From Sporomusa sphaeroides DSM 2875 (GTDB lineage: Bacteria; Bacillota; Negativicutes; Sporomusales; Sporomusaceae): a DNA stretch of 64,000 bases. The stretch covers positions 4,581,501 to 4,645,500 of the forward strand of contig NZ_CP146991.1 of NCBI RefSeq assembly GCF_001941975.2. The letters are read 5' to 3'. Shown here one piece after another: positions 1 to 64,000 of the stretch (within the stretch, counting starts at the first letter, position 1; the number at the start of each line of letters is the position of its first letter). The notes beneath the pieces were generated by a model, which saw only the letters and a program-made list of their open reading frames with translations, was not told where the DNA came from and ran no database searches. The translations under genes and the position numbers were made by a program.

Positions 1-291
1 TTTCAGGTCACCGGCTGGCAGCAAACCAGCGAGCTTTGCTCCCAAAAGCGCCCCTGCTGCGCCAAATATGCCGACAACAACCCCACATTTTACAACAACA
101 TTATCCTCCCGGTAATGGCTGTACGTGCCTGAAACTGTTGTAAACACCATCGCCCCCAGAGATGTCCCCAATGCGGTATGAAGCGGGATGCCGAACATTA
201 CGGATAAAACCGCAATGACGACTCCCGCTCCCCCAGCACCAACAAAGCCAAGCATCAGTCCCATGATGAGCATTACAAAAATAATCAACAT
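1..291 (-). CDS. TSUP-family (TauE/SafE) membrane permease, N-terminal part
   Basis: The minus strand reads an open frame of 97 codons from an ATG at 291 that runs off the left edge without a stop, so only the N-terminal part is seen. The product is strongly hydrophobic, starts MLIIFVMLIMGLMLGFVGAG and continues with glycine-rich membrane segments. The early G-x-G-G-A-G stretch (FVGAGGAGVVIAVLS) followed by IPLHTALGTSL is typical of the TauE/SafE sulfite exporter family, which moves sulfur oxyanions, organosulfonates or other small anions across the inner membrane. The substrate cannot be told from this fragment. It lies downstream of ilvB on the same strand, with a weak hairpin between them, so it is probably a separate unit. 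Confidence 0.75.
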   Translation of the reverse strand, partial: MLIIFVMLIMGLMLGFVGAGGAGVVIAVLSVMFGIPLHTALGTSLGAMVFTTVSGTYSHYREDNVVVKCGVVVGIFGAAGALLGAKLAGLLPAGDLK

Positions 292-313
292 ATATTTTCC
301 TCACTATTACAAT

Positions 314-341
314 AAAAGACGGCTGCTGGCTGCCGCCTTTT
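314..341 (-). terminator. Weak hairpin after ilvB
   Basis: A GC-rich imperfect hairpin (arms around AAAAGACGGC and GCCGCCTTTT) lies between the ilvB stop and the permease start. The T-rich flank is better on the plus-strand side. On the minus strand only a short CTTTTATTG follows, so termination there is a weak inference. Confidence 0.35.
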
Positions 342-377
342 ATTTTTTTATTGGGCTTACTTAGCGCAATAGCCCCT

Positions 378-2048
378 TTATTTTACCTCCACATAGGCAT
401 CCATGGTTCCGCCGGGAGCAATCATCGGCGTAACCAAATCGTCGGTGGCGATATTGGCCACAATCAGTGACGGACCCGGACGTTCCCAGGCGGCGGCAAC
501 CGCCTGACTGAATTCTTCCCGGCAATTGGTCACAGCTGCCGGAATGCCGAAAGCAGCGGCAAAAGCCGAAAAGTCCATCGGCGTAGGCAGCAGCGAAGCC
601 GAATAACGCTGTTCGTAAAAGCAGTGCTGCAGTTGTCTGACCATACCCAGACTGTGGTTGTTAATCACAATGGAAATGATGGGCAGACCCTCTGCCGTTA
701 CCGTATACAGTTCGCAGCCGGTCATCTTCAATGCGCCGTCACCGACAATATGGACCACCCGTTTATCCGGCCTTGCCAGTTGTGCTCCCACCGCCGCCGG
801 CAAACCAAAGCCCATGGCCCCCAGACCGCCGGAAGTCAGAAACCCGCGCGGACTGTTTACCGAAAGTTTCTGCGCGGCCCACATCTGGTGCTGGCCGACA
901 TCGGTTACATAGATTACCCCTTTGTCGCCCAACTGGCGGTTGAGCTCGCCCATAATCTCCTCGGCGGTGAAGGCCGCCCCGGCGGCAGTCTCCCGATACA
1001 TGGCCTGCCACTTGCGGATGGTTTCCCACCAGGCTGGCCGTTCTGCCGGCTTTACTGCCTGACAGATGCCCGTAAGGATGGCATTCATTTCACCAACCAG
1101 CGGCACGGTTGCATCCACATTCTTGTGAACTTCCGCCGGATCAATATCAATGTGAATAATGGTTTTACCGGCAGCATAGCTGGCGCGGTCACCGGTTACC
1201 CGGTCATTGAAGCGGCTGCCGGTAACGATAAGCACATCGGCCTCGTGTACAGCCTGATTGGCTGATTTCAGCCCATGAAGACCTGTCAGACCCAGATGGT
1301 TGGGATGAGTTCCGGGCAACGCGCCAATGCCCATCAGGGTGGTGACTACCGGCAAGCGGCACTGCTCGGCAAACTGGGCGAGTGTGCCGGCAGCATTGGC
1401 GCTGATACAGCCGCCGCCGGCAATAATAACCGGCCGCTCAGCCGCGCTGACGGCAGCCGCCGCTTTAGCGATAAGCTCCGGCAAATCCGGCGACTGCCTG
1501 ACAAGCGTCTGCCGCTGATATTCGCTGTCAAACTCAATAAAGTCATAAGTATTGCTCTGAATGTCACGCGGTATATCCACAAGCACCGGTCCGGGCCGTC
1601 CTGAGCGGGCGATGGCAAAGGCCCGCCGCAGGGTTTCTATCAGCTTGCCGCTGTCCTTGACCAGGAAGTTATGTTTGGTAATCGGCATAGTTATACCGGT
1701 AATATCAATTTCCTGGAAGGCATCACGGCCTATCAGGCTGGTTTGTACTTGCCCGGTAATAGCCACTACCGGTATGGAGTCCATAAAAGCAGCCGCCAGA
1801 CCTGTCACCAGATTGGTAGCCCCCGGACCGGAAGTGGCAATACATACTCCTGCCCGGCCGCTGGCTCTGGCATACCCGTCAGCAGCATGGGCGGCTCCCT
1901 GCTCATGTACTGTCAGCACATGACGGACAGGTGAGCCATAAAGTGCGTCATACAGCGGCAAAATGGTTCCCCCGGGATACCCGAATACCGTATCTACACC
2001 TTCTCTAACCAGGCATTTAACGATGGCTTGCGCGCCTGTCATGTGCAT
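378..2048 (-). CDS. ilvB: Acetolactate synthase, large (catalytic) subunit
   Basis: ThDP-dependent enzyme that condenses two pyruvates to acetolactate (valine/leucine branch), or pyruvate with 2-oxobutyrate (isoleucine branch). The 556 residues are normal for the family. The catalytic glutamate lies in VHEQGAAHAADGYARASG near residue 49, and the ThDP/Mg motif runs from GDGALKMTG to INN near residue 430, followed by LGMVRQLQHCFYEQRYS. The usual M-N-x-Q-E after the GDG motif is MTGCEL here, a local variation. The start overlaps closely with the leuB stop (4-nt gap), and GGGG at the leuB stop is well spaced for the ATG at 2048. It is the last gene of the operon, far from its regulatory subunit ilvN at the front. 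Confidence 0.95.
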   Translation of the reverse strand: MHMTGAQAIVKCLVREGVDTVFGYPGGTILPLYDALYGSPVRHVLTVHEQGAAHAADGYARASGRAGVCIATSGPGATNLVTGLAAAFMDSIPVVAITGQVQTSLIGRDAFQEIDITGITMPITKHNFLVKDSGKLIETLRRAFAIARSGRPGPVLVDIPRDIQSNTYDFIEFDSEYQRQTLVRQSPDLPELIAKAAAAVSAAERPVIIAGGGCISANAAGTLAQFAEQCRLPVVTTLMGIGALPGTHPNHLGLTGLHGLKSANQAVHEADVLIVTGSRFNDRVTGDRASYAAGKTIIHIDIDPAEVHKNVDATVPLVGEMNAILTGICQAVKPAERPAWWETIRKWQAMYRETAAGAAFTAEEIMGELNRQLGDKGVIYVTDVGQHQMWAAQKLSVNSPRGFLTSGGLGAMGFGLPAAVGAQLARPDKRVVHIVGDGALKMTGCELYTVTAEGLPIISIVINNHSLGMVRQLQHCFYEQRYSASLLPTPMDFSAFAAAFGIPAAVTNCREEFSQAVAAAWERPGPSLIVANIATDDLVTPMIAPGGTMDAYVEVK

Positions 2049-2052
2049 AACA

Positions 2053-3123
2053 TCACCCCAATCTATCGATTACTTGTTGCCGCATTTCATCGGTCGATAC
2101 TTTGGTAAAGCCTTGCTGATAAATATCAGCTGTACGATAACCGTCAGCCAATACCCGGTCAACGGCTTGTTCAATCATGGCGGCGGCCGCTTCCTGTTCC
2201 AGTGAATACCTGAACAGCATGGCTGCCGACAAAATGGTTCCTAACGGATTGGCAATCCCCTTGCCGGCAATATCAGGCGCCGAACCATGAATGGGTTCGT
2301 ACAAGCCGGTGCCGTCTCCCAGGCTGGCTGACGGCAATAAGCCGATAGAGCCTGACAGTACCGCGGCCTCATCACTTAAAATATCGCCAAACAGATTACC
2401 GGTAACAATTACATCAAAGCTGCCCGGATTCAGCACCAGCTGCATCGCGCAATTGTCCACATACATATGCTCTAACTTCACTTGATCAAAACCGGCTGCC
2501 ACCTCAATAGCCACTTTGCGCCACAGGCGGGATGCCGCCAATACATTGGCTTTATCTACAGACATGACCCGGCCTTTGCGCCCAAGAGCCGCCCGGCAGG
2601 CCATCCGCACAATGCGTTCAATCTCAGGCCGGCTGTACATTTCCTTGTCCCAGGCCTGTTCCACACCGTCAACCACAGCAGCTTCCTGACGGTCGCCAAA
2701 ATAAATTCCGCCGGTCAGCTCACGGACAATAAGAATATCCACAGCACTGACGATCTCCGGTTTTAACGGCGACTGATTGGCCAGTGCCGGAAACACTTTA
2801 ATTGGCCGCAGGTTCGCATAGAGTCCAAGCTCCTTGCGCAAACCCAGAATGGCCTTTTCCGCTCTGAGCTCGGGCGCGACATGATCCCATTTCGGACCGC
2901 CGACAGCACCTAACAACACGCCGTCGGCCTTGCGGCATGCCGCTACCGTTTCCTCCGGGAGCGGCATGCCATATTCGTCAATGGCGGCCCCACCGGCATG
3001 CTTGCTTTCATAGGTAAAACTAAATCCACATTTAGCCGCAGCCGCTTGCGCCACACTCAGCGCTGCAGCGGTAATTTCCGCACCAATACCGTCACCGGGA
3101 ATAACTACAATATGCTTGCTCAT
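2053..3123 (-). CDS. leuB: 3-isopropylmalate dehydrogenase
   Basis: NAD-dependent oxidative decarboxylation of 3-isopropylmalate to 2-oxoisocaproate, the third step of leucine synthesis in the cytoplasm. The 356-residue protein has the N-terminal IVVIPGDGIGAEI start. It has the substrate-binding ELTGGIYFG segment (ELTGG is diagnostic of LeuB rather than isocitrate dehydrogenase) and the C-terminal cofactor region LYEPIHGSAPDIAGKGIANP. A 111-bp gap holding an inverted-repeat element separates it from leuD upstream, and ilvB follows 4 bp after its stop, suggesting coupled translation with ilvB. Confidence 0.95.
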   Translation of the reverse strand: MSKHIVVIPGDGIGAEITAAALSVAQAAAAKCGFSFTYESKHAGGAAIDEYGMPLPEETVAACRKADGVLLGAVGGPKWDHVAPELRAEKAILGLRKELGLYANLRPIKVFPALANQSPLKPEIVSAVDILIVRELTGGIYFGDRQEAAVVDGVEQAWDKEMYSRPEIERIVRMACRAALGRKGRVMSVDKANVLAASRLWRKVAIEVAAGFDQVKLEHMYVDNCAMQLVLNPGSFDVIVTGNLFGDILSDEAAVLSGSIGLLPSASLGDGTGLYEPIHGSAPDIAGKGIANPLGTILSAAMLFRYSLEQEAAAAMIEQAVDRVLADGYRTADIYQQGFTKVSTDEMRQQVIDRLG

Positions 3124-3150
3124 GGTTACCCTCCCTAACCCATTTTGGGA

Positions 3151-3225
3151 AGAGAGATTGCCACACTGTCTTCCCGCAAGAAGCTCTACAGCCGGTCATT
3201 GCGTGGAAGTACAAGGCAATCTCTC
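3151..3225. repeat. Interspersed inverted repeat (GATTGCC type) between leuD and leuB
   Basis: Perfect 12-bp arms AGAGAGATTGCC (3151-3162) and GGCAATCTCTCT (3214-3225) enclose about 51 bp containing TCATTGCGTGG. The arms and the GATTGCCAC start match a second copy at 8663-8735. The element resembles the dispersed GATTGCCAC...CAATGAC repeats found in many Firmicutes (recollection). Inside the operon it could form an RNA hairpin that changes the leuD:leuB ratio, but this is inference. Confidence 0.65.
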
Positions 3226-3234
3226 TTTTAGTTG

Positions 3235-3729
3235 TTATTTCTCTAATTTCTTTTTTGTATAGCTAACCAGGCCGCCAGCCTGGGCAATCTCCTGAATAAA
3301 GCCAGGCAGCGCAGGTACGGTGAAGCTTTCACCGGTATTTGCGTTTTTAGCAACCCCGGCAGCCAAATCTACCTCCAGCATGTCGCCGGCCTTGATATTA
3401 ATCTCGCCTTCCCCCAGTTCAATCAGCGGCAGGCCGATATTAATGGCATTGCGGTAAAAGATCCGGGCAAAGCTTTCGGCCACCACACAGGCAACACCGG
3501 CGGCCTTGAGTGCCCCTGGCGCATGTTCCCGGGACGAGCCGCAGCCAAAATTCTTGCCGGCTACAATAATATCCCCTTGCTGTACCCTGCCGGCAAACTC
3601 AGGGTCGATATCTTCCATGGCATGGGCTGCCAGTTCTTTCATATCAGCCGTATTCAGGTACCGGGCCGGAATAATTACATCGGTATCTACATTATGGCCA
3701 TAGCGCCATACTTTTCCGGAAAACCTCAT
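3235..3729 (-). CDS. leuD: 3-isopropylmalate dehydratase, small subunit
   Basis: Small swivel subunit of isopropylmalate isomerase, which pairs with LeuC to convert 2- to 3-isopropylmalate. The sequence starts [20 protein letters not shown] and contains the family signatures IPARYLNT and GKNFGCGSSREHAPGALKAAG. The length of 164 residues fits the short LeuD type that partners archaeal-type LeuC. Two ATG codons are adjacent (3732 and 3729). AGGAGG at 3737-3742 is 7 nt from the second, which I prefer. The first would give the classic ATGA overlap with the leuC stop. Both choices leave the gene translationally coupled to leuC. Confidence 0.93.
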   Translation of the reverse strand: MRFSGKVWRYGHNVDTDVIIPARYLNTADMKELAAHAMEDIDPEFAGRVQQGDIIVAGKNFGCGSSREHAPGALKAAGVACVVAESFARIFYRNAINIGLPLIELGEGEINIKAGDMLEVDLAAGVAKNANTGESFTVPALPGFIQEIAQAGGLVSYTKKKLEK

Positions 3730-4994
3730 CATGCTACCTCCTCTGGGCCGGCAATTCGCCCTAATACGGCACTTGCCGCCGCCACCGCCGGACCGGCCAG
3801 ATATACTTCACTGTCAACATGCCCCATCCGTCCGCGGAAATTGCGGTTAGTAGTAGCCACCGCCCGCTCGCCTTTGGCCAGGATGCCCATATGCCCGCCC
3901 AGGCAAGGTCCGCAGGTTGGTGTGCTGACAACCGCGCCGGCTTTGACAAAGATTTCAACATAACCTAATTTTACGGCTTCCAAATATACAGCCTGACTGC
4001 CGGGAATGATAATGGCCCTGACATCCTCATGCACCTGATGCCCGTCAATAATGGCCGCAGCCTGCGCCAAATCTTCAATCCGCCCATTGGTACAGGAACC
4101 GATAACCACCTGATGGATCGGCGTGGGCGCTATATCACTTACCGGCCGGACGTTTTCCGGTAAATGCGGCAAGGCAACCACCGGTGTAAGCTCACTTAAG
4201 TTAATCGTCACCGTCCGGACATATTCGGCATCCGGGTCGGCAGCCACCGGTGTATACGGTTTTTTAACCCGTCCGTCCAGATATTGCCGGGTGATAGCAT
4301 CTACCGGAAAAATACCGTTTTTGGCCCCGGCTTCAATCGCCATATTAGCAATTGTCAGCCTATCGGTCATGGTCAAGGAAGCGATGCCTTCACCGGCAAA
4401 CTCCAGCGACTGGTAACGGGCGCCGTCAACACCAATCATGCCGATCAGCTTTAAAACTACATCCTTGCCTGACACCCATTTAGCCAGCTTGCCTGTCAGT
4501 TCTACTTTAATGCTTGCCGGCACTTTGAACCAGGTCTCGCCTGTCGCCATGGCACAAGCCATGTCTGTCGAGCCGACCCCGGTGGCAAAGGCGCCAACAG
4601 CACCGTAGGTACAGGTATGAGAGTCGGCACCAATAATAATTTCACCAGGAGCCACCAGGCCCTGCTCCGGCAGCAATACGTGCTCAATCCCCATGCGCCC
4701 CACTTCAAAGTAGTGGGTAATATTGTGTTTTCTGGCAAATTCGCGCATGGTCTTGGCCATTTCGGCTGATTTAATGTCTTTGTTGGGCGTAAAATGGTCA
4801 GGCACCAACGCAATTTTATCTTTATCGAAAACTTTGTCACTGATTTGCTCAAATTCCTTGATAGCCGGCGGTGTTGTAATATCATTACCCAGCACCAGAT
4901 CCAGTTTGGCCTCAATCAATTGGCCTGGCTGCACTTCCGGCAAACCGGCATGGGCAGCAAAGATTTTTTCCGTCATCGTCATAGGTCTGGCCAT
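3729..4994 (-). CDS. leuC: 3-isopropylmalate dehydratase, large subunit
   Basis: Aconitase-superfamily subunit that carries the [4Fe-4S] cluster of isopropylmalate isomerase. The cluster cysteines are visible as VIGSCTNGR and as the pair in [13 protein letters not shown]. The length of 421 residues and the [12 protein letters not shown] form indicate the short LeuC class rather than the 470-residue enterobacterial form. ATG codons occur at 5000 and 4994. GGGAGG at the end of leuA is 8 nt from the second and only 2 nt from the first, so 4994 is chosen, leaving a 5-bp gap from the leuA stop. Confidence 0.94.
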
Positions 4995-4999
4995 ATACA

Positions 5000-6544
5000 T
5001 TACCTCCCAGCAGCCTGCTGAATGTCGGGAAACCCGCAAACAGCCAGCATTTTGTTTATTGCATTGACATAAGCTTTAGCACTTGCTTCGATAACATCGA
5101 TGGAAAGACCCCGGCCGCTAAAGGTACGGCCATCCTGTTCAATCCATACTGTGGCTTCCCCCAGCGCGTCCTCGCCGCCGGTTACCGCTTTCAGTTGGTA
5201 GTCATGAAGGCCGACAGGGAAGCCTACGGCCTGCTCAATGGCCTTGAAAGCAGCATCTACCGGGCCGGTGCCGCAGCTGGCGGCTTCACAGATTCCCGCA
5301 CTTGTCCTGAGCTGCACCGAAGCTGTCGCCACCATCTTGTTGCCACTGGCTACATGATGATATTCCAGCGTATACCATTCCGGCCGGACAGCTGCCTTTT
5401 CGACAATAAGGGCTTCAATATCTTTATCAAATACCATCTTTTTGCGGTCAGCCAAATCCTTAAACTTGACAAACAGCTGATTAATGGCATCGGCGTCAAG
5501 CTCATAGCCCAGATATTTCAGGCGTTCTTCAAACGCATGGCGGCCGGAATGCTTGCCAAGAACAATCGCACTGCGGCTGACGCCTACCGATTCGGGGCTC
5601 ATAATTTCGTAAGTCAGCGGGTTATTCAACATACCGTGCTGATGAATTCCCGATTCGTGAGCAAAAGCGTTGTCGCCCACCACCGCTTTATTCGGCGGTA
5701 CGGCAGTACCTGTCAGGGTGCTGACAAGACGGGAGGTCCGGTAAATCTGCCGGGTATTGATATTGGTCAGAGCATGATAGTATTCGCGGCGGGTATTAAG
5801 CGCCATAACCAGCTCTTCCATGGCGGCATTGCCTGCCCGCTCTCCCAGACCGTTTACCGTACATTCCACCTGTCCGGCACCGGCGGCAACCGCTGCCAGC
5901 GAGTTCGCCACCGCCATGCCAAGATCGTCATGGCAGTGCACGCTGATAGTTGCCTGATCAATATTGGGTACATGTTCACGGATATAAGTGATCAACGCGC
6001 CGAACTCAGCCGGCGTGGTGTAGCCTACAGTATCGGGTACATTGATGACATTGGCACCGGCTGCAATGACCCGCTCGTACACCTGACACAGGAAATCCCA
6101 GTCAGAGCGGGATGCGTCTTCTGCTGAAAATTCAACATCAGACACCTTGTCTTTGGCATAACGCACAGCTTGCTCGGCCCGTTCCAGCAGTTGTTCTCTT
6201 GTCAGTTTGAGTTTGTGCTCCAGATGAATGTCACTGGTGGCAATAAAGGTATGAATTCTTGGCCGCTCGGCCTTGCGGACAGCCTTATACGCAGTTTCAA
6301 TATCTTTTTCGTTGGCGCGGGCCAGCGCGGCAATGATCGGGCCTTTGACCCGGGCGGCAATCTGGCTCACTGCCTCAAAATCACCAGGCGAGGCAACCGG
6401 AAACCCGGCTTCGATGACATCAACATTAAGTTTGGCCAGTGCTAGAGCGATTTCCACCTTTTCTTCTGTCTGCAAACTGACTCCCGGCGTTTGTTCGCCG
6501 TCACGGAGGGTAGTATCAAATATCTGAATGCTCCGAGTTTCCAT
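5000..6544 (-). CDS. leuA: 2-isopropylmalate synthase
   Basis: Commits 2-oxoisovalerate to leucine by condensation with acetyl-CoA. The 514 residues comprise an N-terminal TIM-barrel ([17 protein letters not shown] at residue 8, metal-binding [15 protein letters not shown] near 200) and a C-terminal LeuA regulatory/dimer domain from about residue 390, where leucine feedback normally acts. [14 protein letters not shown] is another LeuA signature. It is the third gene of the operon, 51 bp after ilvC. A leucine-responsive leader at the operon front would add transcriptional control to the expected feedback inhibition. Confidence 0.95.
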
Positions 6545-6595
6545 GTCACATTACCTCGCTTTCATTATTTAATATTTACTGACTCCAAAGGAGAG

Positions 6596-7588
6596 TTATT
6601 TTTGCAGCCAGGACATCATTTGACGCAGTTCTTTGCCAACGGTTTCAATTTTGTGGCCTGCTTCCTGGCGGCGTTTGGCATTGAACATCGGGCGGTTTGC
6701 CTGATTTTCCACGATCCAGTTGCGGGCAAAGGTACCGTTTTGGATTTCAGCCAGAATCCGTCTCATTTCGGCGCGGGTTTCCTCGGTAACAATCCTCGAT
6801 CCAGTTACATAATCGCCATATTCGGCAGTGTCACTGATCGAATGACGCATCTTGGCCATGCCGCCTTCATACATGAGGTCAACAATCAGCTTCATTTCAT
6901 GCAAACATTCAAAATAAGCGATTTCCGGCTCATAACCGGCTTCCACCAGGGTATCAAAACCGGCTTTAATTAATTCGGTTACCCCGCCGCACAGTACGGC
7001 CTGTTCACCAAAAAGGTCGGATTCGGTTTCATCTTTGAAGGTGGTAACAAGTACACCGGCCCGGGCGCCGCCGATGCCTTTCGCATACGCCAATGCCAGG
7101 TCCTGGGTGCTGCCGCTATGATCCTGATACACGGCCATGAGGCAGGGAACGCCTTTACCTTCAGTAAATACCCGGCGTACCAGATGTCCTGGTCCTTTCG
7201 GCGCAACCATAAATACATCCACATTGGCAGGAGGAACAATTTGGCTAAAGTGAATGTTAAAGCCATGAGCAAACGCCAGAGCAGAACCGGGTTTCAGGTT
7301 CGGGGCGATTTGTTCGGCATATACCTTGCCTTGTTTTTCATCAGGAATAAGAATCATGGTGACATCGGCATTAGCTACTGCCTGGGCCACATCAGTAACC
7401 GTCAGACCGTCTTCGCGGGCTTTGGCTGCCGATTGGCTGCCTTCATGAAGACCGACAATAACTTTAATGCCACTATCTTTCAGGTTAAGCGCATGGGCAT
7501 GGCCTTGGCTGCCATAACCAATAATCGCTACTGTTTTTCCTTGGATAAGTTCCCAGCGGGCATCTTGTTCATAATACATTTTGCTCAT
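6596..7588 (-). CDS. ilvC: Ketol-acid reductoisomerase (NADP-dependent, class I)
   Basis: Isomerises and reduces acetolactate to dihydroxyisovalerate using NADPH and Mg. The Rossmann motif [13 protein letters not shown] is near residue 27, and the knotted C-terminal domain carries [22 protein letters not shown] with the metal-binding acidic residues. It has 330 residues, typical of short class I enzymes. The ATG at 7588 is preferred because AGGAGAG lies 8 nt upstream; an in-frame ATG further upstream lacks a site. The start lies 20 bp inside the ilvN reading frame, so translation of the two is coupled. Confidence 0.95.
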
Positions 7589-8111
7589 AATTTTTTCTCT
7601 CCTCATGTTCATATATTGTATTTTCCCCCCGTTCCAGCGCTACAAGGCCGGTCTGGATGGTTTCCAACAGTCCGTAAGGGGCCAGAACCTCTGTCAGGGC
7701 ATTCATCTTACTATCCTCGCCGGTTACTTCCAGCGTGATGGTGCTGCCTGAGATATCGATTACATTAGCCCGGAAAACTTCGGCCAGCTTAAGGATTTCG
7801 GAGCGGTTGTCGCCGGCTTTAACCTTAAGCAGCGCCAGCCCCCGAAAAACGGAATGATCAGGCGGCAAAATCTGCACAGCTACCACTTCCACCAGCTTTT
7901 CGATTTGTTTTTTCACCTGGTCAATAAATGCATGATTCCCACGGACGGCTACTGTTATCCGGGAATACTCGGGGTCTTGGGTAACACCTACGGTCAGACT
8001 GTCGATGTTAAAGCCCCGCCGCGAGAACATACCGGCGACTCGGACCAACACCCCGGGTTGATTGTGTACTAATACCGAAAGAACGTTAGACTGCACAACT
8101 TCCACCTCCAT
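7569..8111 (-). CDS. ilvN: Acetolactate synthase, small (regulatory) subunit
   Basis: Regulatory subunit that activates IlvB and confers valine feedback inhibition. The 180 residues have an N-terminal ACT domain ([20 protein letters not shown], residues 10-80) and the C-terminal AHAS small-subunit domain (from about 85, [19 protein letters not shown]). Start at 8111 with AAGGAGG 7 nt upstream. First gene of the ilv-leu operon, immediately downstream of the T-box terminator. Its catalytic partner ilvB is seven genes away, which is unusual because the two are normally adjacent. Confidence 0.93.
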
Positions 8112-8140
8112 GTATGCTCCTCCTTAAAGTTTTAAAATAT

Positions 8141-8440
8141 AAAACGCCCCTATGGCAGATATATCAATCTGTCCATAGGGGCGCTAAACGCGCGGTACCA
8201 CCCTACTTTGGGCTCATTTAGCCATGACGTTATTCATGGCTACCGGATAACGGCCGGTACCGCCACTGTCTAGTGCGTATTGCATACATACGCAGGTCAA
8301 CAGCAGAGTTCCTGGGCGAGTATTGCTTAGACCACTGCACCGGTTCACACCAGCCACCGGCTCTCTGGGCAGGATGTTAAGCTTGCTCCCAATCATCACT
8401 ATTATCACTATTTGCGCAAAAAGGTTATAAAAATACCCTG
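8141..8440 (-). promoter_or_regulatory. T-box leader, probably leucine-specific
   Basis: On the minus strand the conserved T-box AGGGTGGTACCGCG lies at about 8190-8204. It is preceded by a long stem I whose apical part reads AGAGAGCCGGTGGCTGGTG. It is followed by a perfect terminator hairpin (8145-8183, arms CGCCCCTATGG / CCATAGGGGCG) and T-rich sequence just before ilvN. Uncharged tRNA should pair with the leader and favour antitermination. The 3' side of stem I contains CTC twice (in AATACTCGCC and GGAACTCTGC). CTC is a leucine codon, which fits the operon, but I could not fold the specifier loop to choose between them. Confidence 0.92.
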
Positions 8441-8590
8441 CACAAAAAGTCTCACTTGTAAAAAATAAGAAACTTTCCGCAGAGTCTTTTATTCTCACGG
8501 TGTAGCACACGGTTTAATGTGCTCTGCGTCGCTCGGCCCAGTCCTGTCAATCAGCGGAACCCTAGACGCACTTCCTTACGCATAATGTAA
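8434..8590 (-). promoter_or_regulatory. ykkC-family riboswitch (probably ppGpp subtype) with its own terminator
   Basis: The minus-strand RNA carries ykkC hallmarks in order: GTCTAGGGTTCCG, then GACTGGGCCGAGCGACGCAGAG, then ACACCGTGAGAATAAAAG. A terminator hairpin follows at 8434-8486 (arms ACTCTGC and GCAGGGT, then TATTTTTA). Its 5' arm CTCTGC would otherwise pair with GCAGAG of the aptamer, so ligand binding should favour read-through (an ON switch). The ykkC 2a subtype that senses ppGpp is known from branched-chain amino acid operons, sometimes in tandem with T-boxes. The subtype here is inferred from that context; guanidine and PRPP subtypes share most of the motif. Confidence 0.8.
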
Positions 8591-8600
8591 TTCTGTATAC

Positions 8601-8629
8601 ATTATGCCAGGACTAATGTGTTTTGTCAA
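8601..8629 (-). promoter_or_regulatory. Sigma-A promoter of the ilv-leu operon
   Basis: TTGACA (8624-8629) and CATAAT (8601-8606) on the minus strand with an exact 17-bp spacer. Transcription would start just before the ykkC motif, giving a leader of nearly 500 nt that carries both RNA switches. Confidence 0.85.
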
Positions 8630-8662
8630 GGAGTTTTTTTTAGGTTTTGCAGTTATTTGTAA

Positions 8663-8735
8663 AAGCGGGATTGCCACGCCGGCGCTCGCAGTGACAATGG
8701 ACAATCACTGCAAGCAGCGCGAAGCAATCCCGCTT
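8663..8735. repeat. Inverted repeat (GATTGCC type), possible bidirectional terminator
   Basis: Perfect 12-bp arms AAGCGGGATTGC and GCAATCCCGCTT enclose CACGCCGGCGCTCGCAGTG and related sequence; T-tracts flank both ends. It belongs to the same repeat type as 3151-3225. It sits between the ACT-domain gene stop and the ilv operon promoter and probably terminates the former. Confidence 0.65.
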
Positions 8736-8755
8736 TTTGTAATCCGCAGCAGACA

Positions 8756-9205
8756 TTACCAGTAAAAGTTAGGGGTAGCACCCGCATCTTCCCGGTACGG
8801 TTCGGTCGCCTTGCCTTCACCGGCAATCAAACGTTCGGCCAGCTCCAAATTATCAACCTTTAAGACCACCCGTGCAGTATCTGTCGAAGTAGCCGCAAAA
8901 GCATACACATATTCAACATTGATTCCGGCCGCACTTAGCTTACTGACATGTTCGAACAAGCTCCCCGGCGTATCGCTTAACACAATACTTAACACCGGTG
9001 TAGCCTTAACCGTAAAACCGGCACCGCGCAATATCTGTTGTACCTTTTCCGGCTCATTAACAATAATTCTTAAAATCCCAAAATCCGCCGTATCGGCAAC
9101 CGACATTGCCCGGATATTACTCCCATGAGCATGAAGCACACCCAGGACTTCTGCCAGTTTGCCAGGCTGGTTTTCCAAAAACAGCGACAATTGTTGAATA
9201 ATCAT
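8756..9205 (-). CDS. Tandem ACT-domain protein
   Basis: 149 residues forming two ACT modules: residues 1-65 (SLFLENQPGKLAEVLGVLHA) and 68-140 (LSIVLSDTPGSLFEHVSKLSAAG). ACT domains bind amino acids, and this stand-alone form is usually found next to phenylacetate-CoA ligase genes, as here (30-bp gap after paaK). It probably senses an aromatic or branched amino acid or adjusts the ligase, but its exact role is unknown. No catalytic domain is present. Terminated by the inverted repeat at 8663-8735. Confidence 0.85.
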   Translation of the reverse strand: MIIQQLSLFLENQPGKLAEVLGVLHAHGSNIRAMSVADTADFGILRIIVNEPEKVQQILRGAGFTVKATPVLSIVLSDTPGSLFEHVSKLSAAGINVEYVYAFAATSTDTARVVLKVDNLELAERLIAGEGKATEPYREDAGATPNFYW

Positions 9206-9235
9206 GCTGTACCTCCTTAATAGTTTTTATATTAA

Positions 9236-10540
9236 TCAAAGTTTCCGCTTATCCACAACCCGTTTAGCTTTGCCTTCGCTGCGCTCAATGGTTTTAGAAC
9301 CGACAAGGCGAACACTGGCGGACACGCTAAGAACACTGGCCAGCTCTGCCTTAATTTTAGCCTCCAGCACTTCTAAACCGCGCACTTCGTCAGAGAACAT
9401 CTCATCGGTAACTTCAACAAGTACGGTGAGATGATCCAGATTATCTTTGCGCTCAACAATTAACTGATAATGCGGCGAGGTTTCGCCGATACCCAAAAGC
9501 ACACTCTCCACTTGCGAGGGGAATACATTAACCCCGCGAATAATGAGCATATCGTCACTGCGTCCAAGCACCTTGCTCATTCTGACCAAAGTCCGGCCGC
9601 AAGTGCATTTTTCCCGGTGGAGGACACTCAGATCCCGCGTACGGTAGCGGACCATCGGCATGCCTTCCTTGGTGAGAGTGGTAATAACTAATTCACCTTT
9701 TTCGCCGTCAGGCAGCACTTCACCTGTCAACGGATTGATAATTTCCGGATAAAAATGATCTTCACTGATGTGCAAACCATTCTGAGCACAGCATTCGATG
9801 GCGACACCCGGCCCGATAATCTCACTTAAACCATAAATATCAATGGCTTTAATGCCCAGCTGGGCTTCTATCTCCTGGCGCATTTGCTCAGACCAGGGTT
9901 CAGCGCCAAAGATGCCTACCTTAAGCGAGGTCTCGCCCGGCTCAATCCCCATTTCGCGCATGGTCTCGGCAATATACAGGGCATAAGAAGGAGTACAGGC
10001 TAATGCCGTTGTGCCGAAGTCTTTCATTAGCGCAATTTGCCTGGCAGTATTGCCGCTTGATATAGGAATTACCGAAGCGCCTAAAAGCTCTGCTCCATAG
10101 TGAATGCCCAGTCCTCCGGTAAATAAACCGTAACCGTAAGCTACCTGAATGCAGGACTGTTTGCTCAGACCTGCCGCCACCAGGGATCTGGCCGCAACTT
10201 CAGACCAAATGCCAATATCCCGTTTAGTATAACCAACAACAGTAGGTCTGCCGGTAGTGCCACTGGAAGCATGAATCCGGATAATCTCCGACATAGGTAC
10301 CGCAAACAGGCCATAGGGATAATTGTCACGCATATCCTGTTTCGTTGTAAACGGAAGTTTAGTAATATCCTCCAGGCTGCCAATATCTTCAGGAAGCAGG
10401 CCTGCTTCCTGCATTTTCGAGCGATAAAACGGCTGCTGCCGGTATAATCTATCGACAATTTCCTTTAGCCGTCCAGCCTGCAACTTTTGTCTTTCCTCCC
10501 GCTGCATGGTTTCCGCCGGTTTGTTCCAATATGTATTCAT
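9236..10540 (-). CDS. paaK: Phenylacetate-CoA ligase (AMP-forming)
   Basis: ANL-superfamily adenylate-forming enzyme that activates phenylacetate or related aryl acetates to the CoA thioester. The 434 residues contain the P-loop-like [19 protein letters not shown] near residue 92, [15 protein letters not shown] near 240, and a C-terminal PaaK domain with [19 protein letters not shown]. In anaerobes this enzyme is paired with indolepyruvate:ferredoxin oxidoreductase, where it can recover ATP from aryl-acetyl-CoA; no ior genes are seen next to it here. RBS AGGAGGAG before the ATG. Preceded by a ykkC-family leader. Confidence 0.92.
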
Positions 10541-10564
10541 GTATTATTCTCCTCCTGAAATAAT

Positions 10565-10930
10565 AAAAAAACCCCGCAAAAAGTCCTTGGCAGGAACTTT
10601 CCGCTAGGGTTTTTTGTACCCACGGTGTGACCCTCCGGGCCCTGTGCCGCTCGGACCAGGCGCAACGACAATTGCCGGAACCCTAGTAGTCCGCCAAGCC
10701 CAAATCCACAGTGTTCTTGTCGCGATATTTCCCGCCCAGCTTCGTTAGCCCACGAGGGGCATAAGGGCAACATCAGTTTCTGCTGTCGCTAGCGCTCGGC
10801 ACAAACCGTGTTTACTTTATCGTCACCTTACATATGTCCAATATGCGCGGCTCCTCCGCCTTGCTGGACGGAAACTCCCGCGCAATTCATCCTATGGCTT
10901 TAGACCTGACGGACTACTAGACACACTTCC
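10565..10930 (-). promoter_or_regulatory. ykkC-family riboswitch upstream of paaK, split by an insertion
   Basis: On the minus strand CTAGGGTTCCGG, CCTGGTCCGAGCGGC and ACACCGTGGGTACAAAAAACC give a ykkC aptamer. CTAGGGTT can pair perfectly with AACCCTAG. That 3' arm also forms the base of a terminator (10572-10609, followed by seven T), again suggesting an ON switch. The 5' end shared with the ilvN leader (GGAAGTGxGTCTAG) is found at 10917-10930, separated from the rest by 230 bp. The ligand is uncertain: ppGpp, PRPP or guanidine. Whether the split aptamer still works is unknown. Confidence 0.78.
10687..10916. mobile_element. MITE-like 230-bp element inserted in the paaK riboswitch
   Basis: The element is bounded by inverted ends starting TAGTCCG (about 16 of 21 positions match between the ends) and flanked by direct CTAG copies at 10683-10686 and 10917-10920. 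Removing it and one CTAG restores the continuous ykkC 5' motif seen in the ilvN leader. No protein frame is convincing. The interior is GC-rich and palindromic, for example around GAGCGCTAGCGAC. This is probably a non-autonomous element, or alternatively a large natural extension of the RNA. Confidence 0.6.
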
Positions 10931-10940
10931 CTTATTACAA

Positions 10941-10969
10941 TTGTACAAGTTTGAAAATATTTGTATACT
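10941..10969 (+). promoter_or_regulatory. Promoter for mgsA
   Basis: TTGTAC (10941-10946), 17-bp spacer, TATACT (10964-10969) on the plus strand, divergent from the paaK leader. It gives a roughly 200-nt leader before mgsA, in which I see no convincing coding region. Confidence 0.6.
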
Positions 10970-11172
10970 GTATTTTGTGAAATATGATACCAGTTGTCGC
11001 GGACAAAGTCAAGCACTATTTGTCGACACAAGCCACGGCAAGTCCCGCCGCTGCTCCGGCAGGAGATACCGGCAAGCAGCTCAGTCCTGCCTTACTGTCT
11101 TCATTTGCACCGGCAGCCTTTTATTGGTATTATAGATTTAGGGACCGAATGTTGTTAATGAGGTGATACTTT

Positions 11173-11547
11173 ATGAAAAAGACTGTCGCATTGATAGCGC
11201 ATGACCGTAAAAAAGAAGAAATGCTAGCCTTTGTTTTGGCAAACAAAAATCAACTGGCACTCTATGACCTAATTGCCACCGCGACTACCGGTAAAATCAT
11301 CAAAGCAAATGCAGGACTCCCTGTTACCACCTATTTGTCCGGCCCGCTTGGCGGCGACCAGCAGATTGGCTCCCGCATAGCCTGCCAGGAAGTCGATGCC
11401 GTTATCTTCCTGCGCGACCCCCTGACCGCTCAACCGCACGAGCCGGATATTACCGCGCTGCTGCGAGTCTGCGATGTACACAACATTCCGGTCGCCACCA
11501 ACCTGGCAACTGCCTGCCTCGTTTTACAAGGCTTACACTGCCAGTGA
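11173..11547 (+). CDS. mgsA: Methylglyoxal synthase
   Basis: Converts dihydroxyacetone phosphate to methylglyoxal and phosphate, a glycolytic bypass that relieves phosphate limitation. The 124-residue MGS-fold protein starts [17 protein letters not shown]. It has the substrate-binding TATTGKIIK, the [11 protein letters not shown] loop and [17 protein letters not shown], whose Asp is in the catalytic region. RBS GAGGTGAT lies before the ATG. A stand-alone gene: its promoter diverges from paaK and a strong terminator follows at 11633-11682. Confidence 0.94.
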
Positions 11548-11568
11548 ACTTGTTTCAGCAAAGCTGAA

Positions 11569-11593
11569 CTCCCGCCGCCTGTAGAGGCGGGAG
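11569..11593 (+). repeat. Hairpin resembling an IS200/IS605 element end
   Basis: CTCCCGCC and GGCGGGAG arms around a loop containing TGTAGA. The layout resembles subterminal hairpins of IS200/IS605 elements and the hairpin near 16420-16442. No transposase is nearby, so it may be a relic or an ordinary RNA hairpin. Confidence 0.3.
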
Positions 11594-11632
11594 TCTTGAG
11601 TCAGTGTATAAGATAGTACCTATCGCAAAAGC

Positions 11633-11682
11633 AATACGGCTTGCACCGTTGCCAAAAGGCCCGGTGCAGGCCGTATTTTTTG
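11633..11682 (+). terminator. Terminator after mgsA
   Basis: Strong hairpin with arms AATACGGC-TTGCACCG and CGGTGCAGGCCGTATT, followed by TTTTT. Rho-independent terminator for the mgsA transcript. Confidence 0.8.
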
Positions 11683-11727
11683 CTCTTAACCGAATATATA
11701 AGTTTTGCGCGCCGCCGGCGCTTACCC

Positions 11728-11910
11728 TCCGCTTATGCATAACGGCCATAAGGCCGCATCAGCGGATTTTCTTATCCATTATTTGTTGTTTACATAAATA
11801 CTTTACTATGATATTATTGAATGGTACTTGCAATAAATTATCCGACGGCTAATCCGTTGCCTGCGGGCGTTATACGCCAAAGTACAGGAGGCAAACGGCT
11901 CAGTCTACTC
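11728..11910 (+). promoter_or_regulatory. Structured leader upstream of the NlpC/P60 gene
   Basis: Two GC-rich foldable blocks precede the gene. Around 11729-11766, CCGCT...AGCGG encloses ATGC...GCAT and CGGCC-ATAA-GGCCG. Around 11850-11905, CCGTTGCCT...AGGCAAACGG encloses GGCGT-TAT-ACGCC with unpaired AAAGTACA. I do not recognise a known riboswitch (it is not the c-di-AMP class that often precedes such hydrolases). Confidence 0.4.
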
Positions 11911-11933
11911 TAAAATAATAAGGAGGCGCGAAC

Positions 11934-12575
11934 ATGAAACGTTATACACATCAGATAGCTGCGGTGTTGCTCTTCACCTTTTTCTCTACACTGTTCATTC
12001 CGGTAGCGCCTGCTCAGGCGGCTCAGGTAACCAGTCCTACAACTTCTACCCAAAGCAGCAGCGGCGGTTCCAGCGGTTTTATCAACATCCTGCTGGCACT
12101 CCTTTTAGGTAAATTCCTCGGTACGTCCAATAGCAGCAATACCAGCACCGATACCATTTCTTCTGTCCTGGGTGCGGCTGCCGGTTCTAAAACAACCGGA
12201 ACCGCGAACACCAAGGGCGCGGATATTGTCAAAAACGCTCAGAAATATATGGGAGTTCCCTATGTCTGGGGCGGTACTGTCCCTACCGGCTGGGACTGTT
12301 CCGGTTATACGCAGTATGTTATGAAGGAAAGCGGCATTACCATTCCCCGTACGGCTGCCGAACAGTTTGCTAAAGGTGTTGCCGTCAATAAGAATGATTT
12401 ACAAGTAGGCGATATGGTGTTCTTTACAACTTACAAGCCAGGCGCATCCCATGTAGGCTTCTATCTGGGAGATAACAAGTTTATTCATGCCAGCTCGGCT
12501 GCCAAAGAAGTAACCATCAACTCTCTGACAGAAACGTACTACGCGGAACGCTATATTGGCGCCCGCCGCTATTAA
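11934..12575 (+). CDS. Secreted NlpC/P60 cell-wall peptidase
   Basis: Predicted D,L-endopeptidase acting on peptidoglycan stem peptides outside the cytoplasmic membrane. Residues 1-32 form a Sec signal peptide ending APAQA. Residues 33-95 are a Ser/Thr/Gly-rich linker. Residues 97-213 are the NlpC/P60 domain with the catalytic cysteine in WDCSGYTQYV, histidine in ASHVGFYLG and the third polar residue in FIHASS. No SH3 or LysM anchoring domain is present. RBS AAGGAGG 8 nt before the ATG. Single-gene unit with its own structured leader and terminator. Confidence 0.93.
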   Translation: MKRYTHQIAAVLLFTFFSTLFIPVAPAQAAQVTSPTTSTQSSSGGSSGFINILLALLLGKFLGTSNSSNTSTDTISSVLGAAAGSKTTGTANTKGADIVKNAQKYMGVPYVWGGTVPTGWDCSGYTQYVMKESGITIPRTAAEQFAKGVAVNKNDLQVGDMVFFTTYKPGASHVGFYLGDNKFIHASSAAKEVTINSLTETYYAERYIGARRY

Positions 12576-12587
12576 GACACCCATCGC

Positions 12588-12619
12588 AAAAGGCCATCCC
12601 AATTCGGGATGGCCTTTTT
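12588..12619 (+). terminator. Terminator after NlpC/P60 gene
   Basis: Perfect hairpin AAAGGCCATCCC / GGGATGGCCTTT with a TTTTT tail. Confidence 0.85.
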
Positions 12620-12673
12620 ACCTATAATATAGTATAGTATAATTAGTCATCTCTATAGCAAGGGGTTGGTTAT

Positions 12674-13564
12674 TTGTCACTTTCAAAATACGAGATATTC
12701 AGCACCATTGTTGAAGTTGGCAGCCTAACCAAAGCCGCGGAAAAGCTCAATTTAACCCAGTCAGGAGTCAGTTATTCCATTTCTACTCTTGAGTCGGAAT
12801 TGGGGTTTTCTTTACTGAAGCGCGACCGGTCTGGAATCAGCTTAACAAGTAATGGCGAACGTATTCTCAGGCATGTCAGCAGAATTTTGCATGAAGAAGA
12901 GCTTCTGCGGCAGGAAGTAGCTGCCATCAAAGGCTTTGATACCGGCACTGTCCGTCTGGGGACCTTATCCAGCGTCTCCATGCAATGGCTGCCTGGCATT
13001 TTCTCAGAGTTCAGTGAAAAATATCCGCAAATTGAAGTAAAAACCTATCTAGGCTGCTACGATGAAATGAATGACTGGCTGTCAAACGGGACGGTAGACC
13101 TCGGTTTTGTGTCACTACCCACCTCCAAGCCTTTTGAAACCATACCCTTAAAAAAGGACAAACTGATGGTCGTGTTGCCGCCAAATCACCCACTGCGGCA
13201 TGAAAAAGCTATTTCCTATGCACAAATCAAAGATGAATCCTTCATTATGCCGCAATGGGGCAGTGATGATAATATTAGACGCCTCTTAAACGGTAACAAA
13301 TTGAACCTGCAAGTCAAATATGAGTTAATGGAAGAGCGCACTATATTTGCTATGGTACAGCGGGGCTTGGGAATCAGTATCCTGCCTGAACTGATTTTAG
13401 TTAATGTACCTGACAATATTCATATTATAGATTTAAAGGAGGCCGAGTACCGTATCCTGGGAATCGCGGCACTTTCCTTTAAAACCGTTTCTCCTGCCGC
13501 CAAAAAATTCCTTGCCTGCGTCCGGTCCTGGCTGCGTGACAATAATTATTTTGATTTTGAATGA
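12674..13564 (+). CDS. LysR-family transcriptional regulator
   Basis: 296 residues: N-terminal winged helix-turn-helix (residues 1-60, KAAEKLNLTQSGVSYSISTLE) and a C-terminal periplasmic-binding-like effector domain (about 90-290). Translation begins at TTG (12674), with AGGGG 8 nt upstream; no ATG or GTG gives a full HTH. Neither neighbour is divergently transcribed from a shared promoter, so the target is not evident; LysR proteins usually act on an adjacent gene. Followed by a perfect terminator hairpin. Confidence 0.92.
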   Translation: MSLSKYEIFSTIVEVGSLTKAAEKLNLTQSGVSYSISTLESELGFSLLKRDRSGISLTSNGERILRHVSRILHEEELLRQEVAAIKGFDTGTVRLGTLSSVSMQWLPGIFSEFSEKYPQIEVKTYLGCYDEMNDWLSNGTVDLGFVSLPTSKPFETIPLKKDKLMVVLPPNHPLRHEKAISYAQIKDESFIMPQWGSDDNIRRLLNGNKLNLQVKYELMEERTIFAMVQRGLGISILPELILVNVPDNIHIIDLKEAEYRILGIAALSFKTVSPAAKKFLACVRSWLRDNNYFDFE

Positions 13565-13604
13565 TATCGCCGCAAAAAGAAAAAATTGGTGTATAATAAA
13601 TTTT

Positions 13605-13629
13605 AAAGCAGCCTGTACAGGCTGCTTTT
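13605..13629 (+). terminator. Terminator after the LysR gene
   Basis: AAAGCAGCC-TGTACA-GGCTGCTTT followed by T residues. Confidence 0.75.
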
Positions 13630-13723
13630 CGTCATTCGTCGGTAAAATTGCTTTCCAGTTAAAGTACTCCAGGCTTCAAATCATAACCTTTTTCTACTAT
13701 CAAACCTGGATACGATGTTAAGA

Positions 13724-14035
13724 TTACTGATAAGAACAGCAGTAGTCTACTACCGTCAGTACTTTCAGCTTGAAGCTTGAATTGGCAGGAACATTAAAAG
13801 CAGTACCTGCTTTATAAACAGCCCATTCATTTTTGCCTGGCAACAATACCTCCAGTTCACCTGCTAATATTTCCATTATTTCCGCGGCCTCAGTACCGAA
13901 CTCATAATCACCTGGCATCATAATCCCAAGTGTCTTCTTACTGCCATCAGCAAACAGAATCGTCCGGCTAGTAACCTTGCCCTCAAAATAAATATTTGCA
14001 TGTGTACGGATAGTTACATTCTCAAATTGTTCCAT
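13724..14035 (-). CDS. ppnP: Pyrimidine/purine nucleoside phosphorylase (PpnP, DUF1255)
   Basis: A 103-residue single-cupin protein closely resembling E. coli PpnP (YaiE), which phosphorolyses several nucleosides. Shared features are the N-terminal [33 protein letters not shown] and [20 protein letters not shown]. It is cytoplasmic and probably in nucleoside salvage. A monocistronic minus-strand gene between convergent and same-strand neighbours, with RBS GGGAGGAA upstream of the ATG. Confidence 0.88.
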
Positions 14036-14161
14036 ATCAAACTATTCCTCCCTGACCGTTTATACTTAACAATTATTCTAACACAGGACATGAACTCTGC
14101 AAACTACAGAGTTCATGTTTTATGTTTAGCGGGTGTTCTCTTTTTCACCCCGCAAACCCGA

Positions 14162-15472
14162 CTACTTTTTAGGTTTCATAATTGGCACTATGATAAGAGC
14201 CGACAATAACGAAGCCACAGCCATGACCATGAAAAAGCCGTCCCAACCCCAGGTTTCAATGACCTTAGCGACAGGCAGGCCTGTTAACGCTGCGCCCATG
14301 TAACCGAAAAGTCCGACAAAACCAGTAGCAGTTCCTGCATACTCCTTGTGCGCCACTTCGGCTGCCGCCATGCCGGTAAGCATTTGTGGGCCAAAAATAA
14401 AAAAGCCGATGAAGAAAAACGTAGCACCGATGGCCCAGTAGCTGACAAGAGGCAACAGCCACAACGCCGCTACCGAGACCATAATGCCAAGCATAAAGAT
14501 AATATTCATAGGAATGCGATTGCCCTTAAACAATTTATCTGAACCCCAGCCTGCCGCGATAGTGCCAATAAAGCCGCCGATTTCCAGCATGGAAATAGCC
14601 GAATTGGCTACCACCAGGTCGACACCATGGCTTTTGACAAGAAAAAGATTAGCCCAGTCGTTGACGCCGATACGAACAACATAAACAAGCACATATGACA
14701 GGGCCAGCAACCACACAAACTTATTTGTTAAAATATACTTACGCAATATGGTAAATGTGGACAGGTCGGAAGCGCTCTTTTTGACCTGCTCCATTTCCAA
14801 CTCGTCGTTTCGCCACTCACCAACCTTCGGCAAACCCATGGATTCCGGGCGATCACGCAAGAAAATGCAAACAAGAATACCAAAAACAATACCGATAATA
14901 CCGGGAACAATCATGCCGTAGCGCCAGCCGTAATGAACGGCGAGATATGCTGCCAAGATAGGAATGATAGCGCCGCCAACATTATGTGACGTATTACAAA
15001 GCGCCCACCAAAAACCGCGTTCATTTCTGGAATACCAGGTTGTAAGGATTTTAGTGCAGGGAGGCCAGCCCCAACCCTGAAAAAAGGCATTGAGACCCCA
15101 GAGCAGAGCGAACATGGTTACAGAAGAGCTTAATCCGAATAAAATGTTAACAATACCGGTAAGAATTAAGCCGATACCCATAAAATAGCGTGGATTCGAC
15201 TTATCGCTCATAATGCCGCCAATAAACCGCGAAGATCCGTAAACAATGTAAAATATAGTACTGAGCATGCCTACATCCGAAAGCTGCAAGTGAAGGTCTT
15301 CCAGCATTTTCGGCATGATGGATTTATAGCTGTTGCGGGTGAAGTAGAATATGGCATACCCCACCCAGATAGATGCCATGACGTGCCAGCGCCAGTAATT
15401 ATAGTCCTTGTCAATCTCTGCCTGACTTTTGGTAACGGGTTTGGACTCTGCCGGTTTCAACCAATAGAACAT
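14162..15472 (-). CDS. MFS transporter of the organophosphate:phosphate antiporter type
   Basis: Inner-membrane transporter of 436 residues with about 12 membrane segments. Features of the GlpT/UhpT/PgtP (OPA) group are YAIFYFTRNSYKSIMPKML at the first segment, the FFQGWGWPPCTKILTTWYSRNERG motif near residue 135 and the NTSHNVGGAIIP loop. These carriers exchange sugar phosphates, glycerol-3-phosphate or phosphoglycerate for phosphate; the UhpC-type sensor form looks similar, so the substrate is open. It is 36 bp downstream of a phosphatase-family gene on the same strand, suggesting uptake coupled to dephosphorylation. Confidence 0.88.
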   Translation of the reverse strand: MFYWLKPAESKPVTKSQAEIDKDYNYWRWHVMASIWVGYAIFYFTRNSYKSIMPKMLEDLHLQLSDVGMLSTIFYIVYGSSRFIGGIMSDKSNPRYFMGIGLILTGIVNILFGLSSSVTMFALLWGLNAFFQGWGWPPCTKILTTWYSRNERGFWWALCNTSHNVGGAIIPILAAYLAVHYGWRYGMIVPGIIGIVFGILVCIFLRDRPESMGLPKVGEWRNDELEMEQVKKSASDLSTFTILRKYILTNKFVWLLALSYVLVYVVRIGVNDWANLFLVKSHGVDLVVANSAISMLEIGGFIGTIAAGWGSDKLFKGNRIPMNIIFMLGIMVSVAALWLLPLVSYWAIGATFFFIGFFIFGPQMLTGMAAAEVAHKEYAGTATGFVGLFGYMGAALTGLPVAKVIETWGWDGFFMVMAVASLLSALIIVPIMKPKK

Positions 15473-15508
15473 ACAAAACCCTCCTCATTTATGTGGATAC
15501 TAAGATAG

Positions 15509-16309
15509 TCATGGTCTAAATTTTTTAATCTCTTCAAGGACTTTTGTGTGCAGACGACGATCGCCAGCAGCCAGCACTTTCATACCAGAATGCATGGTAA
15601 GCGGCTGTCCCTCCCAGTCAGACATAACACCACCGGCACCTTCAATAATGGGTACAAGTGCACAATAATCAACTTCACGCATAATACCACTGTCATAACA
15701 AAGGTCGATCTTTCCTGCCGCAAGGCTAAGATAACCATAACAAGCCCCACCGTAAACACGCCATTTCGTCGACTTCATCAGATGTGCGTAAGCTTCTTTG
15801 TCTTCGGGAAAAACAAACTCAGTATTGCTGGAAGCTGCCAGTGTCGTGCTAAGCTCATCATGCTCCCGTGTTTTAATGGGCAAGCCATTGACAGTCGAAG
15901 GCTCTCCGGCAATACCCACCCAGCGTTCAGCCATCACAGGCATCTCTACAACCCCAAGCACTGGTTGGCCCCAATGACAGAGCGAAATGAGAGTACCATA
16001 GAACGGATAACCGACGATAAATTGACGCGTACCATCAATAGGATCAATAACCCAGACAAACTCGGCGTCTTGTGCGTCGGCGCCATACTCCTCTCCTAAC
16101 ATGCCGTGGCTTGGAAAAGCTGCTTGTATCATGGATCGTATTTCATGTTCCACACGCTCATCAGTCTCTGTTACAGGACTTGCGTCATTTTTTGTTTTAA
16201 AATCGTAATTACCACGCAAGTACTTTACTCTGTGCTCTGTTAAAATTTCTCTTGAGACATCAGCTGCCTTCATGGCAATGTCAATAAATTCCAAATATTT
16301 TGAACTCAT
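15509..16309 (-). CDS. Inositol-monophosphatase-family phosphatase
   Basis: 266 residues of the Mg-dependent IMPase/histidinol-phosphatase (HisN) superfamily. Metal ligands are visible in LGEEYG (residue 70 region), WVIDPIDGTRQF (near 90) and the late REVDYCALVPIIEGAGG, where the usual W-D is V-D. It could act on inositol phosphate, histidinol phosphate, a bisphosphate nucleotide or a sugar phosphate. The adjacent OPA transporter favours an imported phosphate ester (inference). RBS AGGAGG 5 nt before the ATG. First gene of a two-gene operon. Confidence 0.86.
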   Translation of the reverse strand: MSSKYLEFIDIAMKAADVSREILTEHRVKYLRGNYDFKTKNDASPVTETDERVEHEIRSMIQAAFPSHGMLGEEYGADAQDAEFVWVIDPIDGTRQFIVGYPFYGTLISLCHWGQPVLGVVEMPVMAERWVGIAGEPSTVNGLPIKTREHDELSTTLAASSNTEFVFPEDKEAYAHLMKSTKWRVYGGACYGYLSLAAGKIDLCYDSGIMREVDYCALVPIIEGAGGVMSDWEGQPLTMHSGMKVLAAGDRRLHTKVLEEIKKFRP

Positions 16310-16409
16310 AACATCCTCCTAAGTCAGAATAATAGATTCCGATATTTTTCTGGCTTGTACTTTGACTAAAGCATAACCTTCACCTCGTTTTTATAAAGTA
16401 GACTTAGCC

Positions 16410-16560
16410 GTTCTTAGCTCCCACTTGTAGAAGATGGGAGGCTTAGAGCAGGTTAGCCATCGGATAAATTGAATTCCCGATGCCATGCAGGCAAGACTGG
16501 CAAGTAAACACTCGCTCTTGACTGCATGGCTTCTGGGAAATGACCTGCTGAACCAGATTA
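16410..16560. repeat. Multi-hairpin noncoding block, possible IS200/IS605 relic
   Basis: The gap between hypD and the phosphatase gene holds nested palindromes. AGCAGGT...ACCTGCT encloses a long hairpin with arms CCATGCAGGCAAGA and TCTTGACTGCATGG (one mismatch) and a CATCGG...CCGATG hairpin. CTCCCA...TGGGAG with loop GTAGAAG flanks it near 16420-16442. The flanking hairpin resembles IS605-type ends. No transposase remains. It could equally be a structured RNA or terminator array after hypD. Confidence 0.4.
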
Positions 16561-16585
16561 TTCTGGGTAAGACGTATGAATTGAC

Positions 16586-18964
16586 TTAAAAACCAGTATG
16601 TTCTGTCCTATCAATAATCTCATCCTGCAAAGATTTGGTAAGATTGTTGAAGTAATCGCTGTAACCGGCAACCCGAACAATCAGATTATTGTAGTTTTCC
16701 GGATTTTTTTGAGCATCGCGCAAAGTATCGGCATCCACGATATTAAATTGAATATGGTGTCCATCCATTTTGAAATAGGCACGAATCAGATCTTTAAGTT
16801 TTCTGAGACCTTCTTCTCCCTGTACCACTTGGGGAGTAAACTTCTGATTCAGTAAGGCTCCGCCGGTTCTTAGCTGATCCATTTTTGCTGCCGATTTGAT
16901 AACTGCCGTAGGTCCGTTTGTATCCGCACCCTGGACAGGAGAAATGCCTTCCGACAACGTCCGTCCCGCATGTCTGCCGTCCGGTGTGGCACCAATAACC
17001 GAGCCAAAGTATACATGGCATGTGGTCGGCAGCATTTCGATCCGGTAGGTTCCACCATTCGGAGTTTTGCGGCCATTGACAACATCATGGAAAATCTCGA
17101 AGACTTTGAGCATAATGTTGTCGGCATAGTCGTCGTCATTGCCGTATTTCGGCGTTTTATGCAAAAATTGCTGCCGTACTTTTTCATATCCCTGGAAATC
17201 GGCTTGCAATACATCCAGCAGTTCACCCATGGACAATTTCTTGTGATCATATACATGGTATTCAATGGCCGCCAGGCAGTCGGTGATGCTGCCGATACCC
17301 ACACCCTGGATATACCGCGAGTTGTATCTTGCTCCACCTGCGTTATAATCCTTAGCGGTTTCAATGCAATCATCAATAATAATAGACATAAAGGGGGCAG
17401 GCATATATTGGGCATACAACCGTTCAATAACATTGTTACCCCTGATTTTGATATCCACAAAATGCTTGACCTGCTCTTTAAATGCAGCCAACAATTCATC
17501 CAGTGAAGCGAATGTAGTTGCATCACCGGTTTCGATGCCTATTTTCTTGCCTGTTCTCGAATCGACACCATTGTGAAGTGTTATTTCCAAAATCTTTACA
17601 AGGTTCAAGTATCCTGTTAAGATATAAGCTTCTTTACCAAAACAACCTACCTCCACACACCCACTGGTTCCACCGCCACGGGCATCTTCCAGGCTTTTGC
17701 CCTGCCGCAGCAGTTCTTCCAGAACAGCATCGGTATTGAATACCGAAGGAAAGCCCATGCCTTCCCGGATAACTTCAGCAGCCCTGATAACAAACTGATC
17801 CGGATTTTTCCTGCTGATTTGCACATTGGTGCTGGGCTGCAGGATTCGCATTTCCTCAATAATATCCAACAGCAGATAAGATACGTCATTTACACCATTA
17901 GTGCCATCCGGCTTGATACCGCCAATATTGATGTTGCAAAAATCAGTATAAGTACCGCTTTCCTGCAGCGTAATGCCTACTTTGGGCGGCGCAGGCTGGT
18001 TATTGAATTTTACCCAAAAGCACTGTAGCAATTCCTTGGCAGCCTCGCGGGTCAGAGTGCCTGCCTGGGTTTCTTTTTCATAAAAAGGATACAAATGAAT
18101 ATCCAGCTTGCCTGGACAAAAAGAATCCCAGGTATTTAATTCGGTAATAACGCCCAGATGGACAAACCAGTACGCCTGCAAGGCCTCCCGGAAAGTTCTT
18201 GGCGCATAAGCCGGCACATGGCTGCAAATATCTGCAATTTCCTCCAGTTCCCGCTTTCTGACCGGCTCTTGCTCTTTGCCAGCCAATTCTTTAGCTTTAG
18301 CCGCATGGCGGTTGGCAAAAGCAATAATGGCTTCACAGCAAATTGCCATTGCTGTTAATTGCTCTTGCTTGTCATAGCTTAAAGGATCCTGGTGAAAATC
18401 CAGTTCCTGAAGTTTTCTCTCAATCCTGTTTTTAAAATCAAGAAAACCATATTGGTAAATTTTTCCGTCAGCAACCGTATGACCAGGTGATCTTTGTTCC
18501 ATAAATTCGGTAAAAATTCCAGCTTCGTAACTATCCTGCCAGGCCGGTGTCATTTGAGCAAATATCAGGTCGCGAATGGCCTTGCCTTGCCAGAAAGGAA
18601 TAATCTCATCTTTTTGAATGCGCTTGGTTTCTTCATCTACCCGGAAAAAGATTTTATCCCGCTGGTCAATAATCTCAAAGTCCTCAACCGTATGGCAGCA
18701 TAACTCCGGATAAGTCGGAGCTTCCTGCGGACCAGTCCCCCGCTCGCCGACAATCAGTTCTCCTTCATTGATGCAGATCGTCTTGTTTTCCATCAGATGC
18801 TTAAAGGCTAAAGCCCGCAATACCGGTATGGAAACTTTGCCTGCATACTTTTGATAGGCTTCGGTTATCAGTCTGGCTCTTTCAATAGATAAACGCGGTA
18901 CAGTATTTAGACTCTGCTCTTTTAATTTTGTCACTCTGTCATTGACACTGACTCCTGTTGTCAT
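16586..18964 (-). CDS. hypD: Glycyl radical trans-4-hydroxy-L-proline dehydratase
   Basis: Oxygen-sensitive enzyme that dehydrates trans-4-hydroxyproline to (S)-1-pyrroline-5-carboxylate. The 792 residues have a PFL-like domain and a C-terminal glycyl radical domain (RVAGYSDYFNNL, radical glycine near residue 767). The catalytic thiyl cysteine and base are in GGTSGCVEVGCFGKEAYILT. The sequence closely follows what I recall of Clostridioides difficile HypD, including SPGHTV, ESGTYTDF, LTGY and MLPTTCH, where pocket residues lie. The residue after the catalytic glutamate is Val rather than Thr. The activase gene ends 6 bp upstream. Confidence in the substrate rests on this similarity and on the P5C dehydrogenase nearby. 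Confidence 0.87.
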   Translation of the reverse strand: MTTGVSVNDRVTKLKEQSLNTVPRLSIERARLITEAYQKYAGKVSIPVLRALAFKHLMENKTICINEGELIVGERGTGPQEAPTYPELCCHTVEDFEIIDQRDKIFFRVDEETKRIQKDEIIPFWQGKAIRDLIFAQMTPAWQDSYEAGIFTEFMEQRSPGHTVADGKIYQYGFLDFKNRIERKLQELDFHQDPLSYDKQEQLTAMAICCEAIIAFANRHAAKAKELAGKEQEPVRKRELEEIADICSHVPAYAPRTFREALQAYWFVHLGVITELNTWDSFCPGKLDIHLYPFYEKETQAGTLTREAAKELLQCFWVKFNNQPAPPKVGITLQESGTYTDFCNINIGGIKPDGTNGVNDVSYLLLDIIEEMRILQPSTNVQISRKNPDQFVIRAAEVIREGMGFPSVFNTDAVLEELLRQGKSLEDARGGGTSGCVEVGCFGKEAYILTGYLNLVKILEITLHNGVDSRTGKKIGIETGDATTFASLDELLAAFKEQVKHFVDIKIRGNNVIERLYAQYMPAPFMSIIIDDCIETAKDYNAGGARYNSRYIQGVGIGSITDCLAAIEYHVYDHKKLSMGELLDVLQADFQGYEKVRQQFLHKTPKYGNDDDYADNIMLKVFEIFHDVVNGRKTPNGGTYRIEMLPTTCHVYFGSVIGATPDGRHAGRTLSEGISPVQGADTNGPTAVIKSAAKMDQLRTGGALLNQKFTPQVVQGEEGLRKLKDLIRAYFKMDGHHIQFNIVDADTLRDAQKNPENYNNLIVRVAGYSDYFNNLTKSLQDEIIDRTEHTGF

Positions 18965-18970
18965 TTCTCA

Positions 18971-19873
18971 TCATCCTCCTTTGTTTATATGTAAGCTAGA
19001 AGCTTTCAGGATTTCAATAACGTTATCCATTTGCTTATCTGAAAGTGATGCCAGTTCAGGCAGTGGATAAGTTTTTCCCAGCCTAGCGTATTTGTCAATG
19101 GCAATATTGTGATACGGCAATAGATAAACATCCCGTAAGTTCAGTGACGATAAAAAATCACCTAGGTCTTTTATGTTTTTCTCATCATCATTTATACCCG
19201 GTATCACGGGAATACGAATCCAGATTCTACGTTGATCTGCCGCCAGTTTTTTCAAATTTTCCAAGATTAGCTTGTTGGGTGCACCCGTATATTTTTTGTG
19301 TTTCTCGTCATCCATAAGTTTGATATCATATAAAAACAAATCTACTTTGTCCGCTATCCTGTCAATGGCTTCCCATGGAGCATAACCGGAAGTATCTAAA
19401 GCCGTATGAATCCTTTTGGCTTTACAGGCCGTAAGCAGGGCGTCGAGAAATTCCAGTTGGTATAGAGCTTCTCCTCCGGAAAACGTAACGCCGCCGCCTG
19501 ATTCTTCATAAAAAATGTTGTCTTTTTCTATTTCCTGCATAACCTCTGCCACAGTCCTTTTTTGTCCAAGCTGCTCCATGGCTCCGGTAGGGCATGCTTC
19601 TACGCACATTTTACACAGGCTGCATTTTGTTTCATTTCTTTTAATACCTTGGCTGGTAAGTGTGATAGCCGCATTGGTGCAGCTTTTTACACAGTCACCA
19701 CAGCCAATACATTTGTTTTGCAAAAAGACTATTTCTGTTTTTGCTGACAGGCTCTCAGGATTATGGCACCACCAGCAGGCTAAAGGACATCCCTTGAAGA
19801 AAACAGTGGTACGTATACCCGGACCATCATGAATTGAATATTTTTGAATATTGAACACTGTACCCGCAATCAA
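18971..19873 (-). CDS. Glycyl radical enzyme activase (radical SAM)
   Basis: Installs the glycyl radical on HypD using S-adenosylmethionine. The SAM-cluster motif CPLACWWC (C-x3-C-x2-C) follows HDGPGIRTTVFFKG. An inserted ferredoxin-like domain has two 4Fe-4S motifs, CIGCGDCVKSC and CSLCKMCVEAC, then TFSGGEALYQ. About 300 residues, usual for activases of dehydratase-type GREs. The start is uncertain: a TTG at 19873 follows GGGTGAT and gives the usual short N-terminus; a TTG at 19888 would add five residues. First gene of the operon, behind a sigma-54 promoter, with hypD second. Confidence 0.9.
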   Translation of the reverse strand: MIAGTVFNIQKYSIHDGPGIRTTVFFKGCPLACWWCHNPESLSAKTEIVFLQNKCIGCGDCVKSCTNAAITLTSQGIKRNETKCSLCKMCVEACPTGAMEQLGQKRTVAEVMQEIEKDNIFYEESGGGVTFSGGEALYQLEFLDALLTACKAKRIHTALDTSGYAPWEAIDRIADKVDLFLYDIKLMDDEKHKKYTGAPNKLILENLKKLAADQRRIWIRIPVIPGINDDEKNIKDLGDFLSSLNLRDVYLLPYHNIAIDKYARLGKTYPLPELASLSDKQMDNVIEILKASSLHINKGG

Positions 19874-19960
19874 AAAATCACCCGCCAATCCGAATTAGTT
19901 GTTTATCGTTTAGGGAACCATTGCCTCCCTTCAACTCGCTAACTGTCTTGCATACTATAT

Positions 19961-19977
19961 TGCAATAAGCATGCCAA
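19961..19977 (-). promoter_or_regulatory. Sigma-54 promoter (-24/-12) of the activase-hypD operon
   Basis: On the minus strand TTGGCATG-CTTA-TTGCA matches the sigma-54 consensus TGGCAC-N5-TTGC closely, with GG and GC spaced correctly. It lies about 90 bp upstream of the activase start, with an enhancer-binding activator encoded next door. Confidence 0.85.
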
Positions 19978-20085
19978 TCATTGTTTTATCTGAAAAACTA
20001 TAGCTAATTCAGTTTTAATCGTTCGTTTTTTATCTGATTATCCGGTATTTTAAGATATTTTGATATTTTCTTAAAATTAAATAAC

Positions 20086-20108
20086 GTCCCGAAAATGGGA
20101 CAATGTCC
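20086..20108. promoter_or_regulatory. Candidate upstream activator site for the sigma-54 regulator
   Basis: Overlapping palindromes GTCCC-GAAAAT-GGGAC and GGAC-AAT-GTCC sit about 110 bp upstream of the -24/-12 promoter, a normal distance for an enhancer-binding protein. Assignment is by position and symmetry only. Confidence 0.55.
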
Positions 20109-20165
20109 AATATAATACGTATCATTTAAGGGACTTTCAGCATGTTCTTTTCACAAGAAAAAATT

Positions 20166-20221
20166 TTAAACGTCCCTATGATAGCAATGTCTTGCGACAT
20201 TGCTATCATAGGGACGTTTAA
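20166..20221. terminator. Perfect 26-bp inverted repeat, probable terminator of the regulator gene
   Basis: Arms of 26 bp are exactly complementary around a TTGC loop (the 5' arm begins TTAAACGTCCCTATGATAGC). It lies 15 bp beyond the regulator stop. On the minus strand it is followed by AAAATTTTTTC, so it should terminate that transcript and insulate the hypD promoter. The length and perfection exceed what a terminator needs. Confidence 0.7.
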
Positions 20222-20236
20222 ACCGAAAACTACTTA

Positions 20237-21670
20237 CTATACATCATTTTCCATTATTATTTTCCAGTCAATATTATATTTTTTAATCTTATTATGCAAA
20301 GTCTGCCGGGGAATATTCAATATTCTTGCAGCTTTGGCCCCATTGCCATTGGCCTGCCTGATAGCTCTTTGAATTAATTGTTTTTCATACTTATTTAAGT
20401 TGTCCACCAATGAAGAAACCGGTATGTTCTCCAGTGTTTCTTCCAGTTTTACTCCCGGCGTTGCAAGGAAGTCGATAATATGAGAAGGTATATCATGGAC
20501 ATTAATACTATGACTATCAACGAAGTTCATAATACTTTCAATAGCATATTTCAATTCCCGAATGTTTCCTGGCCAATGATAGGACTGCAAAACATGAACG
20601 GCTTCAGGTGTAATGTTATCAACCTTCTTATTCACCGTATTATTGTACATTTCAATAAAAGATTTTACGAGTAGTGGAATATCTTCTACTCTCTCTCTTA
20701 GCGGGGGAATAGTTAAAGATACAACATTTAACCGATAATACAAATCTTTACGTAAAATATTTTTTCCCACGATGTAGGCCGGATGCTCATTGGTGCTGGC
20801 TATAATTCTAACATCGACATGCACGGTATTAGTTCCGCCAACCCTGCGAACGATACCATCCTGTAAAACGCGCAGCAGTTTTCCCTGCAATTCCAGATCC
20901 ATGGAATTAATTTCATCTAAAAAAAGAGTTCCCCCGTCGGCAAGTTCAAATAGTCCTGGTTTATCTTTTGCACCTGTAAAACTGCCGGCAGTCGTACCGA
21001 ATAATATACTATCCAAAAGGGTATTTGGCAAAGCCGCACAGTTTTGTGCTATAAAGGGTTTGTGTTTCCGTACCCTGCTTGCACTATGAATAGCTTGAAC
21101 TAAAACTTCTTTACCAGTCCCGGTTTCTCCATACACTAATACCGGTGACATACTATCTGCTATTTTTTTTGCTTGTTCTTTTAGTTTTTTTATCGCTAAA
21201 CTTTCTCCAATAATGTCATCAAAAGTATACACAACACCATTACCGCTATAGGACTTTTCATTACTCTTTTTCTTGAATAATTCCGATTGTAAGTTCAAGA
21301 CCTTCTCTGATAACTCTTTTACCTGCGTTAAGTCCCGATAGATTTCAAGGGCTCCGACAACCTCCCCTTGTTCGATGAGCGGTATGGTTGAGGTCAAGGT
21401 AGATACCTTGACGCCTTGATAATTCATATATGTTTGAGCATAATCAATAATGGGCTGTTTATTGCGTAGTACCTGATAAAAGGTACTGCTTTCCGGTGTC
21501 AAATCTGAGAAGATTTCTAAGATATTTTTGCCAATAGCCTTTTCCGGACTAATACCTGCAATATTGGTTGCCGGTTCGTTATAAAAAGTAACATTAGCCT
21601 CGCTATCTACCACTAAAATTCCTTCATCCATATTCATCAAAATTGATTCTAAAAGGAATTTATAGTTCAA
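20237..21670 (-). CDS. PAS-domain sigma-54-dependent transcriptional activator
   Basis: Enhancer-binding protein of about 477 residues. It has an N-terminal PAS domain (residues 5-110, DEGILVVDSEANVTFYNEP) and a central AAA+ domain with Walker A GETGTGKE near residue 178. The sigma-54 contact loop is GSFTGA (Ser for the usual first Ala), with LFLDEIN as Walker B. A Fis-type HTH closes the protein (GNGAKAARILNIPRQTLHNK). The TTG at 21670 follows GAGGTGGAG; a GTG at 21679 has no spaced RBS. Located between the hypD operon and the divergent P5C dehydrogenase, it most likely activates hypD in response to a small molecule sensed by PAS. Confidence 0.92.
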   Translation of the reverse strand: MNYKFLLESILMNMDEGILVVDSEANVTFYNEPATNIAGISPEKAIGKNILEIFSDLTPESSTFYQVLRNKQPIIDYAQTYMNYQGVKVSTLTSTIPLIEQGEVVGALEIYRDLTQVKELSEKVLNLQSELFKKKSNEKSYSGNGVVYTFDDIIGESLAIKKLKEQAKKIADSMSPVLVYGETGTGKEVLVQAIHSASRVRKHKPFIAQNCAALPNTLLDSILFGTTAGSFTGAKDKPGLFELADGGTLFLDEINSMDLELQGKLLRVLQDGIVRRVGGTNTVHVDVRIIASTNEHPAYIVGKNILRKDLYYRLNVVSLTIPPLRERVEDIPLLVKSFIEMYNNTVNKKVDNITPEAVHVLQSYHWPGNIRELKYAIESIMNFVDSHSINVHDIPSHIIDFLATPGVKLEETLENIPVSSLVDNLNKYEKQLIQRAIRQANGNGAKAARILNIPRQTLHNKIKKYNIDWKIIMENDV

Positions 21671-21851
21671 TATCTCCACCTCGTTATCTATGAAATGTTA
21701 TATACTTATTTACCGTAACAAAATAAAATCCTGCACCAATACCGCATTCTCAATCATCAAATGTTTCAACGTATTGCATTAATTTTTCTTGTTTATCTGA
21801 CTATATAAGGTTCCATCAAAATTACTGATATATTAATAAAGTATTCCCCGT

Positions 21852-21880
21852 TTGTCTGCTACCTGTTTTTTATTTATACT
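21852..21880 (+). promoter_or_regulatory. Probable promoter of the P5C dehydrogenase gene
   Basis: TTGTCT (21852-21857), 17-bp spacer, TATACT (21875-21880), 44 bp before the start codon. A housekeeping-type promoter; no clear -24/-12 element is seen on this side. Confidence 0.5.
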
Positions 21881-21923
21881 ATCACTCAAGAACGAATATT
21901 AAAAATATTAGGGGGTTCTTGAT

Positions 21924-23555
21924 GTGAACAATGCTTATTTTCAAGTAAAAGCTCCGGTAAACGAACCAGTTAAAAGCTACCTGCCGGACTCACCGGAAAA
22001 GGCTGCGTTAAAGGCAGAGCTTGCCAGACAGTTAGCAAACCCGGTTGAAATACCACTTATTATCGGTGGTAAGGAGGTCCGCACAGAGCACAAGGCAAAC
22101 ATAATTTGCCCCCATAATCACAACCAAGTACTTGGTCAATATTATATAGCCGGTGAAAAAGAACTGCTGATGGCCATCGAAGCGGCAGAAGCAGCCAGAG
22201 CAGAATGGGAAAACATGCCGTGGGAGCATCGCGCTACTATTTTCTTAAAAGCAGCCGATTTACTGACAGGAAAATACCGGGCAAAATTATCGGCTTCCTG
22301 CATGCTTGGTCAAAGCAAGAATACCTTCCAATCGGAAATTGATGTTATTTGTGAATTGGCTGATTTTCTCCGGTTCAACATATATTTCACCCAGGAAATA
22401 TACAAGCAGCAACCCAATAACAGCGATGGTGTCTGGAACCGGGTAGAATACCGGGCCCTTGACGGGTTTGTTGCCGCAATCACACCGTTTAACTTTGCAG
22501 CCATCGGCGGCAATCTGTGCACAGCTCCGGCGATGTGCGGCAATACCGTTCTATGGAAGCCTTCATCGACCGCCGTACTTGCTAATTACTATTTCATGCA
22601 AATCCTGCTGGAGGCTGGTTTACCTGCAGGGGTTATCAACTTCGTACCTTGCAGGGGTGTTGATTTCGGCAAGGTTGTCGTTCCCCATCCTAAGATGGCT
22701 GGTTTCCATTTCACCGGTTCTACCGGCGTCTTCAATGATATTTGGAAACAAGTCAGCCAAAATATTGATAACTATGTTACCTATCCCCGGCTTGTTGGCG
22801 AGACAGGCGGCAAGGACTTTATCTTTGCCCATGAATCGGCAGATGTGGAAGCCCTTACCTGCAATATCGTGCTTGGTGCCTTTGAGTATCAAGGACAAAA
22901 ATGCTCGGCAGCCTCCCGTGCCTATATCCCGGAAAGCCTGTGGCCTGAGGTAAAAACACGCCTGGAAACAGAAATCAGCAAGCTTAAGATGGGTGATGTC
23001 TGCGACTTTACCAATCTCGTAAATGCTGTTATTGACAAGAAATCCTTCCAGAATATCAAGAATTATATCGATTATGTCAAAGAGTCCCCTGATGCCGAGA
23101 TTATCATGGGCGGCGATTGCGATGACAGTGTCGGCTACTTTGTCGAGCCTACCGTGATCGTAGCCAAAACACCCACCTTCAAGACAATGGTAGAAGAAAT
23201 TTTCGGACCTGTTATGACCATCTATGTATATCCGAACGACAAATTGGATGAAACCTTAACAGCCTGCGATACCGCCACCAGCTATGCTTTGACAGGCGCT
23301 GTATTTGCCCAGGACAGAGCCGCCATTATTAAAATAGCAAAAGCCCTGGATCATGCAGCCGGCAACTTCTATATCAACGACAAGCCCACCGGTGCCGTTG
23401 TCGGACAACAGCCCTTCGGCGGCAGCCGCAGTTCAGGCACAAATGATAAAGCCGGCAGTGCCATCAACCTGTACCGCTGGATGAATCAACGTTCCATTAA
23501 AGAGACATTGGTTCCCCGTACAGTTGTTAACTATCCCTATATGATTGAAAAATAA
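21924..23555 (+). CDS. 1-pyrroline-5-carboxylate (L-glutamate-gamma-semialdehyde) dehydrogenase
   Basis: NAD-dependent oxidation of glutamate semialdehyde, the open form of P5C, to glutamate. The 543 residues belong to the long ALDH4/PruA-like class: N-terminal YLPDSPEKAALKAEL, AITPFNFAAIGGNL near residue 190, HFTGSTGVF for cofactor binding, VGETGGKDF with the general base, and the catalytic cysteine in YQGQKCSAASRAYIPE near residue 330. Translation starts at GTG (21924) with GGGGG 8 nt upstream. Divergent from the sigma-54 regulator and hypD. Together they predict an oxidative route hydroxyproline to P5C to glutamate. Confidence 0.9.
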   Translation: MNNAYFQVKAPVNEPVKSYLPDSPEKAALKAELARQLANPVEIPLIIGGKEVRTEHKANIICPHNHNQVLGQYYIAGEKELLMAIEAAEAARAEWENMPWEHRATIFLKAADLLTGKYRAKLSASCMLGQSKNTFQSEIDVICELADFLRFNIYFTQEIYKQQPNNSDGVWNRVEYRALDGFVAAITPFNFAAIGGNLCTAPAMCGNTVLWKPSSTAVLANYYFMQILLEAGLPAGVINFVPCRGVDFGKVVVPHPKMAGFHFTGSTGVFNDIWKQVSQNIDNYVTYPRLVGETGGKDFIFAHESADVEALTCNIVLGAFEYQGQKCSAASRAYIPESLWPEVKTRLETEISKLKMGDVCDFTNLVNAVIDKKSFQNIKNYIDYVKESPDAEIIMGGDCDDSVGYFVEPTVIVAKTPTFKTMVEEIFGPVMTIYVYPNDKLDETLTACDTATSYALTGAVFAQDRAAIIKIAKALDHAAGNFYINDKPTGAVVGQQPFGGSRSSGTNDKAGSAINLYRWMNQRSIKETLVPRTVVNYPYMIEK

Positions 23556-23587
23556 TCCCGCTTACTCCACTTTCCGCTATAGTAAAC

Positions 23588-23622
23588 AGCAAAAAACCAT
23601 CCTTTTCGGATGGTTTTTTGCT
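23588..23622. terminator. Bidirectional terminator
   Basis: AGCAAAAAACCATCC and GGATGGTTTTTTGCT are perfect arms around TTTTC, with a T-tract on both strands. It separates the P5C dehydrogenase gene from the convergent small gene at 23690. Confidence 0.85.
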
Positions 23623-23689
23623 TATCCGATGACAGAAGCCTGGCTCCGTCTTCTACAACCGGCACCTAAAATCAGTTAGTAGCGGTTTT

Positions 23690-23950
23690 CTAACTTATCG
23701 AGTTGTTCAGCGTAAAAAACTGTCTTACAATATCCTGAATATCGGGCGCTAAATTAAATTCCGAAAAATTATTAAATACATAGGTTCTTAGCGTGGTCAA
23801 AAGTTCCGGTGAAATCACAATGATGTCAGTACTGGGAGCAGTGGTTTCCGGAGTAGTTGTGACAACAACAGTAGCCGCTGGATTCATTAGCGCAGGCAAA
23901 TTGGTAAAAACAAACGTTTCTAAAACATCCTGAAAGTCTGGTTGAAGCAT
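23690..23950 (-). CDS. Small protein of unknown function (86 aa)
   Basis: Not recognised. The ATG at 23950 follows GAGGGGGTG with good spacing, which supports this start over a longer upstream frame. The product begins MLQPDFQDVLETFVFTNLP. It has a repeated plan: residues 5-20 (DFQDVLETFVFTNLPALMN) and about 49-64 (LLTTLRTYVFNNFSEFNL) look like two related segments joined by a Thr/Pro/Val-rich linker. There is no signal peptide or membrane segment. It sits directly downstream of the P-loop gene and BofA, so a link with sporulation is possible but unproven. Confidence 0.7.
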   Translation of the reverse strand: MLQPDFQDVLETFVFTNLPALMNPAATVVVTTTPETTAPSTDIIVISPELLTTLRTYVFNNFSEFNLAPDIQDIVRQFFTLNNSIS

Positions 23951-23996
23951 ACTGGCACCCCCTCTTGGGTTATTATATGAGCGAATGCCGGAATGC

Positions 23997-24695
23997 TTAC
24001 CAAAATGTGCGCGGCATAATCCGTTCCAGCTTCCAGACCGGATTACCCATGCAATCAACCGGTCCAATCTGATCGGCAATTTCAGTTACCGCCGAAGTGG
24101 CTACCACCGGTACGCCAAGGCGTTTTGCCGCTTCAGTCACGCCTTCAGCACCGCGCTGCACAAGCTGGACAGTGGTCTCTTCCGCCATGTGGGTGTTGTT
24201 GAGCACAGCATCCACCCGGCCCAGAGTCGCAACATATTCCAAAATATTATCTACCGTTGAAGTGAAAGGGCGCGACATATTCAGCACAGCAATGATTTTA
24301 AGATACGGATTCTCAAAGGCGCCTTCCACCAGGTTAAAAATCCTGGCACCATGCACGCCATAACCAACATCCATAATGATATTGCCTTTGCGTCTGAGCA
24401 CCCAGCGCATCGAAGCCTTAATAACATTGCCGGCTTCCCCCAGACCGGTAGTATCCCGGGTCTCCCAGGCAACAACCTCCATGCCCAGTTCTTCCAGCTC
24501 CTGCTTTATGGGGCGCAGCGTATAGCATGGCTCCACAGTATCCAAATCGACAATAGTTACCGGCAACCCCTGCTTGCGTAAATAAATAGCCCGGTTTACG
24601 GCGTTTTCACTTTTACCGCTGGCATATTCCCCCACATAGGCTTCAATAATTGGTTCAACCTGCTGCGTATCTTTTACCATATCCAGGTGCTCCAC
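23997..24695 (-). CDS. P-loop NTPase of unknown function
   Basis: 232 residues with a Walker A motif GEYASGKSENAVN near residue 22 and VTIVDLDTVEPCYTLRP after it, resembling the MinD/CobQ-type SIMIBI ATPase fold. NIIMDVGYGVHGARIF may provide the Walker B region, and VLNMSRPFTSTVDNILEYVA follows. No partner domain and no membrane segment. The gene order bofA then this protein on the same strand suggests a role near sporulation or cell envelope, but I cannot name a function. A start six codons later (MVKDTQQ) is possible. Confidence 0.8.
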   Translation of the reverse strand: MEHLDMVKDTQQVEPIIEAYVGEYASGKSENAVNRAIYLRKQGLPVTIVDLDTVEPCYTLRPIKQELEELGMEVVAWETRDTTGLGEAGNVIKASMRWVLRRKGNIIMDVGYGVHGARIFNLVEGAFENPYLKIIAVLNMSRPFTSTVDNILEYVATLGRVDAVLNNTHMAEETTVQLVQRGAEGVTEAAKRLGVPVVATSAVTEIADQIGPVDCMGNPVWKLERIMPRTFW

Positions 24696-24814
24696 TCCTT
24701 GTCCACATATTTAAGAAAAATATCCGGCTCAGTCCTTACCACCGTCACCATTACTGAGGCACAAACAGCCGTTATCCTAGGCGGAGGTTAAGCGCCAGCG
24801 GCACAGCATTGTCA

Positions 24815-25099
24815 CTAATTAATAAATATTTTAAACAAAATCAATAAAACAACTCCCGGCAATCCTAAAAAACCGGCAATAAGCGCCGTAATCGGGTTGA
24901 TGCCGATAGTAAATCCGACATAGGCACCGACAAAATTAACAGCCCATAACATGACGCCGCCTACTAAACCATTATATATCAGCTTACATACCAGCTTTAT
25001 AGGCATTAAAAACATACGGCCAATAAGATATATTAAAATAATCCCAAATGCGTAGGCCACAACAACATTAAATTCTAAACCTGCCGGTAAAAACGGCAT
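24815..25099 (-). CDS. bofA: Pro-sigma-K processing inhibitor BofA
   Basis: Small membrane protein of 94 residues with two to three hydrophobic segments and the conserved C-terminal VNFVGAYVGFTIGINPITALIAGFLGLPGVV of the BofA family, abbreviated by its core NPITALIAGFLGLPG. In Bacillus, BofA holds the SpoIVFB protease inactive in the forespore membrane until sigma-G signalling. It marks the organism as a likely endospore former. As in Bacillus, it follows recR and yaaL. Confidence 0.92.
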   Translation of the reverse strand: MPFLPAGLEFNVVVAYAFGIILIYLIGRMFLMPIKLVCKLIYNGLVGGVMLWAVNFVGAYVGFTIGINPITALIAGFLGLPGVVLLILFKIFIN

Positions 25100-25142
25100 A
25101 GCTTCTCCCTCCTTCCAACCTGCTTTTCTCTATTTTACCACG

Positions 25143-25436
25143 CTAAAACACTTTGCGTACAGTTGTCTCATCCTGAATTCCCGAGATAATACCCGGGCAG
25201 CAGATACCTTCATCCCGTGCTTTTCTAAGCAAATACACATATCTGCGCTCATAAGCCTTGATGAGAAAAGAAAAATAGTCAACTAAATCCGGGTCACTTA
25301 CTGTCTTATAGCAACTTTGGGCATATAACCAGTCACGTCGCGATTGATCCACTATTTCCGGCAGGCTGATCTGCTTTTTAGCGCTAGCAGGCTCGCTATG
25401 GAACAGTTCCAGTACTTTTTGCCATGCAGCCATCAT
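25143..25436 (-). CDS. DUF2508 (YaaL-like) protein, second copy
   Basis: 97 residues. The core DQSRRDWLYAQSCYKTVSDP and DLVDYFSFLIKAYERRYVYL aligns with the YaaL-like gene 200 bp upstream, which reads KEWLNAQNYYNNVSDTDLVDY. The two are paralogues. The family is short, helical, charged and cytoplasmic, with unknown function, and it always sits near recR and bofA in Firmicutes. This copy has a longer tail after the core. RBS GGAGGGATAA upstream. Confidence 0.82.
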   Translation of the reverse strand: MMAAWQKVLELFHSEPASAKKQISLPEIVDQSRRDWLYAQSCYKTVSDPDLVDYFSFLIKAYERRYVYLLRKARDEGICCPGIISGIQDETTVRKVF

Positions 25437-25439
25437 TTA

Positions 25440-25635
25440 TCCCTCCAACATAAATACTTACAACAATATATGTTGGCCAGTCCAAAATAATGATAAAGAA
25501 AACACGGCTTGCACCGAGCCGCTGGCGAAGGTGGAAGCCGATGGAATAAAGAAAACACAGCTGTCCGTGCCCGGTCTTGTGCCCAAAATAAAAATACCGG
25601 ACATATTCCGGTATTTTAGCTTTAGCTTGTGATTT
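25440..25635. other. Gap between the two DUF2508 genes, with a terminator
   Basis: About 195 bp without a gene. A perfect hairpin AAAATACCGG / CCGGTATTTT at 25591-25617 with T-rich minus-strand tail should end part of the recR-yaaL transcript. The rest shows no clear feature. Confidence 0.6.
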
Positions 25636-25890
25636 TTAGTTAAATGGCGAATACTCAAGGCCTTCATGGCGCGCGCGTTTTAAGAGATAATTATATTTTT
25701 TTTCGGAGGCTTGAATAAGATAAGCGGCATAATCCACCAAATCGGTATCAGATACATTGTTATAGTAGTTTTGGGCATTCAGCCATTCTTTTCTCGCTTC
25801 CTCAAGCTGCTGCATCAAGGACGGGTATTTAGCCTCCGGTACGCGCTCTGACAATACACCCTTGGCTAAATTGGTTAACTTTGTTTTCAT
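25636..25890 (-). CDS. yaaL: DUF2508 (YaaL-like) protein
   Basis: 84 residues of the YaaL family, with QQLEEARKEWLNAQNYYNNV then TDLVDYAAYLIQASEKKYNY. Predicted all-helical, cytoplasmic; function unknown. Its place after recR matches Bacillus subtilis order. RBS AGGAGGG before the ATG. A terminator follows, separating it from its paralogue. Confidence 0.85.
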   Translation of the reverse strand: MKTKLTNLAKGVLSERVPEAKYPSLMQQLEEARKEWLNAQNYYNNVSDTDLVDYAAYLIQASEKKYNYLLKRARHEGLEYSPFN

Positions 25891-25955
25891 GCATATCGCC
25901 CTCCTGCTTACAGTATTCCCATAAACAGGCGGGATAAATCATACACCAAATTGCA

Positions 25956-26549
25956 CTACATTTCTCGCCGGTTTTCCAGTGCTTTGGACAAGGTCACCTC
26001 ATCGGCATATTCCAGGTCACCGCCTACCGGCAAGCCGTGGGCGATGCGAGTCACTTTGACCCCCAGCGGTTTCAGCAATTTGGCAATATACATAGCCGTA
26101 GCTTCACCTTCAACATTCGGGTTGGTAGCCATAATAACTTCCTGCACTCCCAGCCTGACCCGGTCCAGCAATTCTTTAATCCTGATGTCGTCAGGGCCAA
26201 TACCCTCCAGCGGGGACAACGAGCCGTGCAATACATGATACAGGCCCTTAAATTCACGGGTACGCTCCATGGCTGTCACGTCTTTGGGATCTTCCACCAC
26301 ACAGACAACGGTTTGATCCCGCCCCTCAGACCGGCAGGTCTGGCAGGGATCGCTATCAGTTAAATCAAAACAGATCGAACAATAGCCAACCCGCTCCTTG
26401 GCATAAATAATGGCCTCAGCCAAAGCCGATGCCTGACTATTATCCATTTTAATCACATAATAGGCAAGGCGAACCGCAGATTTAGGCCCAATGCCAGGCA
26501 GGCGGCGGAAATGCTCCACCAGCCTGGCAATTGGCGCAATATAGGCCAT
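25956..26549 (-). CDS. recR: Recombination mediator RecR
   Basis: Works with RecF and RecO to load RecA on gapped DNA. The 197 residues have the N-terminal helix-hairpin-helix ([17 protein letters not shown]), a zinc finger with C-x2-C and C-x2-C (CSICFDL, PCQTC, residues 57-72), and a Toprim domain ([14 protein letters not shown] to [18 protein letters not shown]). It starts 3 bp after ebfC stops, in the conserved dnaX-ebfC-recR operon. Confidence 0.96.
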
Positions 26550-26552
26550 GGA

Positions 26553-26879
26553 TTAAAACATTCCCGGCGGCAGGTTGAGACCGCCGGTCAGTTTGCCCAT
26601 TTCCTGGGACATCATATCATCCACTTTGTTCATAGCCTCATTGACTGCAGCAGCCACCAGGTCTTCCAGCATTTCCACATCTTCCGGGTCAACCGCCGAC
26701 GGTGCGATCTTTACCGACTGAATTTTCTTTTCGCCGGTAACCACTACTTTTACTGCCCCGCCACCGGTAGATACCTCAATAGTACGGGCTTTAAGCTCCT
26801 CTTGCAGTTTACCCATATCGGCCTGAAGCTTTTGCACCTTTTTCATCATTCCTGCCATGTTTCCCATATTTCCAAACAT
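26553..26879 (-). CDS. ebfC: Nucleoid-associated protein YbaB/EbfC
   Basis: DNA-binding protein of 108 residues with a Met/Gly-rich N-terminus (MFGNMGNMAGMMKKVQKLQA), the YbaB core VVVTGEKKIQSVKIAPSAVD and LVAAAVNEAMNKVDDMMSQE. Forms a dimer that coats DNA. It sits between dnaX and recR as in most bacteria. Confidence 0.95.
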   Translation of the reverse strand: MFGNMGNMAGMMKKVQKLQADMGKLQEELKARTIEVSTGGGAVKVVVTGEKKIQSVKIAPSAVDPEDVEMLEDLVAAAVNEAMNKVDDMMSQEMGKLTGGLNLPPGMF

Positions 26880-26904
26880 GTTATCAGCCTCCTAACACTA
26901 ATTT

Positions 26905-28638
26905 TTATTCCTCTATCTTAATTACTTTGCCACCAAACATCATCTGGGCCTGCTTAACCGCAGGATGCTCCATCCCTGGATCAGGGGGAGCGGCTGCCAC
27001 CGCCGGCTTCGGCGCAGCCGGTTTGGCCGGCGGCGTATCTGTCCCCAGTGAGCACATTAATTTTACCTGATGTCCGGTAATGTGAGCCAGGATTTTTTCC
27101 ACAATAGTCCGGTAATCGTCCTTCTCGGTGCGTTCCTTGGGAAAGGTTGCCGTAAAGTGCACTGTGGCCTGAGTAGCGGTAAGCCCTGTCAAGCGTCCTT
27201 GCATCACACAAGCATGTACCGACCGCTTGCCGCTGGTCATGAGTTCTTTGAGCACAGCCGACCATATCTCATTCAGATCGCCGCCAACGCTGCCGCCTGA
27301 CGGTTCCGGCGGAGCCGAAACAGACGGATTGGCTGGCGGTGGTGCCGGAGGACTGAGCGGCGTTTGCGGTTCTGGCTGCGGCCGCGGCGGCATGGGTGTT
27401 ACAGGTGACTGCACCCGCGGCACTGACGGCGGCGGTTCCGCTGCGGGAGCCTCCGTTTTAGCCATACTGACGGCAGCCCCTGCCGGATTGCCGGCAAGTC
27501 TGGCTTCAAGCGCAGCAACCCGCTCTAAGAGTGCGGCCATATCGCTCTTTGCCGCCCTGCGGCACAACGTAATCAGCGCCATTTCCACCACAATACGCGG
27601 CTCAGCCGCCCATTTTGCTTCATTAGCGGCATGATGCAGCACTTCCAGCACGGCTACCAGTTCCTGATGGCTGAACTTGGCACTCTGGGCGGCAAGCACA
27701 GCTTTATCATCACTGTATACTTCAATAGTATCTATAGCAGGAGCAGCTTTATACAGCATCAGACTCCGGGCATGCAGCGCCAGCTCCACAAGCAGTTGGC
27801 GAATATCTTTCCCTAGATTAATAAGTTCGTCAAGTTTCACCAGTACGCTGTGCGCATCCCGTTCAGCCACAGCGTCGGTTAACTGCCACACCCACTCATG
27901 ACCAATCAAGCCTAATAGCTGGCGCACATGGGCGGCTGTTATCACGCTGCCGTCATCCAAAGCAGCGCATTGGTCCAAAATACTGAGCGCATCCCGCATA
28001 CCGCCCTCGGCTTGAATGGCAATAAGCCTGAGTGCATCCGGAGCAGCCTTGAGGCCGCTCTGTTCTGCCACCATACTCAGCCGCTCCTCAATTTCCCTGG
28101 CGTTAATCCGCCGGAAGTCATAACGCTGGCAGCGCGAATGGATGGTGGCCGGAATCTTATGCGGTTCGGTGGTTGCCAGCACAAATACCACATGGGCCGG
28201 CGGTTCCTCCAGGGTTTTTAAGAGGGCGTTAAAAGCCTCTGTTGTCAGCATATGCACTTCGTCGATAATATACACCTTATAACGCCCGTCTACCGGCGCA
28301 AACTTAACGGTTTCCCTCAAATCGCGAATCTCGTCAATGCCCCGGTTGGAAGCTGCGTCCACTTCAAATACGTCCATGGAAGTACCGGCAGTAATTTTAT
28401 CACAGTTGGAACAGTGGTTGCAGGGATTGACGCTGGGACCATGTTCACAATTGAGTGATTTTGCCAGAATTTTGGCCGTACTGGTTTTTCCTGTACCACG
28501 CGGACCGGAAAACAGATAGGCATGAGCAATCTTGCCGGTGGCAATGGCATTCTTCAAGGTAGTACTAATATGCTCCTGACCGACTAAGGAATCAAAATCC
28601 TGCGGCCGCCATTTGCGGTATAAAGCCACATAAGCCAC
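26905..28638 (-). CDS. dnaX: DNA polymerase III subunits gamma and tau
   Basis: Clamp-loader ATPase. Walker A GPRGTGKTSTAK is near residue 46. Zinc-binding cysteines lie in C-x8-C-x2-C-x2-C (SLNCEHGPSVNPCNHCSNCD), followed by IIDEVHML and SRCQRYDFRRI. A proline-rich linker (about residues 385-450) leads to the C-terminal tau domain. The protein has about 577 residues. I choose the GTG at 28638, because GGAGG is 7 nt from it but only 1 nt from the ATG at 28644; the resulting MAYVALYRKWRPQ matches usual DnaX starts. Confidence 0.95.
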   Translation of the reverse strand: MAYVALYRKWRPQDFDSLVGQEHISTTLKNAIATGKIAHAYLFSGPRGTGKTSTAKILAKSLNCEHGPSVNPCNHCSNCDKITAGTSMDVFEVDAASNRGIDEIRDLRETVKFAPVDGRYKVYIIDEVHMLTTEAFNALLKTLEEPPAHVVFVLATTEPHKIPATIHSRCQRYDFRRINAREIEERLSMVAEQSGLKAAPDALRLIAIQAEGGMRDALSILDQCAALDDGSVITAAHVRQLLGLIGHEWVWQLTDAVAERDAHSVLVKLDELINLGKDIRQLLVELALHARSLMLYKAAPAIDTIEVYSDDKAVLAAQSAKFSHQELVAVLEVLHHAANEAKWAAEPRIVVEMALITLCRRAAKSDMAALLERVAALEARLAGNPAGAAVSMAKTEAPAAEPPPSVPRVQSPVTPMPPRPQPEPQTPLSPPAPPPANPSVSAPPEPSGGSVGGDLNEIWSAVLKELMTSGKRSVHACVMQGRLTGLTATQATVHFTATFPKERTEKDDYRTIVEKILAHITGHQVKLMCSLGTDTPPAKPAAPKPAVAAAPPDPGMEHPAVKQAQMMFGGKVIKIEE

Positions 28639-28808
28639 GCCCATACCTCCTTTACCCCGCTAAGACATTAGATAATGCAAGTTTCATTTATATTCAACAT
28701 TACTAAAATATTTCCCTTTTTCAAGAAAATAATTTATCCGCCACCGTATGTATATCCTACGTTAAAGAATCTGGCAGGCGCAGGCGGGTGTGCAGTTTGC
28801 CATATAAC

Positions 28809-28834
28809 AAAAAAGCAGCCCTCATTGGCTACTT
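28809..28834 (-). terminator. Terminator after SRP RNA
   Basis: Minus strand AGTAGCC-AATGA-GGGCTGCT with G-U pairs, followed by TTTTTTG. About 35 bp after the SRP RNA 3' end. Confidence 0.7.
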
Positions 28835-28870
28835 TCAATAGATATATTATATTGCTTCCGCGTACCATAC

Positions 28871-29014
28871 GGCCTTGTTTCCCACGACGGACCACAGCAG
28901 ATACCAGGCACCCTTACGGCACATAAGAAGTATCACTTAGCGCTGCTTCCTTCCGGACCTGACGCGATTCATGAGTTCCTATTGCGTAAGACCCGGCACT
29001 GCTACAGTCCGGCC
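28871..29014 (-). ncRNA. ffs: Signal recognition particle RNA (4.5S-type)
   Basis: The minus strand contains the conserved apical motif GTCAGGTCCGGAAGGAAGCAG, here cited by its core GGTCCGGAAGGAAGCAG, followed by CGCTAAGTG, and the opposite strand of the helix GTGCCTGGTATCTGCTGTGG. Ends pair roughly as GGCC...GGCC, giving about 144 nt. The RNA pairs with Ffh to target membrane proteins. Exact ends are approximate. It lies between dnaX and tRNA-Ser, as in many Firmicutes. Confidence 0.88.
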
Positions 29015-29051
29015 TAGAAAACAAAAAGCCGTATACCGGCCTTGAATTTTA

Positions 29052-29141
29052 TGGCGGAGAGAGAGGGATTCGAACCCTCGGTACAGTTTCCCGTACACAC
29101 GCTTTCCAGGCGTGCTCCTTCAACCGCTCGGACATCTCTCC
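29052..29141 (-). tRNA. tRNA-Ser (anticodon GGA)
   Basis: 90 nt including an encoded CCA. Acceptor arms GGAGAGA and TCTCTCC, anticodon loop CTGGAAA with GGA, a long variable arm (GTACGGGAAACTGTAC) and T-loop GGTTCGAATCC. Class II tRNA structure is complete. Confidence 0.95.
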
Positions 29142-29415
29142 AAGTGCTCTCAACAGAAACTTATTATATCTTATTTTTTAAATCAATGCAAGCGGTAAAT
29201 ATTGCAAGCCCGGCAATATCACCAGACAAACCGGCAGCCAATTGATACTGCTTAATTATACCGAGTACCAAAAGGCTTGTCAAGTTTTTGAGTAAAGAAA
29301 AACCGCTGCTGCGGCCTTACAGCCGGCAATAGTACTGAGGCGCCGGCAGCGCAGTGTTATCTGACAGATACCGGTGCCGGACCTCCCGGGTGTGATCCCG
29401 GAAGGTCCGTCCCGG
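29142..29415. other. Intergenic region with a hairpin near kimA
   Basis: No gene seen. A hairpin GGACCTCCCGGG / CCCGGAAGGTCC at 29379-29408 lies just after the kimA stop and may slow transcription, but lacks a T-tract. Confidence 0.4.
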
Positions 29416-31263
29416 TTATTTTGTCAAATGATACGGCACTGTGGTTACAATGACATTTTCTTTCCAAATAAGAGTATTGCGCAAAAACCAGCCGGTCTGG
29501 TTGTGCAATAACCGGTGCCATGCTTTCCTGGTTTCAAACTCCGGAATAATGACGGTGATATAATCATTCGGCCCCTTCTCCCGGCATCTTTTTTCAATAA
29601 AATGCAAGAGCGGGCGCATTAACAGCCGGTACGGCGAACGAATAACCACCAATTCCACACCAGGGTCCCACAGCTTCCATTTTTCTATAACCTTTTTGGT
29701 CAGTTCATCATTGTCAGATACATGAACGGCCAGGATATCATCACCGATCATTTTGGCATATTTGATGGTCTCATACACAACACGGGTGGGACTGGATACA
29801 GGCACAATAACGGTGTGTTTGCCTTTGGGAAAGGTGGCCGCACCTCTTTCATAACATGCTTCCGGCAGGTGCAATTGCTCCGACATGGTATTATAATGTC
29901 CCCGGATGGCTTTAAATATATAAATCATGATGGGAATGAAAACAAGCACAACCCAGGCTCCATAAAGGAATTTCGTTACCGTAATAATCAGAACCACCAA
30001 ACCGGTGACGGCAGCGCCAAGACCGTTGAGGAAGGCCCGGACCTGCCAGCCCTTACCCCGCTGCCGGTACCAGTGCACCACCATACTGGCCTGCGCAATG
30101 GTAAAGGAAATAAAAACACCAATAGCATACAAGGAAATCAGGTGCTCGGTATCTCCCTGAAAAGCGATAATCAATAACGCAGCGGCAAGGGTGAGCAGGA
30201 TAATCCCGTTAGAAAAGGTTAACCGTTCACCGCGGGTTGACAGATAACGCGGCAGATAGCCATCTCTGGCGACAATAGCCAACAGCATCGGCAACCCGTT
30301 GTAGGCGGTATTGGCGGCCAGATATAATACCAGCATGGTCGTGAATTGAATATAGTAATACGCTGCCGAACGGCCGAAAATTTGCTCAGCCAGTTGCGAC
30401 ATGGCGGTTACTTCGGCAACAGGCAGGATATGATAGTGCATAACAAGATAGGTGATACCCAGGAACATAAAGCTCAGGATACCGGCCATCCAATAGGTGG
30501 TAACCGTTGCGTTGCGGGCCTCAGGCTGTTTGAACATCGGCACACTGTCAGCAATAGCCTCAACCCCGGTCATAGAGCTGCAGCCATTGGCGAAAGCCCG
30601 TAAGATGACAAACAGCATGGCCCAGTCCAGTTGCTGACGGGCCAAAGACTCCGGCGGCAACAGATAGGGTGCGCCGGTGAAGGCTTTCCAGACACCTGTT
30701 GCAATTAAAGCAATTACGCCGAATAAAAAGGCGTAGGTGGGTATAACAAAGGCATTGGACGATTCCCGGACACCGCGCAGATTCACCAGCATCAGCAAAC
30801 CAAAGAGCACCATTACATCCAGGGTCACTTCGTGCCCGGCCAGGTCAGGCAGAGCGGAAACAATGGCCGCCGTACCGGCTGAGACACTTACAGCGGCTGT
30901 CAGCACATAATCGGCAAATACCGAACCGGCAGCCACCAACGCCGGCATTTCTCCCAGGTTTTTTTTGGCCACAGAGTAGGCCCCGCCCCCGCCGGGATTA
31001 GCCTTCGCGACCTGCACATAGGACAAAACCACGATGCCCAGCAGTAACAGAATGGAGAGCGCCACCGGCGCCATAAAGCCATAGGCAATAATACCCGGAA
31101 CAGCCACCAGGGTAAGCATAATTTGTTCCGGCCCGTAAGCCACCGACGATAACGCATCAGAGGAAAAGATGGATAAGGCTTTCCACTTGGGAAGTTTTTC
31201 ATGAGCCAATTCCCGGTTGTGAAGGGGCTTGCCGATAAGTAATCGGCGAAATTCGCGCATCAT
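29416..31263 (-). CDS. kimA: KimA-type potassium uptake transporter (APC superfamily)
   Basis: 615 residues: about 12 membrane segments (residues 25-460) and a soluble C-terminal domain with KGKHTVIVPVSSPTRVVYET and ILAVHVSDN. The N-terminus LPKWKALSIFSSDALSSVAYG and PGGGGAYSVAKKNLGE are typical of the KimA/YdaO proton-potassium symporters of the inner membrane. The upstream c-di-AMP riboswitch, which in Bacillus controls kimA, supports the assignment: high c-di-AMP should switch uptake off. RBS GGAGG 7 nt before the ATG. Confidence 0.9.
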   Translation of the reverse strand: MMREFRRLLIGKPLHNRELAHEKLPKWKALSIFSSDALSSVAYGPEQIMLTLVAVPGIIAYGFMAPVALSILLLLGIVVLSYVQVAKANPGGGGAYSVAKKNLGEMPALVAAGSVFADYVLTAAVSVSAGTAAIVSALPDLAGHEVTLDVMVLFGLLMLVNLRGVRESSNAFVIPTYAFLFGVIALIATGVWKAFTGAPYLLPPESLARQQLDWAMLFVILRAFANGCSSMTGVEAIADSVPMFKQPEARNATVTTYWMAGILSFMFLGITYLVMHYHILPVAEVTAMSQLAEQIFGRSAAYYYIQFTTMLVLYLAANTAYNGLPMLLAIVARDGYLPRYLSTRGERLTFSNGIILLTLAAALLIIAFQGDTEHLISLYAIGVFISFTIAQASMVVHWYRQRGKGWQVRAFLNGLGAAVTGLVVLIITVTKFLYGAWVVLVFIPIMIYIFKAIRGHYNTMSEQLHLPEACYERGAATFPKGKHTVIVPVSSPTRVVYETIKYAKMIGDDILAVHVSDNDELTKKVIEKWKLWDPGVELVVIRSPYRLLMRPLLHFIEKRCREKGPNDYITVIIPEFETRKAWHRLLHNQTGWFLRNTLIWKENVIVTTVPYHLTK

Positions 31264-31311
31264 ACCAGCGCCTCCAGTTTCATTATTCGATTTTTGGGCA
31301 TAAGAAAAAGA

Positions 31312-31449
31312 CCTGACGGCCTTTCGACCCCTTGCTTTGGCCTGCGAAGTTAGCTGACGGGTAGGATGACAAGAGAAAACATCCCTTTTGTCACAAGGAC
31401 AAAATTAACCCCAAAAGTGGTTCCTCCGCTTCCATTACGGAACTCGGCC
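31312..31449 (-). promoter_or_regulatory. c-di-AMP riboswitch (ydaO-yuaA type)
   Basis: Minus-strand landmarks in order: CCGAGTTCCGTAATGGAAGC, GGAGGAACCAC, TTGGGGTTAAT, and the hallmark CCCGTCAGCTAACTTCGCAG near 31345-31365. The order and spacing match the ydaO class. It ends about 50 bp before kimA, with GGTCGAAAGGCC and a TCTTTTTC tail that could form an expression platform. Confidence 0.88.
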
Positions 31450-31635
31450 TTATATTGTGTATGCATTGTTATCTTACTGCTTTTCTAATCAAACATAAAG
31501 TCCTGCTACACTTGGCTTATGCCTGCTTATCGCTGCCTATAGGCACAGAACACAATAGGCTTGACGGCTCGCAACAGCACGCTATTTTCCGCCCTCGCAC
31601 TCGGTCTTTCATTACGGTTGATATACGAAAAATAT

Positions 31636-31664
31636 CCCTGCCGTTCCGGTAAAGAACGGCAGGG
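31636..31664 (-). terminator. Terminator of the RND operon
   Basis: CCCTGCCGTTC and GAACGGCAGGG arms just past the acrB-type stop; minus strand continues ATATTTTTCG. Confidence 0.75.
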
Positions 31665-31676
31665 ATTTCTCCATAC

Positions 31677-34600
31677 TTATGCTTTCCTGAATACTTTCTT
31701 CAAACTAAACTTTCCTTGTTGAATATCGTCAAATACCGTGTACACTACCGGCACTACCACCAGGGTGAGAATGGTCGAAGTCACCAGACCGCCGATAATG
31801 GCATGAGCCATCGGTGCCCGGGCTTCAGCGCCCGGCCCGATTCCTAACGCCAGCGGCAGCATACCGAAAATCATTGCCGCGGTTGTCATGATAATCGGGC
31901 GCATCCGCTGGATGGCTGCTTCGACTAAGGCCTGGTTGCGTTCCACGCCTTGTTCACGACGCTGTTTGGCGAAATCCACCAGCAGGATGGCGTTCTTGGT
32001 AACCAAGCCCATCAGCATAATAATACCGATGAGGGACATCATACTGAGTTCACTGCCCATAACCAGCAGGCCGATGATGGCACCGATTATGGCTAACGGC
32101 AAGGCCAGCATAATGGAAAAAGGATCAAGGTAGCTTTCAAACTGGGCTGCCAGGACAAAGAAGATAAACAACACTGCCATGCCCAGCGCCAGGACCATGC
32201 TGCTAAAAACGTCATTCATGGATTCCGTCTGACCGGTAGCCACAAATTGATAGCCTTCCGGCATATCAATTTCAGCCGCTTTTTTCTCAAACGCAGAGTT
32301 AAATTCGCCCAAAGTGATTCCGCTTAAGTTAGCCGAAATGGTAATTTGCTGCTGATTGTCATAACGTTTGATTTGGGCCGGACTGGTGGCATAGACAGTG
32401 TCAGTCACCTGTGACACCGGCACCATGACGGCCTGGCCGGCCTCATCGCGCGCCGTTCCTGACAGGTATACCTTGTTGACATTGCCCAAACTGCGCCGCT
32501 CTTCCGGATCTAAAATGACCCTGACATCATGTGAGTCGTCACCGTCCTTGTACTGGGTAACAACCTTACCGTTAAACATGGTCTGCAAGGTATCGGCAAT
32601 GCTGGCTGACGAAATACCCAAGTCAGCCGCCCGGTCACGATTCACGATGAATTGGGCGTCAGGGTTGCCGGGTTCATAGCTTGACGATACTTCGACGGCT
32701 CCCGGAATGCCGGCAACCGCTTGCTGTACCTGCTCGGCAATCATCGCCAGGGTATCCAGCGACTGCCCCTGAATAACCAGCGACACCGGTTTGCCGCCTG
32801 ACAGGCCTGACTGTTTCATGACACTGATATCGGCACCGGGAATATCCTTGAGCTGTTGACGCAGGCCGGCAATAATTTCGTTATCGCTGATACTGCGTTC
32901 ACTTTTCGGCACAAGCTGGCTAAAAATACTAATCTCTCTGGTATTAGCCACACTATAGGTCATTTCAACTTCAGGAATGGCGCCGATAATTTGCGACATG
33001 GCATCAGCCATATCACCTACGGCAGCCACACTCATTCCCGGATCGACAGTAGCCGTTACGGTAAATTCCCCGTTATCGGCATCCGGCACAAAGGTTGTAC
33101 CCAGCAGCGGTGTGAGCAGCAGGCTGCCGACAAATAGAACTGCCGCTGCCAGCAGCACTTTGCCGCGGTGACCCAGAGCCTGACGCAAAAACTCACCATA
33201 TTTGGCGGTTAATTCGTCAAATTTCCCATTCCAGGTCAGCCAGGCCTGGCTTAATTTACCGGTACCCTTAATGGACGCGTGATTCAAATATTTAGACGAC
33301 AGCATGGGTGTTAAGGTAAAGGCCACAAATAAGGAAACCAACACACTGGCTGCCACGGTAATACCGAACTCTTTAAAGAACTGACCGACAATACCGCTCA
33401 TCATGCCCACCGGCAGGAATACCGCCACCAGGGTAAAGGTAGTGGCCATAACCGCCAGCCCGATTTCGGCTGTTCCCTCCAGCGCAGCCGTCATTTTGTC
33501 TTTACCCATTTCGAGATGGCGCACAATATTTTCAATAACGACGATGGCATCGTCAATCAACAAGCCAACCGCCAACGACAGCGCCAACAGTGACATGGTG
33601 TTAAGGGAAAAGCCCAGCGCCTTCATAACCACGAAGGAAGCGATAACGGAAACAGGAATGGTTATGCCGGAAATGATGGTGCTCCGCCAGTTTCCCAGGA
33701 ACAAAAACACAATGGCGACAGCCAGAACACCGCCGACCACAAGGTTAAACTGCACATCCTCCACCGATTCCTCGATGGTCTTGGAGTTATCGCGAACCAC
33801 CACCAAATCAACTCCGGACGGCAGCTCTTTTTTGATCGTCTCCAATTCTTTCTTGACAACAGCTACTGTTTTTACGGTATTGCTGCCTGATTGCTTCATA
33901 ATGTCAATACCAAGAGCCGGTGTACCGTTTACCTTGGTAAGGGTCTCAACCTCTGCGGTTGTATCTTTGACGTCAGCGATGTTTTTCAAATATAGCTGAA
34001 CACCGCCGCGTGAGGCCACCGGAACAGTAAGAAACTGACTGGTTTCGTTGATTTTCCCTACCGCTCTAAGGTCGGTCTTGCGTTGACCATCGGTTATCTT
34101 ACCGCCGGGAGAATCAATATTTTCATTTCTTAGACTGTTTAGTACCTCTGGAATCGTAAGGCCGTAAGCCGACATTTGGTTATTATCCAGGTGAATCTGA
34201 ATTTCCCGCTCCAGGGCACCTTTCAGTTCAACAGCGGCAACCCCGTTGACTGCCTGTAAACGCTTTTCCAGGAGGTCTTCGGCCAATATCGTCAACTCCC
34301 GCTGACTCAAATTGCCTGTTAAGGCAATGGACATAATGGGCGTATCGTCAGGGTCAAAGCGCAAAACCGTAGGCGTTTTGGCTTCATCCGGCAGCTTGGC
34401 CTGCAGGGTTCCCAATTTATCGCGTACGCTTTGAGCGGCAGAGTCGGCATTGGTGTCCATGGTAAATTGAATAATGGTGGTTGACACACCTTCACTTACC
34501 GTGGACATAATATGATCAACACCGGCTACCACGCCGACAGCATCTTCTACCTCTTTCGTAATTTTGGACTCCACTTGCTCCGGGGCTGCCCCAGGGTATA

Positions 34601-34748
34601 GAACCTGAACAGCAACAACCGGTATTTCAACACTAGGATATTGATCAACATCCAGGGACATGTAGCTAACCATGCCGATGACTACCAGCGCCAAAATAAT
34701 TACGGTTGCAAATACCGGGCGCTTGATGCTAATCTCCGTAAGTTTCAT
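31677..34748 (-). CDS. RND-family multidrug efflux permease (AcrB/HAE1 type)
   Basis: Inner-membrane proton-driven pump of 1023 residues that expels drugs through a periplasmic adaptor and outer-membrane channel. It starts MKLTEISIKRPVFATVIILA. The proton-relay aspartates are in GLLIDDAIVVIENIVRHLEMG (near residue 400), and later segments read RRQEQGVERNQALVEAAIQR and MRPIIMTTAAMIFGMLPLAL. The two large periplasmic loops (about 35-330 and 560-860) are in place. The gene follows its adaptor by 17 bp. No TolC-type gene is in this window, so the channel must be elsewhere. Confidence 0.95.
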   Translation of the reverse strand: MKLTEISIKRPVFATVIILALVVIGMVSYMSLDVDQYPSVEIPVVAVQVLYPGAAPEQVESKITKEVEDAVGVVAGVDHIMSTVSEGVSTTIIQFTMDTNADSAAQSVRDKLGTLQAKLPDEAKTPTVLRFDPDDTPIMSIALTGNLSQRELTILAEDLLEKRLQAVNGVAAVELKGALEREIQIHLDNNQMSAYGLTIPEVLNSLRNENIDSPGGKITDGQRKTDLRAVGKINETSQFLTVPVASRGGVQLYLKNIADVKDTTAEVETLTKVNGTPALGIDIMKQSGSNTVKTVAVVKKELETIKKELPSGVDLVVVRDNSKTIEESVEDVQFNLVVGGVLAVAIVFLFLGNWRSTIISGITIPVSVIASFVVMKALGFSLNTMSLLALSLAVGLLIDDAIVVIENIVRHLEMGKDKMTAALEGTAEIGLAVMATTFTLVAVFLPVGMMSGIVGQFFKEFGITVAASVLVSLFVAFTLTPMLSSKYLNHASIKGTGKLSQAWLTWNGKFDELTAKYGEFLRQALGHRGKVLLAAAVLFVGSLLLTPLLGTTFVPDADNGEFTVTATVDPGMSVAAVGDMADAMSQIIGAIPEVEMTYSVANTREISIFSQLVPKSERSISDNEIIAGLRQQLKDIPGADISVMKQSGLSGGKPVSLVIQGQSLDTLAMIAEQVQQAVAGIPGAVEVSSSYEPGNPDAQFIVNRDRAADLGISSASIADTLQTMFNGKVVTQYKDGDDSHDVRVILDPEERRSLGNVNKVYLSGTARDEAGQAVMVPVSQVTDTVYATSPAQIKRYDNQQQITISANLSGITLGEFNSAFEKKAAEIDMPEGYQFVATGQTESMNDVFSSMVLALGMAVLFIFFVLAAQFESYLDPFSIMLALPLAIIGAIIGLLVMGSELSMMSLIGIIMLMGLVTKNAILLVDFAKQRREQGVERNQALVEAAIQRMRPIIMTTAAMIFGMLPLALGIGPGAEARAPMAHAIIGGLVTSTILTLVVVPVVYTVFDDIQQGKFSLKKVFRKA

Positions 34749-34765
34749 AGATTTTCTCTCCTACT

Positions 34766-35860
34766 CTATGGCGCCACGCGAACGGCATCACCGTCATGGA
34801 GCCGGCTCACACTGGTGATAATAACCTGTTCGCCCGCCTCTAGCCCGGATTTTACAACAATTGTACTGCCGGTTACTTCACCGATCTCAATTGGTTTGCG
34901 GACAGCCTTGCCATTCTCCAAAGTAAAAACATAATAGGCGTCCTGTCTTTGGATAACAGCCGCCTGAGGCACGGTAAGCGCCTGAATACTTTCACCGGTA
35001 ACCAATTGTACATTGGCAAACATGCCTGACTTTAATTCCCCGCCGGCATTATCGATCTTAATCTTGGTACGGAACATTCTGCTTGCCGAACCGGCATCCG
35101 GGTTCATAACATCCACTACACCGGTGAAGACTTTATCCGGATACGCATCAATCGTAACATGGGCCTGCTGACCAATGTTAACCCGGCCCAAATCCTTCTG
35201 CTCTACCGGGATTACAGCATATATCTGGTCAATATCCTGCACCACCATTAAGGCAGCCCCCGGCGAGACCACCTGGCCGACAGTCACCGTTTTATTGGCC
35301 ACTACCCCGTCAACAGGTGAGCTAATTACGCCGTAGCTGAACTGCTGCTCGGCACTGCTTTGATTGGCAGTCGCACTCGACACATCGGCTTCAGCCGATT
35401 TTAGCTTGGCTTTGGCATTATCCAGCTGCTGCTCGGAAACGGCGCCAATATCAGCCAGTCGTTTATACCGGTTAAAATCATTAAGCGCCAGTTCGTAGTT
35501 TACCTGCGCCTTGCGCACCGAGTCGCCGGCTTGGCGGGCTGTGTTGATTAATTCGACAGTCTCCAGCTTAACCAGCGGCTGACCGGCTTTAACCGTTTGT
35601 CCCTCCTGCACCAGCACCTGCTCCACCCTGCCGGAAATTTTAGCGCTCACGGTGGCTGAAATTTGTCCTTCCAGCGTTCCGTTAGCGTTCAGGCTGGGAA
35701 CAGTCTCGATATAGCCGGCTGCCGCCACCTTGACACTTATGCCTTTGTCAGGCACGACAGCCTGCTCTTTACTGGCAAACACGCCACTGCGAAATAATAA
35801 AGTTACCCCTGCCACTAAAATCAGCGGGATTAACCAGTGTTTCGGTTCCCATTTTTTCAT
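34766..35860 (-). CDS. RND efflux periplasmic adaptor (membrane fusion protein)
   Basis: 364 residues: N-terminal membrane anchor (residues 10-27), a barrel-sandwich/lipoyl domain (SAKISGRVEQVLVQEGQTVK), a coiled-coil hairpin (about 110-165, AQVNYELALNDFNRYKRLA), then VISSPVDGVVANKTVTVGQV and a beta-barrel. It bridges the RND permease and an outer-membrane channel. No lipobox cysteine is seen. The upstream operator at 35904-35923 places it under the neighbouring TetR protein. Confidence 0.93.
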   Translation of the reverse strand: MKKWEPKHWLIPLILVAGVTLLFRSGVFASKEQAVVPDKGISVKVAAAGYIETVPSLNANGTLEGQISATVSAKISGRVEQVLVQEGQTVKAGQPLVKLETVELINTARQAGDSVRKAQVNYELALNDFNRYKRLADIGAVSEQQLDNAKAKLKSAEADVSSATANQSSAEQQFSYGVISSPVDGVVANKTVTVGQVVSPGAALMVVQDIDQIYAVIPVEQKDLGRVNIGQQAHVTIDAYPDKVFTGVVDVMNPDAGSASRMFRTKIKIDNAGGELKSGMFANVQLVTGESIQALTVPQAAVIQRQDAYYVFTLENGKAVRKPIEIGEVTGSTIVVKSGLEAGEQVIITSVSRLHDGDAVRVAP

Positions 35861-35903
35861 TGAACCAGACCCCCATCCAAATTTTACTGTATTCCGAGCT
35901 GGG

Positions 35904-35923
35904 CATACCTACCAGTCGGTATG
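35904..35923. promoter_or_regulatory. TetR operator upstream of the RND operon
   Basis: CATACCTACCAGTCGGTATG, an imperfect palindrome identical over 20 bp to the site at 36571-36590. It lies 44 bp upstream of the adaptor start, suiting repression by the TetR-family protein. Confidence 0.8.
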
Positions 35924-35958
35924 TCTTGGCTAAAAAATTTAGCGCCTTGTATACTGCG

Positions 35959-36540
35959 CTAAACCTTCAGTAACATCCAGACATTATCCAGCATGCGCTG
36001 CCGCATGGCCTCTGACTGGAATTGGCTGCCCAAGGATATTTGACCATTTGTCATGGCAATAATATTGGCTGCCAGAGCATAGCTGTCAAAGCCGCTCTTT
36101 ATTTCCCCTTTTTCCATGGCTGTCTCAAGCTTCCTGGCAAAAGCCTCACAGGCTGAGACCCGGCCTGTTTCTATGCGCTGCTGAATATCGGGAAACTTAC
36201 CTAGTATTTCGATGGCAAAATGAGCACAATCCACACTATATTGGCCATCTACTCCCAGCAAATCCTTCGCATATTGCTCCGGCGTTTTTTCCACAATCAG
36301 GGCGTGCAGCACTTCCCTGAGGGTATTGCGATCGTCCAGCAGCGCACTATAGTTAGCTTCAAGACGGTCAAACAAATAGTGCAGCGCTACCTGCAGCAAT
36401 TCATCCTTGCTGGAAAAATAATGGTAGATGCCTCCCTTGGTAATGTTAACTTCATTAGCAACGTCAACCAGCGAAACCGATTTATAACCGCGGGTTAAAA
36501 ACAAACGCAAAGCGGCTATAACAATATTCTCTTTGGTCAT
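35959..36540 (-). CDS. TetR-family repressor of the RND pump
   Basis: About 193 residues. The N-terminal HTH domain (residues 1-50) reads IVIAALRLFLTRGYKSVSLV and ITKGGIYHYFSSKDELLQ; the C-terminal ligand/dimer domain follows. An upstream in-frame ATG at 36573 lies inside the operator, so the ATG at 36540 (MTKENIV) is preferred. It is transcribed in the same direction as the pump operon, with one identical 20-bp operator in front of each, indicating autoregulation and pump repression. Inducers are unknown. Confidence 0.9.
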   Translation of the reverse strand: MTKENIVIAALRLFLTRGYKSVSLVDVANEVNITKGGIYHYFSSKDELLQVALHYLFDRLEANYSALLDDRNTLREVLHALIVEKTPEQYAKDLLGVDGQYSVDCAHFAIEILGKFPDIQQRIETGRVSACEAFARKLETAMEKGEIKSGFDSYALAANIIAMTNGQISLGSQFQSEAMRQRMLDNVWMLLKV

Positions 36541-36570
36541 ACCATCATCTGCCTTCTCCCATGACTTTTG

Positions 36571-36590
36571 CATACCTACCAGTCGGTATG
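36571..36590. promoter_or_regulatory. TetR autoregulatory operator
   Basis: Same 20-bp palindrome as at 35904-35923. It is placed just downstream of the -10 of the repressor promoter, over the start of transcription. Confidence 0.8.
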
Positions 36591-36595
36591 TACCT

Positions 36596-36625
36596 ATTAT
36601 CCCCTATGAATTAAGGTATTGTCAA
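36596..36625 (-). promoter_or_regulatory. Promoter of the TetR gene
   Basis: TTGACA (36620-36625) and GATAAT (36596-36601) with an 18-bp spacer on the minus strand. Confidence 0.75.
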
Positions 36626-37008
36626 TAGAAAAGTGGGTGGTGGATAATACTTCCGTCTGTGCCGGGTCTTGTGCCGGCACGCAAAGCTTATACATTCTGG
36701 TTAGACCAAAAAAAATACGCCCGCAAGGACGCTAGCACAGCATATTTATTTTTGTTCCTATTTGGGGTTGAAGCTCTTTTTCTAAAACACTCTTAAATGA
36801 TGTTTCCGGCCTTTTCTTCGATGAGTAAGTCTTTTCGTCATATTGGTTTTGCATTTGTGATTTTACGCCGGGAAATACCGGGGCAACCTTTACAACCTTC
36901 AAAACTCTCACCTTCCATATTTTTACTTTTACATATTCGCTTTATGGTATTTTTTCCCTGCTATTCATTTCTATATTTTTACATTTTGTCCGGTTTGGCC
37001 AATAAAAT
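36626..37008. other. Intergenic region, no gene seen
   Basis: About 380 bp between the TetR promoter and the nhaC terminator. AT-rich stretches and short GC islands are present; I find no convincing frame, RNA or repeat. Confidence 0.5.
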
Positions 37009-37039
37009 ACCGCCAACGTTAAATAATAGCGTTGGCGGT
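37009..37039 (-). terminator. Terminator of the NhaC-type gene
   Basis: Arms ACCGCCAACG and CGTTGGCGGT around an AT-rich loop; the minus strand continues ATTTTATT. Confidence 0.75.
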
Positions 37040-37055
37040 CAGGTAAAACCCAGGA

Positions 37056-38393
37056 TCAACTGGTAGCGTCATCGGGACCAGCTGAGGAATTGTTCATTGT
37101 TTGCGTAAATAAATTTGTCAGAGGAACCAGGAAAAGATAAAATGCATATATTATGAAACCTGAATCTGCCGATAATGCCGCTGCCGGAACGGCTCCGGCA
37201 ATATTCCAGGGGATAAGAGGCGATATTACAATTACGGTATTCTCCAGATCAAGCGCCAGCCGGTAGTTGCTGAGACGTTTTCTTTCATAAAGTTTGTGGG
37301 TAATTTGATGGGTAAGCATAACTGCCAGGGTTTGGTTGCAGCTAAAAGCGGCTGTGGCTATGCTTGACAGTATCATCGTCGGATATGTATTGATTTTTTG
37401 GTCAAGTCTTTCAAAAAACTGTTCAACATCCCGCAACAAACCGGTTCCCTCGAATATTCCGGCATAGGCGGAAGAAATCAGCACAATCAGCGATACCTTC
37501 AGCATGGAGTATAGGCCGCCGCCCTGGATTATCTCAGAGAAAACGCCGCTTGTATCCGTCGTGTAACCTGTAAGAATATAGTTCAGCATTTGTGCCCAAG
37601 AAGCACCTTGCACGAAAATAGCAATTAGAATACCGGATACAATGCTGATACTCATCGACAGCTTGACATCCACCTTAAAGGCAGCAAGCAGCAGAATAAT
37701 GACAGCAGGAAACAGCACAACCAGGTCTGTATTGAACGAATTGGCAATTTCATTGCCGATGGAGTTTTCATAAAAAGCCAGCGGATTTGCCTGAGATAAA
37801 TACAGGTAACCGATGATGGACAACGCAAAAGGGATCACCCCCGTTTTGGTCATATTAGCTATATTGGTATACAGCTTAGTATGGGTCAAGGCGGCTACCA
37901 GATTGGCACTGGAAGACATGGCCGAGCATCTGTCCCCAAAATAGGCGCCGGCAATAATGGCACCGGCAGCCATATTAATATCTACATTGCCGCTTTGCGC
38001 CAGAACGATAAGCACTACCCCTATGGTTCCCACTGTTCCGAAAGAGGTTCCCAGCAGGAAAGAAACCAGGCAGGACAACAGGAACGCAGATACAATAAAA
38101 TAATCGGCATTCATAAACAAAATTCCATAATACACAATAAAAGAGATGGTGCCACAGGCTCGCCAAACCGCAGTGATAGCGCCAATTAATACAAAAATCC
38201 TGATAACAATCAGGGATTTTTTTGAGCCGTTAAGCATCATGGCAAATAAACCAGGCAAGGTAAAGCCTTTACGCATAGCTACCAGCGTAAAGCAGACCAG
38301 TCCGAAAAGCAGAGGGTAAAGTATGGATACCCCGTTATAAAGGCTGACAAGCAAAGCAACAAAGAATAGAATAAATACCACTATCGTATCCAC
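37056..38393 (-). CDS. NhaC-family Na+/H+ antiporter
   Basis: Inner-membrane protein of 445 residues with about 11-12 hydrophobic segments. Signatures of the NhaC family are LLGTSFGTVGTIGVVL (near residue 115), GAIIAGAYFGDRCSAMSSSA (near 145) and FSCNQTLAVMLTHQ (near 350). It exchanges sodium for protons; some relatives use malate/lactate, which sequence alone does not exclude. The start is a GTG at 38393 with only a weak RBS. A single gene with its own terminator. Confidence 0.85.
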   Translation of the reverse strand: MDTIVVFILFFVALLVSLYNGVSILYPLLFGLVCFTLVAMRKGFTLPGLFAMMLNGSKKSLIVIRIFVLIGAITAVWRACGTISFIVYYGILFMNADYFIVSAFLLSCLVSFLLGTSFGTVGTIGVVLIVLAQSGNVDINMAAGAIIAGAYFGDRCSAMSSSANLVAALTHTKLYTNIANMTKTGVIPFALSIIGYLYLSQANPLAFYENSIGNEIANSFNTDLVVLFPAVIILLLAAFKVDVKLSMSISIVSGILIAIFVQGASWAQMLNYILTGYTTDTSGVFSEIIQGGGLYSMLKVSLIVLISSAYAGIFEGTGLLRDVEQFFERLDQKINTYPTMILSSIATAAFSCNQTLAVMLTHQITHKLYERKRLSNYRLALDLENTVIVISPLIPWNIAGAVPAAALSADSGFIIYAFYLFLVPLTNLFTQTMNNSSAGPDDATS

Positions 38394-38623
38394 AAAATCA
38401 TCTCTTTCGGCTTAAATGTAGCATGATCGCAAATTATAACTATTATAACAGAGTCAGGACAGAATTGTTCACATATCCTTAAAGCGGTCTAAATAATGTT
38501 TGATTCAGCAATAAGTCTGGCAAACAGTAAACGCCAGGACCCGTAAATAGATGTAAGTTTAGTGCACATTGCCGGCGTCAAGCATACTATAGAATAGCAA
38601 TACTCTAAAAGGAGGAGTTCAGT
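38394..38623. other. Intergenic region before the tiny-peptide genes
   Basis: About 230 bp, AT-rich. It probably holds the promoters for nhaC (minus) and the small genes (plus). No stronger feature seen. Confidence 0.4.
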
Positions 38624-38740
38624 TTGGATGCTCGACAAGGTTTTTTCGGCCAGAATTGTTATTCTAACAACTGGATCTGGATTATACTTATCCTAATCAG
38701 CTTTCTCTTCTTATTCCGCGATAATAACTTCAACTTTTAG
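38624..38740 (+). CDS. Tiny membrane peptide (38 aa), YjcZ-like
   Basis: TTG start with GGAGGAG 6 nt upstream. The peptide begins MDARQGFFGQNCYSNNW and ends in a single hydrophobic helix WIWIILILISFLFLF and a polar tail RDNNFNF. The plan (short Cys/Gly/Asn head, one helix) resembles the small YjcZ-type sporulation/membrane peptides of Firmicutes. Function unknown. A related gene follows 117 bp downstream and another lies at 39518-39610. Confidence 0.7.
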   Translation: MDARQGFFGQNCYSNNWIWIILILISFLFLFRDNNFNF

Positions 38741-38857
38741 CCGGCTAGAACTCATACTGCCGCTGCCCTGTATTACTGGTGATAATGTACATCCATCAGT
38801 TTCAGCTGGGGATAGTATAAAGCATAGTAAAACTTCATCAACAAAGGAGGAATTAAG

Positions 38858-38953
38858 ATGTTTTGGGGTACCAATAGAGAATTGTGGTTTGTTATCCTGG
38901 TGATCAGCCTGTTCATCTTATTATTCCCGGAATTCGAAGATACCGGTTGCTAG
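38858..38953 (+). CDS. Tiny membrane peptide (31 aa)
   Basis: ATG preceded by AAAGGAGG at ideal spacing. Sequence MFWGTNRELWFVILVISLFI continues with LLFPEFEDTGC: one hydrophobic helix with a W-x-x-I-L-x-I-S-L-F core shared with the upstream peptide. Function unknown; probably a paralogue. A terminator follows at 39000. Confidence 0.7.
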   Translation: MFWGTNRELWFVILVISLFILLFPEFEDTGC

Positions 38954-38999
38954 GTCATCAGTGGAATTACGGCTGACAACCTGTAGGTATAGGAAAAGG

Positions 39000-39034
39000 G
39001 CGTGCTGGAATCATACATTTCAACACGCTTTTTT
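39000..39034 (+). terminator. Terminator after the tiny-peptide genes
   Basis: GCGTGCTGGAAT pairs with ATTTCAACACGC with one mismatch, followed by TTTTTT. Confidence 0.7.
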
Positions 39035-39194
39035 CTATATTGGTAAACAGTACGGCAGCTTACCGGGGGAAAAAATGCTTTTCGTAGTTGCTCAACCGCG
39101 AGTAGGCTAGTTATACTAATACATGTGAATTGTATTCGCAAAAACAGCTTAGCGTTTTTTATAACAATAAAAATAACAGACAGGTTGTGATACT

Positions 39195-39431
39195 ATGGAG
39201 AACATTGATTTCGTGGAATGTCTGGGGTATTTTGCCTCCCTCTTGGTCGCCAGCTCTTTTTTAATGAAATCGATAAATAAATTACGTCTGGTAAATACGG
39301 CAGGTGCTATTCTCTTTGTTATATATGCTGTTACGATTAAGGCGTTGCCGGTGGCCTTAATTAATCTGTTTATTGTTTGTGTAAATATATATTATTTAAC
39401 AAAACAACATACTGCCAAACAAACGACCTGA
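39195..39431 (+). CDS. Small YgjV/CBU_0592-like membrane protein
   Basis: 78 residues with three hydrophobic segments. GYFASLLVASSFLMKSINKL, RLVNTAGAILFVIYAVTIKA and PVALINLFIVCVNIYYL follow the pattern G-Y-x-x-S...S-F-x-M-K-S, L-R-x-x-N-x-x-G, Y-x-x-x-I...P-V-x-x-x-N of the YgjV/CBU_0592 family. Function unknown. AGGTTGTGAT upstream serves as a modest RBS. Confidence 0.72.
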   Translation: MENIDFVECLGYFASLLVASSFLMKSINKLRLVNTAGAILFVIYAVTIKALPVALINLFIVCVNIYYLTKQHTAKQTT

Positions 39432-39517
39432 GTTTATAAAACAATTACCCCCAGACCTAAGTCCAGGGGCAAAAAATGGATACCTGTGGCAATTGTCCGG
39501 TCGGACCGAGCATGAAT

Positions 39518-39610
39518 TTAAATAAAAACAATGAACAGCACAATAAGTATAATCAGAATAAACCAGATTCCTCCTCCAAACCAGCCGGCCCCTCGCGCAT
39601 TATCTGCCAT
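39518..39610 (-). CDS. Tiny membrane peptide (30 aa)
   Basis: On the minus strand an ATG at 39610 follows GGGAGGGG. The peptide MADNARGAGWFGGGIWFILI continues with ILIVLFIVFI: a Gly-rich head and one C-terminal hydrophobic helix. It follows the same plan as the two peptides at 38624 and 38858 (polar head, aromatic W, Ile/Leu/Phe helix). Function unknown. Downstream of the candidate small RNA on the same strand but beyond its terminator. Confidence 0.62.
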   Translation of the reverse strand: MADNARGAGWFGGGIWFILIILIVLFIVFI

Positions 39611-39722
39611 CTAAACCCCTCCCTTGTAGTAATCGTTCCGATGTCTTACTGTAGTCTATGTCAATTAAAGCAGGTTGGTGAAAGCCAAAAACTGCTCTAT
39701 TCCGGCGGACGGAACACAACCT

Positions 39723-39845
39723 AAAAAAGCCCGCCCCCAACCGACAGGTTGAGAACGGACTGCATGTTCATCCGAGCAACGGAGCTCCACCAAATCCATT
39801 AGGTTTCCCCCAAACCCAGCAGATCTCCCCAACTCCGTTGCACCA
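39723..39845 (-). ncRNA. Candidate small RNA between MATE gene and tiny peptide
   Basis: A free-standing unit of about 122 nt with its own promoter and a strong terminator, and no coding frame. A closing stem GCAACGGAG / CTCCGTTGC encloses a purine-rich interior with repeated GGA or GGAG motifs. A CGGA...TCCG hairpin and then a 14-bp terminator stem (including G-U pairs) ending in TTTTTT follow. I do not recognise a known family. The repeated GGA motifs are reminiscent of CsrA-sequestering RNAs, but that is speculation. Confidence 0.6.
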
Positions 39846-39850
39846 GTGTA

Positions 39851-39879
39851 ATTATACTATAATCATACCCTAAGAGCAA
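39851..39879 (-). promoter_or_regulatory. Promoter of the candidate small RNA
   Basis: TTGCTC (39874-39879) and a perfect TATAAT (39851-39856) with 17-bp spacing on the minus strand, just after the MATE gene stop. Confidence 0.7.
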
Positions 39880-39909
39880 GATTGTAATAACACACCGCCT
39901 GTTAAATTA

Positions 39910-41247
39910 TTACATAACTTTCAGGGCACGCAGCTCACGATATAAAAAATATCCTGTGAGAACCGCTGATGCCAAGTCTGCGATCGGCCCTGCCAGCCAA
40001 ATTCCAGTCAAGCCGAAAAAATTAGGCAGAAGCATAATCATGGGAATTAATATGAGCACTTGTCTTGACATGGTAAGCAATAACGCGTGTTTGGCTTTGC
40101 CGACTGCCTGAAAATACTGAGCCGCAATGACCTGAAAACCGATAATCGGCAATAAGCTCAGCATGATTCTCAACCCTTTGCCGCCCATGGCAATGAGTTC
40201 CGGATTGCTGTTGAACAAGCCAATAATATAGTAATCAAATATTTGAATAAAAATAAAGCCGATCAGCGAAATGCCACTGGCGGCCAGGACTGCCTTTTTC
40301 AGCGTCTGAAAAACCCGGTAATATTGCTGTGCACCGTAGTTATAGCCGATGATCGGCTGAGCCCCCTGACTAATGCCCATTACAGGCATCAACAGCAGCA
40401 TCGCCACCCGGTTGACAATGCCCATAGCGGCGACAGCCAGGTCTCCGCCATAGCGGATGAGGGCAAAATTATAAATGACGGTAACAATGCTGGCGGCCAG
40501 CTGCATGAAAAACGGCGACATCCCGATAGTGGCAATCGCCTGGACAATAGCTGCTTTCGGCCGCAGATACCGCAGCCTGATCTTCAGGGTGCTCTTACTG
40601 CTGAAAAAGTAACCAAGGACCCATAAAGCGGAAACAGCCTGGGAAATGACAGTAGCCAGAGCGGAACCGCCGATTCCCAGTTTCATCCCGAAAATAAAAA
40701 GCGGATTGAGAATAATGTTAATACCCGCCGAAATCAGCATGGTAAGCATCGCCAGGCGGGGATTGCCCTCTGCCCTGATAATATTATTCAAACCAAAGCC
40801 AATGTACATAAATACACTGCCGGAAATAATAATCTGGGTAAATATTTTGGCAGAAGGCAGCACCTTGGGCTCTGCCCCCAGCGCTTGCAGTATAGGCTCG
40901 AGAAAAAGCAGCCCGGCAACAGACATAACAAACGCCAGGATAATGATTAAAGTCAGCGCATTACCTAAAATCTGCTCCGCCTCTGCCCGGTTATTTTCGC
41001 CTAGCCGGATAGACACCAGTGTAGACGCCCCCACCCCAATTAACATACCGAAGGCCATCATTACCAGCATGATCGGAAACGCGATCGTCACTGCCGTCAG
41101 ACCTATCTCACCCACACCATTACCGACGAAGATACTGTCCACAACATTGTATAGCGCATTTACCATCATGCCGATAATGGCAGGTATGGAAAACCGCCAT
41201 AACAGCTTGCCAATCGGCTCCTCACCTAAAGCCGTTGATGGATCCAT
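39910..41247 (-). CDS. MATE-family efflux transporter
   Basis: 445 residues and 12 membrane segments. Family features are IPAIIGMMVNALYNVVDSIFVG at the first segment, TLVSIRLGENNRAEAEQILG, and the second-half repeat MPVMGISQGAQPIIGYNYGA. It belongs to the MepA-like group that exports cationic drugs using Na+ or H+. RBS AGGAGG before the ATG. It ends 31 bp before the promoter of the candidate small RNA and has no other operon partner. Confidence 0.93.
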   Translation of the reverse strand: MDPSTALGEEPIGKLLWRFSIPAIIGMMVNALYNVVDSIFVGNGVGEIGLTAVTIAFPIMLVMMAFGMLIGVGASTLVSIRLGENNRAEAEQILGNALTLIIILAFVMSVAGLLFLEPILQALGAEPKVLPSAKIFTQIIISGSVFMYIGFGLNNIIRAEGNPRLAMLTMLISAGINIILNPLFIFGMKLGIGGSALATVISQAVSALWVLGYFFSSKSTLKIRLRYLRPKAAIVQAIATIGMSPFFMQLAASIVTVIYNFALIRYGGDLAVAAMGIVNRVAMLLLMPVMGISQGAQPIIGYNYGAQQYYRVFQTLKKAVLAASGISLIGFIFIQIFDYYIIGLFNSNPELIAMGGKGLRIMLSLLPIIGFQVIAAQYFQAVGKAKHALLLTMSRQVLILIPMIMLLPNFFGLTGIWLAGPIADLASAVLTGYFLYRELRALKVM

Positions 41248-41315
41248 GAATTAACCTCCTGTAACAAGACGGGCTCCACATTTGCCCATCGCGCCGGTTG
41301 CATGCTGAAATTGGT

Positions 41316-41756
41316 TTACTTGTCCGCGGCCTCCTCACATATGGGATAGTTAAACTGCCAGCCGATTCCAAACTTATCGGTTACAAATCCATAGTACCTG
41401 CTCCAGAATGTTTCCTGAAGCTCCATAACCACCTTGCCGCCTTCTTTGAGTTTGTTAAAGGCGAAGGTAATGTCTTCCATATTCGCCGTAACTATGGTAA
41501 GGCTTATATTGTTGCCCACAACCAAAGGCATATCGGGGAAAACGTCGGAAAACATCACAACACTTCCATGAATGCTAAGCCGTGCGTGCATTACCCAGTT
41601 TTTCAGCTCTTCCGGCAGAGTAAATTGCTGGTTAGGGTCTGGCGGCATATCACCAAAGGTCATGATTTGCGGCTTTTCCGTTCCGAAAACCTGTGAATAA
41701 AATTCTACTGCTTCCCGGCAATTCCCTTTAAAATTGATATACGCTTGAACAGCCAT
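41316..41756 (-). CDS. VOC-superfamily (PhnB-like) protein
   Basis: 146 residues of the glyoxalase/bleomycin-resistance fold, PhnB-like branch: AYINFKGNCREAVEFYSQVF at the N-terminus, GDMPPDP, HARLSIHGSVVMFSDVFP and ETFWSRYYGFVTDKFGIGWQ. These are usually small metal-binding enzymes or sequestering proteins of unknown substrate. The ATG at 41756 is chosen (GGAG at 8 nt); a GTG nine bases earlier overlaps the RBS. Confidence 0.85.
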   Translation of the reverse strand: MAVQAYINFKGNCREAVEFYSQVFGTEKPQIMTFGDMPPDPNQQFTLPEELKNWVMHARLSIHGSVVMFSDVFPDMPLVVGNNISLTIVTANMEDITFAFNKLKEGGKVVMELQETFWSRYYGFVTDKFGIGWQFNYPICEEAADK

Positions 41757-41852
41757 TGGCTTCACTCCTTACTGTAGGTTTCCGAAAATGGTTTCCATTA
41801 GTATAGGCGAAATCAGGTATAAGTATCCTGATTGCTCTAAGCAGGACAAGCA

Positions 41853-41890
41853 AAGACCAAGCACCTATTTAGCAGAGGTTGCTTGGTCTT
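41853..41890 (-). terminator. Terminator of the HD-domain gene
   Basis: GACCAAGC and GCTTGGTC arms with T-rich flanks, 5 bp after the stop codon. Confidence 0.65.
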
Positions 41891-41894
41891 TTGC

Positions 41895-42416
41895 TTAGTG
41901 GATATCCTCAGATGCTTTATCCATTAACTCACGGTATGCAATTTTTTTAGCCGTGCCTGTCTTGAAATTATCATCAATATAACGGCCAAGTGTTTCTCTA
42001 TCCATTTGAATATCCGTATACTTTAAATTGTCAATCAGGTCTGCTTCCCATTGAATTTGAAAGTCAATACCGTCAATCCTTGACGGCGTATGATGATTGC
42101 CGATAATAAAGCAGCATCTGTCGATAATGCGGGAATCGCAACCTAATTCCTCAAGTATTCGTCTGGCAATGGGCGGACCCTCTTTTTCCTGGTACGTCCC
42201 CTCCATGCTGCCATACTTGCGCTGCGCCTCAATAGCACCGATGTCGTGAAAGATAGCTACTATTGAACTTATTTCTCGCTGATACTCATTAACATTTTCG
42301 CCGTCCATGATTTCTTCTGCATATCCTAATACCCTTAGGGTATGCTCTATTCCATAGGGAACCTGATGAAATATTTCTTTCATTTCGTTTATTAATATTT
42401 CTTTATCCATTATCAT
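41895..42416 (-). CDS. HD-domain phosphohydrolase
   Basis: 173 residues. The metal-binding HD signature is present: H in IEHTLRVLGY, HD in VAIFHDIGAIEA and the later H in IIGNHHTPS and D in WEADLIDNL. Such small HD proteins hydrolyse nucleotides or phosphoesters; the substrate is unknown. Start 42416 (or ATG 42410), after GGAGGCAGAGG. Confidence 0.85.
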   Translation of the reverse strand: MIMDKEILINEMKEIFHQVPYGIEHTLRVLGYAEEIMDGENVNEYQREISSIVAIFHDIGAIEAQRKYGSMEGTYQEKEGPPIARRILEELGCDSRIIDRCCFIIGNHHTPSRIDGIDFQIQWEADLIDNLKYTDIQMDRETLGRYIDDNFKTGTAKKIAYRELMDKASEDIH

Positions 42417-42547
42417 CCTCTGCCTCCAGCTACCAACAACTATCTAATGCACAACCTGTTCCAGCATATAGCATATAAGATATAGTCGGTCAGCACAAGC
42501 ACCGATTTCTATAACCTTCGGTTTAATCCAGAGATTATGAAGTCTAT

Positions 42548-45289
42548 TTAGTTTGCTCCGGTGTTGCTCAAAAATAGCATGGCGTCTGTTTCAGGCAGAG
42601 GCCGGCAGAAAATATAGCCCTGGATAAAGTTGCATTGGCATTGCCTGACTTTATTTAACTGTGATTCTGTTTCGACACCTTCGGCCACAACACTGAGTCC
42701 CTGCAACTGAGCCATGCTGACAATAGAATTGACAAATCGCAGTTGGTCTGCGTCAGATTCGATATCATCAATGAACAGCTTGTCAATCTTAAGTGTCTCC
42801 ACCGGCAGGTTTTTTAAATATGTCAAAGAACAATAACCGCTGCCAAAATCATCAAGGGAAAGGCGTATTCCCAGTGTGCGCAATGCCTTGAGCTTTTGTA
42901 TGCTATCCTCCATAGAAACAATCAAAGCATTTTCCGTAATTTCAATTTCAAGCTGACCGGGCTTGATACCGGCTGTGCGTATTGCTTCACGAACCAAGGG
43001 GACAAAATTCTCAGCCACCAGTTGGCGTGGCGATACATTGACCGCTACACGAAGGTGGCTTTTCCCCCGGTCCGCTAATCTACGGGCGAACCGGCAGGCT
43101 TCGCCAATAACCCATTCACCAATTGTCTGGATGGTACCATTCTCTTCCGCCAGCGGAATAAACCGTCCGGGAGACACCGGGCCAAGTTCGGCGCTGTTCC
43201 AACGCAGCAGCGCTTCAAAGCCGACTACCGCCAGCGTATGTGGATTGCCCAGCGGCTGATAATGCAAGTACAGTTCATTGCGCTTGATTGCCTCACGCAG
43301 GCCCTGTTTGATAAGCATATCCTCATCGGCGGTTTTCTGCAGATCGGTTTCGTAAAAATGCCAGGTATTCTTGCCGTTTCCTTTCGCTGCATACAGAGCT
43401 AAATCGGCTTTCTTTAAAATATCCTCCGTTGTATCACCATCATCCGGATAACAGGCAATACCAATACTGGCAGACATATAGGCGCGGGAGGTACCGAGCT
43501 CATAATCCCGTTCGAGCAGCTTGACCATGCCGGCAGCAATGTTGCGGATTTCTCCCCGGTTGGCTTCACCTGGCAGCACTACGATAAATTCGTCGCCGCC
43601 AATCCTTGCTACAAACGCCCGTTCCTGCATTGCAGCACAAATATAGCTGCCGGTTTTAATGATCACTTCATCACCATACGAATGGCCAAAGGTATCGTTA
43701 ATTGTCTTCAGATTATCCAGGTCGATGAATAAAACCGCACCTAAAGTTTCTCCCTGTTGTGCCTTTTCCATTTCCAGGTTGAGAAATTCCCGCAGATAGG
43801 CCCTGTTCGGCAAGCCGGTAAGAGCATCATGGTAAGCCAGCCGTTGGATAACCTGCTCCTGTGCCTTGCGTTCCGAGATGTCCCGGACAATGGCCAGTAT
43901 ACGCTCCTTTTGGTCAATTACTGCTCTTTGCAGGTTTACTTCCATCCATATCGGGTGGCCGGCTTTATGCTTGTTTTTCCAGGCAAATAGCTGCGACTTG
44001 CCGGCAACAGTGTGTTCCATCCGCCGCCTGGCTTCTTCCCCATTAAATTGCGGTTCACCGGTGTCAAAAATGCCAAAGCCTCCAGCCAGCACATCCTCAC
44101 GGGTATATCCATGCATTACACAGGCTTTTTCGTTGATATCAAGAATTTCGCCGGTTTCTGTATCATGTATAAAAATGCCGTCACTGGCGGCTTCGAAAAT
44201 AGCCCGGTATTTTGCTTCTGAGGCCAATAGTTCTTTATGCGCCGCCGTAAGCTCTGCATTTTTCTCCCGCAATTCCTGCTCCGACCTTTTAAGAGCGCTA
44301 ACCAGTTGCGAGTTTTGTACGGCAATAGCAGCCAGGTCGGCAAATCTTCCTAAAAAGGCGATGTCCTCGTCGCTAAAGCTTTGTTCCGGATTAAGAAATC
44401 CCACACTGAAGGTGCCGATTACCTGAGCGCCTGCCTTCATCGGCACATAAGCAACACTGTGTACCAGATCGAAAAGCGGATCAGGCAAACGGTGCTCCCA
44501 GGTACTGTAGTCATCAAGCACAACGATTTCTCCGGTTTTATACACCTGTCCGCTAATACCTTCGGTCAGTTTTATATCTCTGCCAACAAGCTGAGCATAA
44601 TGTCCTAAGCCAATCTCACTGCAGAAAATACCCTTTTCTTCATCCACCAAATTTATATAACTATGGGTTGTGCCTAACAGTTTGGCCGCACTCGCAGCAA
44701 TCAGTCTGAGAATATCATGTAAATTCGTCTTTTGCATAAGCTTTAAAGCCGTTTCGTGAAGGGAAGCTAAGACGATATTGCGGCGGTGGATAGCCTGCTC
44801 ACGCGCCAGCAGCTCATCCAGCTGTTGTCTCAGTTCTTCCTCGGAAGCGGCAAGTTCCTCATAGGCGGTGGTCAGTTCTTCATGCAAATACCGGTAGTTT
44901 CCCTCGCTCTGTCTGATTGCCGTTTCCATAGTGACTGTCGCCGTAATATCCCGGACAACGCTGATAACTGCCTCTTTATTTAGCAGCCGCACTCGCTGCG
45001 AACTGACCTCTACCGGAAAAGTTTCGCCTGTTCGCCGCATATGGACAGTGCGAAACAAGATTCCTGCCTGCTGTGCAATCTTAAGCTGGGCGTCAACTGC
45101 AGCTCTGGTCTCCGGTGAGCGCAATTCATAAATCTGCATGCCGCAAAGCTCATCTCGGGAATAGCCATAAGCATGTACGGCCGCCGTATTGGTAATTAAA
45201 ATGTTGCCGTTAGTGTCGACAACTAAAATAATATCGCGCATTTGCTCCATTATATTCCGGTAAATGGTGTCATTGTCTAAATCAATCAT
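42548..45289 (-). CDS. PAS-GAF-PAS-GGDEF-EAL cyclic-di-GMP signalling protein
   Basis: About 913 residues, no membrane segment. Order: PAS (10-120), coiled coil, GAF (180-330), PAS (355-475), GGDEF (485-645) and EAL (665-910). The cyclase active site ARIGGDEFIVVLPGE is intact. The EAL domain keeps VGFEALLRW, NVSPRQLVAENF, ITENAL, DDFGSGYCSL and VVAEGVETE, so both c-di-GMP synthesis and breakdown are possible. The start is uncertain: ATG 45289 has GGATGG 8 nt upstream; ATG 45301 and GTG 45313 are alternatives. It follows the chemoreceptor gene by about 100 bp and may share its transcript. Confidence 0.93.
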   Translation of the reverse strand: MIDLDNDTIYRNIMEQMRDIILVVDTNGNILITNTAAVHAYGYSRDELCGMQIYELRSPETRAAVDAQLKIAQQAGILFRTVHMRRTGETFPVEVSSQRVRLLNKEAVISVVRDITATVTMETAIRQSEGNYRYLHEELTTAYEELAASEEELRQQLDELLAREQAIHRRNIVLASLHETALKLMQKTNLHDILRLIAASAAKLLGTTHSYINLVDEEKGIFCSEIGLGHYAQLVGRDIKLTEGISGQVYKTGEIVVLDDYSTWEHRLPDPLFDLVHSVAYVPMKAGAQVIGTFSVGFLNPEQSFSDEDIAFLGRFADLAAIAVQNSQLVSALKRSEQELREKNAELTAAHKELLASEAKYRAIFEAASDGIFIHDTETGEILDINEKACVMHGYTREDVLAGGFGIFDTGEPQFNGEEARRRMEHTVAGKSQLFAWKNKHKAGHPIWMEVNLQRAVIDQKERILAIVRDISERKAQEQVIQRLAYHDALTGLPNRAYLREFLNLEMEKAQQGETLGAVLFIDLDNLKTINDTFGHSYGDEVIIKTGSYICAAMQERAFVARIGGDEFIVVLPGEANRGEIRNIAAGMVKLLERDYELGTSRAYMSASIGIACYPDDGDTTEDILKKADLALYAAKGNGKNTWHFYETDLQKTADEDMLIKQGLREAIKRNELYLHYQPLGNPHTLAVVGFEALLRWNSAELGPVSPGRFIPLAEENGTIQTIGEWVIGEACRFARRLADRGKSHLRVAVNVSPRQLVAENFVPLVREAIRTAGIKPGQLEIEITENALIVSMEDSIQKLKALRTLGIRLSLDDFGSGYCSLTYLKNLPVETLKIDKLFIDDIESDADQLRFVNSIVSMAQLQGLSVVAEGVETESQLNKVRQCQCNFIQGYIFCRPLPETDAMLFLSNTGAN

Positions 45290-45395
45290 ATCAGTTACCA
45301 TCCTTTTAATCACCAGGTGTCCTTCAGGGCCCAAACCGCTGGTACGGCTCCCCCAAATTTATGCCCTGCGCCAACAAGAAGGCTGGAGATAGGTG

Positions 45396-47084
45396 TTATA
45401 CGTGGAATTTTGCCACTGTCGCCTGAAGTTCCTGTGATAGCTGGGACAAAGCTTCGCTGGAACCGGCGATTTCCTCCATGGAAGCCAATTGCTCTTCTGC
45501 CGCCGCCGAGACGGTCTGTGTCTCACCTGCCGCGGCTTTACTGAGGTCGTCAATCTTCTTGACCAAACCTACAATCTGCTGACTGCCACCTGCCATCTGC
45601 TGGATGGCTGCCGAAATTTCTTTTACCTGACCCGATACCTGGGTCACCAATTCCGCAATGTCCCGGAAAGCAGTCCCGGCCGCACTGACCACTGCGGTCC
45701 CGGTCTTCACTTCCTGTGCTCCGTCGTTCATCGCGACAACCGCCTTGCCGGTGTCGCCCTGGATTTCACCGATCAGTTGGGCTATCTGCTTGGCTGCGGC
45801 CTGAGAATCTTCCGCCAATTTTCTTATTTCCTCCGCCACTACCGCGAAGCCTCGTCCCTGCTCTCCCGCCCGTGCCGCCTCGATGGCGGCATTAAGGGCC
45901 AGCAAATTCGTCTGCCCGGCAATACCGGCAATGGTGTCAACAATTTGCCCGATTTCCCGGGATTTTTCATTTAAGTTAAGAATGGTTCCCGCTACTACCT
46001 GAGACGACTTTTCTATCGTATTCATTTGTGTTACAGCTTGCTCTACCGATGTACCGCCCGTTTTGGCTTTGTCGGCCGCCTGAGCCGAATGAGCTGCTAC
46101 CTGGTTGGCATTGGCCGCCACCTGCTGAATGCCGGCTGACATTTGTTCCACCACGGCGGCGGTTTCATTGGCGGTAGCCAATTGTTCACCGGCCTGGTTA
46201 GCCACATTGGTAATCGACGAAGCGACCTGGTTGGCCGCCTGTGCGGACTGCTCCGAACTGGCGGTAAGTTCCTCACTGGAGGCTGCGACCTGTTCAGCTG
46301 TTACCATTACTTGTTTAATTAACTGCCGCAGGTTCTCTTTCATCGTGTTAAAGGAAACGGCCAGCTGGCCGATTTCGTCCGAAGATTTCACCAGGACATC
46401 CTCTTCCCGCAGATTCCCGTTAGCCAGTTCATTGGCGCAGCCGGTAATTTTCCGGATTGGCTTTGAGATACTCTGACTTACAAATACACCAATCCCGACA
46501 GCAACAAAGGCTACGAAAATATTTACCAGCAGCAATAATGTCTGAGCTTGTTTTGCCTGTTCTGTCTGCGCCTTCTGATCGGTATCCACTAAAGCTTTCA
46601 CCACTTGAACCAGTTCTTCCGAAGCATTTATGGCGGCATTATAGGGCTTGCCCACCTCCTGCATATACAGCCCGACAGCTTCCAGATTATTGGCTTTCCT
46701 GGCCTCGATAGACTTCTCTGCAATGGCTTCATAGTTAGCCTTCTCCTGTCGCATCACCTGCAGCGTCTTTCTGCCCTGTTCGGTTATAACTATTTCACTC
46801 AGTTGAGCCAATTTATCATCAGATTCTTTACGGTAATCATTAAAAGCCGCTATATCCGCCATATTCCCCGTAAAGTTAAACCGGCGCATGGCTACAGCCT
46901 CGTTAGCCAAATCAGTTGCAACCCCTTGCGTCAACTCCATTTTTCGCAGGCTGTTATCGATTAAGACCTCGTAAGAGCTATTTATATCCCCAATCTTTAC
47001 ATAGGTAAATACGCTCATAATAACAACCAGCAGGATGACTAATAAAAAACCCCCAGTAATCTTTTTCCCGACTGTTAACATCAT
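45396..47084 (-). CDS. Methyl-accepting chemotaxis protein
   Basis: 562 residues. Membrane segment 1 (residues 10-30, [19 protein letters not shown]), a four-helix-bundle sensor domain (32-180), membrane segment 2 (about 182-202, [20 protein letters not shown]), HAMP (204-255) and a cytoplasmic signalling coil with the tip [20 protein letters not shown]. Ligand unknown. Start at ATG 47084 after GAGG; upstream in-frame codons lack a site. Confidence 0.94.
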
Positions 47085-47180
47085 AATTTTCTCCTCTCTC
47101 TCTGCCATTAAGCAGCACCATTACCTTTCAACAAAAAAACTCCCTATATTATAAAATAATACAAGGAATTTGCCGTTTTC

Positions 47181-49709
47181 CTAATCACCCGGTGAGTGAA
47201 ATTCGGACAATTTATTACAATTTGTACTGTCAAGCCGTTGTTTCAGCAATACCCGTGAGCTTATTCCCAACTTTTCAAAAACACTTTTAAGCTGGGTTTT
47301 GACCGTATTCTCTGAAATAAACAGCCGCTCACCAATTTCTCTGTTATTCATCCCCTTTGCCGCCAGGCACGCTATCTCCTGTTCCCGTCTGGTCAACTTC
47401 GGCGCGCCCCTGAAGCAGTGGTTTCTTACAATTCGCGCCACCGTTTTTTGCCGGCTGGCACACAACGCCAGTATTTTACCGATATCCTCACGGCAAAAGC
47501 CGCTTTCGGCAAGCTTTTTCAGCAACGGTTTGATGTAATCACAGTTTTCCACAAACGGCATATACAGCTTATCGGCCATAGCGATATCCAGTGCGCTCCT
47601 CAGATTGGACAATGCCTCAGCTTCCTTGCAAATCCGCTTATTGGCTGCCGCCAGATATATATACGTGTAAATGTGTCCAAGCAAATTGGGAAAAATGGCG
47701 GCAGTGTCAAAAAAGTATTCCGCACTGCCAATCAGCTTCAGGTATTCGCCGCGCACCAGCAAGACCCGGCCGTATACCATATTGAACGCCCCGATAGCAG
47801 GAAACAGCAGGCAGCTGTCGTTTACCCGGCCTTCTGCTATCCAGTGGGGTATCTTGTCTGCTTGCTGCAGAATAGCGTATAGATAGCCCTCACACAACTC
47901 CACCGTATGCAGAAAAAGGTGGCGCCGCCCGCCGGTTATAGCGGTACGCAGCTGCTGTAAGCCGGCCGCTATACCGGAAGAATCGCCCTGTACGATGGCC
48001 AGGCGTATCTGCAGGAATAGAGCGCAGATAATGATTCCGGTCTGCATTCCGGTCCGGGCATGATACAAGGCTTTGTGCAGCACAATCTCGGCATTGACAA
48101 AGTCACCGGTGTTGAAATACCGTTCCGCCTCCATGACATATTCCGCACCGCTGCCGTGTCCGTTAGTCAGACGGGCATAACAAGGCAGGCTTTGCCGCAA
48201 GTCCCGGACAGTTTCCTCCAGCTTGCCGCTTTCCCGGTAATACAGATAAAGTACGGAATATGACCCGAAGGTCCAGTTGGTTCTGTTATAACAGACAGAA
48301 CTGGAGCGTCCTAAAAGTTCCCAGGCCGCCCGGTAGTGCGCCGACATCCGCTTAAGGTCGTTATAGGCGGTAAAACTGAGCAAAAGTTCAGCCTCTCCTG
48401 ACAGACTTTCCCGCGCTCTGGCGTCCAGGCTTTCATCTGTGTGGATATTGCCGATGAATTCACGACAGAGCTCGCTGAACAGCGTCATCTCATTATGAAC
48501 GAATAGATGCAGCGCATAGTTAAGCATTGCGTAATGATGCCGGGCTTTAACCTCCTGCGGACATTCCTCCAGATAGCTTTTAAGCAATTCTGTGTCTCTG
48601 GCGGCAAAGATATAGTCAGCCGCTTTGTCTGCTTCCAGCGCCACCAGGATGTTGTCAAAATCGCCGCATTCATAAAAATAACGTCTGGCAACCGGATATT
48701 CGCCATTTTTCAGATGCCAGTGCGCCGCTTTTTGGTACAGGTCGTGCCGGTGATGCAAGGCTTTACACACCAGTACTTCTCGCAGAAAGCCGGTGAAGAT
48801 GCTGTGGGGATAATAGGTTCTGGTCCGGGCGTCATATTTTACAAAAATGTTTTTACCGGTTAGCTCGGCCAGCAATTCACCGGCATTGTCTTTGCCCCAC
48901 ATGTGAACGGCTTGCTCAAAAGTAAAACTGTCAAAAATGCACAGGGTAAGGAGAAACTCTTGCATTTCAACCGAAAGCGAAGTATATACCGCCTGTTCTA
49001 TCAGCCTGTATATGCAGTTTTCCGGGGCACAGCCGCCTGTTGCAATAAATTCCGGCATCAACAGATACAGGGCGCTGATCCAGCCTCTGGTTACAGCATA
49101 TAGCTCATCGGCTTCACTGCCCTTAAGGCCGATCCCGCAGGTCTTGTAATACCCGGCAATCTCCTGCGGAGTCAGTTCAAACGTTTCCTGCGCGATGTGG
49201 TACAGATAACCTTTGAGCAGCAATTCTTCCCGGCTCTGCAATCCAATAAACCGCGCAATCAAAACAATATGCAGATTGGTTATCCGGTTGAGAGCCAAAA
49301 ATTCAATAAACCGGTCAATTTCGGTGGTTTCTACCAGATGGTAGTCGTCAATCACCAGTACGGTCCGGGCGGACAGTTCGGTTTTCGCAATAATCCCCAA
49401 GGCTTCCTGCAGCGAGACACTGTCTGCAGGAAATCCGAGAAAAAGCAGTTTTTGCCCACAGTCAGTATCGACTTGGGAGAATAAATTACTAAAGGCTTGC
49501 CAAAAGTTGCTCAAAGAATTGTCATAAACCATCTGCCACAATACATGAGCTGTGCTTTTGTTTAAATATTCCCTGACGGCGGTAGTTTTGCCGTAACCCA
49601 TCGGTGCTTCAACAGCGGCCAGAGGATAGTCGAAAATTTCTCCCAGAGCCGCCGTAATTCTTTCGGGAAAATACAGCTTTTTTGTATTATAGCGCTTTAC
49701 TGTTGTCAT
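47181..49709 (-). CDS. MalT-like LuxR-family ATP-dependent regulator
   Basis: About 842 residues of the STAND class. N-terminal NTPase with Walker A VEAPMGYGKTTAVREY (near residue 38) and VLVIDDYHLVETTEI, a TPR-like helical middle (340-770) and a C-terminal LuxR HTH (LTRREQEIACLAAKGMNNRE). In MalT such proteins activate transcription after binding an inducer and ATP. Target genes are unknown. The ATG at 49709 is preferred (AAGGTG 6 nt upstream). A decayed copy of its 3' end is at 50060-50175. Confidence 0.92.
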   Translation of the reverse strand: MTTVKRYNTKKLYFPERITAALGEIFDYPLAAVEAPMGYGKTTAVREYLNKSTAHVLWQMVYDNSLSNFWQAFSNLFSQVDTDCGQKLLFLGFPADSVSLQEALGIIAKTELSARTVLVIDDYHLVETTEIDRFIEFLALNRITNLHIVLIARFIGLQSREELLLKGYLYHIAQETFELTPQEIAGYYKTCGIGLKGSEADELYAVTRGWISALYLLMPEFIATGGCAPENCIYRLIEQAVYTSLSVEMQEFLLTLCIFDSFTFEQAVHMWGKDNAGELLAELTGKNIFVKYDARTRTYYPHSIFTGFLREVLVCKALHHRHDLYQKAAHWHLKNGEYPVARRYFYECGDFDNILVALEADKAADYIFAARDTELLKSYLEECPQEVKARHHYAMLNYALHLFVHNEMTLFSELCREFIGNIHTDESLDARARESLSGEAELLLSFTAYNDLKRMSAHYRAAWELLGRSSSVCYNRTNWTFGSYSVLYLYYRESGKLEETVRDLRQSLPCYARLTNGHGSGAEYVMEAERYFNTGDFVNAEIVLHKALYHARTGMQTGIIICALFLQIRLAIVQGDSSGIAAGLQQLRTAITGGRRHLFLHTVELCEGYLYAILQQADKIPHWIAEGRVNDSCLLFPAIGAFNMVYGRVLLVRGEYLKLIGSAEYFFDTAAIFPNLLGHIYTYIYLAAANKRICKEAEALSNLRSALDIAMADKLYMPFVENCDYIKPLLKKLAESGFCREDIGKILALCASRQKTVARIVRNHCFRGAPKLTRREQEIACLAAKGMNNREIGERLFISENTVKTQLKSVFEKLGISSRVLLKQRLDSTNCNKLSEFHSPGD

Positions 49710-49719
49710 TCGCATCACC

Positions 49720-50048
49720 TTGTATCTTGTTTATGTACAAATACTCACAAGCATCGTGGCGATTTATTCCTATTAGCAAAAAAAGTTGTGCATCCACACT
49801 GCCAAAAGCCACAGATTATTGGGCTATGATAATTATTTCCAGAGCAACCGCAACCCACACCAGGTTCGGCCTAATACCTCTCATATGCTGAAATGCCAGT
49901 GCAGTCAAATTAAAAAAAACCGGCAAAACCGATGTTGGGCAGTGTGTGGCTGACCCACGCAGTATAACCGCCATCGATACCGCCGGTGAATGTTAGCTCC
50001 ACTGTGCCGACGGGCATGAAGCCTTAACTACCGCCATTACCTTCTTTA
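49720..50048. other. Intergenic region upstream of the MalT-like gene
   Basis: About 330 bp. It should contain the MalT-like promoter (minus). A short minus-strand frame near 49917-50021 (MPVGTVELTFTGGIDGGYTA onward, about 35 residues) is unlike anything I recognise and may be the tail of a lost gene. Confidence 0.35.
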
Positions 50049-50059
50049 TTAAACAATGA

Positions 50060-50175
50060 AAAACCCCATATTACCAATATAATACAAGGAATTTACCAGA
50101 TTTCTAATCACCTGGTAGGTGAATTTCTTACAATTATTCAACCGGCTGTCAACCCGCCATTTTAGCAGACGGTTG
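50060..50175 (-). pseudogene. Remnant of a second MalT-like gene, 3' end
   Basis: Nucleotide similarity to the 3' end of the MalT-like gene and its downstream sequence: both share ATACAAGGAATTT and CTAATCACC in the same order. The minus-strand frame reads LLKWRVDSRLNNC where the intact gene has LLKQRLDSTNCNK. Only the last 20 or so codons plus 3' flank survive, so a duplicated regulator has been almost wholly deleted. Confidence 0.65.
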
Positions 50176-50298
50176 AGTAATTCCCCTCCTCCCGGAGTAA
50201 TGACGAAATAGCACGCGAACCTGCGTCCCATTAATCTAAGCGAAAAACCCGCTACCCTCACGGGCAGCGGGTAGTTAGTCTACCGGTTCAAAATTCAA

Positions 50299-50736
50299 TT
50301 ACAGCGTTAGCAGCATTTTTATATGCGGGATACCATCCTCCAAAAATTCGTCGGAGATTTGTTGAAAGCCCAGTTGCTCATAAAACCCTTTAGCATAGGT
50401 CTGGGCTTCGATATAAATATTGTCAGCCCCCAGTTTTTCCTGCGCAACCCGAATCCCTGCCTGCATGACTTTTTTGCCTAAACCGTTTCCCCGCCTGACT
50501 GTCAGAACCCTGCCGATAGCAACCTTGTCACAGCTTGGATTAGGGTCTACTACCCTAAGATAAGCCTGAATACAGCCATTTTCTTTATAAAAAATGTGAT
50601 AAGAAAAAAGGTCTTTTCCGTCTAACTCCTGATAAGGGCAGTCTTGCTCGACCACAAACACCGATACCCTCACCTGTAACAAGTCGTACAGTTCACGGGT
50701 GGTCAAATCCTCAAAACGCTTAACAATCAGGTCCAT
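50299..50736 (-). CDS. GNAT acetyltransferase, ElaA-like
   Basis: 145 residues. ElaA-type N-terminus LYDLLQVRVSVFVVEQDCPY then ELDGKDLFSYH, acetyl-CoA loop RRGNGLGKKVMQAGI (R-x-x-G-x-G) and AQTYAKGFYEQLGFQQ. It transfers an acetyl group to an unknown small molecule or protein. RBS GGGAG before the ATG. Confidence 0.88.
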   Translation of the reverse strand: MDLIVKRFEDLTTRELYDLLQVRVSVFVVEQDCPYQELDGKDLFSYHIFYKENGCIQAYLRVVDPNPSCDKVAIGRVLTVRRGNGLGKKVMQAGIRVAQEKLGADNIYIEAQTYAKGFYEQLGFQQISDEFLEDGIPHIKMLLTL

Positions 50737-50880
50737 ATATTCTCCCTTAGTTTCAAAGCTAATCAGCCCGCTATTTCATATCCTGATTAGATTATACACT
50801 ACTTCCTCATCAAAAAACAGAGACGTACAGATGCTTGAATAACATGCTGTCATTCTGCCGGTCTGCCAATACCAGCATTA

Positions 50881-52680
50881 TTATCGAGCTTTCTCGAATT
50901 GCAGGCATTGGGCAAACAGCCTTTCATATCCTGACGATGCTCCCAGTTCCATATAATCCATTTGCTTGGCCAATGCCTCAAGCTCTCGCTTTACTTCAAC
51001 AGACATAAGAGCCATATAGGCTCCTGTTTTCGAGGAGTTTCCCACATAATGAATCTTATCCTCAACCTCTGCCGGCAAAATCTCTGTTCCCACCAAGCTG
51101 TCGGCCGGCAAATGGGCTCCAAACTGCCCCGCAATCATGACCTTATCCAATTGATTGATATGCAGCTCCGCCTGCCTTAACAGCGCATGAAATCCTGAGA
51201 GAATCGCTCCCTTGGCCAATTGAACCTGCCGGATATCTCCCTGGGTAATTCCCAAAGGCTCCTGACCGTCTTTTAAAATAAATTCGCGCTTCTTACCATC
51301 CACCCGCAGCAGAGGATATCGGTAATCCGTTTCTTCCAGTTCTTCTTTCTTAATAAAACTGCCATTCTTTTTAACCAGTCCGATACGAAGCAATTCTTTT
51401 ACAACCGCCAGAATGCCGCTGCCGCATAGGCCTACCGGTGCCTCATCACCGATGACCTTCAGCTCAATCCCCCCGGCAGTAATTGCCACATCTTCTATGG
51501 CCCCCACTGCCGCTCTCATGCCGCAGCTGATATTCATTCCTTCCAGGGCCGGCCCCGCAGCACAGGAGCAGGACATCAGCCGGCCGTTTTTAGCTAAAAC
51601 AATTTCGCCGTTGGTGCCGATATCAATAAACAGGAGATTCTCCCTGCTTTTTTCCAGCTGGCAGACATAAGCCCCGGCTACGATATCCCCGCCGATATAG
51701 GAGGATACCGATGGCAGACAATATACCCTTGCGCCCGGGGCTCCCTGTAAGCCAATATCGCTTGCCATTATATTTTTGGCTTTGACAAAGACCGGGGCAT
51801 ACGGGGAGCGTCCGATAGGCGCCGTGTCAATACCCAGCAGGAAGTGCATCATCGTACAATTGGCAGCAATTGAGATCTCATAAATGTTTTGCCTGCTGAC
51901 AGCCGCCTTACCGCACATGTCTTCAATCAGCGAATTGAGCCCTTCAACAATTGTCTGCTGCAGTTCTTTGCGGCCGTCTGCCGGCTTTTCCAGGCTATAG
52001 GAAATTCTGGTTAACACATCAAGGCCAAATTTCTTTTGCGGATTGAGCATGGAAGCGGCAGCCAGCTCATCACCGGTTTTCAGATCAATCAAAGCGGTTA
52101 CCACCGTTGTTGTGCCAATATCAACCGCCACTCCATAAATAAGCGCCGTTGTATCACCTGTCTCGATCCCGATTAAATCCGTACCGTTAAAAACACCGGT
52201 AACCTTCCCCTCCCCGGTGTCCAAATGCTGCAGCAATCGCCAATCCAGGTCTTCCCTGCCCAGGGCATGGCAGAGAGAATCCTCATAGGCACTGGGGTTT
52301 TCCAAGGTTGGCTTTTCTATTTGCAAGACTTTTTTGGAAATCCCCGGATTCATGCGAAAATCAGGCATATAGCCGGCTGTCAGTATTTCATGCTTTCTTT
52401 CTGTTTGCAGTGTTTCGATCTCGATATCCTCTTCCGGCACTACCAGACAGGCCAGTCTAACACCTGCAGCCATTTCTTCCTTTTTCAAAAGCTTTTTTTC
52501 CGTCTCGGAGACAGCAGGCAGCTGCCCCTGCAACAGCCTGATTTTGCATTTCCCGCAGGAGCCTTTGCCGTTGCAGGGATTATCCACAAAGACCCCATTG
52601 TCCAGCAGAAGCTGCAGCAAATCCTTGCCCGGGTCGCACTGAATTCTCTTCCCCTCATTCGTAATGAAAATATCAGGCAT
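50881..52680 (-). CDS. RACo-type corrinoid activation protein (2Fe-2S / ASKHA)
   Basis: 599 residues. N-terminal 2Fe-2S ferredoxin domain with CNGKGSCGKC and a fourth cysteine in RLACLVV (residues 35-80). After a linker, an actin-like (DUF4445) domain binds ATP: YGVAVDIGTTTVVTALID near residue 190, LFIDIGTNGEIVLAK near 345 and GLCGSGILAVVKELL. In methyltransferase systems it re-reduces inactive Co(II) corrinoid to Co(I) using ATP. The reading frame overlaps the upstream gene by 8 bp; it is the last gene of the operon. Confidence 0.9.
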   Translation of the reverse strand: MPDIFITNEGKRIQCDPGKDLLQLLLDNGVFVDNPCNGKGSCGKCKIRLLQGQLPAVSETEKKLLKKEEMAAGVRLACLVVPEEDIEIETLQTERKHEILTAGYMPDFRMNPGISKKVLQIEKPTLENPSAYEDSLCHALGREDLDWRLLQHLDTGEGKVTGVFNGTDLIGIETGDTTALIYGVAVDIGTTTVVTALIDLKTGDELAAASMLNPQKKFGLDVLTRISYSLEKPADGRKELQQTIVEGLNSLIEDMCGKAAVSRQNIYEISIAANCTMMHFLLGIDTAPIGRSPYAPVFVKAKNIMASDIGLQGAPGARVYCLPSVSSYIGGDIVAGAYVCQLEKSRENLLFIDIGTNGEIVLAKNGRLMSCSCAAGPALEGMNISCGMRAAVGAIEDVAITAGGIELKVIGDEAPVGLCGSGILAVVKELLRIGLVKKNGSFIKKEELEETDYRYPLLRVDGKKREFILKDGQEPLGITQGDIRQVQLAKGAILSGFHALLRQAELHINQLDKVMIAGQFGAHLPADSLVGTEILPAEVEDKIHYVGNSSKTGAYMALMSVEVKRELEALAKQMDYMELGASSGYERLFAQCLQFEKAR

Positions 52681-53710
52681 CGATGTTCGCAGCTCCTTTA
52701 GTTACAGCCTCCAGCATTGATTTTACATTTTTCAAAGGGGATTTCATCCCAAGACCGCAGGCAGGAGAGATAATATTGACTCCGTCCTGCACACATCTCT
52801 CAGTTAGTGCGGCGACTTTTCCCGGTTCGCCAAATTCAATGGCGTAGGTACTGACATTACCCATCAGCAGCCTGTCTCCCAGATTTTTTCTGGCTTCCCG
52901 CATGCTGACAATGGCATCAAAGCTCAACACATGGCTTTTTATTTGGGCTGTTCCCGAATATACCTTGCGCATTTGTCCGCAAATGTGGACAATGGTATAC
53001 TTATTTTCACTGTGAATACTGTCGACAATTTTATTAATATATTTCACGGCAAATTCTTCAAAGAGCTTGGGTCCCAGAATTTCACCCGTACCGCTTGGAT
53101 CGGAAATGGCTATAATATCCGCCCCGGCCGCTATTTGCCGTTTGGCAAATGCGATCAGTTGGCCGGTGACAAACTCCATAAACTCATGGGCCTTGGCATT
53201 ATTTTTTCTTAGTTCTTTATAAAACACAACAGGCTCCATCAGCGAGCTGGCCATGCTGATGGGGCCCGTTATATTCCCGATGACCGGTACGTCATTTCCC
53301 TTGGCTTTTAATAATTTAATGGCCTCAACAACTACGTCCGCCCTTCCCTGTCCCTGACGGTTATTGGCTGCGACAAGCCTTTCCCACTCATTTACAGAGG
53401 TGATGGCATATTCTACAACATGGGGCTCATAAAAATTTGTTCCCAAATCCACCTTCGCACCCAAATTCTCCGCTTCAATGGTCATGCAAAAGGGAACGCC
53501 ATAATTTTCAAAGCAGCCTTTTTCATAAACCGCCGCTGCTAAGTCTGCCATCATCCGGGCATTCGTATGGGCCTCCGGAAACCGGATTCCCGCCTCTTCC
53601 ATCAGCTCCGCAGTGATCATATTCATCATTCCCCCGGGACAAATGCAGGGGGGTCTGTCAATCTGTTCCTCTCTGAAAACCTTATTCAACCGTTCCTTTG
53701 GCAATAACAC
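52673..53710 (-). CDS. Uroporphyrinogen decarboxylase-family (MtaA/CmuA-like) methyltransferase
   Basis: 345 residues, TIM-barrel. It keeps the zinc-binding pattern of methylcobamide methyltransferases: YTIVHICGQ (H-x-C) and IISPACGLGM (distal C). The N-terminal LNKVFREEQIDRPPCICPGG is typical of the MtaA/CmuA branch rather than haem-pathway HemE, whose arginine motif is missing. It probably moves a methyl group to or from the corrinoid protein encoded 20 bp upstream. GTG start with GGAGG 8 nt before it. Confidence 0.88.
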   Translation of the reverse strand: MLLPKERLNKVFREEQIDRPPCICPGGMMNMITAELMEEAGIRFPEAHTNARMMADLAAAVYEKGCFENYGVPFCMTIEAENLGAKVDLGTNFYEPHVVEYAITSVNEWERLVAANNRQGQGRADVVVEAIKLLKAKGNDVPVIGNITGPISMASSLMEPVVFYKELRKNNAKAHEFMEFVTGQLIAFAKRQIAAGADIIAISDPSGTGEILGPKLFEEFAVKYINKIVDSIHSENKYTIVHICGQMRKVYSGTAQIKSHVLSFDAIVSMREARKNLGDRLLMGNVSTYAIEFGEPGKVAALTERCVQDGVNIISPACGLGMKSPLKNVKSMLEAVTKGAANIDA

Positions 53711-53730
53711 AGCTGCACCCTCCTTTACCT

Positions 53731-54387
53731 CTAGGCAACATTAAGCAAGCCTTTGATCAGTTTGACTGCTTCAACGGCATTGGGAGAATAACCATCCGCC
53801 CCAATGATATCGGCAAATTTCTGGGAGATGGGTCCTCCGCCAATAATCACCTTAACCTCCTCCCTCATGCCCGCTGCTGTTAACAGCTCAATTACCGTGC
53901 CCATGCCCCCCATCGTTGTCGTCATCAGGGTTGCCATACATACAAAAGAGGCGTTTACCTCCCTGGCTTTATCCACAAAGCGCTGCAACGGAACGTCCCT
54001 TCCCAGATCAACCATCTCGAAGCCGGCGGTTTCCATCATAATCTTCACCAGATTCTTGCCAATATCATGGGTATCTCCCTCAACGACCCCAATGACACCC
54101 TTTATCTTTTCTTTCCCTGCTTCGTCTGAAGGAAGATGGGGTCTTAAAATATTCAGCCCCTCATACATGGCGTCTGAGCACAGCAATACATCGGTAACAT
54201 AATACTCTTCATCTTCATATAATTGGCTTGCACGGTTCATACCGTCCACAAGGCCCCCCATAATGCCGTCGAAAGCCGGATAGCCTGCTGCTACATATTC
54301 CTGACAGGCTGCAATTACGTCATCTTCTTCCATGTCCACAACACCGTCTGATAATCTTTTCAGTAATTCTTCTTTAGATACTGCCAT
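53731..54387 (-). CDS. Corrinoid-binding methyltransferase protein (MtaC/MttC-like)
   Basis: 218 residues. An N-terminal helical cap (about 1-85, KRLSDGVVDMEEDDVIAAC) and a C-terminal cobalamin-binding Rossmann domain with the base-off/His-on motif GDTHDIGKN (D-x-H-x-x-G) near residue 103, followed by GGGPISQKFADIIGADGYS. It carries the methyl group on cobalt between the methyltransferases of this operon. Gene flanked on both sides by UroD-family genes. Confidence 0.94.
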   Translation of the reverse strand: MAVSKEELLKRLSDGVVDMEEDDVIAACQEYVAAGYPAFDGIMGGLVDGMNRASQLYEDEEYYVTDVLLCSDAMYEGLNILRPHLPSDEAGKEKIKGVIGVVEGDTHDIGKNLVKIMMETAGFEMVDLGRDVPLQRFVDKAREVNASFVCMATLMTTTMGGMGTVIELLTAAGMREEVKVIIGGGPISQKFADIIGADGYSPNAVEAVKLIKGLLNVA

Positions 54388-54429
54388 AAGTTTCTCCTCC
54401 CCATTTTATCATGTATTAAATTTATTCTA

Positions 54430-55503
54430 CTAGCTCATGAAATTTTTGGGCTCCAAGGGCCATTTCCCATATTTCCTGGCAGAAGCCATAAATTGATCAA
54501 CATTTTCCAGCGGAACATTGCCGGAAAGATCACAGCCTGATGCTAAAATGTAGCCGCTGGGACTGTCATAGGCTTTTTGAATACAACTTTTAACCGCCAG
54601 GTCCACATCCTGGGTATTCCCCAAAATTAATACCTCTACAGGGTCTACATTCCCCAGAATCGGAACCTTGCCCCCTGCTACCTGCTTGGTATAGGCCAGA
54701 TCCACTTTGTTATCGATACTCAACATATCACAGCCTGATGTCACCATGTCTGCCACAATGGCTGTCGTATCTCCGCAAATATGGTAGCATACCATTCCTT
54801 TGGCCTCATGGATATCCTGCATCAAATCTATCGTATAAGGCAAAACGAATTCCAAATACTGTTTGCGACTGAGGATCGTCCCGGAAGCAATGGGGTCACA
54901 CAACAAAATCACAGCCCCGGCTTTAATAAATTCCCGGTAAATCGTCTTTAAGCCTTGAGTACAGAAACGGAGCAACTGGTGTACCTTCTCCGGATTTTTT
55001 CTGGTTGCCCTCAGCAAACTCTCTGTTTGATAGATGCTGGCAGCCGCCGTAAAAGGACCGGATATCAATACCCCTGTCGGAACCTCTCTTCCCAGTTCAT
55101 TAATAAGAATTTTAGTTGCTTCCACATGGAGCTGAAGTTTCCTGTCATTCTTCAGTTCCAGCTTGGCCATGTCCAGCTGGTCCACATGATTTAGATCGTT
55201 CAGGGCATAACTCATAATTGCCGGGATGGAGTCTTCCGGATCATTCATCACAGAACCCAGGGCTATCCCTACTCCATGCAATCCGTATTCGATGATGGTT
55301 AAATCATTGCCGAATCTTTTATAGGCAGCCACCTGAGCCTTGGCTTCATTTAACGCACTGCTCCTTTTTTCCTTATGGGTCATTCCCAAGGCCAGGCCGG
55401 ACATGGAGCAGACCACCGGCATAGCCAGAATTCTGTCCATAGGCTTTCCTGTCATAAAAGCGGCCAGCCGTTCGTTAGGGGTCATGTGATCATCTTTATG
55501 CAT
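54430..55503 (-). CDS. Uroporphyrinogen decarboxylase-family (MtaA-like) methyltransferase, second
   Basis: 357 residues. TIM-barrel with zinc ligands in VCYHICGDTT (H-x-C) and LASGCDLSG (distal C), and PVCSMSGLALG at the start, as in MtaA-type enzymes. It is distinct from the other UroD proteins of the cluster. One of the two complete H-x-C enzymes may demethylate the substrate and the other deliver the methyl to an acceptor (tetrahydrofolate, CoM or other). RBS GAAGGAG 10 nt upstream of the ATG at 55503. Confidence 0.88.
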   Translation of the reverse strand: MHKDDHMTPNERLAAFMTGKPMDRILAMPVVCSMSGLALGMTHKEKRSSALNEAKAQVAAYKRFGNDLTIIEYGLHGVGIALGSVMNDPEDSIPAIMSYALNDLNHVDQLDMAKLELKNDRKLQLHVEATKILINELGREVPTGVLISGPFTAAASIYQTESLLRATRKNPEKVHQLLRFCTQGLKTIYREFIKAGAVILLCDPIASGTILSRKQYLEFVLPYTIDLMQDIHEAKGMVCYHICGDTTAIVADMVTSGCDMLSIDNKVDLAYTKQVAGGKVPILGNVDPVEVLILGNTQDVDLAVKSCIQKAYDSPSGYILASGCDLSGNVPLENVDQFMASARKYGKWPLEPKNFMS

Positions 55504-55576
55504 AGGTCACTTTCTCCTTCATTTCCTAATGAAATCCTAGTGAAAATTTGCTGTTGTTTTGCGTCTTTTTTTTAAA

Positions 55577-56446
55577 TTAAAGCAGCTCAAGGGTTTTAAC
55601 TATCCCGTTTTGCAAGACAAACTCTCTGTTTTTAACGCACATTTGCCCAACAAATTTCGTTTTTCCTACTACTTTTTGACAAGCCGAAAAATAGTTTATA
55701 GGCGCACCCAGATCAATGTCCTGCCAAACGGCTTTCTCTGTCCCCAGCAAGGCAAAGGCGGTTTTAGGACAAAGCAGCAGGAGACTTTCATTGCCGAGGA
55801 TTGTTTCCACTCTTTTAAAGAAAGGATAAGTAAAAAGTTCCACTGTTTTTGCCGACATCTCAGGTCCCAGGATATTCAGGCCGCCGGTAGAATCACCATA
55901 ACTGAACATAGTGACTCCTGCCTGCTGTGCTGCCTCCACATAGCGCAGCATTTCCCTCTGCAATTTATCAAAAATAAGCTTCATCTGCTCCGGCTTTTTG
56001 CGAAATATCTTGAAAATATGCCGGGGCTCCATTAATATATTCAGAATTGTATAAGGTCCTGAAATGTATAAAACTACCTGTTCGCCTTTGTCCTGCAAAG
56101 CTTGGCAGGCTTTTAGCACTTCGGCGATACGCCCTTTCGAATAGTCAATTTCAGGCAGGTCCAATAATTCTTCTGCTGTTATGCAAATATAGTCTTCCCC
56201 TCTTGGGCCTGCGTTTTCATCACCATAATTAACATGCCCTCCCAGTGCTTCGCCTTCGACCGTATGACAAAAGGGCAATTCACAAAATTCCGTTTTGTCA
56301 TAGTCCTTCAAGGCCAGAGCCAGTTGGGCCATACCCTGCCACGTTTTATAGGCCTGAGGAAATTCTAAATCCAGTCCCTTTACGGCGTCCTTATTAATTC
56401 CCACAGAATTGACATAGGTACACTGAAAGTCAACAATTTTACTCAT
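55577..56446 (-). CDS. Uroporphyrinogen decarboxylase-like protein, third and divergent
   Basis: About 289 residues, shorter than its two relatives. N-terminal AQLALALKDYDKTEFCELPF and HTVEGEALGGHVNYGDENAG resemble the UroD fold. The H-x-C zinc motif is not kept: the equivalent position reads LLLLCPKTAF and the distal one KFVGQMCVKN. It may be a substrate-binding or inactive partner, or use a different metal site. The ATG at 56446 is chosen (GGAGG at 8 nt). Follows the GTPase gene by 16 bp. Confidence 0.8.
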   Translation of the reverse strand: MSKIVDFQCTYVNSVGINKDAVKGLDLEFPQAYKTWQGMAQLALALKDYDKTEFCELPFCHTVEGEALGGHVNYGDENAGPRGEDYICITAEELLDLPEIDYSKGRIAEVLKACQALQDKGEQVVLYISGPYTILNILMEPRHIFKIFRKKPEQMKLIFDKLQREMLRYVEAAQQAGVTMFSYGDSTGGLNILGPEMSAKTVELFTYPFFKRVETILGNESLLLLCPKTAFALLGTEKAVWQDIDLGAPINYFSACQKVVGKTKFVGQMCVKNREFVLQNGIVKTLELL

Positions 56447-56462
56447 GCGGCCCTCCTCCCGG

Positions 56463-57377
56463 CTATTTGCCAAACCACTCCGCTATAGCTTCTTTATTTA
56501 AATCAGTACCGATTACAACCACCTTGGCCGCCTTGTCCTCAGCCAGGTATTCCCACCGGCAGTGCTGAGGCGTAAAGTTAAAAAGAATGGAGTGCTGTGT
56601 ATCAAGCTCCAAAATTCCTTTGGCTCGCAAAATGCAACCGTGTTCCTTGCCGCTTAGGGCTGCCAATACTTTTTCAAGCTCAGCTTCAGAAAAAACCTTT
56701 GGCTTCGCAATCGAGAGACTGTCAAACACTTTGGCGGCAGGCATTACATTCATTCTTTCTTTCGCGTCAATACCAAAGCCATGTGCTGTATGTAATATTT
56801 CCATAAGTTCTTCGCCGGCATGAGAATACCAATCTTCCTTAACAATAAACGCAACCGGGTTGATTGTGCTTATTTGGGCAATTACTTTTTCCAGCTCCTG
56901 CTGTTCCATTTGGTTCATATGGCTGAGGAAAATTATGTGGGCATTGGCAATTTGATCTGAATAGAAACTGCCGAAGTTTTCTGAATAATCATCAAATGCT
57001 GCTGCATCTACGATGGTAATCAGATGCTTTATTTGAATAGCCAAATCTCCCGTTTGCCGAATTCCCTGGCAAACCTTGATAATGTCCGAAAGGCTGCCAA
57101 CTCCCGAAGGTTCTATTAAAATATGCTGCGGGTGATAGCCTAACACCAGCTCTCTTATAGCCTTCTCAAAGTCCTGTACAACGCTGCAACAGATACAGCC
57201 GGCATATATTTCTTTAACCGGGAACTCCTTGGGCAGCAAATCCCCGTCAACACCGACTTCACCAAATTCATTTTCTATTAAAGCAATTTTTCCCTCCAGG
57301 TTGGGAAGGAGCTTTTTTAGGAAAGACGTCTTGCCAGCCCCTAAAAATCCGGAAACAATACTTATCTGAGTCGTCAT
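56463..57377 (-). CDS. COG0523 (CobW-type) GTPase metallochaperone
   Basis: 304 residues. P-loop IVSGFLGAGKTSFLKKL at residue 7, IENEFGEVGVDG, the metal-binding cysteine motif YAGCICCSVVQDF near residue 60 and ILIEPSGVGS. A C-terminal CobW_C domain follows. These proteins use GTP to deliver metal (Zn or Co) to client enzymes. As first gene of the operon it could load zinc into the UroD methyltransferases or help cobalt/corrinoid insertion (inference). RBS GAGGT upstream. Confidence 0.9.
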   Translation of the reverse strand: MTTQISIVSGFLGAGKTSFLKKLLPNLEGKIALIENEFGEVGVDGDLLPKEFPVKEIYAGCICCSVVQDFEKAIRELVLGYHPQHILIEPSGVGSLSDIIKVCQGIRQTGDLAIQIKHLITIVDAAAFDDYSENFGSFYSDQIANAHIIFLSHMNQMEQQELEKVIAQISTINPVAFIVKEDWYSHAGEELMEILHTAHGFGIDAKERMNVMPAAKVFDSLSIAKPKVFSEAELEKVLAALSGKEHGCILRAKGILELDTQHSILFNFTPQHCRWEYLAEDKAAKVVVIGTDLNKEAIAEWFGK

Positions 57378-57506
57378 ATTGTGTACCTCTTTGTAATATG
57401 CGATAAACTCCCATTACTAGTATGCTTTAGCATTAATAGAATGTCTAATTGCAAAATTGTATCACTGCTATGCTTTTGGATAGAAATTGTCGATTTGTTA
57501 CAACGC

Positions 57507-57529
57507 AAAAAAAGCCGCCCACCAGGGCG
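57507..57529 (-). terminator. Terminator flanking the IS3 element
   Basis: Minus-strand CGCCC-TGGT-GGGCG then GGC and seven T. It now follows the IS3 orfB and may be all that is left of a unit replaced by the IS. Confidence 0.6.
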
Positions 57530-57574
57530 AACTGAAGTGCTCCCTGTCAAGTAGACAGAACAAAAAAGAAAAAT

Positions 57575-58462
57575 TTAAGCAGTCTTGGTTCGAAACTCCA
57601 TCGGACAAAGGCTGTTTAATTTTTTCTGTAGACGTTCGTAGTTATAGAAATAGATATACTGCTCGATCGCGTTTTTAAGATCCTCAAATGTAGGATATTT
57701 ATGAAGGTAATACTTCTCACATTTCAATGTGCCCCAAAAGCTTTCCATAGGTCCATTATCGATGCATTTGCCGACCCGGGACATACTTTGGGTTAGTCCC
57801 TTCGAAACAAGCCGTTTTTTGAAACGTAACGAGGTATATTGAAAGCCGCGATCGCTATGCAGCATAGGTGTAGCTCCAGGGGTTGTTTTCAGAGCCAGTT
57901 TTAGTGTTTTAAAAACAAGCGGATTATTGTTGGAATGTCCTATTACGTAAGAGACGATGGACTTGTCATATAAGTCCAAAATCGCACTCAGATATGCTTT
58001 TTGACCATTTCCATATTTGAATTCAGTCACATCTGTAACCCATTTTTCATTGGATGTTTGAGCAGTAAATTGTCGGTTTAATAAGTTTTCAGCTATATGT
58101 TGTGGTGTAGATCGAATATAACTTTTTCTCTTTCGACGAATCACAGCTTTGATCCCAGCAACCTTCATTAAACGATAGATTCGCTTATGATTAACTGGAT
58201 AGCCGATTTGGCGGGTTACATGAATAGTAAGTTGGCGGTATCCAAAGATCCCTTCTACTTTTTCATAAAGAAGAAGCATCGTATCTAGAAGTTCCTGGTT
58301 TACTTTCTCACGAGGACTCTCTTTACGGTTTAGCCACTTGTAATAGCTGGAACGGGGAAGCTGTAACAGTTCGCAAAGAAGATTCACACTAAAACCATGT
58401 TCGCTTTGCACCGATTGAATGGCACGATAGAGATGGTCCTGCCGTGTCTGACTTAGCTTCAC
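57575..58462 (-). CDS. IS3-family transposase OrfB (DDE integrase domain)
   Basis: 295 residues: N-terminal HTH_21 (IQSVQSEHGFSVNLLCELLQ) and the rve catalytic core with DDE residues in EKWVTDVTEFKYGNG, MLHSDRGFQYTS and CIDNGPMESFWGTLKCEKYY. It would act as an OrfAB fusion. Its GTG start overlaps the orfA stop. Intact as read. Confidence 0.92.
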   Translation of the reverse strand: MKLSQTRQDHLYRAIQSVQSEHGFSVNLLCELLQLPRSSYYKWLNRKESPREKVNQELLDTMLLLYEKVEGIFGYRQLTIHVTRQIGYPVNHKRIYRLMKVAGIKAVIRRKRKSYIRSTPQHIAENLLNRQFTAQTSNEKWVTDVTEFKYGNGQKAYLSAILDLYDKSIVSYVIGHSNNNPLVFKTLKLALKTTPGATPMLHSDRGFQYTSLRFKKRLVSKGLTQSMSRVGKCIDNGPMESFWGTLKCEKYYLHKYPTFEDLKNAIEQYIYFYNYERLQKKLNSLCPMEFRTKTA

Positions 58463-59136
58463 CGCCTTTCGAACTGTTGTAACTTTTTTAATAAAGCATT
58501 TTCTGCCCGAAGGCGCTCATTTTCATATTCTAGTTTCTTCATCGCCAGTTTTTGACGCTCGATATCAGTGAGTTCTTCCGGTGCTTTTTTACGCCCACGG
58601 CCATCTTTTAAAGCCTCTTCGCCACCAGACTCATATTTAGCTACCCATTGATATACTTGCTGATAGGATACCTAATACTGCGTTGCTGTACCCTGGTAAT
58701 CGTGGTTATTTGCTAAGCAATACAGGACAATATCAATCCGTTCCTTCCAATCGGTAGACCGTCCTTTTGTCATAGTGCTTGTCCCTCCGGTTCCTGTGGA
58801 TTTAAAGCTACTATGACTATTATACTTTTTAATCCAATTGCGCAGTTGACGACAACTCAATATTTTATACTTTTCTATGATTTCTTTCTGAGACGTTTCT
58901 CCAGAAAGAAATTCATGCACTGCAGAAAGCTTCAGTTCTGCTGAGTAACTCTGATTCTGGTATCTATCTTCCAGACCTTCGATTCCATGATGTTTCAGAC
59001 GATGTATCCATCGCTTTACGGTTGTAATATCAACGTCATATTTATTGGCAACAGATCGCTGGCTTGATTCTCCTTGCCCAAACTCATAGATGATTGCCAA
59101 CTTTTCTGCACCGCTATATCGACTCTTCTTAGGCAT
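58459..59136 (-). pseudogene. IS3-family OrfA, interrupted by an in-frame TAG
   Basis: Residues 1-154 (MPKKSRYSGAEKLAIIYEFG onward) contain two HTH units and end at TAG (58672-58674). The same frame continues past it as VSYQQVYQWVAKYESGGEEA and the Leu-rich coil NERLRAENALLKKL, ending in TGA at 58459. The single amber therefore splits a full-length OrfA of about 225 residues. Read-through is not excluded. Confidence 0.8.
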
Positions 59137-59309
59137 GAAAATGCTCCCCCTTTTGGTAACAGGTTTTATTATTTCTCCTGTCTACCTATTGGGGAGCATA
59201 TCAAACCCGGCAGGCCGCTTGCAAAAAAAGGAAGGATACTTAAAGGATGATTTAATATTACATCAAAATAGTCAATATTGTGTTATAGCTTGGTAAATAT
59301 TATGTTAAA

Positions 59310-59396
59310 TCATTCTAGGGCGAAATAACTATTATCCAACACCAACAAAACAACGCCAAGCAGAATAGCCGCCTGGCGTTTGGTTAAACTAAGCAT
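59310..59396 (-). CDS. Possible tiny hydrophobic peptide (28 aa)
   Basis: ATG at 59396 with GTGAGG close upstream: MLSLTKRQAAILLGVVLLVL then DNSYFALE. A basic head and one hydrophobic segment. It follows the 50-residue membrane peptide on the same strand. Low confidence because of size and tight RBS spacing. Confidence 0.4.
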   Translation of the reverse strand: MLSLTKRQAAILLGVVLLVLDNSYFALE

Positions 59397-59418
59397 AATC
59401 CTCACTCTTCTCCCATTA

Positions 59419-59445
59419 AGCGCCGCCTCCACGGCGCTATTTTTC
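59419..59445 (+). terminator. Hairpin between the tiny genes
   Basis: AGCGCCG / CGGCGCT arms followed by ATTTTTC on the plus strand; no obvious plus-strand gene precedes it except remnants, so its use is unclear. Confidence 0.45.
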
Positions 59446-59459
59446 TATCCTTCAGTTAT

Positions 59460-59612
59460 TTAGCAGATGACTATAAGAATCAACGTAACCAGTGCAATCA
59501 CAAACGCAATAGCAAGCCATATTTGCCATTGATCGAAATTATGGTAAGCAGCAAAACCATTAACTTTACGCCCGACACCATCAATCGTATTTTTTATTTT
59601 CCCTATATCCAT
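59460..59612 (-). CDS. Small single-helix membrane protein (50 aa)
   Basis: Minus-strand ATG at 59612 after GGGGGG at 5 nt. Product MDIGKIKNTIDGVGRKVNGF then AAYHNFDQWQIW and the helix LAIAFVIALVTLILIVIC. An amphipathic N-terminal half and C-terminal transmembrane segment. Function unknown; the plan is like small phage-type or envelope peptides. Confidence 0.6.
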   Translation of the reverse strand: MDIGKIKNTIDGVGRKVNGFAAYHNFDQWQIWLAIAFVIALVTLILIVIC

Positions 59613-59874
59613 ATTAACCCCCCGCTCACGTTATGTTATTATATTGTATTCACCTTACGCTTGAGCCGCCCGTAAGCACGGTTAACTATTTTGCCGATAC
59701 CAATTGCTTTACCCCTGATTAAATCCCCCACCGCCCCCCCCTTGTCAGTACCAGGCAGAAGCCACAAATCCCAATGGTGGCCTCCTTATCAGCAAAACAC
59801 TCAATAATTTTTTGGTAATCTCACATACTAACAATGGGATAGCCTAGCTTAACAAACCAAAGGAGGCGTATGCT
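59613..59874. other. Intergenic stretch between divergent tiny genes
   Basis: About 260 bp. It likely holds divergent promoters. No other gene, RNA or repeat is apparent. Confidence 0.4.
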
Positions 59875-59967
59875 ATGGAAACAATAGCAATCGCAATATA
59901 CGTCGTAGCCGGCATGTGTTTTTTAGCTGTCGCATTCTTTGATTGGCTTTCCTATCCTTGGCAATAG
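59875..59967 (+). CDS. Tiny membrane peptide (30 aa)
   Basis: ATG preceded by AAAGGAGG at 8 nt. METIAIAIYVVAGMCFLAVA then FFDWLSYPWQ: one hydrophobic helix and an aromatic C-terminus. Function unknown. Strong RBS supports real translation. Confidence 0.55.
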   Translation: METIAIAIYVVAGMCFLAVAFFDWLSYPWQ

Positions 59968-60084
59968 GGGCGTTATGCCCCTTTGCCTCACTTAATTTTA
60001 GCCATTGTCAGACATATATTCTCCGCTTCTCTAACGGCATTAAATAAAAATTAATTGGAAACACTATCTCTGGAGGTGACTTTG

Positions 60085-60282
60085 ATGAACAAATCTACGA
60101 AACAACAAGAACAAGAGGCAAATGCTTCAGTAGGATATGGGCCAAACAATCCGGAGCCTTTATCCTTTAAAGAATCAGAAATTCCGAAAGATAAGGATGC
60201 ATTACACGCCGCCGCGGAATATATTAATTCCACACCTTCGGTCAATCCAGTTACAGAAGCAGTTAATAGAACTGAACCATAG
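60085..60282 (+). CDS. Small hydrophilic protein (65 aa)
   Basis: ATG at 60085 with GGAGG 8 nt upstream, which rules out a longer frame. Product MNKSTKQQEQEANASVGYGP continues with PEPLSFKESEIPKDKDALHA, rich in Glu, Lys, Asn and Pro, probably disordered. Not recognised. A terminator follows immediately. Confidence 0.6.
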   Translation: MNKSTKQQEQEANASVGYGPNNPEPLSFKESEIPKDKDALHAAAEYINSTPSVNPVTEAVNRTEP

Positions 60283-60308
60283 CGGGGTATTCCCCGCTAT
60301 TTTTTTAT
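60282..60308 (+). terminator. Terminator after the 65-residue protein
   Basis: AGCGGGG-TATT-CCCCGCT followed by ATTTTTTTATT. Confidence 0.85.
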
Positions 60309-60327
60309 TATCCTCGCATTACTAACT

Positions 60328-60422
60328 TCGTCTAAAATATTGTTAAAACAAATAATAGCCGAAAATTTATTGATCACAAGACGTGTTTCGGCTATAATAT
60401 AACAAACTTTAATTTTAGACGA
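60328..60422 (+). promoter_or_regulatory. Promoter with two nested inverted repeats before the DUF4143 gene
   Basis: TTGATC (60370-60375), 17 bp, TATAAT (60393-60398). An inner inverted repeat TAGCCGAAA / TTTCGGCTA (60356-60394) spans the -35 and touches the -10. An outer perfect repeat TCGTCTAAAAT / ATTTTAGACGA (60328-60338, 60412-60422) brackets the whole promoter. Likely operators or a looped regulatory site. Confidence 0.7.
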
Positions 60423-60434
60423 TGAGGTGATCTC

Positions 60435-61664
60435 ATGAATTATATACACAGAGCAATGGAGAATACGTTTCTCCGTCTTAGCAAGGAATTTCCCGCACTG
60501 CTGCTCACCGGTCCAAGGCAGGTTGGCAAGACAACCATGCTGCAAAAAATGGCGGAGGAGGAAAACATAGGGCGGAAGTATGTGACACTGGACGATTTGA
60601 CGGAACGCCAAATGGCGAAGAACGATCCGAAGATGTTCCTGCAAATCCATAAGCCGCCGGTGTTTATCGATGAGGTACAGTATGCACCGGAGCTGTTTAC
60701 CTATATCAAAATACATGTTGACCAAAACCGACGGGCCGGTGACTTTTGGTTGACTGGTTCGCAGGTATTCAAGTTGATGGAGGGGATACAGGAATCTCTG
60801 GCCGGGCGTGTCTGCCTGCTGCATATGTCTCCCATATCACAGGCGGAGATTGATGGTGCTTCCACCGCACCTTTTGTGCTGGATTTTGAGCAGTTGTCAC
60901 AGCGGGTAAAAGAGCGCACTCCTATTGATACGCCTGCACTTTATGAGCGTATTTTCAGAGGCGGTATGCCTGCCCTCATCAGCGGGCAGTATAGCGACCA
61001 TCGGGCAGTGTATTCCAGCTATATCAGTACCTATATAGACCGGGATGTGAAAGAGCTTTCCGGTACCATTGATTCACTCAGGTTTATGGATTTCATCACG
61101 GCCGCCGCAGCTCTGTGCGGACAGATGCTCAACTACAAGACCATCGCTGACGCTGCCGGCATTGACCAGATTACCGCCAAAAACTGGCTGGGGATTTTAG
61201 AGCGACTGGGCATTGTGTTTTATCTTCATCCTTATTCCAACAATATGCTTAAACGCATGGTAACTAAGCCTAAGCTGTATTTCTATGACTGCGGGTTAGT
61301 GGCCTACCTGACCAAATGGAGCAGCAGTGATACCCTGATGAATGGTGCCATGAGTGGTGCGATTCTTGAGAATTTTGCGGTATCTGAGATTGTCAAGAGC
61401 TATCACAATTGCGGCTGGGAGGCCTTTATTTATTATTATCGGGATAAGGATACTAAGGAGATTGACATTCTGCTAGAGGACAGTGGCAAGCTATACCCCA
61501 TGGAAATCAAGAAAACTGCCACGCCTCAAAAGCAGCTAACTCGTGTGTTTGGTGTAATTGACAAGGCTACTTTGGAACGTGGAACAGGGGCTATACTTTG
61601 TACAACTGACAGGTTATCGGCGTTTGACAGCCAGAATTTGATTGTGCCTATTTGGGGGATATAA
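60435..61664 (+). CDS. AAA-type ATPase with DUF4143 domain
   Basis: 409 residues. N-terminal AAA_14 ATPase with Walker A LLTGPRQVGKTTMLQ (near residue 24), Walker B FIDEVQYAPELF and sensor WLTGSQVFKLM, then a helix-turn-helix-like part (YKTIADAAGIDQITAKNWL). The C-terminal DUF4143 nuclease-like region follows (YYYRDKDTKEIDILLEDSGK). Members are common in anaerobes, in mobile regions; their role is unclear, possibly defence or DNA maintenance. RBS GAGGTGAT before the ATG. Confidence 0.9.
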   Translation: MNYIHRAMENTFLRLSKEFPALLLTGPRQVGKTTMLQKMAEEENIGRKYVTLDDLTERQMAKNDPKMFLQIHKPPVFIDEVQYAPELFTYIKIHVDQNRRAGDFWLTGSQVFKLMEGIQESLAGRVCLLHMSPISQAEIDGASTAPFVLDFEQLSQRVKERTPIDTPALYERIFRGGMPALISGQYSDHRAVYSSYISTYIDRDVKELSGTIDSLRFMDFITAAAALCGQMLNYKTIADAAGIDQITAKNWLGILERLGIVFYLHPYSNNMLKRMVTKPKLYFYDCGLVAYLTKWSSSDTLMNGAMSGAILENFAVSEIVKSYHNCGWEAFIYYYRDKDTKEIDILLEDSGKLYPMEIKKTATPQKQLTRVFGVIDKATLERGTGAILCTTDRLSAFDSQNLIVPIWGI

Positions 61665-61666
61665 GT

Positions 61667-61903
61667 TTAAATGCCTTTGGCCGTTACTTTTGTAGTGGCT
61701 AAAGGCATCTCAGGTTGTTCTGATAATGAAGCTATCATGAACGACCCGTTTTTCAGATCATTTAAGATGCTAAGCCAAAACTTGGCGCTTTCGTTTTTTC
61801 CCGCCCATAGACCAAGCATGTCCCGGATACCATCCATTTGATAGGGTGCAAAAATTGCCCGAAACAGACTTTCTAAAACCCAACTTTTACATCGAAAATG
61901 CAA
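61667..61903 (-). pseudogene. IS256-family transposase fragment
   Basis: On the minus strand RDMLGLWAGKNESAKFWLSI and LNDLKN match the IS256 catalytic-region motif G-x-W-x-G-E-N-E-S-A-K-F-W. Flanking residues do not, and the frame soon leaves the family. Only about 30 codons are recognisable, about 61745-61840. A dead remnant. Confidence 0.7.
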
Positions 61904-61929
61904 AAACCCTTTGAAATCAAAGGGTTTTT
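61902..61929 (-). terminator. Terminator downstream of the tRNA fragment
   Basis: AAAAACCCTTTG and CAAAGGGTTTTT perfect arms, about 25 bp past the CCA end of the tRNA fragment. Probably the original tRNA terminator. Confidence 0.75.
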
Positions 61930-61955
61930 ATTGTATCAATATGAGTGTTAAGATA

Positions 61956-62012
61956 TGGCAGAGAGGGTGGGATTCGAACCCAAGGTCTCTTGACAGGACT
62001 TTTGATTTCGAG
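61956..62012 (-). other. 3' fragment of a tRNA gene (probably tRNA-Ser), possible attachment site
   Basis: The minus strand reads CTCGAAATCAAAAG, then a variable-arm-like stretch, the T-arm GGGTTCGAATCCC and CCTCTCTGCCA. The 5' half of a tRNA is not present. A tRNA 3' end without its 5' half is what integration of a mobile element leaves at one junction. CTCGAAA would be the anticodon loop of tRNA-Ser(CGA), but the stem is decayed. Confidence 0.55.
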
Positions 62013-62245
62013 TAGTGAAAAGCCCTGTATGGCCAGTATCAGCACGTATTATCCCGTCCAAAGAAACACTGATAAATCGGCCATTCGGCCATTTCTGTTT
62101 GCCATGCAATATCACCCAGTACCAACGAATTTTAAGGGGTCCGAATGATTTTGTTGCCACGCCGTTGCCAGGAGTTCTGTAGAAATGTCCGCTAGTTACA
62201 ACAAAAGCGGACACTTTTACATGAATTCCGTTAATTTAAATATAT

Positions 62246-62620
62246 TTATCGGTGCGCTTTAATCCATCGCTGTATATCATTTTCATCAAGATTTCCAGCA
62301 GCTAACCCCAGCCCCAAATCAATTAATTCTTGCTGACTGTACTGCAATTTATATCCGTTCAATTGCAAGAGCAATAACATAGCAGCAATGCCGATTCGCT
62401 TGTTACCGTCAACAAAGCCATGATTGCTTACAAGACTGTAAGCAGTAGCCGCAATTTTTTCTTCAACCGTTTCATATAAGTCATTGCCACCAAAAGTAGC
62501 ATATGCCCGGCTAACAGCACTCTCAATCAAACCGATATCCCGTATACCATGACTTCCCCCAGTCTTATCTATAACCTTTTGATGTAATATGATAATATCC
62601 GAAACGGACAAACCACGCAT
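62246..62620 (-). CDS. Doc-type Fic-domain toxin
   Basis: 124 residues. The Fic/Doc core HGFVDGNKRIGIAAMLLLLQ carries the H-x-F-x-D-G-N-K-R catalytic motif near residue 66; N-terminal LHQKVIDKTGGSHGIRDIGL is typical of Doc. Doc proteins phosphorylate EF-Tu and stop translation unless bound by the antitoxin. The ATG at 62620 shares one base with the antitoxin stop (TGATG), showing coupled translation. Confidence 0.9.
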   Translation of the reverse strand: MRGLSVSDIIILHQKVIDKTGGSHGIRDIGLIESAVSRAYATFGGNDLYETVEEKIAATAYSLVSNHGFVDGNKRIGIAAMLLLLQLNGYKLQYSQQELIDLGLGLAAGNLDENDIQRWIKAHR

Positions 62621-62793
62621 CACTTAGCCAGCTCCATCAACGCTTCTTTATTAGTATCTATTATGTCATCCATCATGGCTTCCAACTCTTGTTGCTGCTT
62701 ACTCTTAAGGAACTCAACAAAATCAATAACCTGCTGCTTCTTTTCTTCGGGCAATCCCTGAAAGTCTTGCAATAGTTTTTCAGCTAAAGTCAT
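62620..62793 (-). CDS. Antitoxin partner of Doc (DUF2281-like)
   Basis: 57 residues, ATG at 62793 after GGGAGGTGA. MTLAEKLLQDFQGLPEEKKQ then VIDFVEFLKSKQQQELEAMM: the L-P-x-E-x-x-x-x-V-x-D-F-V-E-F-L-K pattern of DUF2281-type antitoxins, followed by a helical tail that could cover the toxin. This is not the classical Phd sequence. Confidence 0.78.
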   Translation of the reverse strand: MTLAEKLLQDFQGLPEEKKQQVIDFVEFLKSKQQQELEAMMDDIIDTNKEALMELAK

Positions 62794-62929
62794 TAATTTT
62801 CACCTCCCGAACCCTTCTTAATTATATTATACCCCAATATTGGTTGTTTTCGTAATCCTATAAACTGTGATTTAATAATTTAACTCGGACAAATAGCCCG
62901 AATTAGACTTAAACCAGAAGTTCTGAAAA

Positions 62930-63157
62930 TTACGCTTGCTCAACTAAATATTTATAGTAATCCAGCATCCTGACATAGTAGGAGTCATCACGAATAACCG
63001 AAGTAACAAACCCTTTTAAGACATGCTCTCTTACTTTGCCCTGGTAATTATAGAATATCCAACGCCAATCATGCACCGTCCCCTGCACGTTTACCTCTTC
63101 TAAAATCGCTTTCTGAGGGCTGTGGGGTTGAAATACCCTGCTTCTACTCATTATCAT
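62930..63157 (-). CDS. Hypothetical protein next to the intron, start uncertain
   Basis: A minus-strand frame of about 75 residues from an ATG near 63157 ends LDYYKYLVEQA. The middle (VHDWRWIFYNYQGKVREHVL) looks like a folded protein, but I do not recognise it. No RBS is seen at the candidate starts, and the group II intron begins about 25 bp upstream. It may therefore be a gene whose 5' end was cut off. Confidence 0.35.
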   Translation of the reverse strand: MIMSRSRVFQPHSPQKAILEEVNVQGTVHDWRWIFYNYQGKVREHVLKGFVTSVIRDDSYYVRMLDYYKYLVEQA

Positions 63158-63181
63158 CGAAAGCGATATTAATTGGAAAAT

Positions 63182-64000
63182 GGGCGACCGAGACAAGGCT
63201 ATACAGACGTTCTTCTGTATAGCTCGAGTACAGTTAAATAGGTGAAAATCCTATACACGGGGCGCATGAAAGTGCGTGACGTGTCCGATGGGGGGAGCGG
63301 CTCTGGTTCAACGGAGCGCAGGTAACTGCGAACGTGAATAGCTCAACCCTACAACATATCTTAGCGAAGATATGGAATGGACCTTGAAATGGTTCTATGA
63401 GGTAATGTCTAATATGGTGCTAGGTTTCAACTGCCTTGACCATCATAACCAAGAGAAACCGTTACTTGTAACGGGTAGTAACACGGAACTTCTATATTCC
63501 GCCGTCATTAGGCTATGATGCGAAGTGCGACACCTACGTTAGACTTATACTGACTGTACAATAATCGGGTAAGTTCCGAACGGCGATTCTCTGAATCGTG
63601 CGAGGAACGGAAGCGAGAATGACTAGAGTTTGAACTGACCTGCTAGAAACGGTGGGAAGGTGAAGCTGGATGGTGTGGCAACCATTCACTTAAAGCTACT
63701 CGAAAGTTCCACCTCTCCTTGAGAGAGTACGCATAGGGGTGGCTCCCCTCTTATGTAGATATATATGTACCGTATATGCGTACACCGAGGCGTATGTACG
63801 CTTGTACATAACTTATATTGTAAAAAATATATATCTGTATAAGAGGCGAGCCAGCTTTTAGGCGGGAGCCTGTCCATTCGAAGTACAATGGGAGTTGAAA
63901 AAGATGGTCTATGAAGATGGAGCTTGGCAAGCGTTCTTGGAGCAAATCATTCGTCTCGTGTCGCGCCACGGATACCAAAACTTTTCCTTATCTATGTATC
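63182..64000 (+). mobile_element. Group II intron, 5' part, cut by the window edge
   Basis: From about 63182 (GGGCGACCG, a variant of the usual GTGCG start) the plus strand has the ribozyme-like domain I features TAAATAGGTGAAAATCCTAT, then GGGGCGCATGAAAGTGCGTG and GCTCTGGTTCAACGGAGC. No coding occurs for 700 bp. A long hairpin, GGCTCCCCTCTTAT with ATAAGAGGCGAGCC, surrounds ATATAT-rich arms near 63740-63860 before a frame opens. The exact 5' boundary is approximate. Confidence 0.72.
63904..64000 (+). CDS. Start of an ORF inside the intron, possibly the intron-encoded protein
   Basis: ATG at 63904 after GGGAG at 9 nt; reads MVYEDGAWQAFLEQIIRLVS and runs off the window edge after 32 codons. The position, after domains I-III, suits an intron-encoded reverse transcriptase, but no RT motif is reached. 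Confidence 0.4.
   Translation, partial: MVYEDGAWQAFLEQIIRLVSRHGYQNFSLSMY

Follow-up and report, generated by a model that had tools for sequence, protein, structure and literature searches.

The closest described counterpart of the locus analysed here is the type 1 mlp gene cluster of C. ljungdahlii (CLJU_RS09360-09380; Kountz & Balskus 2023, PMC10418091). That study and the Sdm system of Methanococcus suggest demethylation of methyl-selenium (or methyl-sulfur) compounds. In particular, SdmABC has been proposed to release selenide from methyl-selenides (PMC10418091 and PMC11097638), and the M. maripaludis counterpart is up 5.6-7.8 log2-fold under selenium depletion (PMC11097638). ClMlp2, for its part, methylates selenide and, more slowly, sulfide (PMC10418091). 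The same study gives His-Cys-Cys as the signature of sulfur and selenium chemistry, permitting several Mlp1 proteins to be without the His, ties the sulfur function to MarHDK, and describes a pterin-type methyltransferase II in the cluster as the general pattern of UroD-type O-demethylase systems (PMC10418091). We analysed a stretch of 64,000 nucleotides from Sporomusa sphaeroides DSM 2875 (hereafter, the window), and it is our view that its six-gene cluster is rather likely a type 1 mlp gene cluster, serving the corrinoid-dependent demethylation of methyl-selenium or, failing that, methyl-sulfur compounds, with demethylation as its probable predicted function.

The cluster (Table 1) occupies positions 50881-57377 of the window, or C1:4632381-4638877 in genome coordinates. 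As the initial annotation had described it, it consists of six closely spaced open frames, all on the minus strand in the list of open reading frames, and the protein family labels given at that stage agree with Pfam, NCBIfam and our table of metal ligands; the GDTHDIG motif is likewise present. The gene order, 5' to 3', is COG0523 GTPase, mlp1, mlp2, corrinoid protein, mlp3 and RACo. The most likely start of mlp1 is ATG 56446, which is preceded by GGGAGGAGGG and lies 9 codons downstream of the listed TTG 56473; given this start, the intergenic gaps in gene order are 16, 73, 42, 20 and -8 bp. In other words, the genes run in one direction, without a divergent gene between them and with gaps below 2 kb, which is the spacing used to define type 1 mlp clusters (PMC10418091). 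The Pfam domains of the activase are Fer2 and the RACo linker, middle and C-terminal domains, and no NCBIfam model matches the COG0523 GTPase above its cut-off.

Table 1. Features of the cluster, in window coordinates.
Feature	Position	Strand	Evidence
COG0523/CobW-family GTPase, metallochaperone-like, 304 aa	56463..57377	-	Pfam cobW 124 bits, CobW_C 38 bits
mlp1, short UroD-family protein, 289 aa from ATG 56446	55577..56446	-	Pfam URO-D 69 bits
mlp2, UroD-family methyltransferase, 357 aa, His-Cys-Cys	54430..55503	-	Pfam URO-D 258 bits
Corrinoid protein, 218 aa	53731..54387	-	B12-binding, B12-binding_2; GDTHDIG motif
mlp3, UroD-family, 345 aa, His-Cys-Cys, most MtaA-like of the three	52673..53710	-	NCBIfam PRK06252 413.7 bits (cut-off 244)
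RACo/Ram-type corrinoid reductive activase, 599 aa	50881..52680	-	RACo_C_ter 238 bits, Raco_middle 211 bits, Fer2
Probable promoter region	57412..57496	-	70/85 bases identical to Sporomusa ovata (pairwise alignment)

IS3-like ORFs lie upstream of the cluster, beginning 198 bp from its first gene. One could argue that this insertion element, along with the loss of the zinc-site His from Mlp1 (see below), marks a decaying cluster whose function is gone. We find this scarcely credible, given that all six frames are open, that the upstream bases are largely shared with S. ovata, and that the same His is absent in three close relatives, one of them from another class.

The absence of MtaB, MttB and pterin-type methyltransferases near the cluster, pointed out initially, holds in genome-wide profile matches. 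Namely, there is no MtaB in or near the cluster, the genome's single match being at C1:3085461; none of nine MTTB matches falls within 500 kb, the nearest being at about 4.09 Mb; and none of 15 Pterin_bind matches is near, the closest standing at 4.94 Mb, about 300 kb away. A tblastn search for a pterin-type methyltransferase at the cluster was negative as well. The published type 1 description, with no H4folate methylase homologue within 20 kb (PMC10418091), fits the window. No known first methyltransferase lies nearby, and it is apparently the UroD proteins that act as methyltransferases, as had been proposed. The methanol MtaABC system was rejected because the cluster is without MtaB, a methylamine- or betaine-type system because it is without an MttB-family first methyltransferase, and the UroD-type O-demethylases (MtvABC, Odm, Vdm) because it is without a pterin-type methyltransferase II. 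CmuA, in which a UroD and a corrinoid domain are joined in one protein, was rejected since the three UroD proteins show the URO-D domain alone in Pfam, with no fused corrinoid domain. Finally, HemE uroporphyrinogen decarboxylase was rejected on the scores of Mlp2 (74.1 bits) and Mlp3 (76.2 bits), which are far below the NCBIfam hemE cut-off of 302.95; Mlp1 is unlisted for this model.

All three UroD proteins have M. mazei MtaA (4ay7) as their best match in the PDB, with identities of 32.3% for Mlp3 (E 2.6e-49), 27.0% for Mlp2 and 23.6% for Mlp1. UroD-family O-demethylases and CdmB do exist (PMC13222342), but it is highly unlikely that the cluster encodes an O-demethylase or haloalkane demethylase of this superfamily: Mlp3 matches MtaA best, Mlp2 has no more than a weak match to CdmB (9rui; E 7.1e-6), no pterin-type methyltransferase II lies within 300 kb, and the metal sites are His-Cys-Cys. 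Of the O- or S-methyl donor suggested initially, the O-methyl part is unlikely, since the His-Cys-Cys sites of Mlp2 and Mlp3 are the sulfur/selenium signature of PMC10418091, while methyl-sulfur stays as the alternative to methyl-selenium.

As for these sites, the initial annotation had distinguished two UroD proteins with H-x-C...C from a divergent one without H-x-C. Mlp2 and Mlp3 indeed both have H-I-C and a later Cys, and His-Cys-Cys is found in all of the rows examined in the ligand table (19/19 for Mlp2, 21/21 for Mlp3). In Mlp1, the His is missing as claimed, with Leu in its place; that said, the motif keeps its Cys (L-L-C), and a second Cys is found in GQMC. Both Cys occur in 24/24 Mlp1 rows and the His is absent in six of these, the window copy included. 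The zinc ligands are thus those of a type 1 mlp cluster, the His-less Mlp1 falling under the stated exception. The C-terminus of Mlp1 is short, and its AlphaFold2 model, made from a three-row alignment only, has a mean pLDDT of 50.5, with residues 181-289 below 50.

In a tree of relatives' proteins, from which the named C. ljungdahlii and Methanococcus reference proteins are absent, the window's UroD proteins fall in separate clades, each beside proteins from other such clusters. This comes near the outcome that the initial annotation had named as refuting its proposal, namely the placement of all UroD proteins within one characterised system. The Mlp1 clade (24 rows) has a support of 100/100 and the Mlp2 clade (37 rows) of 100/99, while the Mlp3 subclade, which includes MarDK-linked copies, is weakly supported (88/67). 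The latter also contains G214, a genome with selA and a double-cubane gene, so that the published split between selenium and sulfur is not clean here.

The six-gene set was sought in other genomes and is present, in the same order, in S. ovata (82-89% identity over five genes) and in Acetoanaerobium noterae of the class Clostridia (42-78% identity), and the arrangement is consequently more than chance. In the S. ovata assembly, the frame of the corrinoid protein is broken. The mlp1, mlp3 and RACo of Anaerospora are 85-92% identical to those of the window, and are preceded by yedF, a cysteine-desulfurase-family gene and a double-cubane gene with its activase. Because both Mlp2 and the corrinoid protein differ in Anaerospora, their joint exchange was expected, but it was rejected, with an Mlp2-corrinoid protein rho of -0.08 (55 pairs). 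What is more, Mlp2 identity tracks none of the other components (rho -0.11 to 0.09), whereas the identities of the corrinoid protein, Mlp3, RACo and Mlp1 track one another (rho 0.41 to 0.75). These identity matrices cover 12 hand-picked loci, each represented by one Mlp2 even if it has more; they omit the corrinoid protein of S. ovata owing to its broken frame.

COG0523 genes adjoining corrinoid methyltransferases have been in print since 2009 (PMC2770081), and the metal role initially suggested for the GTPase is plausible. Of the 13 non-pyrrolysine Mlp1 loci, five have such a gene, namely those of the window, S. ovata, A. noterae, G114 and G214; some of the contigs counted end close to the cluster, and locus L069 (G158), whose Mlp1 match contains four stops, was not included. 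A strict link between COG0523 and His loss was rejected, as only 3/6 His-less Mlp1 rows have the gene. It is a rather improbable speculation that, in this lineage, COG0523 is paired specifically with the His-less Mlp1, which would have ceased to be a zinc methyltransferase and would rely on its two invariant Cys, possibly together with a different metal or to hold selenide or a selenol, the six-gene block being a self-contained methyl-chalcogen-cleaving module that moves between classes. Against such a pair, no COG0523 gene was found in the stretch holding the His-less Anaerospora copy, and the clusters of G114 and G214 have COG0523 with the Mlp1 His retained.

A double-cubane reductase gene, which published work links to selenium, lies at most 12 kb from mlp1 in 5 of 10 relatives. 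The window cluster has none, this genome's double-cubane set being about 3.6 Mb away, adjoining another Mlp2-corrinoid pair, and neither the window nor the S. ovata copy has a selenium gene as a neighbour. The genome has two selA genes; still, selA co-occurrence is uninformative, with selA in 15/19 genomes matching the Mlp1 model at 1e-25, several of these matches being Mlp3-like (absent: G086, G094, G148, G339), in 7/8 genomes with a clear short Mlp1 (exception: G086), and in 257/398 of the phylum sample. Could the same kind of cluster serve methyl-sulfur instead, in methionine salvage or in sulfur acquisition from methyl sulfides, with NMT1/THI5-type ABC transport in relatives? We consider this possible, if unlikely. 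Transporters of this type (sulfonate/thiamine-precursor-like) are found next to the cluster in A. noterae, in Anaerospora and at L002, another cluster of the genome analysed here, and the partial activity of ClMlp2 with sulfide (PMC10418091) points the same way, as does the lack of an adjacent selenium gene in the window. However, MarDK has no match in the window, while PMC10418091 links the sulfur role to MarHDK, and it is L002 that has MarDK-like genes. Moreover, the double-cubane genes near mlp1 in relatives count against methyl-sulfur.

RACo proteins are known to reduce corrinoid proteins to Co(I), and in a type 1 mlp cluster acting on methyl-selenium the window's RACo would do the same. 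Mlp2 would take the methyl group off the substrate and place it on the corrinoid, a role for which the published ClMlp2 assay and the independent variation of Mlp2 argue, and Mlp3, the most MtaA-like, would pass it on from there to a thiol acceptor. Mlp1, a short UroD protein that has two Cys and, within this subclade, lacks the His, may be a second substrate enzyme or a helper, which is the weakest step. The COG0523 GTPase may supply or guard the UroD metal, and the released selenide would go into selenocysteine synthesis.

The claim that this is an undescribed demethylation system does not stand, since the components and their order are those of the type 1 mlp cluster (PMC10418091), and the co-location with COG0523 appears in PMC2770081. 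The new detail relative to print is the six-gene order in two classes, the ligand counts, and the double-cubane genes near mlp1 in relatives. The Mlp family connects corrinoid chemistry with the recycling of selenium and sulfur in anaerobes. What this copy adds that can be tested is an Mlp1 subclade whose site has Cys only and, ahead of mlp1, a metallochaperone gene that is conserved in two classes; Sporomusa strains are acetogens grown in the laboratory. Among known systems, the coenzyme M methyltransferases MtaA, MtbA and MtsA are likened to the cluster through the MtaA match; MtaA, however, partners MtaB and MtaC. COG0523 subfamily 13 (PMC2770081) shares with the GTPase gene its location beside corrinoid methyltransferase genes. 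SdmABC of Methanococcus voltae and M. maripaludis shares a corrinoid protein and UroD methyltransferases with the window, as described in PMC10418091 and PMC11097638, but is archaeal and coenzyme M-linked, whereas the window cluster is bacterial. In contrast to the type 1 mlp cluster, the window operon is headed by a COG0523 gene, which the main text of PMC10418091 does not mention; the His-less Mlp1 is allowed there for several Mlp1. Like the cluster of C. ljungdahlii, that of the window combines three MtaA-like UroD proteins (Mlp1-3) with a single corrinoid protein and a single Ram/RACo activase, in the same gene order and with no H4folate methyltransferase nearby.

The cluster is of a kind already published (PMC10418091, Kountz & Balskus), so the initial annotation's claim of an undescribed corrinoid demethylation system with three UroD proteins and a metallochaperone fails. 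Its six same-strand genes stand as described, namely as six open reading frames with domain matches (see table), separated in order of transcription by 16, 73, 42, 20 and -8 bp. In components, direction and spacing it matches the type 1 mlp cluster. No H4folate methylase lies within 20 kb; of the genome's 15 pterin-binding matches, even the closest is ~300 kb off. The one MtaB and nine MTTB matches of the genome are all distant. M. mazei MtaA shares 23.6% identity with Mlp1, 27.0% with Mlp2 and 32.3% with Mlp3.

Genes of the mlp-type operon, in order of transcription
Gene	Position in the window	Strand	Product
1	within 50881-57377	-	COG0523/CobW GTPase
2	within 50881-57377	-	short UroD (Mlp1)
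3	within 50881-57377	-	full UroD (Mlp2)
4	within 50881-57377	-	corrinoid protein
5	within 50881-57377	-	second full UroD (Mlp3)
6	within 50881-57377	-	RACo-type activase

The short UroD most likely begins at ATG 56446, preceded by GGGAGGAGGG, rather than at TTG 56473. At 57412-57496, 70 of 85 bases are identical to the stretch preceding the S. ovata operon; on the downstream side, the window's operon is followed by genes for a GNAT acetyltransferase and a MalT-like regulator. IS3-like transposase frames, the first ended by a premature stop, occupy 57575-59136 directly upstream. Elsewhere, the minus strand carries a T-box leader (8174-8405), a small SRP RNA with tRNA-Ser (28899-29141) and a c-di-AMP riboswitch (31324-31459).

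S. ovata DSM 2662 has the identical six genes in identical order, and all six are found in Acetoanaerobium noterae (class Clostridia), where an NMT1/THI5-type ABC transporter precedes them and an additional Mlp2-like gene follows; compared with the window's, the A. noterae proteins are 42% (COG0523), 52% (Mlp1), 78% (Mlp2), 78% (corrinoid protein), 66% (Mlp3) and 59% (RACo) identical. In Anaerospora, Mlp1, Mlp3 and RACo are 85-92% identical and the corrinoid protein 60%, Mlp2 is a different one (33%), and no COG0523 match was found in the stretch. Across 12 clusters chosen by hand, corrinoid protein, Mlp3, RACo and Mlp1 diverge in step with one another (rho 0.41 to 0.75), while the divergence of Mlp2 tracks no other component (rho -0.11 to 0.09), which fits a role of Mlp2 as an exchangeable, substrate-side enzyme. 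The frame of the S. ovata corrinoid protein (L055, 12060-12578) is broken: its 172 aa match the window's protein at 92% over 154 aa, and the break is either an assembly error or a real loss. DUF5714 proteins stand beside this cluster (L055, 15839-16534) and also, in the window's genome, next to a lone Mlp2-corrinoid pair (L001, 14942-15646). The A. noterae record (L057, NZ_CP154629.1) is labelled a plasmid, doubtfully for 2.63 Mb with just four annotated features.

A maximum-likelihood tree with 84 UroD rows places Mlp1 in a clade of 24 rows (support 100/100), Mlp3 in one of 21 (95/93) and Mlp2 in one of 37 that includes other UroD types (100/99); S. ovata, Anaerospora hongkongensis and A. noterae supply the rows nearest to the window's. 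Since the named C. ljungdahlii and Methanococcus proteins are not among the rows, strict orthology to the published Mlps is not established by this tree. The His-Cys-Cys site is retained in 19/19 Mlp2 and 21/21 Mlp3 rows. In Mlp1, both Cys are present in 24/24 rows and His in 18, the six exceptions being the window, S. ovata, Anaerospora, A. noterae, relative G064 and one copy in G086; several Mlp1 are known to deviate from the zinc-ligand pattern (PMC10418091). Ten of the 24 Mlp1 rows belong to pyrrolysine clusters, with PylB adjoining. Among the 13 loci outside these, COG0523 is present in five, and its presence does not track the His loss. Six pyrrolysine clusters of relatives (L043, L045, L046, L047, L052, L053) hold corrinoid proteins, RACo, a short His-bearing Mlp1-like UroD and PylB, followed by a 450-455 aa UroD and another COG0523 gene, a second UroD-COG0523 pairing; in L045 this UroD has a weak thioredoxin-type match at its C-terminus.

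The system likely removes the methyl group of a methyl-selenium or methyl-sulfur compound by way of the corrinoid and passes it to a thiol. In favour of selenium, recombinant ClMlp2 is reported to use selenide to demethylate methylcobalamin, sulfide being slower (PMC10418091), and the M. maripaludis counterpart to be up 5.6-7.8 log2-fold under selenium depletion (PMC11097638). In the present comparison, 5/10 relatives (G015, G064, G114, G141, G214) have a double-cubane reductase gene over the cut-off no more than 12 kb from mlp1, although genomes have only one to three such genes, and in Anaerospora yedF, a cysteine-desulfurase-family gene, a double-cubane gene and its activase precede the mlp cluster. 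Against selenium, however, neither the window's copy nor that of S. ovata has selenium-type neighbours of this sort, and the double-cubane set of the window's genome lies ~3.6 Mb away, adjoining another Mlp2-corrinoid pair. The two selA copies of this genome are weakened as evidence by selA being widespread (257/398 of the phylum sample). In the window's genome, a selenium-type gene set (L059, 4522-14835, with L001, 2209-6860; G000:C1 ~988500-1006900) consists of yedF, a cysteine-desulfurase-family gene, a tetrathionate-reductase-like molybdoenzyme, and the double-cubane reductase with its activase. It leads into an ABC transporter, an Mlp2 and a corrinoid protein but lacks mlp1, mlp3 and RACo, all of which come directly afterwards in Anaerospora.

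The same genome holds another mlp-type cluster (L002, 235-12926; G000:C1 ~1090235-1102926). One arm comprises an NMT1-type ABC transporter, DUF1847, RACo, Mlp3 and Mlp2; the divergent arm carries a UroD, a corrinoid protein and two genes that are nitrogenase-like (MarDK-like). MarDK genes are the published mark of sulfur function (PMC10418091), and this cluster fits the sulfur type. Its Mlp3 sits in a sister subclade (support 88/67) together with G214. As G214 bears both selA and a double-cubane gene, the published selenium/sulfur split is not clean here.

One version of the main text of PMC10418091 contains none of the terms GTPase, COG0523, CobW, chaperone and Sporomusa; an earlier version has the last of these twice. 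COG0523 genes adjoining corrinoid methyltransferases are reported for Methanosarcina, M. maripaludis and C. botulinum (PMC2770081). The C. ljungdahlii cluster (PMC10418091) runs, by locus tags, Mlp1, Mlp2, corrinoid protein, Mlp3 and Ram, the same order as in the window.
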